Of a stretch of 64,000 bases of DNA, positions 1 through 64,000 are shown piece after piece. The position numbers and the translations under genes are program-made. Every line of letters starts with the position of its first letter. Position 1 is the stretch's first letter. This DNA is from Clostridiales bacterium. Its GTDB lineage: Bacteria > Bacillota > Clostridia > Lachnospirales > Lachnospiraceae. The DNA lies in NCBI GenBank assembly GCA_021202925.1, contig JAJQCD010000019.1:1-64000 (forward strand). The letters run 5' to 3'. The notes under the pieces are model-generated. The model saw only the letters and a list, made by a program, of their open reading frames with translations, was not told the origin of the DNA and searched no databases.

Positions 1-621
1 ATAAATATGAATCATAAATGAATATTCTATATACTGTTATCTATTATATCAATATCACAAATGACATATATATTGTATCCAGATTATGTAACATCAAGCC
101 TTCGATGAATAAATGCTTCATCGAAGGCAACCAGTAAATACGCAAAATGTATTACACTGATTATCCCTCTCACCGATATCAATGTCTGCCTGTTTCATTC
201 GAATCATGTTTCTCACCCCTCTCCAAACTTATAGCCAAGGAACCAAACGTCCTCAATCTGTATTTATTTAACAGCATTAACTACGATATTTGCAATTACG
301 GATCTTCTTTTAACCGGATCCATTGTTTACATTTATGTTATCTGTTCTTGGCCTGTTATACATTAACCTGAACCTGTTAAATGTCATTGAATCCGATATC
401 TTCTGCGACAAAGCATATCCTATTATTTGATCCCTCACTGTCTGCGCTGATTAGTTTGCAAATTTCACAAACGTCCCTTGCTGTATTTATATTTATGTAA
501 GATTATTCCACATTACCATGATGTAAGGAATCATGTTAAAACTTAACGCCAGTCATCTGATATTAACTAAAAATAAAACATCGATAACATTCAGTAAAAT
601 AATCAGATGGAGGAATTCAAT
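1..621. other. AT-rich intergenic/left flank of accessory island
   Basis: No convincing gene is seen here. The stretch is markedly richer in A and T than the chromosome from 4.3 kb on. It carries one perfect hairpin (98-128, listed separately). The only reading frame of note (147-371, plus strand) has no ribosome binding site and low-complexity composition, so it is not called. The region may be the upstream control region or decayed edge of the island that follows. Confidence 0.6.
98..128. repeat. perfect 12-bp inverted repeat hairpin
   Basis: GCCTTCGATGAA (98-109) and TTCATCGAAGGC (117-128) are perfect inverted repeats around a 7-nt loop. There is no clear T-run on either side, so a terminator is uncertain. 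It could equally be an operator or an element-end structure. Confidence 0.55.
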
Positions 622-810
622 ATGTTTGAAGCGTATGAGGATGTCGTAACCATAGAAAATGTTTGTGGGATGCTTAACATCGGAAAAAATAAAGCCTACA
701 GCCTGTTATCGAAAGGTGAGCTTCACGGGTTTAAAATCGGCCGTATATGGAAAATATCAAAGAAATCCGTCATAGAATATATAGAGCATAACACAGAAAA
801 ATATCTTTAA
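622..810 (+). CDS. excisionase-family HTH DNA-binding protein (copy A)
   Basis: Small 62-residue protein of the excisionase/MerR-like helix-turn-helix type: a TIENVCGMLNIGKNKAYSLL helix pair, then the beta-wing signature GFKIGRIWKI. Such proteins bind DNA and act as recombination directionality factors or small regulators on mobile elements. The ATG at 622 is preferred over the in-frame ATG at 607 because a GGAGG lies at 609-613, 8 nt before it. It is about 48% identical by my count to the protein at 3880-4077 on the other side of the primase/helicase pair. No integrase is in view, so a directionality role is inferred from family only; a transcriptional or replication-control role for the neighbouring minus-strand genes is equally possible. 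Confidence 0.8.
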   Translation: MFEAYEDVVTIENVCGMLNIGKNKAYSLLSKGELHGFKIGRIWKISKKSVIEYIEHNTEKYL

Positions 811-895
811 GCCGTACCGAATACCATACAGCTGTCACAAAAGGCAAAGCGAAACTAACCCCTCTCTGTTTTTCGTTTTTCCACAGCATATAGTA

Positions 896-928
896 GAGGC
901 TGCCGATGGCAGCCTCCATATCTCTTTC
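896..928 (+). terminator. rho-independent terminator between HTH copy A and helicase
   Basis: GAGGCTGCC (896-904), loop GAT, GGCAGCCTC (908-916) form a perfect 9-bp stem, followed on the plus strand by a pyrimidine-rich tail with T runs. It sits between two converging genes, so it probably ends the HTH transcript and may also act on the helicase message. Confidence 0.75.
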
Positions 929-945
929 TTTTCTGAATCTGTCAT

Positions 946-2811
946 TCACATGGGATACGCATAGATCGGCGACATTATCTGATGATTCGTAATATTCCTA
1001 TGCCTACGCACTTCTTCTAATGTCAACGGAGGCAGCTTTCGGCATAAGCCCGGCTTTACTCGAAACTTGTCCTTCGGCTCTTCTTTTTCTGGTGGTTCTA
1101 CCAGATAATCCTTCATATAGATTTTCGCCTGCTCACATGGAAAGGAGGAAAACAGATATACCGTGCATGGATTTCGAAGGAGCCTTGCACGTCCGACTGC
1201 TTGTTCTAACTCACTTTCCAGAGAATATAATTGGATCTCGCGTAAAAGCTCATCGGAGTATGCCATCATCAAAAAACGATTCCCTTTATATGTAACACGC
1301 TGATAATGCGGCCTCGCATCTTCTTTCTTATTGACATCAACGCCAAGATAACACGCAGGCAGTTTATAAGCCTCCTCATTTTTATATGGAGTACCAATGA
1401 TTCCGATGTCTCGTCCCTTTAGACCATTGATTCCGGTCAGATTACCAAAATGCAACCCTTTACAGGATCGTCCCGCCTCATTTTCGAACTTTTTAAACGT
1501 CAGAACAGGAAGATCGGGATCTCCGGAATATTCGCGTATGAACTCGAAAATCTCTGTTTTCTTTTTCAGATCATTCCGGCCTAATGAGTGGTAAGAATAT
1601 TGCTTTAACGTACCAGCATATGCAACCTTCTTTTCCGGATAGGAAATGACTTTCATATCCTTTTTGAAATATGTCCTGTAGATCTTCTCATTCAGCGTTG
1701 CTGACAGCACAATATACTTTCCCGGAGACAGCTTCTGTGGACAAAAATAGTGTACAACGCTTCCCCTCCGACTGTCATCCTCCTTAATATATGCTCCTGC
1801 CAGAAAAAGATCATTCACATCATTTTCCTTATCGCAACAAATTCCATATTCACTAAGCTGCTCCTCCGTAAATGGCATTGCTGCGGATAACGGTTCCCTT
1901 CGGATATAGATTCCTTCTTTTGCAGCCAATATCTCATCTGCAATTTCTGACAGTCCTGGAACTCTTTTTTCGCTGAGTCGTTCTAACGTTTCCACATCTA
2001 CACAATGGCTGTTGCTGAGTATCTGTAAATACAGGATATCTTCGTCTATAATAACTATGTACTGGCTCAACAGCTCCGATGGAACTTGAAGCAGATACGC
2101 ATGTGTTGTTACTACCACACGTTTATCTTCCATCCCTTTTGCACCTTTCATCAGGTTCTCACACAGTTCAGCCACTGCGCTCATACAGGGATCATCTTTG
2201 ATTTCCTGATAATAACTGGCAATCATACTCTTTGTCCGGCCATGCAGTCCTGCTTCGTGAAAGTATGATATTTTCTCCTGAATCTCTCTGGGAATAAAAC
2301 AATTTCCATGAGCACTTGGAGTGATGAATAAATCTTCATCTGTGATTCCATGGCTCTTCAAGTCTTCTCCGATCTGTTCTTTCAGCGTATTCGTTGGCGC
2401 CGCTACCAACACCTTAGCCTGTGGATGTTTCTCAATCCAGTTGATGTACATTCTTGTTTTCCCTAAGCCTGTCTGCGCTTTGATCATGTGAATTCCATTT
2501 CCAGTATAGGAAAATGCCTGATCCAGATTCTCCTCCAGACACATGGACACTTCCTCCAATGTCACGTAAGTTTCCTTCTTCTGATAAACCTTTCTCCCCA
2601 TAGTTAGTGCATCCACTATGGCCCCCCTGTTTTCGCATTCTTCATAATAAGGACATACTTCCTTACTGCATTTCTCAGGGCGATAATTTTTTATATCTCT
2701 TTTGTAATCCTGTTCCCATTTTTTACAGCTTTCCTCACCATAACCTTTTTCCAGCAAAGCAAAGAATTGTTTCACACCACCGTTAATATAGTTCATATTC
2801 GTCAGTATCAT
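946..2811 (-). CDS. SF2-type helicase/ATPase of a mobile replication module
   Basis: A 621-residue protein with helicase signatures in order: Walker A AQTGLGKT (about residue 112), a DE-box IIDEDI (about 255), motif III SATLNE (about 372) and motif VI QAVGRARLLRNP near residue 555. This fits an ATP-driven superfamily-2 helicase, with DEDI in place of DEAD/DEAH. A cysteine group C-x4-C-x5-C lies ahead of Walker A (about residues 48-59) and may bind metal. It follows the primase-like gene by 51 nt on the same strand, so the two are probably co-transcribed and work together in priming and unwinding. The start at 2811 has only a weak Shine-Dalgarno sequence. A chromosomal repair helicase is less likely given the setting and base composition. 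Confidence 0.75.
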   Translation of the reverse strand: MILTNMNYINGGVKQFFALLEKGYGEESCKKWEQDYKRDIKNYRPEKCSKEVCPYYEECENRGAIVDALTMGRKVYQKKETYVTLEEVSMCLEENLDQAFSYTGNGIHMIKAQTGLGKTRMYINWIEKHPQAKVLVAAPTNTLKEQIGEDLKSHGITDEDLFITPSAHGNCFIPREIQEKISYFHEAGLHGRTKSMIASYYQEIKDDPCMSAVAELCENLMKGAKGMEDKRVVVTTHAYLLQVPSELLSQYIVIIDEDILYLQILSNSHCVDVETLERLSEKRVPGLSEIADEILAAKEGIYIRREPLSAAMPFTEEQLSEYGICCDKENDVNDLFLAGAYIKEDDSRRGSVVHYFCPQKLSPGKYIVLSATLNEKIYRTYFKKDMKVISYPEKKVAYAGTLKQYSYHSLGRNDLKKKTEIFEFIREYSGDPDLPVLTFKKFENEAGRSCKGLHFGNLTGINGLKGRDIGIIGTPYKNEEAYKLPACYLGVDVNKKEDARPHYQRVTYKGNRFLMMAYSDELLREIQLYSLESELEQAVGRARLLRNPCTVYLFSSFPCEQAKIYMKDYLVEPPEKEEPKDKFRVKPGLCRKLPPLTLEEVRRHRNITNHQIMSPIYAYPM

Positions 2812-2862
2812 AAAACGAACTTCGTGGCTGAGTATTACTCCATTATTAAAATCATTCCATAA

Positions 2863-3690
2863 CTAGCATGTATTCTTCTCTTCTATATTAACTTTTCTTA
2901 ACTTTTTCTTCTCTTCGCACGTATATGTCTGGTGCAAGATTCTGTTTTCTATCACAAAAAATGACGGAAATATGGATTCTTCTATTATATGATATATAAC
3001 AGAATCCTTCATTCCGTCAATTTTGCTCATTATAACGTCAACCAGTCTTCCATCTCCCATAGCTGCTGATCCATCTATCAACAGAATATGATATTTATTA
3101 CAAAAGTTTCTGATAGCTCTTCTCAGATTCTCATTGTTATTTAACCGCTCATAGAATACCGAATAAACCTGCACCAGACTAATACGTGCCTCACTATTAC
3201 AGCAGATTAACTCTTTACCTCCCAGATAGATGCGATCCAGATTCTTACAGGAAGAATCACATTCAGGGAATATCCGATACAGCATTGCTATCACAATCTT
3301 TATTATATACACATCCTCAATCAGGACATCATGTGCAAACACCACACGAAACTTTTCATTCTGATGAGTAGAACTGAACGTGTGATAAGCAAATGCAATC
3401 GGAATCTGTACCTGATCACATCTGCTTTCAATCTCCTTGAATGTAATACCATGATCAAAGTCTAACGCGAACAATTGCATCCCCGTACAGTTTTCAGCCT
3501 TTAATCCACCTACCAGATGACCAGGCACCATGGAGTGACCCTGATTTCCAATCAGTTCGGCAAGATCTTCCAGATCAATCTCTGCCCAATGATCGACCGC
3601 TCTTCGTTTACTCCCTACGATCTCGCCCTTTTCCGGCTTTTTCTCTTTCGCTTCGGGATCGTATCCTACGTACACCTTTCTGTTTTCCAT
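2863..3690 (-). CDS. archaeo-eukaryotic primase (AEP)-like protein
   Basis: A 275-residue protein whose middle matches the AEP/PrimPol active-site pattern: an acidic pair in LFALDFDHG (about residues 73-81), a histidine with small residues in AYHTFSST, then KFRVVF, and a later arginine in LDRIYLGG. These are the places where AEP enzymes hold two metal ions and the incoming nucleotide. The protein is short and lacks a C-terminal helicase domain; the next gene supplies one as a separate protein. The likely job is primer synthesis for a plasmid, integrative element or satellite. The start at 3690 has a GAGAG-type site about 10 nt upstream. The fold call rests on motif reading alone. Confidence 0.6.
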   Translation of the reverse strand: MENRKVYVGYDPEAKEKKPEKGEIVGSKRRAVDHWAEIDLEDLAELIGNQGHSMVPGHLVGGLKAENCTGMQLFALDFDHGITFKEIESRCDQVQIPIAFAYHTFSSTHQNEKFRVVFAHDVLIEDVYIIKIVIAMLYRIFPECDSSCKNLDRIYLGGKELICCNSEARISLVQVYSVFYERLNNNENLRRAIRNFCNKYHILLIDGSAAMGDGRLVDVIMSKIDGMKDSVIYHIIEESIFPSFFVIENRILHQTYTCEEKKKLRKVNIEEKNTC

Positions 3691-3754
3691 TGCTCATTGC
3701 TCTCTTTCCATTTTCTTCACCCTGACAAGCTTTGGCTTTACTTATTAGTTTGCT

Positions 3755-3824
3755 TGCCTGATAAAGAAATACAAATCCGGAGAGCTGTGCAGAGCTCCAG
3801 TCGGCTTTCATAGTGCCTGATAAA
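3755..3824. repeat. two direct repeats TGCCTGATAAA upstream of the primase gene
   Basis: The 11-mer TGCCTGATAAA occurs at 3755-3765 and 3814-3824, in direct orientation 59 bp apart, in the gap between the divergent primase and HTH genes. The placement fits an operator pair or iteron-like binding sites for one of the two HTH proteins. Confidence 0.5.
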
Positions 3825-3879
3825 CATTAAAAAATCTGCTAACATTCCGGTAAATCAAAAAAACAAGGAGGCAATCAAC

Positions 3880-4077
3880 ATGTCCACACAGGATCAGGAA
3901 ATTCTTACCGTCTTTGACGTAACACAGATTCTCCACATCGGAAAGAATCGAGTCTATGAACTGCTGTCATCTAATGAACTGAATGGCTTTCGCATCGGGC
4001 GGGTTTGGAAAATACCTCGTGGAAATCTAGATGAATATATTCTGAGACAAAGCAAAATCAAAAAAGAAACGACATGA
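3880..4077 (+). CDS. excisionase-family HTH DNA-binding protein (copy B)
   Basis: A 65-residue helix-turn-helix protein and close paralogue of the one at 622-810. It shares the core IGKN-[K/R]-x-Y-x-LLS, EL-x-GF-[K/R]-IGR-[I/V]-WKI and EYI. A strong AAGGAGG lies 8 nt before the ATG. It is divergent from the primase-like gene, with direct repeats between the two, and so is well placed to control that operon or to bind element DNA during excision or replication. Two related HTH proteins around one primase-helicase pair is unusual. The function is inferred from family and position. Confidence 0.82.
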   Translation: MSTQDQEILTVFDVTQILHIGKNRVYELLSSNELNGFRIGRVWKIPRGNLDEYILRQSKIKKETT

Positions 4078-4099
4078 GCAGAGACATTTCAATTTTCAA

Positions 4100-4121
4100 A
4101 ATGGTGTATAAATGGTGTATA
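4100..4121. repeat. 11-bp tandem repeat at the island's right edge
   Basis: AATGGTGTATA is repeated exactly twice, head to tail (4100-4110, 4111-4121), just after HTH copy B and before chromosomal-type sequence. An 11-bp period puts both copies on one face of the helix, as for recombinase or initiator binding sites. Confidence 0.6.
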
Positions 4122-4180
4122 GCCGAATCAATCTCTGAATTTCACCATGAAGTGATCTCCGAGGACCCTTTATTTTACTT

Positions 4181-4222
4181 AAAAAATCGGCCCCGACACG
4201 TCCATCGCGCCGGAACCGATTA
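4181..4222 (-). terminator. terminator downstream of the MFS gene
   Basis: Read on the minus strand, AATCGG-x2-CCG pairs with CGG-x2-CCGATT and is followed by a run of six T. It lies about 100 nt past the stop codon of the MFS transporter gene and probably ends its message. Confidence 0.65.
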
Positions 4223-4319
4223 AAAAGGGGAGGATAAGTATTTCTTTTTTCTTTGGTACTACTCTCATTATCTCCCCTGTCGTTTGTTTTATACATCCCT
4301 TTATAATTTTTTTGCATTT

Positions 4320-5456
4320 TCACGCTTCTGCCGTTCCGAATACCTTTGACAGAATCATACTGAATATCAACTGACCGACGCAGGGAACCATCAGGGTGAA
4401 CATACCGGCCTGAATCCCCGCTGCATCCGCGACGATGCCGATGACATAGGGCATGACAACCGCGCCGCTGCTGGCCGCCGGAAGCAGGATGCCCATACTG
4501 GCGACGCTGGTCATCCGGCCTGCGCAGGAAATCGCGGTCGGATTGAGACCGGCCATAGAAGCCGCGAAAGCAAACAACAGCAGAATCGCCGGCCACTGGC
4601 TATATACCTGCATCAGAGCGAAATAAAAGACGAAGCAGCCGATGGACATGCGGATCATGGCACGTTCCACCCGTTTAATCGGCAGGACGAAGGCATAAAT
4701 CATACGGAGCAGCAGCGTCGCAAGCCAGATAATAGTCAAAGTGTAGGCGCTCAGCGCACCGCTCAGAATCCCATTCTCCTTGAAATAAGTAACCATCCAT
4801 CCCGTGACGCTGATCTCTGTCCCGTTCTGACAGAACAGCAGCGCAACCAGCAGCCAGAACTTCCCGCTCTTTAAGAAACTCCAGTCGGTCTTTGACTTCT
4901 TCGTACCGCCGTCAGACATCGATGACATGGCGAACAGCAGCCACATCACCGCGCCGAGGGCGCCGAGCAGCACCATCGGCAGCCGGCCGGATCGGGCCGC
5001 CGCCAGGGAGATCAGGAACGGACACAGGAAAGCACCAAACGCGAAACTGCTGTGCAGGGTATTCATGCCCCTCGTCCGGTTTGCGCTGTTGTTCGAGACC
5101 AGGATCGTACAGGTATTGATCGCGCTCCCCTTTCCGAAGCCAACCAGGAGAAAAGACAGCATCAAAAGCGGAATCCAGCCGGTTGCAGACATCAGCAGGT
5201 ATCCGACCGCATATCCGGCGGTCAGAATCAGCGTACCTGCTTTCATGCCGATCCGCACGGTGAGAAACGTTACAACAAATCCGGCCAACAGGTTCCCGAT
5301 CGTCATCATGGAGAGTAATGTCCCCGTCATTCCGAAAGCAAATCCAAGCTGATCCTGCAGCAGGCTGACAACCACGCCTGTGCTGGTCGCACAGATGCCG
5401 CTGATAAAAAACGTAATAAATCCTGTCGTCCTGAGTTTCGCGTTCAATGTGTCCAT
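4320..5456 (-). CDS. MFS transporter
   Basis: A 378-residue, very hydrophobic protein with about twelve predicted membrane helices, of the major facilitator superfamily. The N-terminal half has a MFS-like loop (RIGMKAG) between helices 2 and 3, and a charged cytoplasmic linker (GGTKKSKTDW) splits the protein in two six-helix halves. It probably moves a small solute, perhaps a sugar, across the cell membrane; the substrate cannot be read from sequence. It follows the SpoIID-domain gene by 31 nt on the same strand, so co-transcription is possible. An AAAGGCGG site precedes the ATG. Confidence 0.8.
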   Translation of the reverse strand: MDTLNAKLRTTGFITFFISGICATSTGVVVSLLQDQLGFAFGMTGTLLSMMTIGNLLAGFVVTFLTVRIGMKAGTLILTAGYAVGYLLMSATGWIPLLMLSFLLVGFGKGSAINTCTILVSNNSANRTRGMNTLHSSFAFGAFLCPFLISLAAARSGRLPMVLLGALGAVMWLLFAMSSMSDGGTKKSKTDWSFLKSGKFWLLVALLFCQNGTEISVTGWMVTYFKENGILSGALSAYTLTIIWLATLLLRMIYAFVLPIKRVERAMIRMSIGCFVFYFALMQVYSQWPAILLLFAFAASMAGLNPTAISCAGRMTSVASMGILLPAASSGAVVMPYVIGIVADAAGIQAGMFTLMVPCVGQLIFSMILSKVFGTAEA

Positions 5457-5487
5457 AAAACCGCCTTTCTTCTCGCGTAATGATCAT

Positions 5488-7749
5488 TTAGTCCGTCTCT
5501 CCAACGGTTACGCCACTGTAAAAAAATTCGAGAATTTCTTCGCAGGTATATCCGGCCTTCGCCATTCCCTGTGCGCCGTTCTGGCTCATCCCGACTCCAT
5601 GTCCATAGCCGCCGCCATAAATTTTGTAACGCCTGACGCCGGAACTGTTGACGCCGTACTCTTCTACAGCCAGAAATCCACTTGGCAGAGAACTCCATCC
5701 ATCGGCCTCCTGTCCATCGTTTCTGACCAGTGTCAGCGCCGGGTCTGCCAGTGCCGAGCGGATCGCACTCTGTCCTTCAATCGTCCGTTCTCCGTCTGTC
5801 CCTCTCACCAGCAGCTTCTGTGCAACTCCTCCGGCTCCGCGCTCTGTAACACGAATGCTCTCCACGGTACCAACTCCGTCAATATGATCGGTCAGATAGT
5901 TGACATTGGTCACCATGCTCCAGCGGTACAACGGGTAAGCCGAGTCGAAAGCCGGATAGTCTGTATCCGTAATAAACGCCAGAAAATCATCATTATCCGT
6001 CAGATCCGGCGCCCCGCCTCCCGGCTGCAGGGCTACGCTTTTCAGCCAGGGAGTCTCCTCCGGATCTCCACCCCACACGCCGAGGTCTGAGGTCACGCCA
6101 CAGGATGTCGAAAAGTAATATGCCGACACCGGATTCCCTTCATACAGGAGCATCTGTCCGTAGGTTTCCCGCACGGCTTCGGCTGTCCGCGCGTCCGTCT
6201 CGACATTATTATACACCTGAAAATTCGTGCTGTCATCCACATGTGCGCCGTAACGACTGTATGTATTGCCCTGAATCTGCATCCAGGCATAGGTCCGGGC
6301 GCACACGGCCTGCGCCTTTAATGCTTCCTTCTCATAATTTGACGGCATCTCACTGGGTACCACCTTCGCCAGGTAATCTTCCAGATACAGATCATTGATC
6401 AGCACCAGACCAAGCTGCGTATCCAGCAATTCCAGACGGCCCGCATAGGAAGGCGTCCCCAGCGAACGCTCAATCGACGTCACCCGGATCTCCGCATCCC
6501 CTTCTGGTTCCAGAAGAATACGCCCGGCAGCCAGTTCCTCTTCTCCGCTCGTAAACATGATTTCCTGCCCCGCCTCAATCCTCTCCGTCTCATCCCCCTG
6601 CGTCATCGTTACCGCCCGGTCACAGACAATCGACACGGAATCATGGAACATCGAAGAGAACCCGCTTGTCATCAGTAGTACCCGGATTGTGTCCGCCTCG
6701 AACTCCCGCACCGTCAGCACTGCGCAGATTTTTCCCTCCGCGACCACAAACTGCTGCATATCGTAACCGACCAGAATGTCTGACAGCTTCTCACGTCTGA
6801 CCTCCCCATAGGTCTTCAGCACCTTGCACTCCTCGTCCAGCTCCACCACGCCGTACCCTTCGATCTCAACCGCATGTTCCCGCACGGAGAGTACCTTCCC
6901 TGTGATCGCATCCTGCTTCAGAGAAACCTTTGCTATCCTTCCGTCTGTCATACGGATGTCCGCCAGGGTACCCGCCAGTTCTTCCGCCTGCCGTGTCTTT
7001 TTCCGAAAAGCAATTGTCCGCTCAATATCGCCCAGATAGACGCGAAGCCCTTCTTCGTCACCGTCCAGAATCCAGACATTGCGATACGTCACATTCTGCC
7101 CCCGGTCCTCGATCACATGGATCAGTACCGAACCACGCACATAAGCCGTCAGCTCATGATCGACATACCCATCCAGGGAAAGGCCGTCAAACCGGAGTTC
7201 TCCCAGGTTCGTATAAGCCGTCCATGCCGCTGCCTCCGGCATACTGCCAGGCGTACCGTAGACCAGCACGGATGCCTTCTCCATCTCCCCGTCCGGATCG
7301 GTCCGCCTGCGAATCGAATCATAGAGCAGCCACCAGCTATCATACGGACAGGGATCCGTGCGTTTTTCCCCCGCCACGCGAATGGAATCGCCCAGGCCGG
7401 GCGCCAGGGCTTCCGCGATCATCTGAGCCTCCCCGCAGGTCAGCTCTGCCTCTGCGTGTGCCGCATCTGCGGGCACATCCGGCGTCTGCAGCCACCCCTG
7501 TTCATATGCGTAATCCAGATACGGAACATACCACTCTTCCAGTTCGTCGGCCGGGAAATGGGAAGCGCCATACCCGCGTCTCCATGCGTCAAAATCTTCC
7601 GGCGCACAGACTGCATAAACGGCCGAACGGATCGCCTCTGCCCGGCTGATTCCTGCCTTCTCCGTATCACAGAAACGGATCACCAGAATCAATATCACAA
7701 CCAGCACAGGAATCCCGATGATCCATCCGATCAGTCTCCGATTCTTCAT
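5488..7749 (-). CDS. SpoIID/LytB-domain cell-wall protein
   Basis: A 753-residue protein with an N-terminal membrane anchor (about residues 7-26), a long extracytoplasmic middle region and a C-terminal SpoIID/LytB domain from about residue 465. The domain shows VVPSEMP, whose Glu matches the catalytic residue of the SpoIID lytic transglycosylase, and the closing GYGHGVGMSQNGAQ motif. SpoIID cuts glycan strands stripped of peptides during engulfment; SpoIID itself is about 340 residues, so this much longer protein is a family relative rather than SpoIID, perhaps a surface protein in wall turnover or germination. GGGGAGG lies just before the ATG. The large plus-strand frames opposite this gene are shadows. 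Confidence 0.85.
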   Translation of the reverse strand: MKNRRLIGWIIGIPVLVVILILVIRFCDTEKAGISRAEAIRSAVYAVCAPEDFDAWRRGYGASHFPADELEEWYVPYLDYAYEQGWLQTPDVPADAAHAEAELTCGEAQMIAEALAPGLGDSIRVAGEKRTDPCPYDSWWLLYDSIRRRTDPDGEMEKASVLVYGTPGSMPEAAAWTAYTNLGELRFDGLSLDGYVDHELTAYVRGSVLIHVIEDRGQNVTYRNVWILDGDEEGLRVYLGDIERTIAFRKKTRQAEELAGTLADIRMTDGRIAKVSLKQDAITGKVLSVREHAVEIEGYGVVELDEECKVLKTYGEVRREKLSDILVGYDMQQFVVAEGKICAVLTVREFEADTIRVLLMTSGFSSMFHDSVSIVCDRAVTMTQGDETERIEAGQEIMFTSGEEELAAGRILLEPEGDAEIRVTSIERSLGTPSYAGRLELLDTQLGLVLINDLYLEDYLAKVVPSEMPSNYEKEALKAQAVCARTYAWMQIQGNTYSRYGAHVDDSTNFQVYNNVETDARTAEAVRETYGQMLLYEGNPVSAYYFSTSCGVTSDLGVWGGDPEETPWLKSVALQPGGGAPDLTDNDDFLAFITDTDYPAFDSAYPLYRWSMVTNVNYLTDHIDGVGTVESIRVTERGAGGVAQKLLVRGTDGERTIEGQSAIRSALADPALTLVRNDGQEADGWSSLPSGFLAVEEYGVNSSGVRRYKIYGGGYGHGVGMSQNGAQGMAKAGYTCEEILEFFYSGVTVGETD

Positions 7750-7769
7750 AGACCTCCCCGCAAATGCAA

Positions 7770-8984
7770 CTACTTTTCTTTCCTGATATAGGTCTTTTGT
7801 CTCTCATCAATATAATCCAGTTCTTCATACTGCTCCATATCTGCGGACAACTCCCGCCTGCCGAGCAGATACAGAACCAGTTCCCGGATCAGATTGTAAA
7901 TCACCGCGAAGGTGGGGACACCGATAATCATGCCAACAAAGCCAAACAATCCGCCAAACAGCAGAATGGCAAACAGAACCCAGAAACTGGAAAGTCCCGT
8001 GGAATTGCCCAGAATCTTCGGTCCGATAATATTTCCGTCAATCTGCTGCAGCACCAGAATAAACAGGACAAAATACAGACCCTGCAGCGGGCTGGCCAGA
8101 AGAATCAGCACCGTACAGGGGATCGCCCCGATGAACGGTCCGAAAAAGGGGATCACATTCGTCACGCCCACAACCACGCTGACCAGCAGCACATAAGGCA
8201 TCTTCATAAAACTCAGAACCACAAAACTCAGAATCCCGATAATCAGCGAATCCAGGAGCTTTCCCGTGATAAATCCGCCAAATATCTGATGCGCATACCT
8301 TACCTCGCCGATCACCTTGTTCGCAATACGCAACGGCAGAATACTGTACACAATCATCTTGCCCTGCACAATCAGCTTCTGTTTCATGTTCAGAAGATAT
8401 ACCATCACAATCAGGCCAAGCACCGCATTCCACAAAAAACTGAACACGCTCATCAGACTGCTTGATACCCGGTAAATAATATTGTAGGCATTCGGAATCA
8501 GCGTATTGTTCACCCAGTCCTGCACAAACTGCACAACCCGGCTGTAATAATCCATGACCGTTGCGTCCAGCTCCGGGTTGTTTTCCAGAATATCGCCCAG
8601 CCAGTTCTGCAGGTTCAGAGCATAAGCCGGCATCGATTCCACAATCGAGCTGATGCTCCTGACCAGTTCCGGCGTCAGAATCGAAATCAGACCAGCCACA
8701 ACCGCCAGCAGCAAAACGACACTCGCAAGCGTTCCCGCCAGTGCGCCAAGCTGTCCGTCCAGAAGCCGCTCCACCTGTCTGCGGACATAATTATAGACCG
8801 GACTCAGCAGGTAGGCAAATACCGCTCCAAAGATCACCGGCGACAGGATGTTAAACAGAACCTTCCAGAGTGCTTTCACCCTGGCCCAGTTCATAATCGT
8901 GAACACAAGACCGGCCAGCAAAGCCAGAACCACAAACGCCGTCACGCCCCAACAGATATAACTTTGGTATTTCTCTCTCTTCAT
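7770..8984 (-). CDS. AI-2E family transporter / PerM-like membrane protein
   Basis: A 404-residue membrane protein of the AI-2E transporter family (PerM, YdiK, YtvI group), with two N-terminal helices, a soluble stretch with amphipathic helices, and a C-terminal block of about five helices holding the conserved NVIPFFGPFIG and GVTN segments. Members export small molecules or act as Na+/H+ antiporters; the substrate is unknown here. The ATG at 8984 is chosen over upstream codons because GGGAGAA lies 6 nt before it. It ends 20 nt before the SpoIID-domain gene and may share a transcript with it. Confidence 0.85.
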   Translation of the reverse strand: MKREKYQSYICWGVTAFVVLALLAGLVFTIMNWARVKALWKVLFNILSPVIFGAVFAYLLSPVYNYVRRQVERLLDGQLGALAGTLASVVLLLAVVAGLISILTPELVRSISSIVESMPAYALNLQNWLGDILENNPELDATVMDYYSRVVQFVQDWVNNTLIPNAYNIIYRVSSSLMSVFSFLWNAVLGLIVMVYLLNMKQKLIVQGKMIVYSILPLRIANKVIGEVRYAHQIFGGFITGKLLDSLIIGILSFVVLSFMKMPYVLLVSVVVGVTNVIPFFGPFIGAIPCTVLILLASPLQGLYFVLFILVLQQIDGNIIGPKILGNSTGLSSFWVLFAILLFGGLFGFVGMIIGVPTFAVIYNLIRELVLYLLGRRELSADMEQYEELDYIDERQKTYIRKEK

Positions 8985-9084
8985 GAAAATTCTCCCGCCG
9001 GTCTTCAATCTCTGCAACCCGCCATCCGGAACCGGCTATGTATAGGATTCCCTTACAGCTCCTTACATATGCTGTGCTAAATTA

Positions 9085-9319
9085 GAAAATAAGCAGCGAT
9101 TTCTCGCTGCTTTTCGCTTTTGTAATCCCAAAATGCCGTTCTTACTTATTGACGCCCAGCAAAAGCCAGGTGGGCAACCTCACGTAAGCTTCTGTCTTCC
9201 ACTGATTGAATGAGGCCTGACATCCGCTTACAAATATCGGAATCCCTATGTCATAATGTAGGTTCAATAATTTGTAAGGTTGTCGAACATTCCAGGAATT
9301 ACAACCAGCTTTCTTTTCT
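9085..9319 (-). ncRNA. ssrS: probable 6S RNA (SsrS)
   Basis: A non-coding transcript with its own promoter (9326-9354) and terminator. The ends of the core pair: TTGTAATTCC near 9295-9304 with GGGATTACAA near 9120-9129 makes a closing stem, beside a second AATG/CATT pairing and a large bulged middle with further stems (GCCTCA/TGAGGT, CCACCTGGC/GCTGGG). A long, mostly double-stranded rod with a central bubble is the 6S shape, and the sequence GTTCGACAACCTTAC is one I associate with clostridial 6S RNA. 6S RNA binds housekeeping RNA polymerase and is used as a pRNA template. The 3' hairpin AAGCAGCGA/TCGCTGCTT (9091-9112) is the likely terminator. Family identity is from memory and needs an Rfam check. 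Confidence 0.7.
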
Positions 9320-9325
9320 GTTCTG

Positions 9326-9354
9326 ATTATACATCAGTGCGGCTGTTTTTTCAA
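9326..9354 (-). promoter_or_regulatory. sigma-A promoter of the 6S-like RNA
   Basis: Minus-strand -35 TTGAAA (9349-9354) and perfect -10 TATAAT (9326-9331) with a 17-nt spacer. Transcription should start near 9319. Confidence 0.85.
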
Positions 9355-9383
9355 GTTCCTTTTACTGGGCAGAAAAATATTAC

Positions 9384-9577
9384 TATGAAACTCAGCGAAG
9401 CGAAGCTGAGCGCTAAGTTTCATGTATACGGCGGCGCTTTACAATGAAAGCCCAAGAGTCTGAGCCATAGGCGATGGACGATTGGTTGCTTTCATGTATG
9501 CAAAGCAAGCGAAGTCAAGCCACAGGCGCAGACTTGCTCTGCATGCCCTTCGGGTAAAGCTTAGCATAGTCGTTTTA
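9384..9577 (+). repeat. dispersed palindromic intergenic repeat, copy 1
   Basis: This begins with a hairpin-forming unit: GAAACTCAGCGAAGCGAAGC, then its near-complement ending GCTAAGTTTC. It continues with GCGAAGTCAAGCC, GGCGCAGAC, TTGCTCTGCATGCCC and AGCTTAGCATAG. The first unit recurs almost exactly, inverted, at 12217-12320, and the later part recurs at 57625-57675. The repeat runs up to the end of the SSB-like gene. It resembles REP/MITE-like intergenic elements of clostridia. Confidence 0.7.
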
Positions 9578-9652
9578 CAATCGGTCGGACGGCAGCTCAG
9601 CCGTGCATTCCATCTTGCTGATCGACACTTCATAAGCGACCCGTTTCTCACA
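9575..9652 (-). other. in-frame continuation of the SSB-like gene beyond a TAG codon
   Basis: Past the TAG at 9653-9655 the same frame stays open for 25 codons, giving CEKRVAYEVSISKMEC then TAELPSDRL, before TAA at 9575-9577. KRVAYEVSISKMEC looks like the usual end of this SSB-like family, so the TAG appears to interrupt the true C-terminus. There is no frameshift. Confidence 0.7.
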
Positions 9653-10222
9653 CTATGTATCGCTCAGTCTCTTCGTATATTCCCTGCTCTGAACACGTCC
9701 CCAGACCTGGATTCTCGTTCCGATCCGGAATCCGGACGCAAATCGCGCATTCCGTCCCCAGGCAATGCAGGGTATGTAATCCGACTTGGCATATGGCCGG
9801 TTCACGGCAAGCAGCAGATCCGCGATCTCACGTCCCAACGGCGTCTTACGATAAACCGGCTGCTTGCACACATAACCGTCCAGAAAAATCTGGTTTGTCT
9901 TCGTATAGTCGGTGAACTTTTCCATAAAACGGATCTCCCGCACGAAGACGGACAGAACCAGGCGATTCTTCAGGCCTTCGTGCCGGTTATAGGAACGGAA
10001 CTGCCCGGCTGCTTCCACTGTGCATCCCTGATAATCCTGATGGACGTCGATCAGGCGGTCAGAAATCATCAGCGGGATCACATCCTGCTGCTCGCTGAGA
10101 CGGCTGACGGCCACATTCACCACATAAAACCCTTCCCCGTACACTTCATGGCTGAACGTAAATCCCGAGATGATTTCCCCGATTACGCTGACTCTGTTAT
10201 TCTCAATTACTTTTTCCGGCAT
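9653..10222 (-). CDS. SSB-like single-stranded DNA-binding protein, truncated by in-frame TAG
   Basis: A 189-residue product that resembles the SSB-like OB-fold proteins of Lachnospiraceae: two related halves, each opening with a strand such as NRVSVIGEI and NQIFLDGYV, and a conserved stretch DYIPCIAWGRNARFAS with GRVQSREY near the end. It probably binds single-stranded DNA beside the main SSB. The ATG at 10222 has GGAGAG just upstream; the frame open to 10300 lacks a site. Translation stops at TAG (9653-9655) in the middle of what looks like a conserved C-terminal block, which continues in frame (see 9575-9652). This may be a recent nonsense mutation, a base error or, less likely, readthrough. 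Confidence 0.7.
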   Translation of the reverse strand: MPEKVIENNRVSVIGEIISGFTFSHEVYGEGFYVVNVAVSRLSEQQDVIPLMISDRLIDVHQDYQGCTVEAAGQFRSYNRHEGLKNRLVLSVFVREIRFMEKFTDYTKTNQIFLDGYVCKQPVYRKTPLGREIADLLLAVNRPYAKSDYIPCIAWGRNARFASGFRIGTRIQVWGRVQSREYTKRLSDT

Positions 10223-10359
10223 GGTACTTCTCTCCTCATGATATATTTTGGCACGCAGGATCACTTGCGCTACTAATATATCTATGAAGAGACATACCAA
10301 AAGTATTCCGATTTTTATTGAAATCCCGAAAATGATTTCGGATCGTGAAATTCTTCCTC

Positions 10360-12195
10360 TCAGGCGTTCTTCTTAAAGGATGCCCGTTTGCGCAGCATGG
10401 GGTCAAGAATCTTCTTGCGGATACGCAGACTGGACGGCGTAACCTCAAGGAGCTCATCCGTATCAATAAAGTCCAGGCACTGTTCCAGACTCATCTGCTT
10501 TTTGGGCACCAGCTTCAGGGCTTCGTCCGCGCTGGAAGAACGGGTATTTGTCAGCTTCTTGGTCTTGCAGACGTTCACCTCAATGTCTTCGGACTTTGGA
10601 TTCTGGCCAATCACCATGCCTCCGTACACCTTCTCACCCGGCCCGATAAACAGGGTTCCCCTCTCCTGCGCGTTGAACAGGCCGTACGTAATTGCCTCTC
10701 CGCTCTCATACGCAATCAGGGAACCGGTCTTACGATAGCTCAGATCACCCTTATACGGACCATAACCATCGAAGATCGTGTTCATAATGCCATTTCCCTT
10801 CGTATCCGTCAGAAATTCGCCGCGATAACCGATCAGACCGCGCGACGGAATCGAAAACTCCAGACGGGTATAGCCTCCGTTTGTCGGGCTCATGCCCTGT
10901 AATTCGCCCTTTCTCGAAGTCAGCTTCTGAATGATCGTCCTGGTGAACTCCTCCGGCACATCAATATAAGCCAGTTCCATCGGCTCCTGTTTCTGATTTC
11001 TCTCATTGTATCGATACAGCACCTCTGCCTTGCTGACGGCAAATTCAAACCCTTCCCGCCGCATATTCTCAATCAGAACAGACAGATGCAGTTCCCCCCG
11101 TCCCGATACCTTAAAGCAATCCGGCGAATCGGTCTCCTCTACACGCAGACTGACGTCGGTGTTCAGTTCCCGGAACAGCCGGTCACGGATATGACGGGAT
11201 GTAACATAATGTCCCTCGGTTCCGGCCAGCGGACTGTCATTGACCATGAAGTCCATCGCAATCGTCGGCTCGGAAATCTTCTGAAACGGAATCGCCACCG
11301 GATCCTCCGGGGAGCAAAGCGTGTCGCCAATGTGCAGTTCCGTAATACCGGAAACTGCCACGATATCGCCAACCGTCGCCTCCGACACCTCCTTGCGGTT
11401 CAGACCTTCGAACTGATACAGCTTGCTGATCTTGACCCGGCGCATCTTATCCGGATCGTGATGGTTCACAATCACGCACTCCTGATTTACTTTCACAACG
11501 CCATTGTCGATTTTACCAATGCCGATCCGCCCCACATACTCATTGTAGTCGATCGTGGAAATCAGCATCTGCGTATGTGCGTCCGGATCTCCCTCCGGCG
11601 CCGGAATCGATTCAATAATGGTTTCAAAAAGCGGAGACATATCCACTTCCGGATCCTCCAGATTCCGCTTCGCAAATCCGGCCTTCGCGGACGCAAAGAC
11701 AAACGGGCAATCCAGCTGCTGATCCGACGCGTCCAGATCCATCAGGAGTTCCAGCACTTCATCGATCACTTCCTCCGGTCTGGCCTCCGGTCGGTCAATC
11801 TTGTTGATACAGACAATCACGGAAAGATCCAGTTCCAGTGCCTTCTGCAGCACAAATTTAGTCTGGGGCATTGGTCCTTCAAACGCATCCACCACCAGAA
11901 TGACGCCGTTTACCATCTTCAGCACACGTTCCACTTCACCACCAAAATCCGCATGCCCTGGCGTATCAATGATATTGATCTTCTTATCCTTATAAAAAAC
12001 TGCCGTATTCTTCGACAGGATTGTGATTCCTCTTTCCCGCTCAATGTCGTTTGAGTCCATCACCCGTTCCTCTACCGCCTGGTTCTCACGAAAGACACCG
12101 CTCTGCTTCAGCAGATTGTCCACCAGCGTCGTCTTACCATGGTCGACGTGGGCTATGATTGCAATATTCCTTACATCTTCTCTCTTGATATTCAT
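10360..12195 (-). CDS. typA: ribosome-associated GTPase TypA/BipA
   Basis: A 611-residue translational GTPase. The G domain is complete: G1 [10 protein letters not shown] (about residues 15-24), switch I RGITI, G3 DTPGHADF, G4 NKIDRPEA and G5 SAKAG, followed by the EF-G-like domains and the TypA-specific C-terminal domain ending in RKKILDP...[10 protein letters not shown]. TypA binds the ribosome near the A site and supports assembly or stress-time translation. The ATG at 12195 begins [20 protein letters not shown] and has AGGAAAG upstream. A good promoter lies at 12376-12404 and a terminator-like hairpin plus a repeat copy fill the leader. Confidence 0.95.
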
Positions 12196-12216
12196 AATCT
12201 TTCCTCTTTCACAGCA

Positions 12217-12320
12217 AACAGCTATGCTAAGCTTAGTCTGCGCCTGACGGCTTGACTTCGCTAAGCGCCGCTGCATACATGAAACTTAGCGCTCAGCTTC
12301 GCTTCGCTGAGTTTCACAGT
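12217..12320 (-). repeat. dispersed palindromic intergenic repeat, copy 2 (inverted)
   Basis: On the minus strand this reads GAAACTCAGCGAAGCGAAGC through GCTAAGTTTCATGTAT, then GCGAAGTCAAGCC, GGCGCAGACTAAG and CTTAGCATAG, closely matching copy 1 at 9384-9577 in opposite orientation. It lies in the typA leader, so it is probably transcribed and would fold as a hairpin. Confidence 0.7.
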
Positions 12321-12322
12321 AA

Positions 12323-12352
12323 AACCAAGGACCGGTTGTCCCGTCCCTGGTT
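12323..12352 (-). promoter_or_regulatory. terminator-like hairpin in the typA leader
   Basis: Minus-strand AACCAGGGAC and GTCCTTGGTT pair across a 10-nt loop and are followed by TTTT. The stem starts only about 17 nt after the predicted typA transcription start, so it could act as an attenuator. Read the other way it has a better T tail (TTTTTCTTCT), so it may also block plus-strand transcription. Confidence 0.55.
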
Positions 12353-12375
12353 TTTCTTCTGCTTATCAATTAGGT

Positions 12376-12404
12376 AGTATAGCATTGCCGTTCAAAGATT
12401 GCAA
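12376..12404 (-). promoter_or_regulatory. sigma-A promoter for typA
   Basis: Minus-strand -35 TTGCAA (12399-12404), 17-nt spacer, -10 TATACT (12376-12381). The leader to the typA start codon is about 175 nt. Confidence 0.75.
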
Positions 12405-12465
12405 CGTTTTTCTTCCTGTTTCTGAAATATGCCGTCGGAGCGTCTGCGGGATAAAAAAGGAACCA

Positions 12466-12494
12466 TTTACGAATCGACCTTCATCGTTTATAAT
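12466..12494 (+). promoter_or_regulatory. sigma-A promoter for the YigZ-family gene
   Basis: -35 TTTACG (12466-12471), 17-nt spacer, perfect -10 TATAAT (12489-12494), about 75 nt before the start codon of the plus-strand gene. Confidence 0.75.
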
Positions 12495-12574
12495 AGAGAC
12501 AGCAATCCGAACCAATGGCCATACAGAAAGGCTCTGTTCGGAACCGTTACAGAATAAGAAAGGATCCGGATCCC

Positions 12575-13234
12575 ATGACAGATCGATATCGCATTTTATA
12601 TAAAGGAGGGCAGGGCGAAGTCGTCGAGAAGAAATCCCGCTTCATCGCCACGACACAGCCCGTACAAAACGAAGAGGAAGCGATTGCCTTCCTTGAAGCC
12701 ATGAAAAAGAAATACTGGGATGCCCGGCACAACTGCTCCGCCTGGGTCATCGGGGAGCGCGGACAGCTGCAGCGCTGCAGCGACGATGGAGAACCGTCAC
12801 AGACAGCAGGGCGTCCAATGCTCGACGTCCTCTGCGGCGACGGGGTGCGTAATATCTGTCTCGTCGTCACCCGCTATTTTGGCGGCACTCTGCTTGGTAC
12901 CGGCGGACTGGTCCGCGCATACTCCGCAGCCGCACAACTCGGCCTGCAAAACAGCGTCATCCTCGAAAAACAGCTCGGCGCACGCATAAGCATCCACACC
13001 GACTACAATGGCCTTGGCAAAATCCAGTATGTCGCCGCCCAGATGGAACTTTCCGCCCTTGACATCGCCTACACCGATTCTGTCACCCTCACCTACCTGG
13101 TACCCTTGCACCAGAAGGGACATTTTCTTTCCCTTGTTACGGAGAAAACCGCAGGGAAATCCATCATCGAGGAAGACGGCGAAATCTGGTATGCCAGCCT
13201 CAACGGAGAACTCATCCTGTTTGAACCCGGATAA
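12575..13234 (+). CDS. YigZ/IMPACT (UPF0029) family protein
   Basis: A 219-residue protein of the YigZ/IMPACT family. The N-terminal domain has KKSRFIATTQPV, the conserved DARHNCSAWVIGE block and DGEPSQTAGRPML, then RYFGGTLLGTGGLVRAYSAA, all typical of the family. A smaller ferredoxin-like DUF1949 domain follows from about residue 135. The role is poorly defined; eukaryotic IMPACT controls translation through GCN1. The ATG at 12575 is preferred because the family begins near this point and an AAAGGA lies about 11 nt upstream. It has its own promoter and faces away from typA. Confidence 0.9.
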   Translation: MTDRYRILYKGGQGEVVEKKSRFIATTQPVQNEEEAIAFLEAMKKKYWDARHNCSAWVIGERGQLQRCSDDGEPSQTAGRPMLDVLCGDGVRNICLVVTRYFGGTLLGTGGLVRAYSAAAQLGLQNSVILEKQLGARISIHTDYNGLGKIQYVAAQMELSALDIAYTDSVTLTYLVPLHQKGHFLSLVTEKTAGKSIIEEDGEIWYASLNGELILFEPG

Positions 13235-13281
13235 TCCGGCATCGAGGGGAAGGAGCAGGGAGTTCTGTTGCGTATCCGTCT

Positions 13282-13968
13282 TTACTGTTCAATGGCATGG
13301 CGAATGTCTTCCGGCAGTTTTCCCAGCAGCTTCGAGCGCGACCCATCCTTCCCATAATCCGGCAAAAGTTCCTGAACCGCGGCAATGTAGGCACCCGCAC
13401 GTTCTCTGCCGCCTAGCCGGATATCATCACACTCTCTCAGAATCTCGATCCAGTTTCTTCCGCCCTCTTTTCCCGGTGCCAGCTGAAAACGCGGATCGCG
13501 TCCGTCTTTCTTCTTCAGACGGAGGCGACGCACCGTATCCTGACTTGCCTTCACACCCAGCTGTCCCAGAAGGCGGCTTGCATCCCGGTTTCCAAAAAAC
13601 TCCCCAAACCAGTACACCATGGCATTGAGCGCGTCTGTCCGAACCTGGGAAAGTCCGGCAAAAGACAGCTCTTCCATAAATACCTTGGTTGCGCAGGACG
13701 CATTCGGACACTCATATTTATATACATTGACAAACAAATACGTCCGCTTTCCACGAATCGGAATATCCTGAAGCTTGCGCTCATACGTTGCATGCAAGTG
13801 GTCGCTCAATGTACCGCAATCCGGGCACGCACAGGAATGCGGCTTCGATTTGATATAAACGCGTATTTCCCGCTCATCCTCTTCCAGCTTATACACAAAA
13901 TGATCTCTGTCCAAAGAAAACGAACAGTCCGCCGCCTCCCGATATCTCACTGCACTCATCCACTCCAC
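13282..13968 (-). CDS. ISL3-type transposase N-terminal domain protein (possibly domesticated)
   Basis: The first half matches the N-terminal zinc-binding domain of ISL3-family transposases: C-x-CPDCG, an H-x-H pair, RKLQDIPIRG, then YECPNASC-x2-KVFMEE, followed by an HTH-like stretch ending QDTVRRLRLKKK. ISL3 transposases run to about 400 residues with a DDE catalytic core; this protein stops at 228 and its last 80 residues (GRNWIEILRECDDIRL...LPEDIRHAIEQ) show no DDE pattern. No terminal inverted repeats were seen. It could be a remnant or a DNA-binding protein derived from a transposase; the intact frame favours the second. The start is GTG at 13968 or ATG at 13959. Confidence 0.6.
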   Translation of the reverse strand: MEWMSAVRYREAADCSFSLDRDHFVYKLEEDEREIRVYIKSKPHSCACPDCGTLSDHLHATYERKLQDIPIRGKRTYLFVNVYKYECPNASCATKVFMEELSFAGLSQVRTDALNAMVYWFGEFFGNRDASRLLGQLGVKASQDTVRRLRLKKKDGRDPRFQLAPGKEGGRNWIEILRECDDIRLGGRERAGAYIAAVQELLPDYGKDGSRSKLLGKLPEDIRHAIEQ

Positions 13969-14044
13969 CTGCTTTCCTTTTATTACCCAAAAGCGCCTGT
14001 ATCTAAGCTATAATTGATTTCATTGTAATACAGCCCATTCGGAA

Positions 14045-14100
14045 AGTAAAGTGAAAACTCCGAGAAATTGGATTGGATTAGCGAGAGCTCCCACTTTACT
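14045..14100 (-). terminator. possible terminator at the end of glmS
   Basis: AGTAAAGTG (14045-14053) and CACTTTACT (14092-14100) are perfect inverted repeats with a long, partly paired interior; the distal arm overlaps the glmS stop codon. The T-run is weak, so this is a tentative call. Confidence 0.4.
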
Positions 14101-15934
14101 CCACCGTCACACTTTTGGCCAGATTGCGCGGCTTGTCAACATCCAGGCCACGGGCTACGGAAATATAGTAGCCCAAAAGCTGCAGTGGAACCACGGCAAG
14201 CGATGCCGCAAAATGCTCATCCGTTCGCGGAATGTAAACGGTGAAATTCGCACAGTCTTCCACGCTGTAATGGCCATAAGTGGTCAGACCCATCAGATAC
14301 GCGCCGCGACTCTTGACCTCGACCATGTTGCTGATCGTTTTCTCAAACAGGCTGCTCTGTGTCAGAATCCCGATTACCAGTGTCCCGTCCTCGATCAGGG
14401 AAATCGTGCCATGCTTCAGTTCACCGGCCGCATACGCTTCCGAGTGGACATAACTGATCTCCTTCATCTTAAGACTGCCTTCCATGGAGATCGCATAATC
14501 CACACCGCGCCCGATAAAAAAGACATCATGTGCGTTCGCAAACTTCGCCGCAAACCACTGCAAACGTTCTTTGTCCTCCAGAATCTTACTGATCTTCTCC
14601 GGCAGCGTCAGAAGCTCCGCTACCAGTTCCGCACCCTTCGACTCAGAAATCGCTCCGCGTACCAGCGCAAAATGAATCGCTAACAGGTAACCGGCAATCA
14701 ATTGCGTACTGTATGCCTTCGTTGTGGCGACGGCAATCTCCGGTCCGGCAAGCGTATAGAAGACGTGATCCGCCTCCCTGGCGATGGAACTGCCGACGAC
14801 ATTGACAATCGCAAGTGTCCGCACGCCCCGCGCCTTCGCCTCGCGCAGCGCCGCCAGACTGTCCGCCGTCTCCCCGCTCTGACTGATGATCACAACCAGC
14901 CCATCCGGATCCAGGATCGGGCTGCGGTAACGGAACTCCGAAGCCAGCTCCACGCGAACCGGCGTCTTCGCCAGATCTTCAATTACATACTGTACCGCCA
15001 TTCCCACATGATAAGCCGAGCCACAGGCGACAATGCAGATCTGACTGCATGACTGAACGAACGCATCCGTCAGACCTACTGCGGAAAAATCAACCGTTCC
15101 GTCCTTCACAACAGAATGAATCGTGTCCTCCATTGCCTTCGGCTGCTCGTGGATCTCTTTCATCATGAAATGCTCGAAACCGCCCTTTTCCGCCGACTTC
15201 GCATCCCAGCGGATCTCCGTGGGTTCCTTTTCAACCCTGTCTCCATTCAGATCATAGAACTCGATCGCGTCCTTTGTCATGCGGGCCATTTCCAGATTGT
15301 CGATATAATAGACCTTTCTGGTATAGCTCAAGATCGACGGGACATCCGAAGCCAGATAGGTCTCTCCGTCCGCAATCCCCAGGATCAGAGGACTGTCCTT
15401 GCGTGCCACATAGATCTCGCCCGGATAATCCCGGAACATAATCGCCAGCGCATAGGAACCACGGATTCTCACCAGAGAATGATTGATGGCGTCCACCGGC
15501 GTCCCGAGATATTTTTTGTAATAGTAATCAATCAGCTTCACCGCTACTTCCGTATCCGTGCCAGAATAGAACGAATACCCGTTGCGCGTCAGCTTATCCT
15601 TCAGCTCCTGATAATTTTCAATGATCCCGTTATGAACCGCCACAACGTTCCTGTCATCTGAGGCGTGCGGATGTGCGTTTGTCTCCGACGGCTCGCCATG
15701 CGTCGCCCAACGGGTATGCCCGATCCCGCAGGTACCCGGCACGGCCTTCCCGTCATTCGTTTTCTCCGCAAGGATCCGCAGACGTCCCTTCGCCTTGACA
15801 ATCTCCACCTCCGATGAACCGTCCCGCACCGCAATGCCGGCCGAATCATAGCCCCTGTATTCCAGCTTCAACAGACCGTCCAGAAGAATCGGCGCTGCCT
15901 GCCTGTTTCCTGTAAATCCAACGATTCCACACAT
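14096..15934 (-). CDS. glmS: glutamine--fructose-6-phosphate aminotransferase (isomerizing)
   Basis: A 612-residue enzyme that makes glucosamine-6-phosphate from fructose-6-phosphate and glutamine, the first step to UDP-GlcNAc and peptidoglycan. It starts MCGIVGF, so the N-terminal Cys nucleophile is exposed after Met removal; the glutaminase domain shows GYDSAGIA and HTRWATHG. Two SIS sugar-isomerase domains follow (IVACGSAYH, SQSGETADS; FFIGRG), and it ends KPRNLAKSVTVE as in the family. The ATG at 15934 is fixed by the MCGIVG start, with GGAAAGGAT upstream. I looked for a glmS ribozyme in the 194-nt leader and did not recognise one. Confidence 0.97.
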   Translation of the reverse strand: MCGIVGFTGNRQAAPILLDGLLKLEYRGYDSAGIAVRDGSSEVEIVKAKGRLRILAEKTNDGKAVPGTCGIGHTRWATHGEPSETNAHPHASDDRNVVAVHNGIIENYQELKDKLTRNGYSFYSGTDTEVAVKLIDYYYKKYLGTPVDAINHSLVRIRGSYALAIMFRDYPGEIYVARKDSPLILGIADGETYLASDVPSILSYTRKVYYIDNLEMARMTKDAIEFYDLNGDRVEKEPTEIRWDAKSAEKGGFEHFMMKEIHEQPKAMEDTIHSVVKDGTVDFSAVGLTDAFVQSCSQICIVACGSAYHVGMAVQYVIEDLAKTPVRVELASEFRYRSPILDPDGLVVIISQSGETADSLAALREAKARGVRTLAIVNVVGSSIAREADHVFYTLAGPEIAVATTKAYSTQLIAGYLLAIHFALVRGAISESKGAELVAELLTLPEKISKILEDKERLQWFAAKFANAHDVFFIGRGVDYAISMEGSLKMKEISYVHSEAYAAGELKHGTISLIEDGTLVIGILTQSSLFEKTISNMVEVKSRGAYLMGLTTYGHYSVEDCANFTVYIPRTDEHFAASLAVVPLQLLGYYISVARGLDVDKPRNLAKSVTVE

Positions 15935-16128
15935 AATATCATCCTTTCCCGGTTCAATCCGGTCTCCTCTTTGATTCACCGGCAGCGATTCCGGCACCCC
16001 CATCCTGCACCGTCCGCTGTCATGCCTCTGATTCTGGCCGAAGCCGTTACCTGTATTGTATGCAGCGCCTCACAGACGTTCCACAAGATTCTGACAGACA
16101 CATCGGTAAAACGCAGGTGCGGATTTTC

Positions 16129-17265
16129 CTATTCCCCATAAGCTTCCAGAAAATGATGAGTCTGCCCGTCCTTCTTGTACGCAATCACAGTATTCAGATT
16201 CACATTCTCCACACTTTTAAAAATATTGCTCTCCACAAAGGGGTTTGTCTTCTTCATCTCCCGGATACGATTCTTGATCTCCATCCGCTTTGACACCGAT
16301 CTTCCGTCCGGCTCACAGGTCGTACAGGTATCCGTAAAATGACAGGCACACTGTATGAAGCGCAGTCCATTGTAATCCCGCCAGCGGATGATATCCTCCT
16401 CCCGGATCAGATACATGGGACGGATCAGTTCCATCCCCGCAAAATTCGTGCTGTGCAGCTTTGGCATCATGGTCTGCACCTGCCCTCCGTAGAGCATCCC
16501 CATCAGAATTGTCTCGATGACATCGTCATAATGATGCCCCAGCGCAATCTTGTTACAGCCAAGTTCCTGCGCCTTATGGTAAAGATAGCCCCGCCGCATC
16601 CGCGCGCACAGATAACACGGTGATTTTTCCACCGTATATACCGCATCAAAAATCCGGCTTTCAAAGATCGTCACCGGAATCCCCAATCGCTTCGCATTGT
16701 ACTCGATCACCTTCCGGTTTGCTTCACTGTAACCCGGATCCATCACCAGAAAAACCAGTTCAAAGGGAAACTTATTGTGTCGGCGAAGCTCCTGAAACAG
16801 TTTTGCCATCAGCATGGAATCCTTGCCACCGGAAATGCAGACTGCGATCTTATCCCCAGGCTTCATCAGCTCATAGGTATTCACCGCTTTTGCGAAACGG
16901 CTGAACAATTCCTTATGAAAGCGTTTGCGAATGCTCTTTTCAATGTCAGAACAGCGCTGTTCATCCGCTTCCTCGTGCTCCATCTGCCGGAGAATCCATG
17001 CATTGTACCCGCCCTCCAGGCTGTATGCCTCATAACCGGCCTCACACAGCCTGTCCGCCGGTTCCACGCTGACCGCGCCACGGATACAATATAAAATGAC
17101 CTTCTTTGTGCGATCTAGCCGTTCCTTTTTCTTCAGAATTTCACTCGCATCAATCTGCACTGCGCCCGGAATAAATCCATGCTGATATGCATCCTCCCCA
17201 CGAATATCCACCAGCTGACAATCCTCCGGCTGAAGCTGTTCCCATTCGTCCATCGTCAAAATCAT
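16129..17265 (-). CDS. rhodanese-TtcA-like PP-loop fusion protein
   Basis: A 378-residue two-domain protein. Residues 1-95 form a rhodanese domain with the sulfur-carrying Cys60 in YCIRGAVS. From about residue 135 it is a PP-loop ATPase of the TtcA/TilS family with SGGKDS (145-150), a CYLCARMRRG cysteine pair and GHHYDDVIETILM. TtcA thiolates cytidine 32 of tRNA using ATP and an iron-sulfur cluster; a fused rhodanese could hand over the sulfur. The second ATG (17265) is chosen since GGGAGGA lies 6 nt before it and touches the first ATG. It lies upstream of glmS on the same strand. Confidence 0.85.
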   Translation of the reverse strand: MILTMDEWEQLQPEDCQLVDIRGEDAYQHGFIPGAVQIDASEILKKKERLDRTKKVILYCIRGAVSVEPADRLCEAGYEAYSLEGGYNAWILRQMEHEEADEQRCSDIEKSIRKRFHKELFSRFAKAVNTYELMKPGDKIAVCISGGKDSMLMAKLFQELRRHNKFPFELVFLVMDPGYSEANRKVIEYNAKRLGIPVTIFESRIFDAVYTVEKSPCYLCARMRRGYLYHKAQELGCNKIALGHHYDDVIETILMGMLYGGQVQTMMPKLHSTNFAGMELIRPMYLIREEDIIRWRDYNGLRFIQCACHFTDTCTTCEPDGRSVSKRMEIKNRIREMKKTNPFVESNIFKSVENVNLNTVIAYKKDGQTHHFLEAYGE

Positions 17266-17317
17266 GCTCATTCCTCCCGGATATCTGATAGCATTCTAAT
17301 TCAGAAACCCTCTTCTG

Positions 17318-18832
17318 TCAACCGATGATTCCCTGTTGCGGGCACCAGCACTGCACCAGCAATCCGGCTCCTTCCCGAATCTGCGCTTCGCTCAGACTCG
17401 CGTATCCCAGCACAATTGTCGCCGGACGGATACCCGCCTCATCCGGCATGACGCCCATTTCCTCAGCGTCCGGAAGCGGCACCGCAGGTGACAAAACCGT
17501 CTCTTTTCCCTCACACACCGGATCAATGAAATATCCGCTCAGACCATAAACACGCACTCCCACTGCAAGAGCCTGGCGGACCAGGTCCGCCTCTGCCTGT
17601 CCACAGCGTCCCGTCAGCAAAATGTGAATACCGGCATTCTCACCATGAATCACAAAGCGTCCCTCCAGCGGACGAATCACTGCCAGCAGCGCATCGTGCT
17701 TGGCCTTGTAAATCGCACGCATCCGGTTCAGATGGCGTTCGAAATGCCCCTGGGCCAGAAACTGATACAGAATATTCTGATCGATTCGTGAAACCGTAGA
17801 CGCATAAAATCCGGTCTTAGCCCGATAGACCTTCAGAAGTTCCGGCGGCAGAACCATATAACTGACGCGGATTGCCGGAGCAATGCATTTGGAAAATGTT
17901 CCCAGGTAAATCACCCGACCCTGCCGGTCCATTCCCTGCAGTGCAGGAATCGGCTTTCCCCTGTAGCGGAATTCACTGTCGTAATCATCCTCAATCAGAT
18001 ACCGATCCTCACAGGCTGACGCCCAGTTCAGCAGTTCCTGCCTGCGCCCCACGGACATAACCGCACCGGTCGGGAACTGATGAGAAGGCATCACGTAAGC
18101 CACGTTTGCTCTGCTCTGCACAAGAAGATCCGGACGCATGCCAAATGCATCCATCCCAATCGGGCAGACCGGATGCCCCAGACTGCGAAGAACCAGATAG
18201 GCCTGACGATAGGTTGGGTTCTCCATGGCGATCCGCAAACCGGAACCGGCATACTTTGCGCGCAGCACCTGTGACAGCAGCATCAGCAGATATTCACTCC
18301 CCGCGCCCACAATAATCTGCTCTGCTCCACACTCCACTCCCCGCGCCGAATGCAGATAACCGCGGATCGCCTCGCGCAGCCCCGGTTCCCCCTGATGACT
18401 GCCGGAATGAAACATCTCCTTATTGTCATCCACCAGCGTATTGCGGCTGAGTTTGCGCCAGGTATTATACGGGAAACTGTCCAGATCAATCCCGCGCGGG
18501 GAAAAATCAATCCGACAATCCACCGCCGGCTCCGGCTCACTGGTCTCCATTTCTTCCCTGATTCTGGGTCCTGCGCCGACCATCCCTTCCATCTTCGCGA
18601 CAAAGACGCCGCGATATGGCCTGGTTTCCACATATCCTTCCGCCAGCAGCTGATCGTAAGCCATCTGTGTCGTACTGCGGCTGATCTTCAGATGTCCTGC
18701 CAGCGCCCGGGTCGACGGCAGGCGTTCACCGGCAGTCAGGCTGCCTGTCCGGATTTCTTCACAGATGTATGCGTATATCTGCTCATACATCGGTTTTTTC
18801 GACTGTGAGTCAATCGGTATCATCAGATCCAT
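17318..18832 (-). CDS. MocR/PdxR-family regulator (GntR HTH plus aminotransferase-like domain)
   Basis: A 504-residue regulator: an N-terminal GntR winged helix (about 1-75, LPSTRALAGHLKISRSTTQMAYDQL) joined to a class-I aminotransferase-like domain with the PLP lysine in GTFSK and the aspartate in EDDYDSEFRYRG. MocR proteins bind PLP and often control vitamin B6 or amino-acid genes; the fold-type I domain usually has no transaminase activity. No pdxST genes are adjacent, so the target is unknown. An AGGAGA site lies just before the ATG. Confidence 0.88.
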   Translation of the reverse strand: MDLMIPIDSQSKKPMYEQIYAYICEEIRTGSLTAGERLPSTRALAGHLKISRSTTQMAYDQLLAEGYVETRPYRGVFVAKMEGMVGAGPRIREEMETSEPEPAVDCRIDFSPRGIDLDSFPYNTWRKLSRNTLVDDNKEMFHSGSHQGEPGLREAIRGYLHSARGVECGAEQIIVGAGSEYLLMLLSQVLRAKYAGSGLRIAMENPTYRQAYLVLRSLGHPVCPIGMDAFGMRPDLLVQSRANVAYVMPSHQFPTGAVMSVGRRQELLNWASACEDRYLIEDDYDSEFRYRGKPIPALQGMDRQGRVIYLGTFSKCIAPAIRVSYMVLPPELLKVYRAKTGFYASTVSRIDQNILYQFLAQGHFERHLNRMRAIYKAKHDALLAVIRPLEGRFVIHGENAGIHILLTGRCGQAEADLVRQALAVGVRVYGLSGYFIDPVCEGKETVLSPAVPLPDAEEMGVMPDEAGIRPATIVLGYASLSEAQIREGAGLLVQCWCPQQGIIG

Positions 18833-18892
18833 ATCGTTCTCCTGTAAATGGAAAACAGGCAGACGCCTGGCGCCTGCCGCTGTCCGGAAACA

Positions 18893-20554
18893 TTATTTCG
18901 GTAACTTAAACGAACTTTTCAGTGAAACGATACGGTTGAAGACCGGAGCGCCCGGCGCACTGTCTTTGCAATCCGCACAGAAATAACCGTTGCGGACGAA
19001 CTGGAAACTGTCATAGGCTTTCGCCTCTGCCAGCGCCGGTTCCACATAACAATTCTTCAGAACCGTAAGGGAATTCGGATTCAGATTCAGCGTCCCGTCC
19101 TCGTTCAGCTTTCCCTTCTCCTCATCTACGATATTCTCATACAGACGGCACTCCACCTGCTTCGCGCTGCCGGCGTATACCCAGTGAATCGTTCCCTTGA
19201 CCTTGCGCTCCGCAAAACCGGAACCACTCTTTGTCGCCGGATCGTAGGTCGCATGAACCACCGTCACCCTGCCATCCGCATCCTTCTCACAGCTGGTACA
19301 GGTCACAAAGTATGCGCTCATCAGCCGTACCTCATTGCCCGGGAAAAGCCGGAAATACTTGCGCGGCGGGTTCTCCATAAAATCCTCCCGCTCGATATAG
19401 AGTTCCCGGCCAAACGTCACCATGCGGGAACCAAGTTCCGGATTCTCCAGATTGTTCGGAACCTCCAGCTCCTCCGTCTGACCCTCCGGATAATTGTCAA
19501 TCACCAGCTTCACCGGATCCAGGATCGCCATCATGCGCGGGCGTTTCAGCTTCAGATCCTCACGAATACAATATTCAAGAAGCGCATAATCAACGGAACT
19601 GTTGGCCTTCGCCACGCCAACCAGATCCACAAACATGCGAATCGATTCCGGCGTATAGCCTCGCCGACGCAGCGCCGCGATTGACACCAGACGCGGATCA
19701 TCCCAGCCATCCACGATGCCATCCTCTACCAGCTTCTTGATATACCGCTTGCCCGTCACTACATTCGTCAGATACAGCTTCGCAAACTCAATCTGACGCG
19801 GCGGATTCTCAAACTCACACTCCCGCACCACCCAGTCATATAACGGCCGGTGATCCTCAAATTCCAGTGTGCAGATCGAATGCGTGACATGCTCGACCGC
19901 ATCCTCAATCGGATGTGCAAAGTCATACATCGGGTAGATGCACCACTTGTCCCCCGTGTTGTGATGGCTCTGATGGGCTACCCGGTACAGAACCGGATCT
20001 CTCATATTAATATTCGGAGACGCCATATCAATCTTGCCCCGCAATACTTTGGAGCCATCCGGATATTTTCCTTCCTTCATCTCCTCGAACAGACGCAGAT
20101 TCTCCTCTACACTACGGTTCCGGTACGGGCTTTCTCTGCCCGGCGTCCGGAAATCGCCGCGGTATTCCCGAATCTCATCTGCCGTCAGGTCACAGACAAA
20201 TGCCTTGCCCTTCCGAATCAGAAGAAGCGCCTTCTCATACATAATCGGGAAATAATCCGATGCAAAAAACAGCCGATCTTCAAAATCCGCTCCCAGCCAT
20301 TTTACATCCGTCAGAATCGACTCCACGAACTCCGTCTTTTCCTTCGTCGGGTTCGTATCGTCAAACCGCATATTAAACTTTCCACCATACTCCTCGGCAA
20401 GTCCGTAATTCAGCAGAATCGACTTTGCGTGGCCAATATGCAGATATCCGTTCGGCTCCGGCGGAAACCTGGTCTGTACATGATCATAAACGCCCTCCGC
20501 CAAATCTTTGTCGATCTCCTGCTCGATAAAATTCCTGGAAACTGTCTCTTCCAT
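18893..20554 (-). CDS. glnS: glutaminyl-tRNA synthetase
   Basis: A 553-residue class-I aminoacyl-tRNA synthetase charging tRNA-Gln. It has the HIGH motif at residues 39-42 ([13 protein letters not shown]) and a degenerate KMSKS region ([12 protein letters not shown]) followed by [22 protein letters not shown], typical of GlnRS. The C-terminal anticodon-binding beta-barrels end the protein. The ATG at 20554 has AAGGAGGA 7 nt upstream, better than the GTG at 20557. Having GlnRS means Gln-tRNA need not be made by GatCAB. Confidence 0.95.
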
Positions 20555-20748
20555 CACCCATTCCTCCTTCGCCGGCCGTCCGATGTTCGCCTGTTTTCCT
20601 CAATAGACATAAGCATAGCACATTTTCCAAAATATGAAAAGCAGTTTTTTCACAGCCATCCAGACCGCTGCGTTTTTGCATTTCATCGTCACGCCCTGCT
20701 TTTTGCTGTCATAAAATACAGTAAATCAAACACACAGCGAGGCTTTTT

Positions 20749-21783
20749 ATGGCTGAAAATGATAGCCATTACAATGGCTTTCCAGGGATGAGCCGGGCGG
20801 TCGCTCTCTCCGCGCCGTGGAAACCGGACAGCGACGACAGCACCCCGTCACGACCATCGGCCCCGGGCAGTTTGGACAGCAATTCGTCACGACCTCCGGC
20901 ACCCGACAGTTCCAATGACAAACCGTCACCTCCATCGGCCCCCGACACGCCCGACAACCAACCGGCTCCACCGTCCGCGCCCGACTCGCCCGACAACCGG
21001 CCGGCTCCGCCGTCCGCACCGGATGACAAGGATAAGGAACCTCCCACGCCGTCGGCTCCGCCCAAACCGTCATCCTCAGGCGGAAGCAACAGTGTCAGCT
21101 GGCTTCCCGTCTATCCGACGCCCGGTGCGACTTCTCAATACTACGGTCAGGTGTGTTTCCTGAATGCATCTGCCAATACCTTTCCGGTCAATATTACCAT
21201 CGACGGAACTGCTTATGTGTCGAATACCCGTTTCGGTTCCCTGTCCGATTATGACTGGGTCTCTGACGGGTTTCACACCGTTACCGTCCGCCGTGCCACC
21301 GGCCCGCGAACGATCCTGCTCCAGCAGATTCTTCCCTTCACCGCAGGGAAAAAGGTCACCCTTGTCCTCACCGATTCTGCATCCGGCGGACTCTCGATGG
21401 TTTCGGTCAGTGACACCGGATGCTCCAACCTGCCATACAACGCCGGCTGCTACCGGTTTGCCAATATGACATACAGCGGTTTCCGGGTCAGTCTCATGAA
21501 TTACGACGGGCAGACTGTATTTGCCGGGATCGGCTTCCAGTCGGTCTCCTCCTACAAGCAGGCAGTCGCGGGATCCTATGCGTTCTACGTTACCACATCC
21601 GAGTCATACCGGATCCAGAATGAGATCCCGATCCTGATCGGCCTCGGACAGAACACATCCGCGTCCTCTGCCCCACTGCTTTCCTTCCAGGCTGATATCA
21701 GTGCCGGGCAGAATTATACCTCTTATCTGATCGGCAACACCTGGTCCGACGGCGGACTCACCGTCATCACCGCGGAAGACTGA
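20749..21783 (+). CDS. DUF4397-domain protein with Pro/Ser/Asp-rich repeats
   Basis: A 344-residue protein in three parts: a short head, a low-complexity stretch (about residues 25-112) built of degenerate 12-13-residue units of the type PPSAPDSPDN, and a domain resembling DUF4397 (about 115-235, with VNITIDGTAYVSN and DGFHTVTVRRA), then a second beta-rich part. DUF4397 proteins are thought to be extracellular or envelope-linked, but no signal peptide or anchor is visible. GAGG lies 6 nt before the ATG. It faces ldh and they share a terminator. The domain call is from pattern memory. Confidence 0.75.
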   Translation: MAENDSHYNGFPGMSRAVALSAPWKPDSDDSTPSRPSAPGSLDSNSSRPPAPDSSNDKPSPPSAPDTPDNQPAPPSAPDSPDNRPAPPSAPDDKDKEPPTPSAPPKPSSSGGSNSVSWLPVYPTPGATSQYYGQVCFLNASANTFPVNITIDGTAYVSNTRFGSLSDYDWVSDGFHTVTVRRATGPRTILLQQILPFTAGKKVTLVLTDSASGGLSMVSVSDTGCSNLPYNAGCYRFANMTYSGFRVSLMNYDGQTVFAGIGFQSVSSYKQAVAGSYAFYVTTSESYRIQNEIPILIGLGQNTSASSAPLLSFQADISAGQNYTSYLIGNTWSDGGLTVITAED

Positions 21784-21830
21784 ACCGCTTCGCCACCCAT
21801 TTAAGCGGTATCCGTCCGATTCCGTAATGC

Positions 21831-21876
21831 AAAAGCCGGGAAAGCTTACCTGCGTCCATCGCTTCCCCGGCTTTTT
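21831..21876. terminator. bidirectional terminator between DUF4397 gene and ldh
   Basis: AAAAGCCGGGAAAGC (21831-21845) pairs with GCTTCCCCGGCTTTTT (21861-21876); both flanks give T-runs, so it should end transcripts from both converging genes. Confidence 0.85.
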
Positions 21877-21889
21877 GCCTGTTCTTTTC

Positions 21890-22837
21890 TCAGTCCATTC
21901 CCGCATAAACCTCACGCAGCAGATCGCACGATGCCGCGAACCGTTCCTTCTCTTCCGGTTCCAGCTTCAACGTCAGTACTCTCTGAACACCATTCTGTCC
22001 GACAATCGCCGGAACACCGACAAAAACGCTGTTCTGTCCATACTCGCCGCACAGAAGTGCCGTAACCGTCTGCACGCTCCGCTCATCGCCAAGAATGGCT
22101 TTCGTGATACGCGTCATCGCCATACCGATCCCATAATACGTCGCACGTTTCGCCTCGATGATGCGGTACGCCGCACCCTTTACCTCGTCCGAAATCTCAT
22201 CCAGTTCCTCCATCCGTACCTGACCGCCTGTTTCCTGAATCATGTCCCGGATCGGTCTCGTAGCGATCATCGCCTGGCTCCATGGTACGAATTCACTGTC
22301 ACCGTGCTCGCCCATCACATAGGCATGGACATTGCGTGGATCGACACGCAGTTTATCTCCAACCAGATAACGCAGCCGGGCCGTGTCAAGCGCCGTCCCT
22401 GTGCCAAGCACCCGCTTCGGATTGAAACCGGACAATTCATAGACGATCCGCGTCATAATATCGACCGGATTCGTCGCTACCAGAAACAGGCCATTGAAAC
22501 CGGATTCTGTCACGGGTCCGACGATGGAGCGAAACACCTCCCGGTTGCGTCTTAAGAGATCCAGCCTGCTCTCTCCCGGCTTCTGGGCAACACCCGCGCA
22601 GATAGCCACAATATCCGCATCCGCACAATCCTGGTATTCCCCCGCGTAAATTTTCATGTGAGAGCCGGAAAAAGCGAGCCCGTGGTTTAAGTCCATTGCC
22701 TCTCCCTCGGCCCGCTTCCGGTCAATATCGATCAGTACCAGCTCATCGCAGATATTCTGGCAGAGCATACTGTACGCATAACTCATGCCAACCATGCCGG
22801 TTCCAATCAATACAATCTTTCTGTTGTCCATTCTCAT
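21890..22837 (-). CDS. ldh: L-lactate dehydrogenase
   Basis: A 315-residue NAD-dependent dehydrogenase that reduces pyruvate to L-lactate. It has the Rossmann loop IGTGMVGMSYA, the substrate loop QKPGESRLDLL, the NPVD motif and catalytic His in GEHGDSE. The Gln of QKPGES at the specificity position points to lactate rather than malate (Arg in MDH). The ATG at 22837 has AAGGAGA 8 nt upstream; earlier codons lie before that site. A terminator follows. Confidence 0.93.
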   Translation of the reverse strand: MRMDNRKIVLIGTGMVGMSYAYSMLCQNICDELVLIDIDRKRAEGEAMDLNHGLAFSGSHMKIYAGEYQDCADADIVAICAGVAQKPGESRLDLLRRNREVFRSIVGPVTESGFNGLFLVATNPVDIMTRIVYELSGFNPKRVLGTGTALDTARLRYLVGDKLRVDPRNVHAYVMGEHGDSEFVPWSQAMIATRPIRDMIQETGGQVRMEELDEISDEVKGAAYRIIEAKRATYYGIGMAMTRITKAILGDERSVQTVTALLCGEYGQNSVFVGVPAIVGQNGVQRVLTLKLEPEEKERFAASCDLLREVYAGMD

Positions 22838-22917
22838 AGTCGGTTCTCCTTCCATGCTGTTACAACCAGTATCCCCAACTATGAGTTTTGTATACCTGTC
22901 CGTCGTCTGGAATCTGC

Positions 22918-23658
22918 TTATCCCATCCTCTGCCGGACAATCTCGTAAGCCAGCACCCCGGCCGCAACCGAGGCATTCAGCGAGTCAATGTCTCCTTTCA
23001 TCGGAATTCGTGCGGTCATATCACACGTTTCCTGCACCAGGCGGCTGACACCGCTTCCCTCCTTGCCGATCACCAGGCCAATCGGTCCTTTCAGGTTCAC
23101 CCGATACATCAGATCCCCGTTCATGTCCGCGCAGACAAACCACAGTCCGCGTTTCTTCAGGTCTTCCATCGTCTGTACCAGGTTCGTCACCTTCGCTACC
23201 GGCGTATAATTGATCGCTCCGGCAGACGTCTTCGCAACGGTTGCCGTCAGTCCGACCGCCCGATGCTTCGGGATGATCACGCCATGCGCTCCGGCCAGAT
23301 TTGCCGTGCGGATAATTGCCCCCAGGTTATGCGGATCCTCGATCCCGTCCAGCAGGATCAGGAAAGGGGCTTCCCCCTTCTCCTCTGCCGCCTTCAGGAT
23401 ATCCTCCACCTCCGCGTATTCGTAAGCAGCCGCATATGCGATCACGCCCTGGTGCTTTCCAGTCTCTGACATCTGATCCAGCCGCAACCGCGGAACAAAA
23501 TGAATCACCGTATCCTGCTTCTTCGCCTCACGCACGATCGTCAGCACCGGCCCATCCTTACAACCATCCTGAACAAACAGTCGATCCACCGGTCTGCCGG
23601 ATCGGAATGCCTCCAGGACAGCATTGCGCCCTTCGATTGTCAGTTCTTCATATCTCAT
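22918..23658 (-). CDS. rlmB: RlmB/TrmH-family RNA 2'-O-methyltransferase
   Basis: A 246-residue SpoU-class methyltransferase with an N-terminal L30e-like substrate-binding domain (IEGRNAVLEAFRSG) and the C-terminal trefoil-knot SAM domain: LDGIEDPHNLGAIIRTA (motif 1), VIGKEGSGVS (motif 2) and SLNASVAAGVLAYE (motif 3). RlmB methylates G2251 of 23S rRNA; YacO-type paralogues share this form. Its ATG overlaps the stop of mrnC (ATGA), so the two are translationally coupled, as in the common cysS-mrnC-rlmB operon of Bacillota. Confidence 0.92.
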   Translation of the reverse strand: MRYEELTIEGRNAVLEAFRSGRPVDRLFVQDGCKDGPVLTIVREAKKQDTVIHFVPRLRLDQMSETGKHQGVIAYAAAYEYAEVEDILKAAEEKGEAPFLILLDGIEDPHNLGAIIRTANLAGAHGVIIPKHRAVGLTATVAKTSAGAINYTPVAKVTNLVQTMEDLKKRGLWFVCADMNGDLMYRVNLKGPIGLVIGKEGSGVSRLVQETCDMTARIPMKGDIDSLNASVAAGVLAYEIVRQRMG

Positions 23659-24182
23659 TCCGTTTCCTCATTCCGTTTTCTTTCCATTTCGGCATCCGGC
23701 TCCGTTCCGTTCGTCTCTCCATCCCGGTCATCCTCGTCGGTTCGCAGTTCTCCGATCTTCTCCAGACCGTCATGGATCAGCTCCAGCAGCCGTCTGTGGC
23801 GTGACATCAGATACAGATACCCTACCAGTGCCTCGAACCCGGTCGCCGTCCGGTAATCCGCCATCGTCGCGTGCTTTGCCATACTCCCTGACTTCGCGTT
23901 GCGTCCGCGCCGGTAGACCGCCAGTTCCTCCTCCGTGAGTTCCTCCATCAACGCCCGGATCAGGTTCGCCTGTGTCGCAGCTTTCACCAGTCCGGCACTT
24001 TTCCTGTGCATCTTATTGACCTGCATGCTGCCCCGGCTGATCACTCTCGTCCGGATCAGCAGCTCATAAACCGCGTCACCGATATACGCCAGTACCAGCG
24101 GCGAATAGGTCCGGACATCAATCTCTCCCAGATCCAGCGCCTCCCTCACGGCGAGATCAAGCGCCGTCAGATCCTCTTCCAT
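23655..24182 (-). CDS. mrnC: Mini-ribonuclease III
   Basis: A 175-residue, catalytic-domain-only RNase III relative (MrnC) that matures 23S rRNA ends. It shows LAYIGDAVYELLIRTRV, matching the RNase III signature helix, and later FEALVGYLYLM with the second acidic catalytic position, and lacks a dsRNA-binding domain. The last 25 residues are acidic and basic low-complexity. It overlaps the 3' end of cysS by 16 nt and the start of rlmB by 4 nt. Confidence 0.93.
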   Translation of the reverse strand: MEEDLTALDLAVREALDLGEIDVRTYSPLVLAYIGDAVYELLIRTRVISRGSMQVNKMHRKSAGLVKAATQANLIRALMEELTEEELAVYRRGRNAKSGSMAKHATMADYRTATGFEALVGYLYLMSRHRRLLELIHDGLEKIGELRTDEDDRDGETNGTEPDAEMERKRNEETE

Positions 24183-25576
24183 TTTACGCCCTCTCTGGTG
24201 TCCTTCAGCTCAATGCCCATATCCAGCAGCTGCTGACGGATCGCGTCCGCCTTCGCAAAATCCTTCGCTTTCCGCGCCACCTGGCGATCTGCAATCAGTT
24301 TCTCTACCGCATCATCCAGCGTCTCTGTCCGGCTCTCCACAATCAGGCCAAGCACATCGCACAGAGACTGAATCCGCCCTTTCATATCTTCCGTATATGC
24401 CTTCGAACAATCTGCTGACACCGTGCTGTTCGACAGCTTCACCAGTTCAAACAGGGCCGCTATCGCGTCCGCGGTATTGAAGTCGTCATCCATCGCCGCC
24501 TCGAACTTTGCGACCAGCTCTCCCGCCTGTGCATCCCATGCTTTCTCTGCTTCGGTAAGCACATCGCCGGATACCTTCCCGTCAAGGTCACGCAGCCGTT
24601 CCATCGCGGTCTGAATCCGCTCCAGCCCATTCTTCGAAGACTCCATCAGATCCGCGCTGAAATTCAACGGGCTGCGATAATGAGCGCTCAGCATGAAGAA
24701 GCGCAGAACCTGCAGATTATACTGCCCGGCAATCTCGCGAACCGTAAAGAAATTGCCCAGCGACTTCGACATTTTCCGGTTATCGATGTTCAGAAACGCA
24801 TTGTGCATCCAGTAGTTCGCAAATAGTTTCCCATTCGCAGACTCCGACTGCGCGATCTCATTCTCATGGTGCGGAAAGATCAGATCCTCGCCGCCTGCAT
24901 GAATGTCAATCTGATCTCCCAGATAGCGCTTCGCCATCACCGAACACTCAATATGCCAACCGGGACGCCCCTTGCACCAGGCAGAATCCCAGTACGGCTC
25001 CCCCTCCTTCTTTGGCTTCCAGAGAACGAAATCATTCGCATCCTCCTTGTCCTCCTCGCCGGTCACGCGCAGTTCACGGAAACCAGACTGAAGCTCATCG
25101 ATATTCTTGTGCGACAGCTTTCCATAGTCTTTGAACGAGCGGGTCCGGAAATACACCGTTCCATCCGCCGCCACATAGGCATGTCCTCCGTCGATCAGCG
25201 TCTGAATCATCGTCAGCATCCCCGGAATCTCCTGCGTCGCCTGAGGATGAACCGTCGCCGAGCGCACATTCATCCCGGCCATATCCTTCCTGCACTCTTC
25301 AATGTAGCGGGAGGAAATCTCTGAGGAATCAACCCCCTCCTCATTCGCTTTCTTAATGATCTTGTCATCCACGTCTGTAAAATTCGAGACGTAAGTAACC
25401 TCGTAGCCCTTGTATTCAAAATATCTTCTGACCGTATCAAAAACAATCATCGGTCTCGCGTTTCCAATATGAATCAGATTGTATACGGTCGGGCCGCATA
25501 CATACATTTTTACTTTCCCCGGTTCCAGAGGAACAAACTCTTCCTTTGTCCTTGACAGTGTATTAAAAATCTTCAT
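24167..25576 (-). CDS. cysS: cysteinyl-tRNA synthetase
   Basis: A 469-residue class-I synthetase for tRNA-Cys. The N-terminus has MYVCGPTVYNLIHIGNARP with the zinc Cys and HIGN motif, then the zinc-binding WHIECSVMA and GGEDLIFPHHENE, and KMSKSLGNF. The end ends in a DALR-type helical domain. It is the third gene of the dagK-ispF-cysS-mrnC-rlmB run. I looked for a T-box leader upstream and found no room: the gap to ispF is 53 nt. Confidence 0.96.
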   Translation of the reverse strand: MKIFNTLSRTKEEFVPLEPGKVKMYVCGPTVYNLIHIGNARPMIVFDTVRRYFEYKGYEVTYVSNFTDVDDKIIKKANEEGVDSSEISSRYIEECRKDMAGMNVRSATVHPQATQEIPGMLTMIQTLIDGGHAYVAADGTVYFRTRSFKDYGKLSHKNIDELQSGFRELRVTGEEDKEDANDFVLWKPKKEGEPYWDSAWCKGRPGWHIECSVMAKRYLGDQIDIHAGGEDLIFPHHENEIAQSESANGKLFANYWMHNAFLNIDNRKMSKSLGNFFTVREIAGQYNLQVLRFFMLSAHYRSPLNFSADLMESSKNGLERIQTAMERLRDLDGKVSGDVLTEAEKAWDAQAGELVAKFEAAMDDDFNTADAIAALFELVKLSNSTVSADCSKAYTEDMKGRIQSLCDVLGLIVESRTETLDDAVEKLIADRQVARKAKDFAKADAIRQQLLDMGIELKDTREGVKWKRI

Positions 25577-25629
25577 CCGTCACCACACTCCTTTTTATAC
25601 TCGTCCCCGCAACAATCTTCTGCGCGGCA

Positions 25630-26157
25630 TCATCCACAACAACCAGGACACCCCTGCGCCATCCGGTCATCACGATCCAGATCGCGGACACTGACAAGCA
25701 ATGCAACCGCTGTGGCAGAAATGCCTTCGCCGCTTCCCGTAAAGCCCAATCCTTCCTCCGTTGTCGCTTTCACGCTGACCTGATCCGTATCCAGTCCCAG
25801 CGATGCGGCGATATTCGCCGCCATCTGCGGCCTCCAGGGCGCCAGCTTTGGCTGCTGGGCGATGATCGTCGCATCAATATTCTCAATCACATACCCCGCT
25901 TCATCCAGAAGTTCACCGACTCGCTTCAACAATTCGATACTGGAGATTCCCTCGTAGGCCGGATCCGTATCCGGGAAATGCTGCCCGATATCGCCAAGTG
26001 CCGCAGCTCCCAGGAGCGCATCCATGACGGCATGCGTCAGCACATCTGCGTCCGAATGTCCCAGAAGCCCCTTCTCCCAGGGGATTTCCACACCCCCAAG
26101 AATCAGCCGTCGGCCTGCCACCAGCCGATGAACGTCATATCCCTGTCCAATCCTCAT
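25630..26157 (-). CDS. ispF: 2-C-methyl-D-erythritol 2,4-cyclodiphosphate synthase
   Basis: A 175-residue enzyme of the non-mevalonate isoprenoid pathway. It begins [12 protein letters not shown] with the metal-binding D-x-H, has [34 protein letters not shown] and the [12 protein letters not shown] motif. The ATG at 26157 is used because the family starts at MRIG and AGGAGG lies 9 nt upstream. The C-terminus is about 15 residues longer than usual and ends [10 protein letters not shown], a cysteine-rich tail of unknown use. ispG of the same pathway lies at 62-63 kb. Confidence 0.94.
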
Positions 26158-26195
26158 CCTTTCCATCCTCCTGCTCCCGCTTCCGACGTCCTCTC

Positions 26196-27131
26196 TCAGA
26201 CAATCATCCGCAGCTTCTTTTCCACACAGCCCAGGCGGATATCCGTCTGAAACCCGCAAACGTCTCCATCCACATGAAACGGCATTCGCTCATCCAGATG
26301 AATCTGCGCCTCGCGACAGGAATACCAGTGTACACCTCTGTGTCTGCCAGGAAAACCCAGCAGCGCGTCAAACATCATCTTTCCCATATCGATCTTATTG
26401 GAAGCATGCGCCACACAGACCTCGAGCAGACCATCGCTCCCGTCCGCTCCCGGAGCGAAACGAAATCCGCCTCCTTCGAAACCATGAATGTGTGCCGAGA
26501 CAAAATAGATATGATTAAACTCAACCTTCCGTACACCGTCAAGGACAAGATATCCCTTCACCGGTTTCGCCAAAACCAGTTTGCGCAGTCCGACAATCAG
26601 TCGCGCAGCACGCCCCGCCCGGAACCGGAACATCATCCATCTCTGTTTTGAATGGCGCTCCGCCCAGAAATGACAAACCACTGCGTCCAGGCCAACCCCG
26701 CAGCTCACCAGGAAACGACGGTACTTCGGCGTCTCTTCCTGATAACTCATAATTCCATAGTCCAGATACCGGTATGCCGTCGGATTCAGAATCCGTTCCA
26801 GACATCGCCCGGCACTTCTTGAAAAATGCAGGCCTCTGGCCAGATCACAGGCCGGCGATACCGGAACATATCCCAACGTGACCGATCGGTCAAAAGCCAG
26901 CCCTTCCAGAATTTCATTAAACGTCCCATCATCGCCAACCGCCACAATCACCTGCTGCGTCTCAGCGACCCGTTCTGTGACCTGAACCGTATAAGCACCG
27001 GCTTCCCCCGGCTCCGCTGTCAGACGTACCTTATAGTCCACTCCTGCCTGTTTCACCCGGCGTTCCAGTCTCTTCCATAATTTTCCGCCGAATCCCTGGC
27101 AGGCGTTGGGATTCACGATAAAATAATACAT
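26196..27131 (-). CDS. diacylglycerol/lipid kinase family protein
   Basis: A 311-residue protein of the DagK/YegS lipid kinase family: N-terminal [17 protein letters not shown], the nucleotide loop [13 protein letters not shown] (where the usual GGDGT reads GDDGT), [15 protein letters not shown] in place of the common GTxNDFAR, and a C-terminal beta-sandwich with [22 protein letters not shown]. It probably phosphorylates a membrane lipid. The ATG at 27131 has GGAGGG upstream. It heads the operon with ispF and cysS; a palindromic site overlaps its promoter. Confidence 0.85.
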
Positions 27132-27146
27132 GGAAACCCTCCAGTT

Positions 27147-27167
27147 GTATACTAATCTGTAGTATAC
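27147..27167. promoter_or_regulatory. palindromic operator over the promoter of the dagK-ispF-cysS operon
   Basis: GTATACTA and TAGTATAC are perfect 8-bp arms around a 5-bp spacer. On the minus strand the upstream arm contains -10 TATACT preceded by TGG (an extended -10). A dimeric repressor bound here would block the operon promoter. Confidence 0.5.
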
Positions 27168-27243
27168 CATAATTTATCGAAAATACCTAAGAAAATTTCT
27201 CTAAACAGCCATACCAGGCTCAGCCTGCGTTACAGGTCACACG

Positions 27244-27915
27244 TCAGTTCACAGCCTTGCGCCGTTCGCCCTTGTGTGCTTCCGCATATTCCGTTCCATA
27301 GACAAGCGGGTAAATCAGATGCGCCAGGATCAATGCGCCTGCCACATCAATAGCCGAATGCTGCTTCAGAAAAACCGTCGACAGACAAATCAGCACCATC
27401 AGTACAAACGAACCCGCGCAGATTCCTCTTCTTGAGCGAAGTTCCTTACTGTTCATCACCGAAAAATGAACCCCCAGCGAATTATACACATGAATGCTCG
27501 GAAACACATTCGTCGGCGTGTCCACTCCCTCAATCAGTTCCACCAGTCTCCCGCAGAGACTGTCATCTGTCTCCACCTGTGCCCGCAGATTCGTCCCATT
27601 TGGAAAAAGTGTACAGATCAGCAGACTGATCGTCATCCCGACAAACAGAAACACGCATTCCCGATAATAATCCTGTCTGTTCGTCAGGAAGAAATACAGC
27701 ATGGAACCCGCTACATACACAAACCACAGCAGATATGGAATCACAAAATACTCATTAAACGGAATGTAGTCATCCAGCGTCGCATGCACAACCGTATAAC
27801 GGCCGACATCGCGTTCCTCCAGCCAGCAAAACCAAGGCAGATAAATACTCAGATACCCCACTGCCAGCCAGATATGTCCATACCTTTCCTTCAGCTTTCT
27901 CAGCTTCTCTCTCAT
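27244..27915 (-). CDS. PAP2-family membrane phosphatase
   Basis: A 223-residue membrane protein with about six helices. It has the PAP2 second and third motifs in altered form, PSIHVYNSLGVHF and STVFLKQHSAIDVAGA, where the histidines act in phosphate transfer. Such enzymes dephosphorylate phosphatidate, undecaprenyl diphosphate or inositol lipids. The ATG at 27915 has GAGAGG upstream, while the frame open to 27999 has none. It lies upstream of the lipid kinase gene, which suggests shared lipid metabolism, though each has its own start region. Confidence 0.82.
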   Translation of the reverse strand: MREKLRKLKERYGHIWLAVGYLSIYLPWFCWLEERDVGRYTVVHATLDDYIPFNEYFVIPYLLWFVYVAGSMLYFFLTNRQDYYRECVFLFVGMTISLLICTLFPNGTNLRAQVETDDSLCGRLVELIEGVDTPTNVFPSIHVYNSLGVHFSVMNSKELRSRRGICAGSFVLMVLICLSTVFLKQHSAIDVAGALILAHLIYPLVYGTEYAEAHKGERRKAVN

Positions 27916-28124
27916 CCTGCATCGCCTCTCAGACAAAACGGCTATCTGCGTGACGCAATCACGCAGCACTTCGGCCACCGCCATACAAACGCCACCCACA
28001 GCTGTGTGTGCGGCGCAAAATGACAGAACCAGATTTTCCCCATATCGGTACGGATTATATCACGACAGATTTTTAACTACAATAGATTTTCTGAAAAATT
28101 AATAAATGGACAGCAGAATGCGGA

Positions 28125-28634
28125 TCAGTCTTCCATGTCTTCCTTCAGCGGACAGGTTCGGATCTCTTCGATCCGGTCTGCGAACTCCTCCGCGTGTTCC
28201 GGAAGCACGCATCCGGTCAGGATCACGTCCGCCTCGTCCCGGCAGTCAAGAACCATACGCAGCTCGTCGCGGCCAATAATACCCTGATCCAGAAGTCCCA
28301 GCACCTCGTCCAGAACCAGCAGATCACATTCCCCGGTCGTCAATACCTTCTTGGCATAACCAATGCCATTGCGGATATTCATCCGGGCTTCCCGCTTCTC
28401 ATCCTCTGTCAGCCGGTCGAAATAACAGTCTGACTTTTCAAAGCGAAACATCTTCAGCTCCGGCTCGAGACGTCCCAGCACAGAAGCGTAATCCGGCTTC
28501 TGATTCCCCTTCAGAAATTCAATCACAATGACTGTCTTCTGTCGGGCCAGCGCCCGAAGCGCCTTTCCCATGGCAAATGCCGTCTTACCGGTTCCCTTTT
28601 CGCCATAAATAATATCCACTTTCCCTGTATTCAT
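28125..28634 (-). CDS. CobA/BtuR-like corrinoid adenosyltransferase family ATPase
   Basis: A 169-residue P-loop protein. The loop reads GEKGTGKTAFAMGKALRAL rather than the GNGKGKTTAA of ATP:cob(I)alamin adenosyltransferases, but the later layout (VIVIEFLKGNQ, DLLVLDEVLGLLDQG, ADVILTGCVLPEHAEEFAD) fits the BtuR/CobO family, which adds adenosyl to corrinoids. The altered loop makes the exact substrate doubtful. The ATG at 28634 has GAGGTG upstream. No other cobalamin gene is in the window. Confidence 0.6.
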   Translation of the reverse strand: MNTGKVDIIYGEKGTGKTAFAMGKALRALARQKTVIVIEFLKGNQKPDYASVLGRLEPELKMFRFEKSDCYFDRLTEDEKREARMNIRNGIGYAKKVLTTGECDLLVLDEVLGLLDQGIIGRDELRMVLDCRDEADVILTGCVLPEHAEEFADRIEEIRTCPLKEDMED

Positions 28635-28760
28635 CTTCACGCACCTCGATGATCCCACGTCCGTTCCTCGTCTGATGGGGCTTATCGTACCACATTTCCA
28701 CCAAAATTGCAAGTATTATATCCCATTCTCCCCACTTTGTCCCCCTGATAACAGGAAAAT

Positions 28761-28787
28761 GCCTCCGGCTGCACACAATCCGGAGGC
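28761..28787 (-). terminator. terminator of the alpha-galactoside operon
   Basis: GCCTCCGG (28761-28768) and CCGGAGGC (28780-28787) form a perfect 8-bp stem, followed on the minus strand by ATTTTC. It lies 20 nt after the alpha-galactosidase stop codon. Confidence 0.75.
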
Positions 28788-28806
28788 TCATGATTTTCTC
28801 TGTACT

Positions 28807-30987
28807 CTATACTCTGATCAGATGCATCTGATACGCCCGATATTCTCCAAATTCCTTCGGCAACGGAATTCCGGTCTCCATCAGGGCTCCCGAGGCATAT
28901 ATCCGCCCGCTTGCTTCATCCCGATACCGCTCATTTTCCCGTAAGCCCTTCAGACAGACATAACGGATCGTCATATTCCCATGGATTTCCAGTGTCACCG
29001 CGCTTACCAGAATCTCCGCATGATCCTCCGACAAGAACTCCCATGCCCCTACCGTTTCCAGGAACGGGTCAGTCAGACGAAAATACCGTCCATTCCGGAT
29101 CAGATTCGCATATTGACGATACGTCCGAATCTGTTCACGGATTTCTTCTTTCTCTTCTTTGGTAAGCACCCCCGGATCCAGTTCATAGCCAAATGTTCCG
29201 GCCATCGCCACAACACCTCTGGTGGAAAGTGCCGTCATCCGCCCGGTCTGGTGATTGGGCACGGCAGACACATGAGAGCCCATCGCCGATACCGGATATC
29301 CGAATGAAGTCCCGTACTGAATCCGGATCTGGTCCAGCGCGTCCGTATTGTCACTGCACCAGATCTGCGGCGAATAATAAAGCATACCGGCGTCAAAACG
29401 GCCGCCGCCACCGCTGCACCCCTCGATCAGAAGATCGGGATAACGCACAGTCAGACGTTCCAGGAACTGATACAGGCCAAGCACATAATCGTGCATGACT
29501 CTTCCCTGATCGTTGGTTCCGTGAGAATAACAGTCCGCAAGACTGCGATTCATATCCCATTTCACATACTCGATATGAACCGTGTCCAGAAGTTCGCAAA
29601 TCTGGCGGAATACACCGTCAACCACCTCCGATCTGGAGAAATCCAGAACCAGCTGATTCCGGCTTCTCACCGGAGCGCGCCCCGGAGCCGCAAACGCCCA
29701 GTCCGGATGTGCCCGGTACAAATCGCTATCCTCATTCACACACTCCGGTTCCAGCCAGATGCCGAACTGCAATCCGAGCGCATTGATCTTCTCCACCAGG
29801 CCAGACAATGATTCGCCCAGCTTCTTCTCATTGGCCCGCCAGTCCCCAAGGCCACTGTTGTCGTCATCGCGTTTTCCAAACCACCCGTCGTCCATCACCA
29901 GCATATCCACGCCCAGATCCGCAGCCTGTTCTGCCAGGCGAAGGATGGAGGTTCCGTCAAAATCATAATAGGACGCCTCCCAGCTGTTTAAAAGGATCGG
30001 GCGAACCCCATCCCGGAACCGTCCGCGGCAAAGATGCGTCCGGAAGCAGCGGTGAAGATTTGCGGACAGTTGCGCCAGCCCCTGTGTCGTATAGCTGAGT
30101 ACCGTCTCCGGCACCCAGAAACGCTCACTCGGTTCCAGTGGATAGGAAAACAATTCATCTGAAATCCCCAGGAGTACGCGAATCTGATCATACTGATCCC
30201 GTTCCGCCTCTCCTTTAAAATTGCCGCTGTACACAAAAGACATGGCATAGCAGCTGCCTGCATCTTCGGTGGTTCCCTTTCCGGCCAGGATCAGCATCGG
30301 ATTGTACTGATGGCTGGACGTCCCGCGCCGGCTTCCAATCACCTGCGCCCCATGCGCAACCGGCGTCCGCTGAACCATTCTCTCCATCGCATGACGGCCG
30401 TAAAAGGTAATCAGATCATACTCGCCGCTTAAAAAATCCAGACAGGCAGCCTGTGCCTTTTCCAGATAAAATGTCCCGGCACCCGCATTTGTCACACAGG
30501 CGCTCCGGGTGATGATATCCAGTTCCGGCAACACACCGTACAGGAGCGTAACTCTTGCCCCGCTTACGGAATCTTCCAGATCAATTTCCAGTGTCTGCGC
30601 CTCCCCGTCTCTGGCGTACACGGCCGGAAGACCGGGAAGACGATATTTTCCGCTCACAATCCGGTATCCCCGATACCGGAAATTGCAACCATACGATCCA
30701 TCCGCGTTTCGAATCACAACAGCCGGGCTGCGATAGTCTCCGGTTCCCTGACAGGGAAGCTCCTGCGGCAGCGCATCCATCGAATAAGTGCGGTCGTTCC
30801 CCGCGTCATACGGACAACCGGAAAATCCACGGTCCGCATAGGTCAGAAGGTAATCCATACACCCCTCCGTCCTGCGTCCATAATAGAGATGCAGCAAAAA
30901 ACCGTATGGATCCACCTTCATCTGATAAGTCGTATGATCCGTATGCAAGGTAAATGTATTTTCTTTTTCTGCGAATAGAACAGCCAT
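28807..30987 (-). CDS. alpha-galactosidase, GH36
   Basis: A 726-residue cytoplasmic glycosidase of family GH36 that releases galactose from melibiose, raffinose and related sugars. It shows the N-terminal beta-sandwich, the barrel motif MDDGWFGKRDDD, the nucleophile Asp in YVKWDMNR (about residue 475) and the acid/base Asp in CSDNTDAL (about 545). Size and motifs match bacterial tetrameric enzymes. The ATG at 30987 has GGGAG 6 nt upstream. It is the last gene of an operon with an ABC importer. Confidence 0.95.
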   Translation of the reverse strand: MAVLFAEKENTFTLHTDHTTYQMKVDPYGFLLHLYYGRRTEGCMDYLLTYADRGFSGCPYDAGNDRTYSMDALPQELPCQGTGDYRSPAVVIRNADGSYGCNFRYRGYRIVSGKYRLPGLPAVYARDGEAQTLEIDLEDSVSGARVTLLYGVLPELDIITRSACVTNAGAGTFYLEKAQAACLDFLSGEYDLITFYGRHAMERMVQRTPVAHGAQVIGSRRGTSSHQYNPMLILAGKGTTEDAGSCYAMSFVYSGNFKGEAERDQYDQIRVLLGISDELFSYPLEPSERFWVPETVLSYTTQGLAQLSANLHRCFRTHLCRGRFRDGVRPILLNSWEASYYDFDGTSILRLAEQAADLGVDMLVMDDGWFGKRDDDNSGLGDWRANEKKLGESLSGLVEKINALGLQFGIWLEPECVNEDSDLYRAHPDWAFAAPGRAPVRSRNQLVLDFSRSEVVDGVFRQICELLDTVHIEYVKWDMNRSLADCYSHGTNDQGRVMHDYVLGLYQFLERLTVRYPDLLIEGCSGGGGRFDAGMLYYSPQIWCSDNTDALDQIRIQYGTSFGYPVSAMGSHVSAVPNHQTGRMTALSTRGVVAMAGTFGYELDPGVLTKEEKEEIREQIRTYRQYANLIRNGRYFRLTDPFLETVGAWEFLSEDHAEILVSAVTLEIHGNMTIRYVCLKGLRENERYRDEASGRIYASGALMETGIPLPKEFGEYRAYQMHLIRV

Positions 30988-31018
30988 ATCGTCTCCCACT
31001 CCAGTGTCATATTTGTCA

Positions 31019-31867
31019 TTATTTTACCGCACCATTCACCACCCCGTTGAGAATCTGTTTCTGGCAGATCACGTAAAAGACCAGAATCGGCAACAGGGCC
31101 AGCAGGTATGAAGCAAACGCCAGATTATAGTTCGTGCCGAACTGTGTCTGGAAATTCAGCTGTGCCAATGGCAATGTATTCAGACCGCTGCCAGACATGA
31201 TGACGAGAGGTGTCATCACATCGTTCCACACACTCAATGCCGTGATCACGGCCACCGTCGCGTGCATCGGCCTCATGATCGGAAAAATAATCGTCCAGTA
31301 AGTTCGCCAGGTCGTCGCCCCGTCCACACGGGCTGCTTCTTCCAGCGCAAGCGGAATATTGGTCAGATATCCGGCATACAGCATCAGATTCATCGGCATA
31401 TAGAATACCACATAACAGATAATTACGCCAGCAATATTTGCGAGTCCGAGTTTCGCAGTCTCCTTGACCAACGGCATCATCAGAATCGCGAATGGCACAA
31501 ACATACCGCTGACAATGTACAGGTAAATAAAGTTATACCACTTACTCTTTGCCTTGTTTCTTCCGACTGCATATCCGATCATGGAATGCAGCGTGACCGA
31601 TAAAATCACCGTAACGCCCGTGATCAGGAAACTGTTGAACAGCGAATGCCAGAAATCAGTCACACGCATCGCCTCGCGGAAATTCGACAGACTCCAGGAC
31701 GCAGGCAGAGAAAGGATTCCAGACACACTGTTTGTCATCTCTGTCGGCTGTTTGAACGCGATCACAACGGTCAGATACAACGGAAAGATAACGGTAATCA
31801 GTCCGAGAATCAAAAGAATGGTGACTGGCCAGTTGTATTTTTCCTTTACTTTCACTTTCGCTTCCAT
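31019..31867 (-). CDS. sugar ABC transporter permease (MalG/MsmG type)
   Basis: A 282-residue inner-membrane permease with six helices and the EAA loop EEAARVDGATTWRTYWTIIFP, which contacts the ATPase. It pairs with the permease gene just upstream; their stop and start overlap (TAATG). AAGGAGGA precedes the ATG. The gene order binding protein, F-type, G-type, then alpha-galactosidase points to raffinose or melibiose uptake. Confidence 0.93.
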   Translation of the reverse strand: MEAKVKVKEKYNWPVTILLILGLITVIFPLYLTVVIAFKQPTEMTNSVSGILSLPASWSLSNFREAMRVTDFWHSLFNSFLITGVTVILSVTLHSMIGYAVGRNKAKSKWYNFIYLYIVSGMFVPFAILMMPLVKETAKLGLANIAGVIICYVVFYMPMNLMLYAGYLTNIPLALEEAARVDGATTWRTYWTIIFPIMRPMHATVAVITALSVWNDVMTPLVIMSGSGLNTLPLAQLNFQTQFGTNYNLAFASYLLALLPILVFYVICQKQILNGVVNGAVK

Positions 31868-32733
31868 TATAACTGTTCCTCCTTCTTACCGGTGATCGTC
31901 AGCTGCGCGACCGAGAAAATAACGATGATGACAAAGAACAATACCGCGTTCGCACTCTGAAAACCAAACTGTCCGCCCGACATGCCGTTATTATAAATCA
32001 GGAAGGAAATGGATTCCGTACTCTGGGCCGGACCTCCCTTTGTCAACGCCACGATCTGATCGAAAACCATAAGGAAATTTTTCACACACAGCACCATGTT
32101 GATACTGAAAAAGGGAATGATCAGAGGGAACATCAGGTGTTTAAACCGCGCCCAGCCGGTTGCGCCGTCGATCGCTCCCGCCTCGTATACATCCTCCGGA
32201 ACCGTCTGCAGGCCGGAAATGTAAATAATCGTATTCATCGCAATCGACTGCCAGGAGCATACAATCACAATCGCAATCCATGCCCATTTCGTACTGGCAA
32301 GAATACTGGTCGCATTTCCACCAAACATATTGAGGAACGCCGGCATCAGATATGTGAAGAAATAATTGAAAATGTAGCCGACGACCAGCGCGCCCAGGAT
32401 ATTCGGAATAAAATAAAGTCCACGCAGAGCGCTCTTGAAGCGGATCTTACTGATCAGCCCCAGCGCAAGGATCAGACTGATCACATTCGTGACAACCGTC
32501 GCGACCAGCGCCATCTTAATCGTGAACAGGTACGATTTCCCGACACGGGCATCCTGGAACAGGTCAATGTAGTTGCGAAGGCCGACCCAATCGTACGTTC
32601 CGTATCCCCTGAAATTGGTAAAGCTGTAAATAAATCCGTTGATCAGCGGAAATGTATTGAACAGAAAGAACAGAATCAGCATCGGAATTGTCATCAGCAT
32701 GAAGGTTCTCTGCCTGTCATTTGTTTTTTTCAT
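31867..32733 (-). CDS. sugar ABC transporter permease (MalF/MsmF type)
   Basis: A 288-residue permease with an N-terminal helix, then five more, and the EAA loop YEAGAIDGATGWARFKHLMFP. It forms a heterodimer with the MalG-type permease to carry alpha-galactosides through the membrane. It follows the binding-protein gene by 17 nt. No nucleotide-binding subunit is encoded nearby, so a shared MsmX-type ATPase is likely used. Confidence 0.93.
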   Translation of the reverse strand: MKKTNDRQRTFMLMTIPMLILFFLFNTFPLINGFIYSFTNFRGYGTYDWVGLRNYIDLFQDARVGKSYLFTIKMALVATVVTNVISLILALGLISKIRFKSALRGLYFIPNILGALVVGYIFNYFFTYLMPAFLNMFGGNATSILASTKWAWIAIVIVCSWQSIAMNTIIYISGLQTVPEDVYEAGAIDGATGWARFKHLMFPLIIPFFSINMVLCVKNFLMVFDQIVALTKGGPAQSTESISFLIYNNGMSGGQFGFQSANAVLFFVIIVIFSVAQLTITGKKEEQL

Positions 32734-32750
32734 CTCTAACCCTCTCCTCT

Positions 32751-34025
32751 CTACCGGTTTTTCTGGTTATAGGTTTCAACCATCTGAATGATATCGCGAT
32801 TGTATCTTACCCAGTCGGAGTCAAATTTTGCCAGGAATGCGTCGACATCCTGTTCGATCAGGAAGGTCTGAATCTGCGCGTCCACAGACATTTCCGATGG
32901 ATAATAATGGTCCTGATAATCCGTCATGTTTCCGGATTCGATGTAAGAAAGCATTCCATCCAGATTTGAAGCCAGACTGAAATCTCCGCGTTTGCACGGA
33001 ATCGCATTCTGTGCGTCCAGATAAGTCTGGACATACTCATCTTCGAGGAGAAAACGAATGACTTCGTAAGCCGCTTCCTTGTTCTCACACGCTTCCGTTA
33101 CACAGAACATCAGATCCACGCCGGAATTCAGCGTCTGTCCGTCGGCGTCATCACTTGCCGGCATCACAAACGAATCAATATCCATCTCCGGATTCACGGA
33201 TTTGATCTGCGGGACTGCATAGCTGCCAATCGTATACATGGCGGACTCTCCGTGCGCGAATGCGGTACAGGCATCGTTATATCCGTAGGCAAATGGCCCC
33301 TCTTCTCCGTATGCAAGAAGCGCAAGCATCTTCTCTGCTGTTTCCCGATACTCCGCCGTGAATGTAGTCGTGCCGGCATTCACCTGTTTGCAGACATCTG
33401 ACGGTGCCAGATCGACCGCAATCGCATTCCAAGGCGCCAGACAGGTCCAGGTATCCTTGAAGCCAAAATAAAACGGCAGAATCCCTTCGCTTTGTATGGT
33501 CTCGCATAACCCGATAAGTTCGTCCCACGTCTCCGGAATGTTCCAGCCATGCTCCGTGAACATTTCCCGGTTATACAGGATGCCCGCTGCATTCGCCACA
33601 TAGGGAACGCCATAGGTTCCATCGGTCGGCACAAACTCCAGATTCTCCAGGATCTCCACATAGCCAGGATTGATCTCAGCCATTCTGTCAAAATCAGCAA
33701 CATCTATCAGGATGTCCGAGTCCAGGAAATAAGAATAGTTGATGTCTCCTCCCATCCCGATGATATCCGGATAATCCTCCCGGACAAACCGCGTCTTCAG
33801 GATTGTCATTGCGTCGTTTGGCGACTCAATCTTCAGATGAATGTCACTGTGCGTCGCATTGAATGCTGCCTCCAGCTCTTCGAACGCATCGACTGCCTCC
33901 GGCTTGTACTGAACCAGCTCGATCTGTGTGACCCCGTCCGCGGTTTTGCCGCTCCCGCAACCCGCCAGACATACGGATGCCGCTCCCAGAAAAAGAAGGC
34001 CTGTCATTTTGCATCTTTCTTTCAT
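32751..34025 (-). CDS. sugar-binding lipoprotein of an ABC transporter
   Basis: A 424-residue extracytoplasmic solute-binding protein of family 1. It has a short lipoprotein signal with lipobox LAGC (Cys about residue 23), then a two-lobed binding fold with features such as GVPYVANAAGILYNREMF and AMYTIGSYAVPQI. It probably captures raffinose, melibiose or similar. AAGGAG lies about 10 nt upstream of the ATG. It is first in the operon and divergent from the AraC regulator. Confidence 0.93.
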   Translation of the reverse strand: MKERCKMTGLLFLGAASVCLAGCGSGKTADGVTQIELVQYKPEAVDAFEELEAAFNATHSDIHLKIESPNDAMTILKTRFVREDYPDIIGMGGDINYSYFLDSDILIDVADFDRMAEINPGYVEILENLEFVPTDGTYGVPYVANAAGILYNREMFTEHGWNIPETWDELIGLCETIQSEGILPFYFGFKDTWTCLAPWNAIAVDLAPSDVCKQVNAGTTTFTAEYRETAEKMLALLAYGEEGPFAYGYNDACTAFAHGESAMYTIGSYAVPQIKSVNPEMDIDSFVMPASDDADGQTLNSGVDLMFCVTEACENKEAAYEVIRFLLEDEYVQTYLDAQNAIPCKRGDFSLASNLDGMLSYIESGNMTDYQDHYYPSEMSVDAQIQTFLIEQDVDAFLAKFDSDWVRYNRDIIQMVETYNQKNR

Positions 34026-34079
34026 ACCTTTTTGCTCCTTTCAACCTGAAAAAATCCGCCGCGTTTTTTTCGTTGATTC

Positions 34080-34108
34080 ATTATAACATTCCAAAATGCG
34101 TCTATAAA
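34080..34108 (-). promoter_or_regulatory. promoter of the alpha-galactoside uptake operon
   Basis: Minus-strand -10 TATAAT (34080-34085), 17-nt spacer, weak -35 TTTATA (34103-34108). A perfect -10 with a poor -35 fits a promoter that needs the divergently encoded AraC-type activator. Confidence 0.65.
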
Positions 34109-34269
34109 TATCCTGTTTTTGCCAGTTTTATCCCATTATGCCGTCTTTTCGGTCAGGAAGAAAAGTCATCTGGCATTTTGGTATATTTTGATTTATACTG
34201 TACATAATCAATGCGGCCGGAACAATGCATTTCCGAATCTTCCGCAAAGAACAAAGGAGCGAAACCACC

Positions 34270-35118
34270 ATGAATGACCTGCTTTTTTCTGTCTTTCCCA
34301 ATCAGAACTTTGTCGACTTAAGCCTCTACCAGTTCGGCTGGGAACGTTGTGTGCCGTCTCATGCGTTTGGTCCCGCCGCCCGGACACACTATCTGTTCCA
34401 CTATGTCATCTCCGGTACCGGCATCCTGCAGGCAGACGACTCCTCCGGACACACCTGTACTTACCCGGTTAAAAGCGGCCAGGGTTTTATGATCTTTCCG
34501 AATCAGATCAATACCTATATTGCCGACCGCTCGCTTCCGTGGGAATATGTCTGGATCGAATTTGACGGACTCCGTGTCAAAGAGGCGGTTGGAATTGCCG
34601 GACTTTCCCCTGACACTCCAATCTATCGTGCGCACTCGCACGATCTGCGGGAAACCATGATGAATGAAATGCTGTACATTGCGCAGCACGGAACGATGGC
34701 GCCCTTCCATCTGATCGGCCACCTATATCTGTTTCTGGACGCACTGACCCGTTCTGTCTCCTCCACAACGCTTTCCGGCAAGGGTCGTCTCCGGGATTTC
34801 TATGTCCATGAGGCGCTGAGCTTCATCGAGCAGAATTTTCAGAACGACATTTCTGTGGAGAATATCGCCGACAGCTGCGGCCTGAACCGAAGCTACTTTG
34901 GCAAGATTTTCAAAGATGCGATCGGAAAGACGCCTCAGGAATTTCTGATGGATTACCGCATGACAAAGGCCTCCGAACTTCTGAAGCTGACCAGGCTCTC
35001 CATCAGTGACATCAGCAAGGCCGTCGGTTACGATAATCCGCTCCATTTTTCCAGGGCGTACAAAAACCGCTTCGGCGTTTCCCCGCGGGAATGGAGAAAT
35101 CAGAATCAGATTGTATGA
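34270..35118 (+). CDS. AraC-family regulator, cupin plus two HTH
   Basis: A 282-residue regulator: an N-terminal AraC-type sugar-sensing cupin domain (about 1-160, with GSGQGF-like KSGQGFMIFPNQINTY) and a C-terminal pair of helix-turn-helices (about 185-280) with NRSYFGKIFKDAIGKTPQEFL and the typical closing DNPLHFSRAYKNRFGVSPREWR. It is divergent from the alpha-galactoside operon and is the likely activator (RafR/MsmR-like). The ATG at 34270 has AAAGGAGCG upstream. Confidence 0.92.
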   Translation: MNDLLFSVFPNQNFVDLSLYQFGWERCVPSHAFGPAARTHYLFHYVISGTGILQADDSSGHTCTYPVKSGQGFMIFPNQINTYIADRSLPWEYVWIEFDGLRVKEAVGIAGLSPDTPIYRAHSHDLRETMMNEMLYIAQHGTMAPFHLIGHLYLFLDALTRSVSSTTLSGKGRLRDFYVHEALSFIEQNFQNDISVENIADSCGLNRSYFGKIFKDAIGKTPQEFLMDYRMTKASELLKLTRLSISDISKAVGYDNPLHFSRAYKNRFGVSPREWRNQNQIV

Positions 35119-35181
35119 AAACCACCTGGAAACACTTTCATAGTATTGTAAGAGAATTTTAAAACTTTCCTGAATGGTTGC

Positions 35182-35190
35182 TGTTATAAT
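35182..35190 (+). promoter_or_regulatory. extended -10 promoter of the lipoprotein gene
   Basis: TGTTATAAT is a TGn-extended -10; no good -35 is seen. It lies 40 nt before the ATG at 35230. Confidence 0.55.
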
Positions 35191-35229
35191 GAACATAAGT
35201 TTCATAGCATACGCAGGGAGATGAAATTC

Positions 35230-36135
35230 ATGAAACAGAAGATAAACAGATTTTTTTTCATTTTTTCCGGTATTGCCGTCTTTGCACTGAATGGCTGTAG
35301 CGCGACCGGGGCAACAGTTGCTTCCGCTTCGTCGAATCCGCAATCCACAGCGGTATCCACCGAAGGGAATGATTCGACAATTGCTGCTTCACAGATGATC
35401 TTCGCTGGCGGCACCTGTCTGATCTCATCCGGGCGAACAGCTCCCGCTGCCGCTGCCGGACTCGCGAATGGACAGATCACAGAGGTGGTCTCTTCCGACA
35501 AAACGCCCTCCGTGGAAGGCCAGGCGAATTTCGACTGCCTGGGCGCATCCTACACGATTCTCGCTGATGGCGCGGCCGCACTGGAACTCTCCGGTGATGA
35601 CATTCTGTTTCTCGCCGATGATACCGTAGAATATGAAGGGGTTTTTAAAAAGAAAAAAGATTTATCCGATGATACACTGACATGGCTTGATTTTTACGAT
35701 TCCCTGTCCGATGACGAGCGTCTCGCGCTCTCCATCGTTCCTTCCGAATTTGCGGATGAACTGCGAGCCATGACAGGACAGGACGACCGTTCTGCCAGCC
35801 TGGCCGCCGCATCAGCCGCTGAGACGACGCGTGATGCGTTGTCCTATATTGATGCGCTGACCGAGGATGAACTGACCGAGACAGAAAACCTGATTCAGAC
35901 TTATTTCACAGAAGAGACTCCCTACTATGAGGGGGTGGATCAGCTCTATCCGGTCGATTCCGACTATGCGCTCTATCAGAATACCGGCCTGGAAGCGGAA
36001 TACGAACCCGGTAATATCATCATCTATAAGGTGCTGACTGTCCGCGACCGCTGCGATGGTAATCCGTTTCGCTCCGTCAGTGTCGCGCGAAGCAACAAAT
36101 CGAGCGACTGGAAGATTATCAATTCCGGATACTGA
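35230..36135 (+). CDS. lipoprotein of unknown function
   Basis: A 301-residue protein with a lipoprotein signal peptide, lipobox LNGC (about residue 23), followed by a Ser/Ala/Thr-rich linker and an acidic region. One stretch (TWLDFYDSLSDDERLALSIVPSEF) is helical and acidic. I do not recognise a family. It is probably anchored on the outer face of the membrane. The second ATG (35230) is used because AGGGAG touches the first ATG and sits 9 nt from the second. It ends facing the KdpE-like gene 20 nt away. Confidence 0.75.
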   Translation: MKQKINRFFFIFSGIAVFALNGCSATGATVASASSNPQSTAVSTEGNDSTIAASQMIFAGGTCLISSGRTAPAAAAGLANGQITEVVSSDKTPSVEGQANFDCLGASYTILADGAAALELSGDDILFLADDTVEYEGVFKKKKDLSDDTLTWLDFYDSLSDDERLALSIVPSEFADELRAMTGQDDRSASLAAASAAETTRDALSYIDALTEDELTETENLIQTYFTEETPYYEGVDQLYPVDSDYALYQNTGLEAEYEPGNIIIYKVLTVRDRCDGNPFRSVSVARSNKSSDWKIINSGY

Positions 36136-36155
36136 CCGAGCGCAGAAAATTCCTC

Positions 36156-36848
36156 TCAGTTTTCCCGCATTCGGTAGCCGACCCCGATCTCAGTAAAAAT
36201 ATAATGCGGCTCAGCCGGATTCTTTTCCAGTTTGCGCCGGATATTCGCCATATTGACACGCAGAATCTGATTGTCCGTATCCGCGAAAGGTCCCCAGATC
36301 TCCTTCAGAATGCAATCATACGTCAATACTCTGCCCGCATTTCGTGCCAGGAGAGAAACCAGCTTATACTCAATCTGCGTCAGATGTACGTTCTGTCCAT
36401 CCAGCGTCACCAGCCTTTTCTCAAAATCAATCTTCAGGCCATCGCAGCAATAGATCAGGGAATTGGCAATCTGCACAGTCTGTACACTGTGGCGCATGGC
36501 CGTCCGGATACGCGCCATCAGTTCCTCGGAGCCGAACGGCTTGGTAATGTAATCGTCCGCTCCAGCGTCCAGGGCTTCTACCTTTTCTTTCTCCTGTGTC
36601 CGCGCGGAAATCACTATGACCGGCACAGCCGAAAACCCACGAATCCGCTCAAGTACCTCCATCCCGTCAATATCCGGCAATCCCAGATCCAACAGGATCA
36701 GATCCGGTCGATGGGATGTACACATAGAGAGTCCGGATACTCCATTGGCAGCACAGACTGCCTTATAACCATTGGACGTCACAATCGTCTCCATGTAATT
36801 TCCAATATTTTTCTCATCCTCAATAATCAGAATGGTCGGTTTATTCAT
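36156..36848 (-). CDS. OmpR-family response regulator, KdpE-like
   Basis: A 230-residue regulator: receiver domain (1-120) with the phospho-acceptor Asp in LLDLGLPDIDG and the switch Thr/Lys in ITKPFG, then a winged-helix domain with LTQIEYKLVSLLARNAGRVLTYD and the closing YIFTEIGVGYRM. Both domains are closest to KdpE, the regulator of potassium transport. Its start overlaps the partner kinase gene by 8 nt. No kdpFABC is in the window, so the target is open. Confidence 0.9.
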   Translation of the reverse strand: MNKPTILIIEDEKNIGNYMETIVTSNGYKAVCAANGVSGLSMCTSHRPDLILLDLGLPDIDGMEVLERIRGFSAVPVIVISARTQEKEKVEALDAGADDYITKPFGSEELMARIRTAMRHSVQTVQIANSLIYCCDGLKIDFEKRLVTLDGQNVHLTQIEYKLVSLLARNAGRVLTYDCILKEIWGPFADTDNQILRVNMANIRRKLEKNPAEPHYIFTEIGVGYRMREN

Positions 36849-37980
36849 ACGGTATCTCCTCTGTTGCCAGCGGCAATGAAAATATAAATTCCGCTCCCTG
36901 TTCCCGATTGACTGCCCAGATCACACCATCGTGCGCTTCCACGATCGTCTTACATATAGTAAGCCCGATCCCCATTCCCCTGTGCGCGTCCGTACTGCCA
37001 TTTGGTTTCAGACTGCCTACGCCGTCAAACAGGCTCTCCATGCGATCCGGGGCAATTCCAACGCCAAAATCCCGCACATGGAATAAGACCCGATCCGTCT
37101 CCTTTTCCACTGTAAGTTCGATCGCGTCCTTCACTCCGGAATGGTAAACCGCATTTTCAATCAGATTCATCAGCACCTGTTCGATCAGAACCGCGTCCAT
37201 CGGAACCAGAAGAACTTCATCCGGCACCTGCACGCAAACCTTTGTCTCAGGCAGACGTTTTCTCAGGCGGGATACTGCCTCCGAGACAACCTCCTCCAAA
37301 AGTTCCGGCGTCGTCGCCACCTTCACGTCGCCTTCCCGGATTCGGGTCACCGACAGCAGGTTTTCCACCATGTTCAGAAGCCAGTTGGCGTCGTCACTGA
37401 TGCCGGTAATCAGAGTTTTTTTCATCTCTTCGGTCATCTGCTCTCCACTTTCCAGATACGCATTGGTCATCCCGATAATCCCGGTCAGAGGCGTCCGCAG
37501 ATCATGGGAGACCGCACGGAGCAGATTCGCGCGCATGCTCTCCTTCTCTGCCTCCATCAGCACCTTGTCGTGCTGACGAAGTTCCCGACTCTGTTTTTTC
37601 AGGCGCGTCATCAGTGCGCTGGTCATCGCAGAGACCGCCAGCATGCCGGCGAAGGTCACCACATAGCCCTCGATCGAGAAGTTCAGGCTCATAAACGGAT
37701 ACGTGAACGCAAAATTGACCAGAAGCATGGCGATCAGAGAAGCCAGCACTCCCCAGAGATACCCCTCTGTATAGCGGGCTGTCAGCACAACCGCCAGCAC
37801 ATACACAATCCCCGCACTTGCACTGTTGTACGACAATCTCACAAGAATACTGGTGAGCCCGGTGGCCACCGCCAGAATCACCAAAACCACCGCCAGATTC
37901 TTTCTGGGGCTCTCACCCGGGAAGCGATCGATCTCATCCAGAGAAAAAATCCGCTTCATTGCCCTGCGCCATATGCTCAT
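36841..37980 (-). CDS. KdpD-like sensor histidine kinase without the N-terminal domain
   Basis: A 379-residue kinase: four membrane helices of DUF4118 (about 28-125), then HisKA with AVSHDLRTPLTGI, and the ATPase with N-box NLIENAVYH, G1 FGVGIAPD and G2 HRGMGIGLTI. These match the C-terminal half of KdpD, but the cytoplasmic N-terminal KdpD and UspA domains (about 500 residues) are absent, as in short clostridial KdpD relatives. It partners the KdpE-like regulator. The start could be ATG 37980 or 37959; neither has a strong site. Confidence 0.88.
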   Translation of the reverse strand: MSIWRRAMKRIFSLDEIDRFPGESPRKNLAVVLVILAVATGLTSILVRLSYNSASAGIVYVLAVVLTARYTEGYLWGVLASLIAMLLVNFAFTYPFMSLNFSIEGYVVTFAGMLAVSAMTSALMTRLKKQSRELRQHDKVLMEAEKESMRANLLRAVSHDLRTPLTGIIGMTNAYLESGEQMTEEMKKTLITGISDDANWLLNMVENLLSVTRIREGDVKVATTPELLEEVVSEAVSRLRKRLPETKVCVQVPDEVLLVPMDAVLIEQVLMNLIENAVYHSGVKDAIELTVEKETDRVLFHVRDFGVGIAPDRMESLFDGVGSLKPNGSTDAHRGMGIGLTICKTIVEAHDGVIWAVNREQGAEFIFSLPLATEEIPYE

Positions 37981-38029
37981 CTTGTCACCGCTTTCTCACG
38001 CGATCGGAATGCTTCCCTGTCACAGGTTA

Positions 38030-38842
38030 TCAATACCCCTGCGGCAGAACAATCTCTCCGGTAAAAACCTCAACTGCCGGCCCGGTCATAAACGCGTGAC
38101 CGGATTTCCGGTCCCAGTGAATGGTCAGCTTCCCGCCACGCAGGGAAACCTCCACCGTATCATCTGTCAGATTTCTCATCATACCGGCGACCGCACACGC
38201 CGTCGCTCCGGTACCACAGGCCAGCGTTTCGCCGCTGCCACGCTCCCAGACACGCATCTGTACATGCCCGCGGTCAAGAATCCGCACAAACTCCGAATTC
38301 ACCCGATCAGGGAAACGCTCATGATTCTCAAACGCCGGTCCGACCTTCCACAGTTCCAGCGCGTCCACATCATCCACATAATAAACCGCATGCGGATTAC
38401 CCGTACTGATGCCGATAAATTCCAGCTCCTGCCCGGCAACCGTAATCTTCTCCGGCAGTTCACTCGTGAGCTTCGGCACACCCATATCCACCGTTGCCGA
38501 AACCACTCTGCCATTTTCCGCCTTCATATCCAGGCTTTTGATTCCGTCCCCGGTCTCCACCGTGATCTGCAGACGATCCACGATCCCATGATCGTAAACG
38601 TATTTTCCGACACACCGGATCCCATTGCCGCACATCTTCCCTTCGCTGCCGTCTTCGTTGTACATCCGCATCCGACAGTCGGCTGTATCGGACGGACCAA
38701 TCAGAATCAGACCATCCGAACCGATTCCGAAATGGCGGTCGCTGACGTACCTTGCCACAGCCTCCGGATCCGCAACGTCCTCCTCAAAACAATTGACATA
38801 TACATAGTCATTCCCGGCTCCATGCATCTTTGTAAATTTCAT
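38030..38842 (-). CDS. dapF: diaminopimelate epimerase
   Basis: A 270-residue enzyme that converts LL- to meso-diaminopimelate for lysine and peptidoglycan. Both catalytic cysteines are present: CGNGIRC (about residue 75) and ACGTGATA (about 215), with the N-terminal MKFTKMHGAGNDYVYV. The ATG at 38842 has GGAGGAG 6 nt upstream. It follows the ANTAR regulator by 42 nt and may be co-transcribed with glnA. Confidence 0.95.
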   Translation of the reverse strand: MKFTKMHGAGNDYVYVNCFEEDVADPEAVARYVSDRHFGIGSDGLILIGPSDTADCRMRMYNEDGSEGKMCGNGIRCVGKYVYDHGIVDRLQITVETGDGIKSLDMKAENGRVVSATVDMGVPKLTSELPEKITVAGQELEFIGISTGNPHAVYYVDDVDALELWKVGPAFENHERFPDRVNSEFVRILDRGHVQMRVWERGSGETLACGTGATACAVAGMMRNLTDDTVEVSLRGGKLTIHWDRKSGHAFMTGPAVEVFTGEIVLPQGY

Positions 38843-38884
38843 ATTCGCTCCTCCATACCGGCGTCTGATTCTCCATCCGGCCAC

Positions 38885-39433
38885 TTACAGATTAATCAGG
38901 CTGATCACCATCTGCGCCGTCTCAATCAGGTTCGTTCCACTGTCCATACTGCATTTCTGAATATACCGGTGCGCCTCTTCTTCTGTCATACCATTGCGCT
39001 CCATCAGCAATCCCTTCGCCCGGTTAATCAGCTGCTGTTCTTCCTCGTTGCGTTTTTTCGGCTGCTGCCGCTGTTTCCTGCGTCTCCTGTCCTGCGCCTG
39101 CGCCATCATGTCCAACGTGGCTACCAGATCATGTACTTTGAGCGGCATTGGCAGAAAAACCACGTTTTCCGGCGTCCCTGCCGTCCACTTGCGCGGTGAG
39201 GATACCATCAGCATATCGAAACCGGTCGGCATACACTCAGACAATTCCGCAAACAGCATATCGGTCAGTCGATATCCACAGACAATAATTCCACTGCTCA
39301 GATCCTCTGCCTGTGACAGTGTCTGCGCACCAGATGTACAGACCGCGAACACCTGGAAACCGCTTCTGACCAGGATATTCTTAATATTTCTGGCATCTTC
39401 CTGTCTGGAAAACGCCACGATCACATTTGCCAA
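38885..39433 (-). CDS. nitR: ANTAR-domain antiterminator, NitR-like
   Basis: A 182-residue two-domain protein: a receiver-like domain (about 1-115) that lacks a clear set of phospho-acceptor residues, then a basic hinge RRRRKQRQQPKKR and a C-terminal ANTAR RNA-binding domain (about 130-180, INRAKGLLMERNGMTEEEAHRYIQ). ANTAR proteins bind paired hexaloop hairpins and stop termination. A regulator of this type (NitR) downstream of glnA is known from Clostridium saccharobutylicum, where it controls glnA. The likely start is TTG at 39433 with GGGAGG 7 nt upstream; the alternative is GTG at 39448, which would overlap that site. Confidence 0.82.
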   Translation of the reverse strand: MANVIVAFSRQEDARNIKNILVRSGFQVFAVCTSGAQTLSQAEDLSSGIIVCGYRLTDMLFAELSECMPTGFDMLMVSSPRKWTAGTPENVVFLPMPLKVHDLVATLDMMAQAQDRRRRKQRQQPKKRNEEEQQLINRAKGLLMERNGMTEEEAHRYIQKCSMDSGTNLIETAQMVISLINL

Positions 39434-39490
39434 CCTCTCACCTCCCACGATCGTTCAGGTGAATCTGTCAAAAACATATACATCCGCCGC

Positions 39491-40828
39491 TCAATATTTA
39501 TACAGATATTCCGCCACTTCCCAGTCTGTGACCTCCGCGCGGAATTTTTTCCACTCGGCCTCCTTCGCCTCCAGATATTTCGTGAAAATATGCTCCCCCA
39601 GCACTTTTCTGACAAAATCACTCTTCGCAAAATATTCGATAGCCTCTCCCAGCGTCTCCGGAAGCTGTTCGATTCCCCGTGCTGTCATCTCGTCCTTTGA
39701 CATGGCAAAAATATTACTTTCCACGCTTGCCGGCGGAACCATTTCTCCACGTATCCCGTCAAGTCCCGCCGCCAGACAGACTGCCAGCACCAGATAAGGA
39801 TTCGCCGCGGTATCCGGGCAGCGCAGTTCGATCCTGGTGCTGTCCTCGCGACTCGAAGGAATACGGATCAGGGGACTTCGATTGGCAGATGCAGACCAGG
39901 CCACATAAACCGGCGCGTCATATCCGGGCACCAGACGCTTATAGGAATTAATCAGCGGATTGGTCAGAAGCGTGATCTCTTTCATATGTTTCAGAATTCC
40001 GGCCATGAACTGGTAGGCGACCCGGCTCAGTCCCAGTTCATCCGACGGGTCATAAAACACATTGATTCCGTTCGAATCCGCCAGAGACATATTAATATGC
40101 ATACCGGAACCGTTGACTCCCGCCTTCGGCTTTGGCATGAAGGTCGCATGCAGACCATGGCGCTTCGCAATCGTCTTCACCGCCATCTTAAACGTTACAA
40201 TGTTATCCGCAGCCGTCAGACCATCCATATATTCCAGGTCAATCTCATGCTGTCCGGGCGCCAGTTCGTGATGGGATGCTTCGACGGCAAATCCCATCTC
40301 TTCCAGATTCATCACGATATCCCGGCGTACATTCTCTGCCGTGTCAATCGGCGCCACATCAAAATAGCCGGCATTCTCCAGCGTACTGGTCGTCGGCCGC
40401 CCGTCATCATCCATATGAAACAGGAAAAACTCACACTCCGGTCCTACATGGAACGTATATCCCATGTCAGCCGCTTCTTTGAGAACCTTCTTCATCACAT
40501 AGCGGGGATCGCCCTCAAAGGGCTCCCGGTTCGGACGATAAACATCGCAGAACAGACGGGCCACCTTGCCCTGCTGCGGACGCCAGGGATAGATTTCAAA
40601 CGTATCCAGATCCGGATACAGATACATATCCGACTCCTCAATGCGAACGAACCCCTCAATGGCAGAGCCGTCGAACATGCATCGATTCTCCAGTGCTTTC
40701 GGCAGCTGGCTCGCGGTAATGGCAACATTCTTAAGCATGCCGAATATGTCGGTAAACTGGAGGCGGATGAACTCCACATCTTCTTCCTCAACCAGACGGA
40801 TGATATCTTCTTTATTATATTTGCTCAT
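39491..40828 (-). CDS. glnA: glutamine synthetase, type I
   Basis: A 445-residue GSI enzyme that makes glutamine from glutamate, ammonia and ATP. It carries [21 protein letters not shown] (beta-grasp signature), GPECEFFLF, the ATP site [17 protein letters not shown] and the substrate loop [11 protein letters not shown]-x6-STRIELR. The size fits the short clostridial type without the adenylylation loop. The ATG at 40828 has AAGGAGAT 7 nt upstream; 92 extra in-frame codons upstream are leader. Control is probably at the leader (40829-40952) through NitR. Confidence 0.96.
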
Positions 40829-40952
40829 CTTTGATCTCCTTTTCTTTACATAGTCGTTTGCACAGGTCCTGGCAACCTTCGCTATGCCCCTCCACGCAAA
40901 AGAGGGTGGCTGATGCGCACGAAACGCTTTTCGTCGAACACCCTCGTTCCAT
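40829..40952 (-). promoter_or_regulatory. structured leader of glnA with a terminator-like hairpin
   Basis: The predicted 124-nt leader contains GAGGGTG (40939-40945, read on the minus strand) paired with CACCCTC (40902-40908), enclosing an inner ACGAAA/TTTCGT stem, followed by TTTTGCG. This is a plausible attenuator. A later AGGT/ACCT hairpin sits nearer the start codon. Together with the downstream ANTAR gene this fits antitermination control. I could not find a clear A-x2-AG hexaloop. Confidence 0.6.
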
Positions 40953-40958
40953 ATCAGA

Positions 40959-40987
40959 ATCATAACAGTCCGGACAATCTTTGTCAA
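40959..40987 (-). promoter_or_regulatory. sigma-A promoter of glnA
   Basis: Minus-strand consensus -35 TTGACA (40982-40987), 17-nt spacer, -10 TATGAT (40959-40964). Confidence 0.85.
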
Positions 40988-41144
40988 TTGGTTTCCAGTC
41001 AGGCATGTTTCTGCAAAAGAAGCGGTCACCGGCTCTTTCTTCTGTCCCAAAGAAGAAGACATACTGATCTGCTCGTAATTGTTTGCATCTGGTTTCGTTT
41101 TCATTTATAATGAAATAATCTTATCCACTATGTGAGGAACTGTC

Positions 41145-42104
41145 ATGGAAGAACGAAAAAAAACCTGGCTGGGAAACCAGGTTCAGGCATGTGAATTATG
41201 TCCCAGAAAATGCCGGATCAACCGCCTGCAGACCCGCGGCTTCTGCGGCGCTCCCGCCGGAATCGTCGCAGCCCGGGCCGCACTGCATGCATGGGAAGAG
41301 CCATGCATCAGCGGCATACGCGGAAGTGGCGCTATATTTTTCAACGGCTGTACGCTCCGTTGCCGTTTTTGTCAGAACCAGCGAATCAGCCGGGATTTTT
41401 TGGGAATGGCACTCGACCCTGAAACACTGGCAGATACGATCCTCAGACTTCAGGAACAGGGTGCCCATAACATCAATCTGGTTACGGCCACACATTTCCT
41501 GCCGTGGATCCTGCCTGCTCTGGACACAGTCCGCAATCAGCTGCATATCCCGGTCGTCTATAACTGCGGAGGCTACGAACGCGTGGAAACAGTGGAAATG
41601 CTCCGTGACGATATTAACATCTGGCTGCCGGATTTGAAATACTTTGATCCGGCCCTGTCCAATCATTTCTCTGCAGCGTCGGATTATTTTGAGATCGCTT
41701 CCGCCGCCATCCGCCAGATGATACGGCAGACCGGTGCGCTGCAATTCCATGAAGAAAAAGAGGCCAATGGGCAGACACATCTCGTCCTGGATCGTGGCGT
41801 CATCGTTCGTCATCTTGTCCTGCCCGGCCACAAAGAGGATTCGATTCAACTTCTGCACTGGATGGCCGATTCCCTGCCGCGCGGCAGCTTCCTCATCAGC
41901 CTGATGAGCCAGTATACCCCCTATGCGACAGATGACGACTACCCGGAACTCAATCGCCGCATCACCAGCTACGAATATCAGAAAGTTGTCGATGCAGCCC
42001 TGGAACTTGGTCTGAACCAGGGCTATATGCAGAAAAAAAGCAGCGCCCGCGAAGAATATACGCCATCGTTTCATCTGGAAGGCCTGATCAGGCCAGATAC
42101 CTGA
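41145..42104 (+). CDS. PflA-like radical SAM protein
   Basis: A 319-residue radical SAM enzyme with the cluster motif CTLRCRFC (C-x3-C-x2-C, about residue 75) and an N-terminal cysteine group CELCPRKC-x-N that resembles the extra cysteines of YjjW/PflA-like activases. The group is annotated as putative pyruvate formate-lyase activating protein (COG1313); the substrate is not known. LVTATHFLPWI and the closing LGLNQGYMQ fit this family. No glycyl radical enzyme gene is adjacent. Confidence 0.85.
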   Translation: MEERKKTWLGNQVQACELCPRKCRINRLQTRGFCGAPAGIVAARAALHAWEEPCISGIRGSGAIFFNGCTLRCRFCQNQRISRDFLGMALDPETLADTILRLQEQGAHNINLVTATHFLPWILPALDTVRNQLHIPVVYNCGGYERVETVEMLRDDINIWLPDLKYFDPALSNHFSAASDYFEIASAAIRQMIRQTGALQFHEEKEANGQTHLVLDRGVIVRHLVLPGHKEDSIQLLHWMADSLPRGSFLISLMSQYTPYATDDDYPELNRRITSYEYQKVVDAALELGLNQGYMQKKSSAREEYTPSFHLEGLIRPDT

Positions 42105-42170
42105 AAACGCTCCTCGATTTTGTACAGCAGCAGAAGCTGTCACTGACAGTCTCTTTCGCCTTGCCTTGTC

Positions 42171-42686
42171 AGACAAAATGAAAGCGGATATCCATGATTC
42201 TGATTGTTACTCATTCTCATCGATATCCGCTTTCAGTTCAGCTCATCCATTGGACTATACCTCGCTTCTTCAGATTGGTACTTTCCCGACTCTCATCGTG
42301 TACCTGCACTCTATATGAAATTGTATCCTCCGTATCCGCTCCTCAACCGCTCTTCTATACTTTCCTCTCAAGTCTCTTCTGCTTAATCGATCATCTTTTG
42401 CTGTTCTTCTCTTCCCAACTGTACTTTCTCGTCATACAACCAGGCGGATGAAGCAGTTCTCTGATCATACTCTCATTCGGATTTCTTTCCAATTGTACTG
42501 CGGTTCTCTGCGCTACGGATTCTTTTCCTCTGTCTCTAACCTGTCATCCTGTACAGGAGAGACTATCATAAAGTGTTCTTTGGACCGTACCTCCTATTCT
42601 TAGATTTTTGAGATCTCCCTCACGATGGAATTTCTCTTTTGAAAACTTCTCTGTTTTCTTTTGTTTATCTCTCTCTTATTTAACTG
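42171..42686 (-). ncRNA. stand-alone, purine-rich structured non-coding RNA candidate (about 500 nt)
   Basis: The 737-nt gap between the radical SAM gene and darA has no reading frame over 60 codons on the minus strand, yet holds a full transcription unit: promoter 42692-42720 and terminator 42180-42234. The RNA is strongly purine-rich. Local stems can be read: GTCTCT (42558-42563 on the minus strand) with AGAGAC (42532-42537), enclosing the palindrome CCTGTACAGG; and GGTAC/GTACC (42300-42304 with 42277-42281), enclosing CGA/TCG. A near-repeat CAGAGAAC-[C/T]-GC appears twice. No gene follows on that strand before the terminator, so it is not a leader. I compared it by eye with RNase P RNA, tmRNA and SRP RNA and saw no match. 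Confidence 0.65.
42180..42234. terminator. long inverted-repeat terminator shared by the orphan RNA and the radical SAM gene
   Basis: GAAAGCGGATATC (42180-42192) and GATATCCGCTTTC (42222-42234) are perfect 13-bp arms. On the minus strand the stem is followed by ATTTTGTC, making it the likely 3' end of the RNA; it may also stop plus-strand readthrough from the radical SAM gene. Confidence 0.75.
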
Positions 42687-42691
42687 TCTTT

Positions 42692-42720
42692 ATCTTAACA
42701 GATGTTTCTCCTTTTGTCAA
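42692..42720 (-). promoter_or_regulatory. sigma-A promoter of the orphan RNA
   Basis: Minus-strand consensus -35 TTGACA (42715-42720), 17-nt spacer, -10 TAAGAT (42692-42697). Start expected near 42685. Confidence 0.8.
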
Positions 42721-42841
42721 GCATTTTTTCAATTTATTTTAACTTTTTCTTCTTATTATTGGTTAATTATAATTTAGTCTTGTCCATTCGATGATTATTC
42801 CTCTATTTTATCGGTTTAATTTATCCTGAATGTTTGAAATT

Positions 42842-43177
42842 TCAGAATTTTTCAAACCGTTCCACATCGGTCACAAATATGGTAGCGCCGCCAACCTCCA
42901 CCTCGGTTGGAATCGTCGCAAACCCGGCAGACATGGTTCCTGTGTGAGGCGCCGGCAAATCGCACATAATTTTCTGTCGTTTTCCACAGGTCTCCTCAAT
43001 CAGATGAATTGCTTCATCGACCCGCTCCTTTTCTGTTTCAATCATCAGGGTTGCATTTCCCTTCTTCAAAAATCCTCCGGTTGTCGCCAGCCTGGTTACC
43101 ATATAGCCATGTTCATTCAACACCGCAGTCACTCTTGTTCCATCACTCGATCCGACAATCGCGTAAACAATCTTCAT
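42842..43177 (-). CDS. darA: cyclic-di-AMP receptor, DarA/PstA family
   Basis: A 111-residue PII-like protein that binds c-di-AMP. It shows MKIVYAIVGSSDGTRV, LATTGGFLKKGNATLMI, ERVDEAIHLI and the closing EVEVGGATIFVTDVERFEKF, all lining up with DarA of Bacillota. The trimer senses the nucleotide but its output is unclear. The ATG at 43177 has GGAGGA 7 nt upstream; the frame before it is not used. It lies just upstream of the orphan RNA on the same strand, but that RNA has its own promoter. Confidence 0.93.
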   Translation of the reverse strand: MKIVYAIVGSSDGTRVTAVLNEHGYMVTRLATTGGFLKKGNATLMIETEKERVDEAIHLIEETCGKRQKIMCDLPAPHTGTMSAGFATIPTEVEVGGATIFVTDVERFEKF

Positions 43178-43306
43178 ATTCTGTTCCTCCATCACTGATC
43201 CTGCAACCATTGCTTCCATCCGGGCAGAGATAGCCTTCGTCTCCGCTCTTCCCTGCCCGATTCCGTCCTCTTCCGTATCTCTGCCGCATGCGCCCGGACG
43301 GCACTG

Positions 43307-44482
43307 TTATCCTTCCGCCTGCTTCGTCATTTCCATCGCCAGTGTCTGCAGTGTGTTCCTGCTGTCCTCATTCAGAGCCGAGCGGATGCTCACCACCGGC
43401 TCCACAATCTCGATCGCCTTCATGCTTTCCAGAATCGCCCGCATTGCCTTACCCGCCATAGGCGCCCAGGTTCCATTCTCCATCAGGCCCACCCGGCGCT
43501 GCTGATAATTTTTAGAACGAATATGCAGCAGAAACTCCTCCATCGGTGGGAACAGGCCGCCGTCATAGGTAGCCGCCGCCACAACCATCCGGTCATAATA
43601 AAATGCCTTTCGAACCGCATAGGATACATCCGTGCGGGTCAGATCCAGCCGTTCCACATTCTCCTCGCCGCACTTCTTCAGCTGTTCTTCCAGCACCTCC
43701 GCCGCGCGAGCGGTATTTCCATGGATTGACGCATAGGCAACCAGTACGCCATGGCATTCCGGCCGATACGTACTCCATGTCTGATAGAGATCCAGATAAT
43801 GCGTCAGATCTCCACGAAGGATCGGACCGTGAAGCGGACAGATCAGCCGGATGTCCAGCTTCGCCGCCTTCTTCAGAAGACCCTGTACCTGCACACCGTA
43901 TTTCCCAACGATATTCAGATAATAGCGAGCGGCCTCATCCTCCCACGGTTCGTCCGCATCCAGCGCGCCAAACTTGCCAAAACCATCCGCTGAAAACAGA
44001 ATCTTCTCTGTCTGTTCATAGGTCACCATAACCTCCGGCCAATGAACCATCGGCGCCATAAAAAACTGAAGCGTATGTTTCCCCAGTTCCAGGGTACTGC
44101 CCTCCTTTACCTCCACCTTCCGGTCCGTCAGATCAAGGGCAAAGAACTGTTCAATCATGGAAAAAGTCTTTGCATTCCCCACGATTCTGGTCTCCGGATG
44201 AAGAAGTGCAAAATTTCTGATATTGGCTGCATGATCCGGTTCCATATGAGATACGATCAGATAGTCGACCGGCGCTCCCTCCAGTACATGTTCCAGATTC
44301 TCCTGCCACTGGCCGGTTGCCCTGGAATCCACGGTATCCAGCACGGCGATTTTCTCATCCAGAATCACATACGAATTGTAGGTGACGCCGTTCGGAACCG
44401 GATACTGGCTCTCAAAGAGATCCAGCGTCTTATCGTTTACACCGATGTATCGGATCGAATCAGAAATTGTCATGTCATTCAT
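43307..44482 (-). CDS. FprA-type flavodiiron protein
   Basis: A 391-residue A-type flavoprotein: an N-terminal metallo-beta-lactamase-like domain with the diiron ligands H-x-E-x-DH in SHMEPDHAAN and later H in PMVHWPEV and PLHGP, then a flavodoxin domain from about residue 250 with FMN loop YASIHGNTARA. It reduces oxygen to water, or NO, and so protects anaerobes. The ATG at 44482 has CAGGAGG 10 nt upstream. Confidence 0.93.
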   Translation of the reverse strand: MNDMTISDSIRYIGVNDKTLDLFESQYPVPNGVTYNSYVILDEKIAVLDTVDSRATGQWQENLEHVLEGAPVDYLIVSHMEPDHAANIRNFALLHPETRIVGNAKTFSMIEQFFALDLTDRKVEVKEGSTLELGKHTLQFFMAPMVHWPEVMVTYEQTEKILFSADGFGKFGALDADEPWEDEAARYYLNIVGKYGVQVQGLLKKAAKLDIRLICPLHGPILRGDLTHYLDLYQTWSTYRPECHGVLVAYASIHGNTARAAEVLEEQLKKCGEENVERLDLTRTDVSYAVRKAFYYDRMVVAAATYDGGLFPPMEEFLLHIRSKNYQQRRVGLMENGTWAPMAGKAMRAILESMKAIEIVEPVVSIRSALNEDSRNTLQTLAMEMTKQAEG

Positions 44483-44585
44483 TATGCTGTATCCTCCTGT
44501 TTCCTGTTCGTGATCTACACGTTTAGTATACAATAAACGGTAACTCTTTTCCATTCATAAAATGGTAAAATTTAAATTTTATCTG

Positions 44586-44957
44586 TCATGATTCGTTGTC
44601 TTTTCGGTATCGTTCAATCATATTCATTACCTGCGCACGCGTACAGGGTTTCTCCAGAAAACCAAACGCATGTACTTTCCACGCTTCCAGGGAAAATCCG
44701 GGAATACTGGACATCAGAACCACCGCCGGCGGATCCGGCACTCTGTCCAGTTCCTTCGCCAGCCGGATCCCACTGATATCCGGCATGACAATATCGGTGA
44801 ATACCATATCCACCGGATGTTCCTTCACATAATCAACGACAGCGACCGCTTCCTCAAATCTCTTAAGGAGGTGAACCTCATCGATACTCCGTAAAATTCC
44901 TGTCATCCTGTCCAGAAGCTCCGGCGCGTTATCGACTATCACCACTCTGACTTCCAT
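44586..44957 (-). CDS. receiver-only response regulator
   Basis: A 123-residue single receiver domain. The phospho-acceptor Asp is in MVFTDIVMPDISG; the acidic pocket is reduced (VIVDNAPE), and the switch region reads LMSS with Lys in FLEKPC. It has no output domain and no kinase nearby, so it may act by protein contact. The ATG at 44957 has AAGGAG 9 nt upstream. It is followed by fprA after 103 nt. Confidence 0.8.
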   Translation of the reverse strand: MEVRVVIVDNAPELLDRMTGILRSIDEVHLLKRFEEAVAVVDYVKEHPVDMVFTDIVMPDISGIRLAKELDRVPDPPAVVLMSSIPGFSLEAWKVHAFGFLEKPCTRAQVMNMIERYRKDNES

Positions 44958-44994
44958 ACTCAACTGCTCCTTGTATTACATACCATATACTATT

Positions 44995-45036
44995 GCAAAA
45001 AAGATGCGGATTATACGGACAGCCGCATAATCTGCA
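44995..45036 (-). terminator. terminator of the ATP-grasp/esterase cluster
   Basis: Minus strand: TGCAGATTATGCGG (45023-45036) pairs with CCGTATAATCCGCA (45005-45018), with one bulged position, and a TCTTTTTT tail follows. It lies 42 nt past the ATP-grasp stop codon. Confidence 0.85.
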
Positions 45037-45078
45037 CCTTTTCATGCCATACTTTCTACAACCGCATACGGTTCAGAT

Positions 45079-46278
45079 TCAGTCCCTGACTGCAAGCAGA
45101 TCCTGATAAAAAACATCCATCTCCTCTTTTGTGTCAAATAACGCCAAAAACATCTGGTTGCCCATTGCGCCGGCGAGTGCATCCGGGAGACGCAAATCCA
45201 TCTTGATCGTATATCCGTATTTTGCTCTGACCTGGTCATCATTGAGGACAAAGTTCTTTCCGTCACGGCGACCGGCAAACGCACAGTAGGCATGTTTCTG
45301 TCCGTCCGACTCCGATGAACGGTCAAAAGCAATCATGTCCGCCCAGATCTTATATACATTTGTGCTGTTCGCAAAATTCATCATGTCCGGAGAAAATCCT
45401 CCGCAGGGACGCATGTTGACCTCCAGCGCCACGACATCGCCTTTCTTGCCCATGCCCTCATGATCCTTCGTCAGACGGAAAAATTCGAAATGGACAAACC
45501 GGCTCTTCACGCCAAAACTCTTCACCGTTGCCCGCCCGGCCCGACGGGTATCTTCCGGCAAATCCTTCACAATATAATAAATCGAATTGTCATTGTTGTT
45601 CACAATATCCATAATCGAATTGGGAGTCACATTTCCCGTCTCAAACAGCGGCTCTCCCTGCGAATTGATAATCGCGTCATAGGAGTTGACCTCCGCCTCA
45701 ATGAATTCTTCCATAATATAGGAAACATCCGACTCCTTCATTCCCAGGAATTTCTGCAAATCCTCATCGCCATTCAGCTTATAGGTACTGATCGCGCCAA
45801 CGCCGTTATCCGGCTTCACAATCACCGGATAACCTACCTCAGCGATAAACTTCCTGCATCCTTCCTCATCGTCCACAATATGATAGCGGGCCACCGGAAT
45901 TCCGGCCTTCTGATAATATTCCTTCATCCCGGATTTGTACTTGATCCGCGCCATATCCGAGTTCTGGAAGCCACTGGTAATATGGAAATCCGTACGCAGT
46001 CTCGCGTCCCGCTCCAGCCAGTATTCATTATTGGATTCCAGCCAGTCGATGCGGCCATATTTAAAGATAAAAAACGCCACCGCGCGATAGACTTCGTCAT
46101 AGTTCTCCAGACTGCCGACCTTGTAATACTCATTCAGGCTTTCCTTCAGTTCCCCGCTCAGTTCATCGTAAGGCTGATCGCCGATTCCCAGCACATTCAG
46201 CCCATTCTTCTTCAGTTCTCTGCAAAACTGCCAGTAATTTGTCGGGAAATTCGGGGAGATAAATATAAAGTTCTTCAT
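45079..46278 (-). CDS. ATP-grasp domain protein
   Basis: A 399-residue ATP-grasp enzyme with an N-terminal pre-ATP-grasp part (MKNFIFISPNFP), the ATP loop PVIVKPDNGVGAIST (about residue 150), a lid, and the metal site ALEVNMRPCGGFSPDMMNFA. The family joins a carboxylate to an amine or similar through an acyl phosphate; the substrate is unknown. It follows two esterase-like genes with gaps of only 26 nt, so the three form an operon. Together they may make or modify a small ligated product. Confidence 0.82.
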   Translation of the reverse strand: MKNFIFISPNFPTNYWQFCRELKKNGLNVLGIGDQPYDELSGELKESLNEYYKVGSLENYDEVYRAVAFFIFKYGRIDWLESNNEYWLERDARLRTDFHITSGFQNSDMARIKYKSGMKEYYQKAGIPVARYHIVDDEEGCRKFIAEVGYPVIVKPDNGVGAISTYKLNGDEDLQKFLGMKESDVSYIMEEFIEAEVNSYDAIINSQGEPLFETGNVTPNSIMDIVNNNDNSIYYIVKDLPEDTRRAGRATVKSFGVKSRFVHFEFFRLTKDHEGMGKKGDVVALEVNMRPCGGFSPDMMNFANSTNVYKIWADMIAFDRSSESDGQKHAYCAFAGRRDGKNFVLNDDQVRAKYGYTIKMDLRLPDALAGAMGNQMFLALFDTKEEMDVFYQDLLAVRD

Positions 46279-46304
46279 GATTTTTCCTTTCTCTGTATCC
46301 TTGT

Positions 46305-47099
46305 TTATGCCTCCGTGTTTTCTTCTGCCTGTTCACTTTCTTCGGGACGCCCCAGAAGAAACGGCACATAGTATTCCACCTGCTGGTACCACCAGTCCCA
46401 ATCGTGGGCGCAATCAAGCCCCCAATAATCCACCCATACGCCAATATGCTTCCGTTCGAAGATTTCGTGCAGCTGACGGGTTGACTCCGGTCTCTCCCAC
46501 GGCCCCTGTCCCACACAGATAATCCCCTTTTTCCGATTGTAAAGGTCAATGTAAGGATGATCCTCCGGCATATTGGCCAGATAGTGAATCGGCGAGTTCA
46601 TGTAAACCAGGTCGTCCATGTAATCTCCAAACCCGTATTCCGCCGTATAAATACCGCTCAGGGCAAGCAGTCCGTCAAACAGATCCGGTCTGCGGAAATA
46701 CAGGTTCGCCGCATGCGTCGCGCCCAGACTGCATCCAAACACCATTACGCCCGGATAACCGGTCCATCCATTGCGCTCATTCACCATCTCCCTGGCAAAA
46801 GGAACGACCTCGTCGGTAATGTAATTGATTCACTGTTCGTAACGGCAGATGCGCCAATGAGCGTCGCCATACTGATTGGACCAGGTTTCCTGGTCAATCG
46901 TATCGATCGAGAAAACCATAACCTGCCCAGACTCAATCCACGGCGCCCAGGTATCCGTCATATGAAAATTCTCAAAATCGTAAAATCGCCCGTCCTGGCA
47001 CGGAATAAAGATCAGGGGACGACCCGCGTGGCCGTAGACCTTCATCTCCACATCCTTTCCCAGCGCCGGGCTGTAATTCCTGTAATAATTTGTCTCCAT
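46305..47099 (-). pseudogene. esterase-family alpha/beta hydrolase split by an in-frame TGA
   Basis: One continuous frame of 265 codons, broken only by TGA at 46830-46832. The N-terminal part (about 89 residues, METNYYRNYSPALGKDVEMK...) and the C-terminal part (INYITDEVVPFAREM, then nucleophile elbow GCSLGATHAA, and His in CAHDWDWW) belong to one esterase of the Fes/EstD type. The stop sits in RYEQ-stop-INYI, where TGG (Trp) is the likely ancestor, one base away. AAGGAGGA precedes the ATG at 47099. Other genes here end with TGA, so TGA is a stop in this organism. It may be a young nonsense lesion or a base error. Confidence 0.8.
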
Positions 47100-47125
47100 A
47101 CCATTCCTCCTTCGTCTTTCTGTCC

Positions 47126-47893
47126 TCAGTCATTCTCGAACAGCAGCGCCTCCATATAGAACGGTGCCTGCTTCTCCCAGCTTGCTTCGCTGTGATCGCC
47201 CCCCGGTACAATCCGGCTTGTCACATAGACATGCTTCTCCAGGAGAAGCTGCGTCACCTTCGCGAACTGCCTCACCATGCGCGAATGAAATTCCATCTCT
47301 TCCGAACCGTAATCCAGATAAACTCTGGTACCGGGTGCGAAATATGTCTCCCGGATCAGCCGGTTCAGCTGTACCGGCGATACCCAGAGCGATGGAGAAA
47401 GTGCCGCCGCCCCGGAAAAGACCTCGTTATATGCAGTGACTGCGTACAGGCTCATCAGTCCTCCCATCGAACTGCCCGCAATGAATGTCGCCTCCCGGTC
47501 AGGAACCGTCCGGTAATTTGCGTCAATAAACGGTTTGAACTCCTCCACATACCAGTCCATGGTAATCGCTCCGCGCCCCTCAAAGGTTCCCCATTTCGGA
47601 TCGGTGAAATCAAAGGGAGAATACTCAGAAAGGCGCCCATTATCCGGACTTCGGTCGCATTCCACCGCCGCGATAATCATCTCGGTCTGCGTAAAATCCA
47701 TGTACTCCTTTAATCCCCAGCTCTTTCCATATGTCGCGTCCCAGTCAAAGAACACATTCTGTCCGTCAAACATGTACAGAACCGGATAACGGCGCAGCGT
47801 ATCATATGCATACGATTCCGGCAGGTAAATGTAAGCCCGGCGCGGCTCATCACCCGTCAGCTGCGGAATCGTAATCGTCCATTTTTTTACCAC
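47126..47893 (-). CDS. esterase-family alpha/beta hydrolase
   Basis: A 255-residue hydrolase of the putative-esterase family (Fes/YieL/EstD type). It has YIYLPESY, YMFDGQNVFFD, the nucleophile elbow GSSMGGLMS and the closing GGDHSEASWEKQ with the catalytic His. It likely cuts an ester of a sugar, phenolic acid or siderophore-like compound. It starts with GTG at 47893, preceded by AGGGAG 9 nt upstream. It is the first of three genes of an esterase/ATP-grasp cluster. Confidence 0.85.
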   Translation of the reverse strand: MVKKWTITIPQLTGDEPRRAYIYLPESYAYDTLRRYPVLYMFDGQNVFFDWDATYGKSWGLKEYMDFTQTEMIIAAVECDRSPDNGRLSEYSPFDFTDPKWGTFEGRGAITMDWYVEEFKPFIDANYRTVPDREATFIAGSSMGGLMSLYAVTAYNEVFSGAAALSPSLWVSPVQLNRLIRETYFAPGTRVYLDYGSEEMEFHSRMVRQFAKVTQLLLEKHVYVTSRIVPGGDHSEASWEKQAPFYMEALLFEND

Positions 47894-48078
47894 AATCCAT
47901 CACTCCCTGTGTCAAAATACAACCCCCGCTATTGAGGACGACAACCTCCTGCGCACCTTGCGGCTGCTCAGGAAATCATCTGCGATTCATCGGATATTTC
48001 TCCATTCCGAATCGTTTTCTGGTATAGTTTAGCACATCAAAGCGACGATTTCAATGCCTGCTTGTGCAATTCCACGCG

Positions 48079-48120
48079 AAAAAATGCATCGCCGTGGAAG
48101 ATTTCCACGAAGCGATGCAT
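48079..48120 (-). terminator. terminator of the PEP-synthase-like gene
   Basis: On the minus strand ATGCATCGC and GCGATGCAT frame an inner TGGAA/TTCCA stem, followed by TTTTTTC. It lies 17 nt past the stop codon at 48137. Confidence 0.88.
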
Positions 48121-48136
48121 ATTCTGTCACAATTTC

Positions 48137-50713
48137 TCATCCACGTTTTCGGCCGCACAGCGTCCTGCCAGCCATCAGATCATTCCAGTACCAGAAATCC
48201 TCCGGTTCTGTCACGCGGAACATATCCGACAATTCTTCCATCTCCGGACAGATTTCACAAAACCGGTTCTTCTCATTCGCAAATAAGGTCTCCTCGTAGA
48301 CGACCGTACGGCGGTCATTCCATACCGCGCTGTAACAAATCTCCGCCTCCACCAGATCCTGAAACATATGGCTCCCATAGCTCAGTTCCGGCATGTACCC
48401 GGCCCGATGATCAGAAACCTCACAAATTCCCCGGAAATCCGAAATATCCGCAAACCGTACCGGCACCCCCAGCTCCGGCGACGACGTCCCCAGGCGCCCG
48501 GGCGCCATGAGAAGGACATGTTTCCCACTGCCACGGTAGTAATGATTCAGGCGCCCCACTGCATTCGCCACAAGTGGTTTTTTCGCATAAGGAAACTGAT
48601 AGTAGGCAATCGGATCAATCTGAATCACGACGTCAATCTTCTCCTGGACAGAATCTCCCATCGATGAATCCCGCAGGTCGAAGAAAATATTCTCCTTTGG
48701 CAGATCCGGAATCGAAATCGTTCCACCCTGGCTTCCCGTGTAAAGCGGGCGGCACTGCAGCAGATTCACCAGAAAATCCCCGTGTTCATCCAGATTCACC
48801 GTATATTCGATGTCGACCGCATTGCCATACGCCTGCTCCAGGCACTTTAACAGCTTCTGCATCAGCCCGGTAAAACGCTCATCCTCCAGCAGCTTCTGGC
48901 AGGTCACGAACCAGACGTCACGGCGACATCCCCTCCGCGCCAATGCGTCTTCTGCTTCATAATCACGCTCCATCAGCGCCTTCCTGTACCACAGAGGAAG
49001 GCAATCCAATATGCTGTCCACATTCACACTGACCAGCTCATTCTTCGAGGTGTCCAGCACATCCAGCTTACGCTGGGAAAACCGATGTCTCTCCGCAATG
49101 CTCGCGTACAGGGATATCCCCGGTCGATCGAGATTCACCAGTCGCGGATAATCATTCTCCGGCCGGTCAACCGCCCGTGTGCCCAACCCGGCTACAATCC
49201 GTAACAGACCAGCGGACGGATCCATATCCCTGGTCAGACGATACGCGCTGTAGCTGTATCCCACACCGGCCGCCGCCGGGAAGAACATGGTTCCGTGATA
49301 GGCTCCGGATACCCGCTGCACCAGCACCGCCATCTGCTCATCCTTATCCTCCAGGCCGCGCATCTTCCGATATTCCAGCGCCGATACGTCCATCGTACTG
49401 GCATATACAGTGCGTACCGCATGTTCAAAGGCCTCCAGCCGTTCTTCCGGCGAGCCCTGATTCACATAGAACACCGATTCATACTTGCCGGCAAACGCAT
49501 TGCCAAAACCATCCTCCAGGAAGCTGGAAGAACGCAGAATAATCGGACTCTGTCCATAATAGTCCAGAATTGTACGGAACTGATCACGGATCTTCGGCGG
49601 AAATTCTCCCGATAAAAGTGCCTGTTTCAAATCCTCTGCTCTGGAAAAGTATCCTTCCTCTGTCCGTTGGGCAATCCGGATATTCCAGCAGTTGTTCGAA
49701 ACGATATAGGTATAAAATACATCCGATCCGATATAAAACGAATCATGGAGTTCCTGGTAAATCTTGTACTCCGCCAGGTTCGTCGCGGCAATCCTGCGCG
49801 CCAGCAGCATACCGCACGCCTTCCCACCGATGGAACCGCTCCCGACCATCCGGTCACGAAGACTGAAATAATCCTTTGGCCGGAAATACTGCCGGATCAT
49901 CTTCTGAAGACGCTTATCCTTTGTCATCGTACTCTCCAGAATCTGCTGCTCAGTCTCCTCGCTGAAACTACCCTGGCTGTACTCCAGTCTGGCTCTGGCA
50001 AAGAAACGGTCGTGGCTGTCATAATTGAGGTCCTGCGTCTCCGTGTCCTCCCCCTCCAGCATCTGATAATATCGGCTCAGCGATACTCCATCCTGAAGAA
50101 TCTCATAATCTCCTGTACGCTCATTATAAGAATACGGCAGAAACATCTTCGATGAATACCGGTTCCACACCTTCAGCGGATGAAGATACCGCCGATCCCC
50201 CTCTCCCGTATGTACATCCAGAAGGAGCTGCGTGGTGTCCCGGATCCTGGCCACCGTATCGTAAGAATGTTTCCCACGCAGCAACGGAAAATACGCCACA
50301 GTATCCAGAATAAACAGATACGGGCAGGTCACACAGAAAAAATTGCCCATCATCAGATCCGTATACCACGCCGACTGAAGCGACGACAGGCTGTCAAACA
50401 CATAAAACGCATCCCGTCCTTCCTCGGTAATCCGGTTATAAATATCTACCGTAAACGCCTCAAAGCCCTCATCCGGGTCAAACTCAAAAATCTTCAGCCC
50501 CTCCTGTGGTTTGAAAAGCGGCGGATGATCTCCAAACCTCATATAAATCAGATTCCGCCCATCCGCCTTTGCCTGTCGCACAAACGGTCCTGCAAACAGC
50601 ATAAACTCCTCCAGCGTCGTCACCTTCCACACCACATTGTCCCCCATGCGGATCGAATCCAGCAACCGGTCTACACTCGGTAGTCCGCTCTCAATCCTGT
50701 CAAACGCTCCCAA
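48137..50713 (-). CDS. PEP/pyruvate-binding domain protein with degenerate RecA/KaiC-like N-terminus
   Basis: An 858-residue cytoplasmic protein. Residues about 1-190 look like a KaiC/Rad55-type RecA fold (GLPSVDRLLDSI, later FYVFDSLSSLQ for Walker B), but the Walker A loop is gone (VVWKVTTLEEFM). From about 290 it matches the ATP-grasp domain of PEP synthase/PPDK: GSGSIGGKACGMLLARR, ILRSSSFLEDGFGNAFAGKYES. The phosphohistidine swivel and PEP-binding barrel of true PpsA are not seen. It may be a kinase-like regulator or sensor. The start is TTG at 50713 with GGGAGGAG 7 nt upstream. It forms a pair with the XRE gene. Confidence 0.75.
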   Translation of the reverse strand: MGAFDRIESGLPSVDRLLDSIRMGDNVVWKVTTLEEFMLFAGPFVRQAKADGRNLIYMRFGDHPPLFKPQEGLKIFEFDPDEGFEAFTVDIYNRITEEGRDAFYVFDSLSSLQSAWYTDLMMGNFFCVTCPYLFILDTVAYFPLLRGKHSYDTVARIRDTTQLLLDVHTGEGDRRYLHPLKVWNRYSSKMFLPYSYNERTGDYEILQDGVSLSRYYQMLEGEDTETQDLNYDSHDRFFARARLEYSQGSFSEETEQQILESTMTKDKRLQKMIRQYFRPKDYFSLRDRMVGSGSIGGKACGMLLARRIAATNLAEYKIYQELHDSFYIGSDVFYTYIVSNNCWNIRIAQRTEEGYFSRAEDLKQALLSGEFPPKIRDQFRTILDYYGQSPIILRSSSFLEDGFGNAFAGKYESVFYVNQGSPEERLEAFEHAVRTVYASTMDVSALEYRKMRGLEDKDEQMAVLVQRVSGAYHGTMFFPAAAGVGYSYSAYRLTRDMDPSAGLLRIVAGLGTRAVDRPENDYPRLVNLDRPGISLYASIAERHRFSQRKLDVLDTSKNELVSVNVDSILDCLPLWYRKALMERDYEAEDALARRGCRRDVWFVTCQKLLEDERFTGLMQKLLKCLEQAYGNAVDIEYTVNLDEHGDFLVNLLQCRPLYTGSQGGTISIPDLPKENIFFDLRDSSMGDSVQEKIDVVIQIDPIAYYQFPYAKKPLVANAVGRLNHYYRGSGKHVLLMAPGRLGTSSPELGVPVRFADISDFRGICEVSDHRAGYMPELSYGSHMFQDLVEAEICYSAVWNDRRTVVYEETLFANEKNRFCEICPEMEELSDMFRVTEPEDFWYWNDLMAGRTLCGRKRG

Positions 50714-50782
50714 CGAAAATCTCCTCCCTTCCTTCTCCTTCTGTCCCCCGCACCTGCAGCAACAGGGGACACCCGATCTTCC

Positions 50783-51145
50783 TCACGCGGCTCCTTTCTC
50801 ACGCAATTCTTCCGCCGCCATGAGCCGCTCCACCTGTTCCACCTTCTCCCGGTCATAGAAAAAATCCGGATTGCTCCCCACCAGGTCATCCATCCTGACA
50901 TGAAACAGACGACTCATCGCGTACAGATTGTCAATGGTGGGAATATTGATCCCCCGCATCCAGCGATATACCGTCTGTACGCAGGACAACGACAGATAGT
51001 TCTGAATATCCCTCGGTCGAATCCCACTCACTTCCATATACAGTTGCAGTTTCCGGCCGGTTCGTTCTCTGTCAAACGAATCCGATGCCGGTTCGGTATG
51101 CCACTCCGACCATCTGTATTCCGGTCTGTCGTATGGTTCTCTCAT
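50783..51145 (-). CDS. XRE-family helix-turn-helix regulator
   Basis: A 120-residue DNA-binding protein with a Cro/C1-type HTH (about 40-95): RKLQLYMEVSGIRPRDIQNYL then VQTVYRWMRGINIPTIDNLYAMSRLF. The preceding part is charged and aromatic. The ATG at 51145 has GAGGTG 6 nt upstream. It is 69 nt upstream of the PEP-synthase-like gene and probably co-transcribed, so it may control that gene or itself. Its promoter is at 51189-51217. Confidence 0.85.
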   Translation of the reverse strand: MREPYDRPEYRWSEWHTEPASDSFDRERTGRKLQLYMEVSGIRPRDIQNYLSLSCVQTVYRWMRGINIPTIDNLYAMSRLFHVRMDDLVGSNPDFFYDREKVEQVERLMAAEELREKGAA

Positions 51146-51188
51146 CTTACACCTCGCATCCGAATCCCGCAAAAAATCTGATAATTTT

Positions 51189-51217
51189 ATTATAAGAAAA
51201 TAATCCTCATAAATCAA
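51189..51217 (-). promoter_or_regulatory. sigma-A promoter of the XRE/PEP-synthase-like operon
   Basis: Minus-strand -35 TTGATT (51212-51217), 17-nt spacer, perfect -10 TATAAT (51189-51194), about 40 nt before the ATG at 51145. Confidence 0.8.
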
Positions 51218-51291
51218 TCAGCTCTGCGACATTATTGACTTTATATTCTTCGTTTCTGATCGCTCAGGCAACTCCTTCCCTATGCTTTGGC

Positions 51292-51381
51292 AAAAAAAGG
51301 ACGCCTCTTTGTCAGGCGCCCTCCCTGTATTTATCTGTCGTAAGTCAATTCTCTCCGCTCAGAATCGAACGTATGTTCCTT
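51292..51381 (-). ncRNA. small RNA candidate (about 90 nt)
   Basis: This short unit has its own promoter (51388-51416) and ends at a strong terminator: GGGCGCCT (51314-51321 on the minus strand) pairs with AGGCGTCC (51299-51306) across a 7-nt loop, followed by seven T. Inside there is no reading frame with a ribosome binding site. The XRE gene downstream has a separate promoter, so this is either an independent sRNA or an attenuated leader. Confidence 0.6.
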
Positions 51382-51387
51382 ATCTGT

Positions 51388-51416
51388 ATTATACAGCATT
51401 TTCATTGATCATGCAA
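51388..51416 (-). promoter_or_regulatory. sigma-A promoter of the small RNA
   Basis: Minus-strand -35 TTGCAT (51411-51416), 17-nt spacer, perfect -10 TATAAT (51388-51393). Confidence 0.8.
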
Positions 51417-51467
51417 GCACGATTTCTTCGTTTCTAAAATTTTCAAAATTTACGAATAATGTTGCTA

Positions 51468-51497
51468 TTGACTAATCAATATCCGGCGAATTACAAT
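51468..51497 (+). promoter_or_regulatory. promoter of feoA
   Basis: -35 TTGACT (51468-51473), 18-nt spacer, -10 TACAAT (51492-51497), about 50 nt before the feoA ATG. Confidence 0.55.
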
Positions 51498-51548
51498 ATC
51501 TTATATCAGAATTCAAAACGAATAATCGTTGAAAAGAAGGTGTTCATC

Positions 51549-51761
51549 ATGCAGGCATTATCAAAGGCAGCCCCAGGCAGCATCTGCACAATCAAGTGGA
51601 TGTTCGGAGTCCCGGAAATTCTCAGTTTTCTCCGGAGCAGACAGATCCGGGAAGGAAGCGAGATACAGGTCATTCAGAATTGTGGAAGCGGCATGATTAT
51701 CGGCAAGGGCCAGAAACGTTATATGATCGCCATGGAAGCGGCAGAACGGATACAGGTTTAA
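51549..51761 (+). CDS. FeoA-family protein
   Basis: A 70-residue SH3-like FeoA protein: SKAAPGSICTIKWMFG and GSEIQVIQNCGSGMIIGKGQKRYMIAMEAAERIQV. FeoA normally helps the ferrous iron pump FeoB, but no feoB follows; solo FeoA proteins also occur as domains of metal regulators. The ATG at 51549 has AGAAGGTG 7 nt upstream and fits the family start; the frame before it has no site. A terminator overlaps its end, so it is a single-gene unit. Confidence 0.85.
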   Translation: MQALSKAAPGSICTIKWMFGVPEILSFLRSRQIREGSEIQVIQNCGSGMIIGKGQKRYMIAMEAAERIQV

Positions 51762-51782
51762 TCGCCTGTATCCGTTTTCCTT
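51747..51782 (+). terminator. terminator of feoA, overlapping the coding end
   Basis: CGGATACAGG (51747-51756) and CCTGTATCCG (51765-51774) form a perfect 10-bp stem followed by TTTTCCTT. The first arm lies in the last codons of feoA. Confidence 0.85.
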
Positions 51783-51840
51783 TTGTCAGAACAGATGAAA
51801 AACAGCCTGTGACAGGTTCTTCCATCTGCTCTGACAAACG

Positions 51841-52224
51841 CTATTTTTTTACCGCCCATGCAAGAACCCCACACACAAGAAAGGCAACGCCGGCAATCAT
51901 CAGATACACCTGTAAATTCGAAGACGTTCCGGCAATGTCAAAAATTCCCCGGAGCAGACTACTCACCGTCACGGCCGCCACCCCGGAATGATACAGGTTT
52001 GCAGACACTCTGCCCGGCCCCATCGTGCCCGGAATCTTCCAGAGAATCAACGATGGTATCAGTCCCAGGCAAAGAGGCCATGCAAACAGGAAGGTCATAA
52101 AGGGAGAATGGATGCCGTGTGAAAACTGATTATAAATCAGGAAAAATACGACGCAGAACAACGTCACTCCCAGATAGACCACGACATTTCTCCGCTCGGA
52201 ATCATGACTCACTGATATAGACAA
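51841..52224 (-). CDS. small membrane protein of unknown function
   Basis: A protein of about 127 residues with four predicted membrane helices (VVVYLGVTLFCVVFFLIY, FMTFLFAWPLCLGLIPSLIL, GVAAVTVSSLLRGIF and VYLMIAGVAFLVCGVLAWAV). I do not recognise the family. The frame opens with TTG at 52224 and has an in-frame GTG at 52212; an AAAGGAG lies about 10 nt before the TTG. It overlaps the 3' end of the phosphodiester glycosidase-type gene by up to 23 nt and so is translationally linked to it, suggesting an envelope role. Confidence 0.7.
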   Translation of the reverse strand: MSISVSHDSERRNVVVYLGVTLFCVVFFLIYNQFSHGIHSPFMTFLFAWPLCLGLIPSLILWKIPGTMGPGRVSANLYHSGVAAVTVSSLLRGIFDIAGTSSNLQVYLMIAGVAFLVCGVLAWAVKK

Positions 52225-53167
52225 TGTCGCTCACGCTCCTTTCTCCGCTCCGATGTCCATTGGTCGGGTGATTGACAATCCCGCCCATAAACCACATCGT
52301 GGACGAACCACCGCCGTCCAGATTGTACGCCGTCTGACAACCAAGTTCCTGCATCACCCCGGCCAGTTCCAGAAGCGTCAGCCCCTCGCTTTCCTTTGTC
52401 CGTCCATCCGACACCACAAAGACATAGTGCAACGGTTCGATTTCACCGATCGCAGTCCGCGGGTTGCTCCGCATCGCCTGCTCTACCTCGCTTTTCTCAT
52501 TCACCGTAATTTCTCCGTCTGCAATCAATCCGGGGCCAAACGAAAAAATCTGCACGGCTCCGGCCTCTGTGAGTGCCGCTGCTTCCACCTCCGTCTCCCG
52601 GACAATCGTCAGACTGCCATCCTCATCAATCACCAGATCCTCCTGATCCGATCCGCGTTGCGCTTTATCCCGGTACAGATACCCGTTGCGCATCACATAC
52701 CCCTGGTCCCGGAACCCATAATAGTCTCCGTTGATCGCAAGGATCGCCTCATTTTCTTCCGCCATGTGGGAAGTCGTGTCGCTGATGTTGCGTCCGAAGC
52801 TTCCACCGGCCAGTCCCGTTTTCAGGTACGAGGCATCTGCCAGGATCACATCTGCCACGTAAACCTGTGTCCCATATCGTTCCAGTGTTGTGATTGTGAT
52901 GGAAACCGCATCACTGGTATAACTGTTCTCTGTGATCTCCGGCTCCGCCACCGCCACGATCTCATCGTCCGAACCGCTCTCCGCCAGGGCTTCCTCTGGC
53001 GCCGCGTCGGTTTCCGAAATTCCATCGTTCTGCGCCAGTTCTTTCACAGAAACCACATTGCGGGGAAAAACAAACGCATCCAGAAGGGTAAACGCAGCAT
53101 AAAGCGTCAGTGTCACCCCAAATATCAGTGGCCAGCGATTTTTTCTGTTCCCTGCATCCCGCTCCAT
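52202..53167 (-). CDS. phosphodiester glycosidase (NAGPA-type) family membrane protein
   Basis: A 321-residue protein with one N-terminal membrane helix (about 15-35) and an extracytoplasmic NAGPA/phosphodiester glycosidase domain: AINGDYYGFRDQGYVMRNGYLY, NPRTAIGEIEP, VSDGRTKESEGLTLLELAGVM and the diagnostic NLDGGGSSTMWF. The mammalian enzyme removes GlcNAc from a phosphodiester; bacterial members act on envelope or exopolysaccharide. The ATG at 53167 has AAGGAGGAG 5 nt upstream and overlaps the end of the glycosyltransferase-GtrA gene by 43 nt. Confidence 0.9.
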   Translation of the reverse strand: MERDAGNRKNRWPLIFGVTLTLYAAFTLLDAFVFPRNVVSVKELAQNDGISETDAAPEEALAESGSDDEIVAVAEPEITENSYTSDAVSITITTLERYGTQVYVADVILADASYLKTGLAGGSFGRNISDTTSHMAEENEAILAINGDYYGFRDQGYVMRNGYLYRDKAQRGSDQEDLVIDEDGSLTIVRETEVEAAALTEAGAVQIFSFGPGLIADGEITVNEKSEVEQAMRSNPRTAIGEIEPLHYVFVVSDGRTKESEGLTLLELAGVMQELGCQTAYNLDGGGSSTMWFMGGIVNHPTNGHRSGERSVSDIVYISES

Positions 53168-54207
53168 CGAAGCTCCTCCTTTCGGAACACCCAGTTTTTC
53201 TGAATCACAAAGCTGACAAAAAACAGGACGCTGTCCACGATCAGTTTTGCCACAACCGGCCACAGAAACAGTGAAAACAGCGATACCAATCCGCTGCTCG
53301 CGCACATCTGCGCGATAAAGAGACATCCGTAGCGAACCGCTTCCCTTCCCATCGTCCTTCGGCTGCGGAAAGTCCAGTAGCGTGCCAGCAGGTAATTGAC
53401 CATCCCCGAAGCGATTCTGGCTAAAACGGCCGCCAGAAAGACGCCCTGTATTCGCGGGAATGGGAGCAGGCGCATAAACAGGAAAAACAGAGAATAGTCC
53501 ACGGCTGCTCCGGCCAGCGAACTGGCGAGATGCCGCAGCAATCTCCCGTATACCCGTGCCGAATCCCTGACCGGGTGAAAATGAGAACCCCGGTTGCCAT
53601 CCCGGTACACGGTCTGAATCGGTACCGGATAGAAAGGCACTGCTCCCGCCGCATCCAGCAGAACATTCATTTCATACTCATACCGCTCGCCCTCCTCTAT
53701 GAGCGCCAGTCTCTCCAAGCAGGCCGGCACGCCCCGCAGACCGGTCTGCGTATCTGCACATGCGACTCCGGTCATCAGCCGGAATACAAACGACGTGATC
53801 CGGTTCCCGAACCGACTCTTCCACGGTACATTGTCACTTCCAAAATCTCTCGTTCCCAGCACCAGCGCATCCGGATGTTCCGCAAGCGCCCGCCCCACCG
53901 CGAGGATATCCTCTGGCAAATGCTGCCCGTCCGCATCCGCAGTAATATAACAGTTTCCCTCGCCAAAGCGCTCCACTGCGGTTCGAAATCCTGTCTTCAG
54001 CGCGGCTCCCTTACCACGATTTTTATCATGCTTTGCCACGATACAGCCACACCGCAACACTTCCTGAAAAACCGGCCGGTGCGTCTCGTCACTGCCGTCG
54101 TCAATCACAATGATACACAAAAACCCAAGCGCCCGCAATTCACGCAACAGGGCGATCAGGGTTTCATCCGGATTGAAAGCGGGAATCAATATGATGTTCT
54201 GAGTCAT
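53125..54207 (-). CDS. glycosyltransferase family 2 fused to GtrA-like membrane domain
   Basis: A 360-residue fusion. Residues about 1-230 are a GT-A glycosyltransferase: IILIPAFNPDE, IVIDDGSDE, the metal site ITADADGQH and RGKGAALKTG, like polyprenyl-phosphate sugar transferases. Residues about 235-350 hold four membrane helices of the GtrA/DPMS type, ending with FVIQKNWVF. It likely moves a sugar on to undecaprenyl phosphate and flips or presents it. ATG 54207 is used since AAAGGTGG is 9 nt upstream; ATG 54216 is too close to it. It is followed by the NAGPA-type gene. Confidence 0.9.
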   Translation of the reverse strand: MTQNIILIPAFNPDETLIALLRELRALGFLCIIVIDDGSDETHRPVFQEVLRCGCIVAKHDKNRGKGAALKTGFRTAVERFGEGNCYITADADGQHLPEDILAVGRALAEHPDALVLGTRDFGSDNVPWKSRFGNRITSFVFRLMTGVACADTQTGLRGVPACLERLALIEEGERYEYEMNVLLDAAGAVPFYPVPIQTVYRDGNRGSHFHPVRDSARVYGRLLRHLASSLAGAAVDYSLFFLFMRLLPFPRIQGVFLAAVLARIASGMVNYLLARYWTFRSRRTMGREAVRYGCLFIAQMCASSGLVSLFSLFLWPVVAKLIVDSVLFFVSFVIQKNWVFRKEELRWSGMQGTEKIAGH

Positions 54208-54400
54208 ACCTTGCATCCACCTTTCTACCAGACTGACCTTTCTGATGTCAGGGTCACTTTGGTCTGCCAGCATCTGCCAGTCCGTTATGATGTCTCATTC
54301 TACAATGGAAGTGTCATTTTTCTGTGATGAAAGTACGACCATTTTATGTGCGGCACATCCGGAATGGTAAGTCTCCCCCTCCGGTCAGCATTCAGAGTCA

Positions 54401-54439
54401 GCAAATGCGGCGCCCTTTAAAAAGGACGCCGCATTTGCC
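54401..54439. terminator. bidirectional terminator downstream of copA
   Basis: GCAAATGCGGCG (54401-54412) and CGCCGCATTTGC (54427-54438) are perfect inverted repeats with an inner CCTTT/AAAGG pair. It lies 20 nt after the copA stop codon. T-runs are short, so strength is uncertain. Confidence 0.65.
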
Positions 54440-54458
54440 TGAAACTTCGTATGGATTC

Positions 54459-54668
54459 TCACGCGATTGCAGTTACTTTGTAATCCTTGTCTTCCACGGC
54501 CTTTTTGAGTACGTCGTCGGCAATTTCACCGTTTAACGTTACAACCGCGGTTCCCTTCTCATGACTGACGTCCGCCGCGTCTACCTGTGGAAGAGCCTCA
54601 AGCGCCTTCTTTACCGCTGCCTCGCAGTGTCCGCACATCATTCCTTCAATACTGATTGTCTTTGTCAT
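54459..54668 (-). CDS. CopZ-like copper chaperone from an internal start inside copA (predicted)
   Basis: The last 69 codons of copA begin with ATG (54668) preceded by a perfect AAGGAGGA at a 7-nt spacing (54676-54683). The encoded piece [20 protein letters not shown] is a complete heavy-metal-associated domain with the CxxC pair, just like free CopZ. Translation from this site would give a stand-alone chaperone in addition to full CopA. The site lies in the linker NNENKEDSQ, which has no structural role, supporting the idea of a former gene border. Not proven without expression data. Confidence 0.5.
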
Positions 54669-56999
54669 CTGACTATCCTCCTTATTTTCATTGTTATCTG
54701 AACCAGTTACGACCAAAGAGCGGATCTTTTTGTCGCGGCTGGAATCATACATTTTAAACAGGTTCAGGCGCAGGGCATTGCTGACCACACAGAAGCTGGA
54801 TAAGCTCATGGCCGCCGCACCGAACATCGGATTCAGCTTCAGCCCAAACAGCGGGAACCAGACGCCGGCAGCCAGCGGAATGCCGATCACATTATAGAAA
54901 AACGCCCAGAACAGATTTTCATGAATGTTCTTCAGTGTCGCGCGGCTTAAGCGGATTGCCGCCGGGACATCGCTTAAGCGACTCTTCATCAGCACCACAT
55001 CGGCCGCATCAATCGCGATATCCGTCCCCGCGCCGATCGCAATGCCCATGTCAGCGCGGGTCAGCGCCGGCGCATCGTTGATGCCATCGCCGACCATCGC
55101 TACTTTCCCTTTTTTCTTCAACTGACGGATTACCTGCTCCTTGCCATCCGGCAGGACTCCGGCAATCACTTCATCCACACCGGCCTGTGCGCCGATTGCC
55201 TTCGCTGTGCGCTCGTTATCACCGGTCAGCATAACTACATGAATGCCCATATTCTGCAGTTCCCGGATCGCCTGCGGGCTGTCTTCCTTGATGACATCAG
55301 CCACTGCGATGACACCGGCCAGCTGTCCGCTTCGCGAGAAGAACAACGGCGTCCTGCCGGATTCCGCCAGACGCTCAGACTCTCGCTGAAGGCGATCCGG
55401 AACGGACGCCTGCGTGCGGATAAAATTCAGATTGCCACCGGAGAGTATATCCCCGTTAAGGACGGCAGTCAACCCGTTGCCCGGCAGCGCCTGGAAATCT
55501 GCAACCTCTGCAACCGCAAGCGCCTTTTCCTCTGCCCGCCGCAGGATGGCCTTTGCAAGCGGATGTTCGCTTTTCTTCTCCAGTGCGCAGGCCAGCGACA
55601 AAAGCGATTCTTCGTCATATCCGTCTGCCGGAACGATATCCGTCACCTGTGGTTCTCCGCTGGTAATCGTACCGGTCTTATCCAGAGCGACAATCTGCAT
55701 CTTGCCGGTCTCCTCCAGCGAGACCGCCGTCTTAAACATAATGCCATGCTTTGCGCCCATGCCATTTCCAACCATGATGGCAACCGGCGTCGCCAGTCCC
55801 AGCGCACAGGGACAGCTGATCACCAGCACGGAGATTCCCCTGGCTAACGCAAACCCAAAGCTCTGCCCGGCAAGCAGCCAGACAATCGTCGTCACGATCG
55901 CAATGCTGATCACCGTCGGCACAAAGACCCCCGATACCCGATCCGCGATCTTCGCAATCGGCGCCTTCGTCGCCGCGGCGTCACTGACCATCTGAATGAT
56001 CTGAGAAAGGGTCGTATCCTCCCCGACCCGCGTCGCCCGACAGCGGATAAAGCCGGACTGATTCACGGTTGCCGCAGAAACCTTATCTCCCTTTGCCTTG
56101 TCAACCGGAATACTCTCGCCGGTCAGCGCCGATTCATTGACTGCACTGCTGCCCTCCAGCACAATGCCGTCTACCGGAATGTTCTCTCCCGGGCGCACGA
56201 CAAAGATATCATCCTTCTGTACCTGGTCAATAGAAACTGTCTGCTCCACACCGCCACGCACAAGGGTCGCCGTCTTTGGCGCCAGCTTCATCAGGCTCTT
56301 GAGTGCGTCGGTCGTCCTTCCCTTCGAGCGGGCCTCCAGCATTTTCCCGACCGTAATCAGAGTCAGGATCATCGCTGCGGACTCAAAGTAAAATTCATGC
56401 ATATACGTCATGACCGCATCCATGTCCATCTTCGCCTGCGCGTCCGTCATTGCAAACAACGCATAAGAGCTGTACAGAAAAGAGGCCGCAGACCCCATCG
56501 CCACCAGGGTGTCCATATTCGGTGCACGGTGCAACAGGCTCCGGAAACCGCTGACAAAAAACTTCTGATTGATGACCATAATGATTGCGGCCAGATACGC
56601 CTGTGCCAGTCCCATTGCAACATGGTTGCCTTCAAAAAATGCCGGCAGCGGCCACCCCCACATCATATGTCCCATGGAGATATACATCAGCACAACCAGA
56701 AATCCCAGCGACCAGATCAGCCTCCGCTTCAGAACAGGCGTATCCCGGTCCTTCAGCGCATCCTCAGCGGCTGCCATACCGCCATCCCGTTCCTTCGCAG
56801 CGCCCTTCTTCGACGCGCCGTATCCGGCATTCTGAACCGCCGCAATTACATCCTGCGCCGATGCCGATCCCTCCACTCCCATGGAGTTCGTCAGCAGACT
56901 GACGGAACAGGATGTGACCCCCGGAACCTTCAAGACCGCTTTCTCCACACGCGCACTACATGCCGCACAGCTCATCCCGGTTACCGTATATTGTTCCAT
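54459..56999 (-). CDS. copA: copper-exporting P1B-type ATPase with N- and C-terminal HMA domains
   Basis: An 846-residue copper pump. N-terminal HMA domain with MSCAAC (about 9-14), eight membrane helices, actuator TGES, CPC motif SCPCALG, phosphorylation DKTGT, HP motif SEHPLAKAI and hinge GDGINDAP. After helix 8 a linker and a second HMA domain (MMCGHC) are fused, unusual for CopA and CopZ-like in sequence. It exports Cu(I). The ATG at 56999 has GGAGGA 9 nt upstream. It follows csoR by 135 nt and is controlled by it. Confidence 0.95.
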
Positions 57000-57134
57000 A
57001 GTCGTCTTCCTCCAATCTATCCTTATCCACCCGATATTCTTCCCCATCCCACCGGAAAATATCGGGACAATCCGGAGCGAATCGTTTCTGTGCCGACAGC
57101 CGCTCCGGACTGTCGGCCGCCGCCTGAGTCAGCA

Positions 57135-57452
57135 TCATTTCATCAGCTTCTGTAATACCTCCACCAGCTCATCGATCGTCTCTTCCTTCCCGTCCCGGAT
57201 ATCCCGCGCGACACAGGTACGGATATGGTTCGCCAGCAATACCTTGTTGAAGCTGTTCAGCGCTGCGTTCGCCGCCGCCACCTGCACCAGAATCTCCGGA
57301 CAGTAGCAATCCCGTTCCACCATTCCGCGAATCCCACGAATCTGACCTTCGATACGGCTCAACCGGTTGACCAGATCCCTGTATTCCTTCTCCGAACGCA
57401 CCTTCGTCTTATGACAGCAGCCGTTCTCCGGCAAATCACGCTTTTCTTCCAT
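57135..57452 (-). CDS. csoR: CsoR-family copper-sensing repressor
   Basis: A 105-residue all-helical repressor of the CsoR/RcnR family. The copper ligands are seen as Cys in RDCYCPEIL and His-x3-Cys in NHIRTC; the N-terminal helix reads RLSRIEGQIRGIRGM, the family signature. Cu(I) binding frees it from DNA. ATG 57452 has GAGGTG 6 nt upstream. Its own promoter holds two operator copies, so it represses itself and copA. Confidence 0.94.
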   Translation of the reverse strand: MEEKRDLPENGCCHKTKVRSEKEYRDLVNRLSRIEGQIRGIRGMVERDCYCPEILVQVAAANAALNSFNKVLLANHIRTCVARDIRDGKEETIDELVEVLQKLMK

Positions 57453-57473
57453 CTCTGTCACCTCATTTTCTGC

Positions 57474-57526
57474 ATACCCTTTGGGGGTATCCCTGTATCT
57501 GCATGTAATATACCCCCAAAGGGTAT
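57474..57526. promoter_or_regulatory. two CsoR operators
   Basis: ATACCCTTTGGGGGTAT (57474-57490) and its exact inverse ATACCCCCAAAGGGTAT (57510-57526) match the CsoR-type TACCC-x3-GGGGTA palindrome. The second overlaps the -10 and spacer, the first lies between promoter and csoR. Confidence 0.88.
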
Positions 57527-57535
57527 TTTTGTCAA
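57507..57535 (-). promoter_or_regulatory. sigma-A promoter of csoR-copA
   Basis: Minus-strand consensus -35 TTGACA (57530-57535), 17-nt spacer, -10 TATATT (57507-57512), overlapped by a CsoR operator. Confidence 0.88.
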
Positions 57536-57563
57536 CCCCCTGTTTTCCTTTTTCGAACCATTC

Positions 57564-57597
57564 AAAAAGGACAGAACGTCAGACGATGTCCTGTCCT
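57564..57597 (-). terminator. terminator of polC
   Basis: Minus strand: AGGACAG (57591-57597) pairs with CTGTCCT (57568-57574) around a 16-nt loop, and TTTT follows. It lies about 90 nt past the polC stop codon. Confidence 0.7.
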
Positions 57598-57624
57598 CTG
57601 AATCATTTTCTGCTGTCCCCCCAT

Positions 57625-57675
57625 AAAGCCAGGTCGAGGGCGCAGGTTTGCTCTGCATACCCTTCGCATGGAGCC
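57625..57675 (+). repeat. dispersed intergenic repeat, partial copy 3
   Basis: GGCGCAGGTTTGCTCTGCAT then ACCCTTCG and GAGCCTAGCAG closely follow GGCGCAGACTTGCTCTGCAT, GCCCTTCG and AAGCTTAGCATAG of copy 1 near 9525-9570. The leading GAAACTCAGCG unit is missing. Confidence 0.6.
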
Positions 57676-57687
57676 TAGCAGAACGGC

Positions 57688-60600
57688 TTATACCGCAAAA
57701 TCAAACAGCGACAACTGGTTCGTCTCCGGCAGATCACCGAGCAGACCCAGATCGCCCATCAGGTCGCAAAGCGTCTTGCCCACCTTCGAGCGGTTGCGGA
57801 AATCCTCTCTGGAGAGGAACGGCCCGTCCGCCGCCGCTTCGACAACGCCCTCGGCCGCCTTGTCGCCCAGCCCGTCAATGCTGGAGAAGGATGGCATCAG
57901 CTTTCCGTCGATGATCTGAAACCGGTCTGCTTTCGCCTGGTAAATATCAATCGGCATGAAATCAAATCCCCTCGCAAACATCTCCTGCACAATACGCATG
58001 TCCCGCAGCGTATCCTGCTCTTTTTTTGACAGCGAATCACTGCGATTGCGATAGTCCGCCAGATGATGCTCCAGCTTATCATGTCCCTGACACATCAGCT
58101 CATAAGAAAACCCACTCGCACGAATGCTGAAATATGCGGCATAATACTCCAGCGGATAAAACACCTTACAGTATGCCACGCGCCATGCCATCATAACGTA
58201 AGCCGCCGCATGCGCCTTCGGGAACATATATTTAATCTTCAGGCAGGAATCAATGTACCACTGAGGGACATCGTGCGCCTTCATCTCCTCGATCCACTCC
58301 GGCTTTAAGCCCTTTCCTTTTCGCACAGACTCCATAATGGTAAAAGAAAGTCCCTGCTCCAGCCCCTTCTGAATCAGATACACCATGATATCGTCACGGC
58401 AGCAGATCGCCGTCTGAATCGTCGCCTGACCACTCAGAATCAGATCCTTCGCATTGCCCAGCCACACATCCGTGCCGTGTGCCAGCCCCGCAATACGAAC
58501 CAGGTCAGAGAAATATTTCGGCTTCGCATCCAGAAGCATCTGCATCGCGAAATCCGTACCGAACTCCGGAATTCCAAGCGCCCCCAGCTGACAGCCGCCG
58601 ATATCGTCCGGCGTAATGCCCAGCGCGGAGGTATTCTGAAAGAGCGACATTACCTCCGGTGAGTCCAGAGGAATATCCTTCACGGGATCGAGCCCGGTCA
58701 GGTCCTGCAGCATGCGGATCATCGTCGGATCATCGTGTCCAAGAATATCCAGCTTCAGCAGGTTGTGATCAATCGAATGATAATCAAAATGCGTCGTCAT
58801 GGTCTTCGTCGTCATATCGTTGGCCGGCCGCTGCACCGGCGTAAAGGAATAGATCTCCTCTCCGATCGGCAGTACCACAATGCCACCGGGATGCTGTCCG
58901 GTCGTGCGCCGGACGCCCACGCACCCCTGCACGATACGGTCAATCTCACAGTTCCTCTTATGTATGCCCCGCTCCTCATAATAGCGTTTCACAAACCCGA
59001 ACGCCGTCTTATCCGCCAGAGTGCCGATTGTACCGGCGCGGAATGTCTGTCCCTTACCGAAGATCACTTCGGTATAATCATGCGCCTTGCTCTGATACTC
59101 GCCGGAAAAATTCAGGTCGATATCCGGTTCTTTGTCGCCCTTGAAGCCCAGGAACGTCTCAAACGGAATGTCAAAGCCTGCCTTTGTCAGCTTATGCCCG
59201 CAGACCGGACAATCCTTATCCGGCATATCGCAGCCCGCCATGCCGGCGAATTTCTTCACATCTTCCGAATCGAAATCCGAATAGTGACAGTTGTCACAGA
59301 TGTAATGGGGGCTCAGCGAATTTACCTCCGTGATCCCTGCCATCGCCGCCACAAAGGAAGAACCGACCGATCCCCGCGAACCAACCAGATACCCGTCTTC
59401 GTTTGACTTCCACACCAGCTTCTGGGCAATGATATACATGACCGCAAAGCCGTTGGAAATAATGGAATTCAATTCCCGCTCCAGCCGTTCCGTCACGATG
59501 GACGGCAGATTCTCGCCGTATATCTCGTGCGCCCGGTCATAACAGATCCGACGCAGCGTCTCATCCGAATTTTCAATCACCGGCGGGCATTTATCCGGTC
59601 TGACCGGTGAAATCCGTTCACACATGTCCGCGATCATCCGCGTGTTGGTAATCACCACCTCTTCCGCCTTGTCCGGTCCCAGATATTCAAATTCCTTCAG
59701 CATCTCCTCCGTCGTCCGCAGATAAAGTGGCGCCTGATGATCCGCATCGTCAAACCCCTGTCCTGCCATCAGAATCCGGCGATACACCTCGTCCTCCGGA
59801 TTCAGAAAATGCACGTCACAGGTCGCACAGACCGGCTTACCCAGCTGCTCTCCCATCTCCACAATCCGTTTATTGAGGTCAATCAGATCATCCTGCGTTT
59901 TGACCGTACTTTTGGGATCCCTCAGCATAAACTCGTTGTTCCCCAACGGCTGAATCTCCAGAAAATCATAAAAACCCGCAATCTTCAACAGATCCGCCTG
60001 CGGCAGGCCGCGCAGCAGCGACTGATACAGCTCACCCGCCTCACAGGCCGATCCGATGATCAGACCTTCCCGGTATTCATTCAGCACGCTTTTCGGAATT
60101 CTCGGCCGTTTGGCAAAATAGTCAATGTGGGACCAGGAAACCAGCCGGTACAGATTGATCCGCCCGATTTCATTCTTCGCCAGAATAATCACATGATAGG
60201 TAGGCATCTTTTTGATCGCTTCCGGGCTCATTGCGCTCATCGCATTCAGCTGATCCAGATTTTCCACATCCCGTTCCCGCAGCATTTTCACAAATTTCTC
60301 GAAGATTTCCGCCGTCGCCCCGGCATCATCGACCGCCCGGTGATGGTTCGCCAGAGAAACGCCCAGCGCCTTTGCCACGGTATCCAGCTTAAACCGGTTC
60401 AGATTCGGCAGCAATTGTCTGGCCATCGCCACCGTATCCAGCACCGTCGGTTCAAACGGAATCCCCAGCTCTCCGGCCTTACAGGCGATGAAACTGACGT
60501 CAAAGGATGCATTATGCGCCACCAGCACACTCTCTCCACAGAACCGGAGAAACTCCGGCAGCACCACGTCGATCGGATCCGCCGTCAGTACCATGTCGTC

Positions 60601-62118
60601 GCTGATCCCGGTCAGCTGTTCGATCTCAAAGGGAATGGGTACGTCCGGATTGACAAAGCTGCTGAAGCGATCCGTAATCGCTCCATTGACAACCTTCACC
60701 GCACCGATCTCAATGATCTGGTTTTTCTCCGGTGAAAAGCCGGTTGTCTCAATATCAAACACCACAAAGGAATCCGCAAAGCTCTGCCCCTTCGGATTCT
60801 GTACCAGCTCCTTCTCATCGTCAACCAGGTATCCCTCTACGCCGTAAATGACCTTGAACGGATCATCCTTATCCAGCGCATGATTCGCATCCGGAAATGC
60901 CTGGACGCAGCCATGGTCTGTGATGGCAATGGCAGGCATCCCCCAGGATTTTGCCCGTTTGACAATATCTTTTACCTCCGATACGCCGTCCATGTCGCTC
61001 ATCTTGGTATGGCAGTGAAGTTCCACACGCCGGACCGGCGCCCGGTCGACCCGCTTTGACGTAAAATCCTCGCCGCGCTTGATGCCGTACACGGAACCAA
61101 TCGACAGCTCCCCGTCAAATTTGTCAATCGTCGTCCGCCCCTTCAGACGGATGAAGGTTCCCGCTACAACCGCCCGGTTGATATCTTCGATGGAATCCTC
61201 CGTGGCAAACATTTTCACCGTCAGTGTATCGGTAAAATCTGAAATGTGAAAAATAACAAGCGTATTGCCATTTTTCAGTTCTCTGCTGTCCCTGTCCAGA
61301 ATCTTGCCGCGGATGGTAATCTCTCCCATCTCTCCCTCGATCTTTTCGATCTCGACAAAATGATCCTCGAAATCACGCCCATAAAGGACATCCGGGTTGT
61401 CCGACTTTTTGTGGTACCCGCCCTGGCTCCGGCCGCTCTTGCGGAAATCCCGTTTTAAACCGCCGACGCCTCTGCCGCCATGCGCATCCGCCAGACCGGC
61501 TGCCTTCACCGGGCGCACTTCCTGCGCACTCCGGCTCTCTGACGTCGCCGTCTTCCCCGCCTGCGCCGCCGGTTCCATTCTCACAATCTCCGTCGGCGTC
61601 TCCCGCCTGGTCCGCACCGCCGACACATATTCATACTCGATCTCAACCGGCAGCCCACATCTCTCATGGAAAACCTTTTCCAGAATCCGCTTCAGCTCTC
61701 CCGCTTTTTCCCTGTTGATCGCCGTATCTTCAATCGTCATGTGCAGCACGTCCTCGCGTGGAAAGCTGCAGCGCGCCCTGCGGAAAATCGAATACTCGAT
61801 CATGCTGTAGTTTCTCAATTCCAGAAGCAGGCTGTCGCGATAAACGCCCAGCAACTTCTCCGGCGTATACTGTCCGGACAAGCAGTATCGCTCCATGATG
61901 CGGATGCGAACCTGTTTCCCGGCAAACAGCTGATCCCGCATGCCCCGTTCCAGATCATAAATATTCTTCTTGTGGATCAGACGGGGACTCAACAGGTACA
62001 CGCGAATCAGGCTCCTGTCCCTGGTCATGGAAACACGTTCCACCTCCACCAGGGACAGAAGCTCCGTCATCTGCTCCGTCATATGTAAACCGGGAAAAAC
62101 CTCCAGAAATCCTTTCAT
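57688..62118 (-). CDS. polC: DNA polymerase III PolC-type alpha subunit
   Basis: A 1476-residue replicative polymerase of Gram-positive type. Order: N-terminal domain, OB fold (about 240-330, ITIRGKILDRDSRE), PHP domain (ELHCHTKMSDMDGVSEV, about 370), inserted 3'-5' exonuclease (VFDIETTGFSPEKNQIIEIG, about 455), the rest of PHP, then the polymerase with catalytic DIDLNFSGEYQ near residue 1005. It ends in QLSLF, a sliding-clamp binding motif. Its ATG overlaps the ispG stop (4 nt), the common rseP-ispG-polC order. Confidence 0.97.
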   Translation of the reverse strand: MKGFLEVFPGLHMTEQMTELLSLVEVERVSMTRDRSLIRVYLLSPRLIHKKNIYDLERGMRDQLFAGKQVRIRIMERYCLSGQYTPEKLLGVYRDSLLLELRNYSMIEYSIFRRARCSFPREDVLHMTIEDTAINREKAGELKRILEKVFHERCGLPVEIEYEYVSAVRTRRETPTEIVRMEPAAQAGKTATSESRSAQEVRPVKAAGLADAHGGRGVGGLKRDFRKSGRSQGGYHKKSDNPDVLYGRDFEDHFVEIEKIEGEMGEITIRGKILDRDSRELKNGNTLVIFHISDFTDTLTVKMFATEDSIEDINRAVVAGTFIRLKGRTTIDKFDGELSIGSVYGIKRGEDFTSKRVDRAPVRRVELHCHTKMSDMDGVSEVKDIVKRAKSWGMPAIAITDHGCVQAFPDANHALDKDDPFKVIYGVEGYLVDDEKELVQNPKGQSFADSFVVFDIETTGFSPEKNQIIEIGAVKVVNGAITDRFSSFVNPDVPIPFEIEQLTGISDDMVLTADPIDVVLPEFLRFCGESVLVAHNASFDVSFIACKAGELGIPFEPTVLDTVAMARQLLPNLNRFKLDTVAKALGVSLANHHRAVDDAGATAEIFEKFVKMLRERDVENLDQLNAMSAMSPEAIKKMPTYHVIILAKNEIGRINLYRLVSWSHIDYFAKRPRIPKSVLNEYREGLIIGSACEAGELYQSLLRGLPQADLLKIAGFYDFLEIQPLGNNEFMLRDPKSTVKTQDDLIDLNKRIVEMGEQLGKPVCATCDVHFLNPEDEVYRRILMAGQGFDDADHQAPLYLRTTEEMLKEFEYLGPDKAEEVVITNTRMIADMCERISPVRPDKCPPVIENSDETLRRICYDRAHEIYGENLPSIVTERLERELNSIISNGFAVMYIIAQKLVWKSNEDGYLVGSRGSVGSSFVAAMAGITEVNSLSPHYICDNCHYSDFDSEDVKKFAGMAGCDMPDKDCPVCGHKLTKAGFDIPFETFLGFKGDKEPDIDLNFSGEYQSKAHDYTEVIFGKGQTFRAGTIGTLADKTAFGFVKRYYEERGIHKRNCEIDRIVQGCVGVRRTTGQHPGGIVVLPIGEEIYSFTPVQRPANDMTTKTMTTHFDYHSIDHNLLKLDILGHDDPTMIRMLQDLTGLDPVKDIPLDSPEVMSLFQNTSALGITPDDIGGCQLGALGIPEFGTDFAMQMLLDAKPKYFSDLVRIAGLAHGTDVWLGNAKDLILSGQATIQTAICCRDDIMVYLIQKGLEQGLSFTIMESVRKGKGLKPEWIEEMKAHDVPQWYIDSCLKIKYMFPKAHAAAYVMMAWRVAYCKVFYPLEYYAAYFSIRASGFSYELMCQGHDKLEHHLADYRNRSDSLSKKEQDTLRDMRIVQEMFARGFDFMPIDIYQAKADRFQIIDGKLMPSFSSIDGLGDKAAEGVVEAAADGPFLSREDFRNRSKVGKTLCDLMGDLGLLGDLPETNQLSLFDFAV

Positions 62119-63191
62119 CTGATCTTCTCTTTTCCTCTTTTCGCTGCCCGGGCCTGGTCAAGCTCCGCCTTCAATGCCGGTAACAATTCGTCCTCCGGCA
62201 GTTTTTTCACAATTTCTCCCTTTCGGAACAGCAGGCCTTCGCCAATACCACCGGCAACACCGAAATCAGCCTCCCGTGCCTCTCCCGGTCCGTTCACGAC
62301 ACATCCCATCACCGCTACCTTCCGATCCAGGTCATCATATCCAGTGACCAGATTTTCCACACGGTTTGCCAGCCCGATCAGGTCAATCTGCGTCCGGCCG
62401 CAGGTCGGACAGGACACGACTTCGACGCCGCCTCTGCGAAGACCAAGCGCCCTCAGGATCAGCTTCGCGGATTTGACCTCCTCGATTGGCGCGCCGGTCA
62501 GAGAAACACGAATCGTGTCGCCGATTCCCTGATAGAGGATAATCCCCAGTCCCAATGCCGACTTGATGTTCCCGGATGTCAGCGTCCCTGCTTCCGTGAT
62601 TCCCACATGAAGCGGATAAGTGGTCCTTCTGCTGATCTGCTCGTGCGCCTTCACGCACATCATGACATCCGACGACTTTATGCTGATCACGAGATTGTCA
62701 TAGCCCATCCGTTCGATCAGGGAGACCTTCTCCAGTGCGCTCTCCACGAGGCCCTCCGCCGTCACGCCGCCATATTTTTCAATCAGCCGTTTCTCCAGAG
62801 AACCGCTGTTCACGCCGACCCGGATCGGCACCCCATATTCTTTCGCCTTGTCCACGACCGCCTGCACCCGCTCCACGGCTCCGATATTTCCCGGATTGAT
62901 GCGGATCTTATCCGCACCGCACTCCATGGCGGCGATCGCCAGCCGATAATCAAAATGAATATCCGCCACCAGCGGAATGTGAATGCGCCGCCGGATCTCC
63001 CGGATCGCGGCAGCCGCCTCCATTGTCGGCACCGCGACACGGATAATGTCGCACCCGGCCGCCTCCAGTTCCAGAATCTGCGCCACCGTCGCCTCAACAT
63101 TCTCCGTCTTCGTGTTACACATGGACTGAATCAGAATGGGATTTCCTCCGCCGATGACCCGTTCCCCGATCCGTACTTCCTTCGTCTTCAT
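62115..63191 (-). CDS. ispG: 4-hydroxy-3-methylbut-2-en-1-yl diphosphate synthase
   Basis: A 358-residue iron-sulfur enzyme of the MEP isoprenoid pathway. It has NPILIQSMCNTKTENVEAT at the N-terminus, a TIM-barrel with IRINPGNIG, and the cluster cysteines in SCPTCGRTQID and MGCVVNGPGEA. It turns MEcPP, the product of IspF, into HMBPP. The ATG at 63191 has a GGAGAG site upstream. It lies between rseP and polC. Confidence 0.96.
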   Translation of the reverse strand: MKTKEVRIGERVIGGGNPILIQSMCNTKTENVEATVAQILELEAAGCDIIRVAVPTMEAAAAIREIRRRIHIPLVADIHFDYRLAIAAMECGADKIRINPGNIGAVERVQAVVDKAKEYGVPIRVGVNSGSLEKRLIEKYGGVTAEGLVESALEKVSLIERMGYDNLVISIKSSDVMMCVKAHEQISRRTTYPLHVGITEAGTLTSGNIKSALGLGIILYQGIGDTIRVSLTGAPIEEVKSAKLILRALGLRRGGVEVVSCPTCGRTQIDLIGLANRVENLVTGYDDLDRKVAVMGCVVNGPGEAREADFGVAGGIGEGLLFRKGEIVKKLPEDELLPALKAELDQARAAKRGKEKIR

Positions 63192-63228
63192 CTCCGCTCT
63201 CTCCTATCGCTTTCCAGTCTCACCGGTC

Positions 63229-64000
63229 CTACAGAATCCGGCTGATATCATTGAACAGAATCACTACCATAAGCGCCATCAAAACCATCATCCCCGCCAG
63301 ATGAACCTTTCCCTCCATCTCCGGATTCACCGGTTCGCCGCGTATCAGTTCGATGAACAGAAAGAGAAGCCGCCCGCCGTCCAGCGCCGGGATCGGCAGC
63401 AGGTTCATGATTCCAAGGCTCGATGAAAGCAGCAATACCCAGTTGGACAGAATCAGAACCACGGCGCCCATGCCGCTCTCCCGTCCTTCCTCCACGGTCT
63501 CACCGACCATGGTCACAATACCGACCGGGCCAGTCACAGCTTCCCCCGCCTCAATCTGTCCACGGATCAGCATACCGATGCCATCTATCGTGGAGCGGAC
63601 ACAATAGCGAACCTCATACAGACTGTAATACAGAATTTCGCCGAGCCCATGCACCTTCTCATATCCGGAAAATCTCACCCCGATCAGATAGGAACCATAT
63701 TCCTCACTGTAACGTGGCGTCAGCGTCACCGTCCGGATCTCGGCCGCACCTCCATTCTCCCAGTCTCCGCCGACCGGACGCTGATACTGGATGGTCAGCT
63801 CCTCGCCCGGATGCACATAGGTATACAGAAGGACATCCCGGTAACCCTCAATCCTGCGCCGGTTGATCTTCGTAATCTGGTCGCCGGATGCAAGACCAGC
63901 CTCCGCCGCCGCGGAATGCTCCGTCACATCATAAATGACAGCGAAATCATGTCCCGAACTCACTACCAGAACTACAGCAAACAGAAACGCCAGAATGAAG
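63229..64000 (-). CDS. rseP: RseP/RasP-type site-2 metalloprotease, C-terminal part (runs off the window)
   Basis: The visible part has the PDZ domain (VTEHSAAAEAGLASGDQITKI) and the last membrane helices with the second zinc-ligand motif NLLPIPALDGGR. The frame stays open beyond 63963 through a membrane segment (ILAFLFAVVLVV), so the GTG there is not the real start and the HExxH motif lies outside. The enzyme cuts anti-sigma factors and signal peptides within the membrane. ispG follows after 37 nt. Confidence 0.92.
   Translation of the reverse strand, partial: FILAFLFAVVLVVSSGHDFAVIYDVTEHSAAAEAGLASGDQITKINRRRIEGYRDVLLYTYVHPGEELTIQYQRPVGGDWENGGAAEIRTVTLTPRYSEEYGSYLIGVRFSGYEKVHGLGEILYYSLYEVRYCVRSTIDGIGMLIRGQIEAGEAVTGPVGIVTMVGETVEEGRESGMGAVVLILSNWVLLLSSSLGIMNLLPIPALDGGRLLFLFIELIRGEPVNPEMEGKVHLAGMMVLMALMVVILFNDISRIL

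Follow-up and report, generated by a model that had tools for sequence, protein, structure and literature searches.

In the window, by which we mean the whole 64,000-nucleotide stretch of DNA that was analyzed, a darA-like gene (42842-43219, minus strand) ends upstream of a minus-strand promoter, and a PflA-like gene (41145-42104, plus strand) lies convergently downstream of the RNA that this promoter would drive. Both neighbours had been described in an earlier note made from the sequence, and the names PflA and DarA are assumed assignments, that note's and ours. The promoter, TTGACA-17-TAAGAT (42692-42720), was found as that note had given it, with the -35 box TTGACA at 42720-42715, a 17-nt spacer, the -10 box TAAGAT at 42697-42692 and 10 of 12 consensus matches; a TG precedes the -10 box, which makes it an extended one. 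From this promoter and a hairpin at the other end, we predicted an RNA of about 515 nt (42171-42685, minus strand), which, at 65.6% purine, agrees with the strongly purine-rich RNA of ~500 nt that had been proposed. The longest ATG frame on its strand is 25 codons, and long frames are indeed lacking. When folded, the RNA reached -135.6 kcal/mol (-104.7 ± 5.1 for dinucleotide shuffles, z = -6.1) and none of 100 shuffles folded as low. A glutamine-synthetase-like gene followed directly by a gene for an ANTAR-like protein was also seen nearby (39491-41104 and 38885-39448, respectively, both on the minus strand, named by eye).

The 3' end of the predicted RNA combines a ribosome-binding sequence, a tiny open reading frame (ORF) and a terminator-like hairpin. 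A terminal box formed by the Shine-Dalgarno sequence GAGG and then TCCA (42251-42265, minus strand) leads into ATG GAT GAG CTG AAC TGA (42233-42250, minus strand), which would encode MDELN and has 5-6 codons in relatives. The stop of this terminal ORF abuts the terminator-like stem, its last two bases being overlapped by the hairpin (42180-42234, minus strand). The perfect 13-bp stem announced by the earlier note is there, with 13 perfect pairs between 42234 and 42180 (GAAAGCGGATATC/GATATCCGCTTTC), and only ATTTTGTC, a weak U-tract, follows it; the U-tract is strong in some relatives (e.g. L059, L084). The window's hairpin was absent from the list of a simple terminator scan that works with stem and loop limits. 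Across 36 aligned sequences, the terminal hairpin has 15 pairs, with 95.5% of cells paired and two-sided changes in 12 of the 15 pairs. The description of the RNA as non-coding is right in that no long frame exists and incomplete at the 3' end, where a Shine-Dalgarno sequence and a conserved 5-6-codon ORF are found.

The distribution of this RNA was followed by DNA similarity and with two covariance models, R1, built on a central hairpin (see below) and holding no 3' sequence, and R2, built on the RNA's 3' end. DNA similarity detected the RNA in 16 of the genus's 23 other genomes but not in any of 37 genomes from other genera; a second query found it in 20 of the 24 genus genomes. Among 299 family genomes, R1 matched 10, one of which is the window's own. 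It returned nothing at E≤0.001 in two genomes of a Hungatella-like genus; genome G093 reached E 0.009 in the family search and carries the RNA by sequence, despite this weak score. R2 matched 186 of 397 Lachnospiraceae genomes at E≤0.01, and because some low R2 scores are ordinary terminators, the count was made at E≤1e-6, where 116 of the 397 genomes and 103 of 334 genera remained; the RNA is not the orphan it had been taken for. When read, seven family loci at 40-50 bits and three at 36-40 bits all looked like members. Conservation within the genus is strong: R2 matches 22 of 24 genomes at E≤0.01, and for 21 of these the E-value is no higher than 2.5e-10 (G008 reached only 26.9 bits; G009 and G017 gave no R2 match). 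Upstream of the RNA, 76 of 91 family loci show a TTGACA-16/18-TANNN[TA] promoter pattern.

Beyond the family, R2 matches were mostly terminators, and two loci look like members. At class level, 13 matches fell outside this family (f1), at 28-35 bits, and 12 of these are gene-end terminators or unrelated; the one that looks real, L144, comes from another family (f74). On its reverse complement, at about 1480-1900, L144 has a promoter-like sequence, a box with ATG GAA GAG TAA, a purine-rich middle and a Shine-Dalgarno sequence with a 9-codon ORF that ends inside the terminator stem. At the level of the order, 16 of 295 genomes matched R2 at E≤1e-5, 15 of them within the family, and the match outside it, L229 (G843:C285:16932-17809, in a genome listed with 6% contamination), reads Shine-Dalgarno-TCCA-ATG GAT GAT CGT TAA and then a hairpin, a 4-codon version with a member-like 3' end. 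A pattern search with the 18 bases around the central loop returned 27 stretches in named genomes, including Hungatella hathewayi and Hungatella effluvii; matches in Paenibacillus and Flavobacterium had neither box nor ORF and were dropped as chance.

The terminal ORF is kept to a nearly fixed length in most members. All 22 genus homologues have a start codon in place, and their frames close after five codons in 20 cases and after six in two; in G018, GGA replaces the window's TGA and TAG follows one codon on. Among the loci of other genera found with R1, eight of nine have an ORF of 5-6 codons, and at the exception, L064/L111, it runs to codon 11. These two sets, from R1 and from DNA similarity, constitute the independent check on the ORF. 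The 91 R2 loci (31 returned loci and 60 fetched places; 16 weak loci, L130-L132 and L134-L146, and the window's own locus are left out) are not an unbiased sample, since the training sequences of R2 contained the ORF, and in them it has five codons in 76, six in 13 and more in two. For one of the two longer ones, L201, a misreading by the script is probable; by eye it reads ATG GAA GAG ATT ATA GTT TAG. From base composition, a first stop at codon 6 or 7 would be expected in 11% of cases, against 89 of the 91 loci observed. Starts are ATG in 67, TTG in 22 and GTG in two of these loci, and stops TAG in 42, TAA in 42 and TGA in seven. To our knowledge, such an ORF would rank among the shortest conserved coding sequences.

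A direct explanation would be that the peptide is the product. The RNA would then serve as the mRNA of a very small peptide, in many cases MDSIV or MDEIV, and its long 5' region would be regulatory. These two peptides are indeed encoded at 16 and 11 of the 91 loci, respectively, and synonymous codons are used for Asp (GAT 39, GAC 37), Glu, Ser and Val (all four codons). Nevertheless, the peptides vary widely (METSS, MGIAV, MDHEI, MIEVH) while the length stays, and Ile at codon 4 is written ATA in 42 loci and ATT in three. Nor did any gene for peptide maturation or export come to notice within the 1.5-kb flanks. The Ile codon bias is a hint that the ORF may be constrained at the RNA level besides its coding, and we consider a messenger for a peptide rather unlikely.

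Upstream of the terminal ORF, most of the RNAs carry at least one further box resembling AAUCUAAGAAAGGAGGUACGGUCCA, in which a Shine-Dalgarno sequence is followed by CCN, AAG or AUG. In the window, this 5' box (AATCTAAGAATAGGAGGTACGGTCCA, 42566-42606, minus strand) has AAG at the start-codon position and an in-frame TGA at codon 5; AAG also replaces the start in L118, L154, L156, L157 and L203. A box profile matched 102 of 107 RNAs (49 RNAs with one match, 46 with two, six with three and one with four), in a set that contains some loci twice and with the terminal box counted wherever it scored. With a pattern that requires CC[AG]CC, we found 86 boxes in 79 of 99 distinct RNAs, and the CCN frame meets a stop at codon 4 in 64 of them and at codon 3 in eight, vs 13, 0, 1 and 0 of 86 when the box codon was shifted; because the length of the motif is fixed, these in-frame stops are no proof of translation. 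A start codon is present in 15 internal boxes, 12 of which have two or three codons before the stop (e.g. MKT, MKI, MGS, MY, MQK). A frame that enters the 5' box from upstream was dropped as a candidate, some members having an in-frame stop just upstream when inspected by eye. We also considered that the boxes might pair with one another or fold on themselves, and a GGAGG/CCACC hairpin is possible by eye; across 78 RNAs, no helix with convincing covariation was found among the box columns. The boxes therefore look like single-stranded motifs for a partner, which would most simply be the 30S subunit.

Conserved boxes in a purine-rich RNA (family median 65% purine) could also point to a sponge or scaffold that binds protein, candidates being Hfq or another RNA-binding protein, with the ORF secondary; the lack of covariation in the boxes is compatible with such a role. 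CsrB-type sponge RNAs offer the obvious parallel, as stand-alone RNAs with repeated GGA-containing motifs. However, the boxes here look like ribosome-binding sites and CsrA was not found in the window's genome. CsrA is present in 11 of the 24 genus genomes, and 12 of the 13 that lack it carry the RNA, which led us to reject a CsrA sponge for the window's genome and CsrA as the general partner. A protein sponge also leaves the conserved ORF unexplained, and on balance we hold it to be unlikely, without being negligible. A simple mass sponge acting through the number of anti-Shine-Dalgarno sites was tried as well. At dG≤-8, two long RNAs had no more sites than the mean of 20 shuffles (5 vs 5.5 and 4 vs 4.4), and the other four gave 2 vs 0.75, 3 vs 1.1, 4 vs 1.6 and 3 vs 1.8; only the fifth of the six RNAs (4 vs 1.6) exceeded every one of its shuffles, which speaks against such a sponge.

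Between the boxes and the terminal module, the RNA of the genus is folded. Its central hairpin (42417-42441, minus strand, loop GACGAGAAA) has 11 pairs, with 96.1% of cells paired and two-sided changes in 8 of the 11, and none of 500 shuffles scored as high on any of five measures; the rows of this alignment were selected by the loop 15-mer TATGACGAGAAAGTA, and the invariance of the loop in it is therefore by choice. The 15-mer occurs in 20 of the 22 genus homologues found by DNA similarity; the hairpin is missing in G015b and diverged in G006. Upstream of it lies hairpin A (GTCTCT...AGAGAC, 42532-42563, minus strand), a stem that covaries in 31 aligned sequences. Next to this stem, the 5' strand of a long-range helix (UCCGU, 42512-42521, minus strand) pairs with ACGGA at 42309-42334 (minus strand), a segment that also holds the conserved AATTTCATATAGAG; relatives have UCUGC/GCAGA and UCUAC/GUAGA in place of UCCGU/ACGGA. 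Hairpin A, this helix and a further helix, GTTATC/GATAAC, vary with pairing kept in part of the 31 sequences. A 5' hairpin (GAAAACAGAGAAGTTTTC, 42641-42658, minus strand) has a variable counterpart in many relatives. Of the features that the earlier note had read in this region, GTCTCT/AGAGAC stands as hairpin A, GGTAC/GTACC (42277-42306) has look-alikes in some relatives, and the CAGAGAAC-[C/T]-GC near-repeat (42500-42510 and 42453-42463), which is missing in the nearest relative (G018), is unconserved and looks like chance. Covariation, which that note had proposed to look for, was found in the central hairpin, the terminal hairpin and hairpin A.

The long-range helix, the covarying multi-helix middle in the genus and the low folding energy given above would suit a self-assembling or catalytic large RNA like ROOL or OLE, in which the ORF would only shield the 3' end. 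Nevertheless, the middle is almost missing from L191 and L199, which are about 150 nt long and contain little beyond box, ORF and hairpin, and the 15-mer of the central hairpin lies upstream of the ORF in only 22 of the 91 R2 family loci, making this explanation improbable.

The RNA stands alone at its various loci. In the 29 loci with at least 1 kb of downstream sequence, the next downstream gene shares the RNA's strand in 15 cases and lies on the opposite one in 14, a random orientation that led us to reject a cis leader or riboswitch and agrees with the earlier view that the RNA is not a leader. A cis-acting device of another kind, antisense or 3'-UTR, might still be imagined for a neighbour such as the PflA-like gene, which is convergent downstream in 11 of 37 loci examined, as well as in the window; with other neighbours at the remaining loci and this even split of orientations, we judge any device serving a neighbour, leader included, very improbable. 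The existence of several strong copies in some genomes (three in G015, two in G093) could hint at a mobile or selfish element, which we find scarcely credible because the promoter, ORF and helices are conserved, the position beside the PflA-like gene is common to several genera, the window RNA had no match in phage or plasmid records and an 18-base box had none in viral contigs.

The RNA corresponds to no catalogued class that we searched. Rfam 15 (4227 models, gathering thresholds) gave no match over the RNA in the window or in the loci of 40 relatives, and an E-value scan of 42090-42850 returned nothing credible, in keeping with the earlier note, which could place it in no large RNA class. 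All matches obtained lie off this RNA: 6S RNA in L037 and in the window, where it is the sole match (RF00013, 80.9 bits, 9121-9301, minus strand), and the Clostridiales-1 RNA in L046 of G013 (RF01699, function unknown, 1106-1263, plus strand), about 250 nt upstream of the RNA's promoter and, by eye, apparently unrelated to it.

We know of no class that combines start-less Shine-Dalgarno boxes with an obligatory terminal ORF of 5-6 codons. The terminal ORF has the parts of a minigene (start, few sense codons, stop and Shine-Dalgarno), as reportedly does the lambda bar minigene, whose frame likewise spans a few codons behind a Shine-Dalgarno site. Unlike in minigenes, the ORF here forms the obligatory 3' terminus of a structured, independent RNA, lies directly against the terminator and is found family-wide. 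The same few-codon design with a Shine-Dalgarno site is described for axe-txe in the accessible part of PMC8708949. With dual-function small RNAs, as presented in the accessible part of PMC5521070, the likeness is a separate RNA that also carries a conserved ORF; the survey reported there considered ORFs of 10-50 amino acids, whereas the class described here has 5-6 codons, a fixed length and start-less boxes. ROOL, GOLLD and OLE are likewise large structured stand-alone RNAs (PMC12286853, accessible part), but the RNA of the window differs from them by its terminal ORF, a middle that is dispensable in short members and the lack of an Rfam match. The downstream-peptide RNA, in the accessible part of PMC2864571, is also a structured RNA followed by a short ORF backed by synonymous changes; however, it belongs to the 5' UTR of cyanobacterial ORFs of 17-100 residues, compared with 5-6 codons here, and Rfam does not match it to our RNA. 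The class is not described in the accessible parts of the literature consulted, including PMC8040213, PMC11109978, PMC2864571 and PMC5521070; supplementary candidate tables of earlier surveys may list parts of it.

Altogether, comparison of the sequences makes it well supported that the window RNA belongs to a class of stand-alone RNAs, mainly of Lachnospiraceae, that is not yet catalogued. Its members have a sigma-A-type promoter, usually at least one Shine-Dalgarno box that mostly lacks a start codon (CCN or AAG), a folded middle that ranges from almost nothing to several hundred nt, a terminal Shine-Dalgarno with its ORF of mostly 5-6 codons, and a terminator-like hairpin abutted by the stop of this ORF.

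Because members end in a tiny gene set against a stop signal, the RNA probably works by engaging ribosomes. The constant feature across members is a stop codon set against the hairpin, with the start five or six codons before it; and since conservation is stronger for the length and signals of the ORF than for the peptide, what matters is probably that the ORF is translated. Our leading reading, still tentative and a little short of an even chance, is that these are trans-encoded RNAs that engage ribosomes, with a translated terminal ORF for which the act of translation matters. Under this proposal, a ribosome would initiate at the terminal ORF, make a few peptide bonds and then stop at the hairpin; at the start-less boxes, 30S subunits would bind or probe the RNA and not initiate. 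The geometry of the ribosome puts the hairpin at the mRNA entry of a ribosome that initiates at the terminal ORF, so that hardly any RNA further downstream would be left for a ribosome to load on. Acting in trans through such engagement, the RNA might serve as a decoy, sense initiation capacity or form a scaffold anchored to ribosomes. The further proposal that this RNA, with start-less boxes that in some members form arrays, counts or holds ribosomes and regulates translation by its own brief translation, and by neither a peptide nor antisense pairing, is possible but distinctly doubtful.

Lachnospiraceae rank among the major families of the human gut, and this RNA is present in 116 of 397 of their genomes at the strict threshold, yet has no Rfam 15 model. 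It makes testable whether cells signal by translating a five-codon frame rather than by the product of that frame, and boxes in which CCN or AAG occupies the start position would constitute a natural experiment in ribosome binding without initiation.

Some members also show local peculiarities. In L063, about 250 nt of imperfect GCAGTACAGGAAGTAATGT-like repeats separate the central hairpin from the terminal ORF, and L190 and L195 (G418:C12, 22057-22345) are two terminal modules on one strand, about 200 bases apart. In addition, the terminal hairpin loops of L006, L009, L010, L012, L015, L016, L059 and L067 often contain TGTCAA, the complement of the -35 sequence TTGACA, which may be chance.
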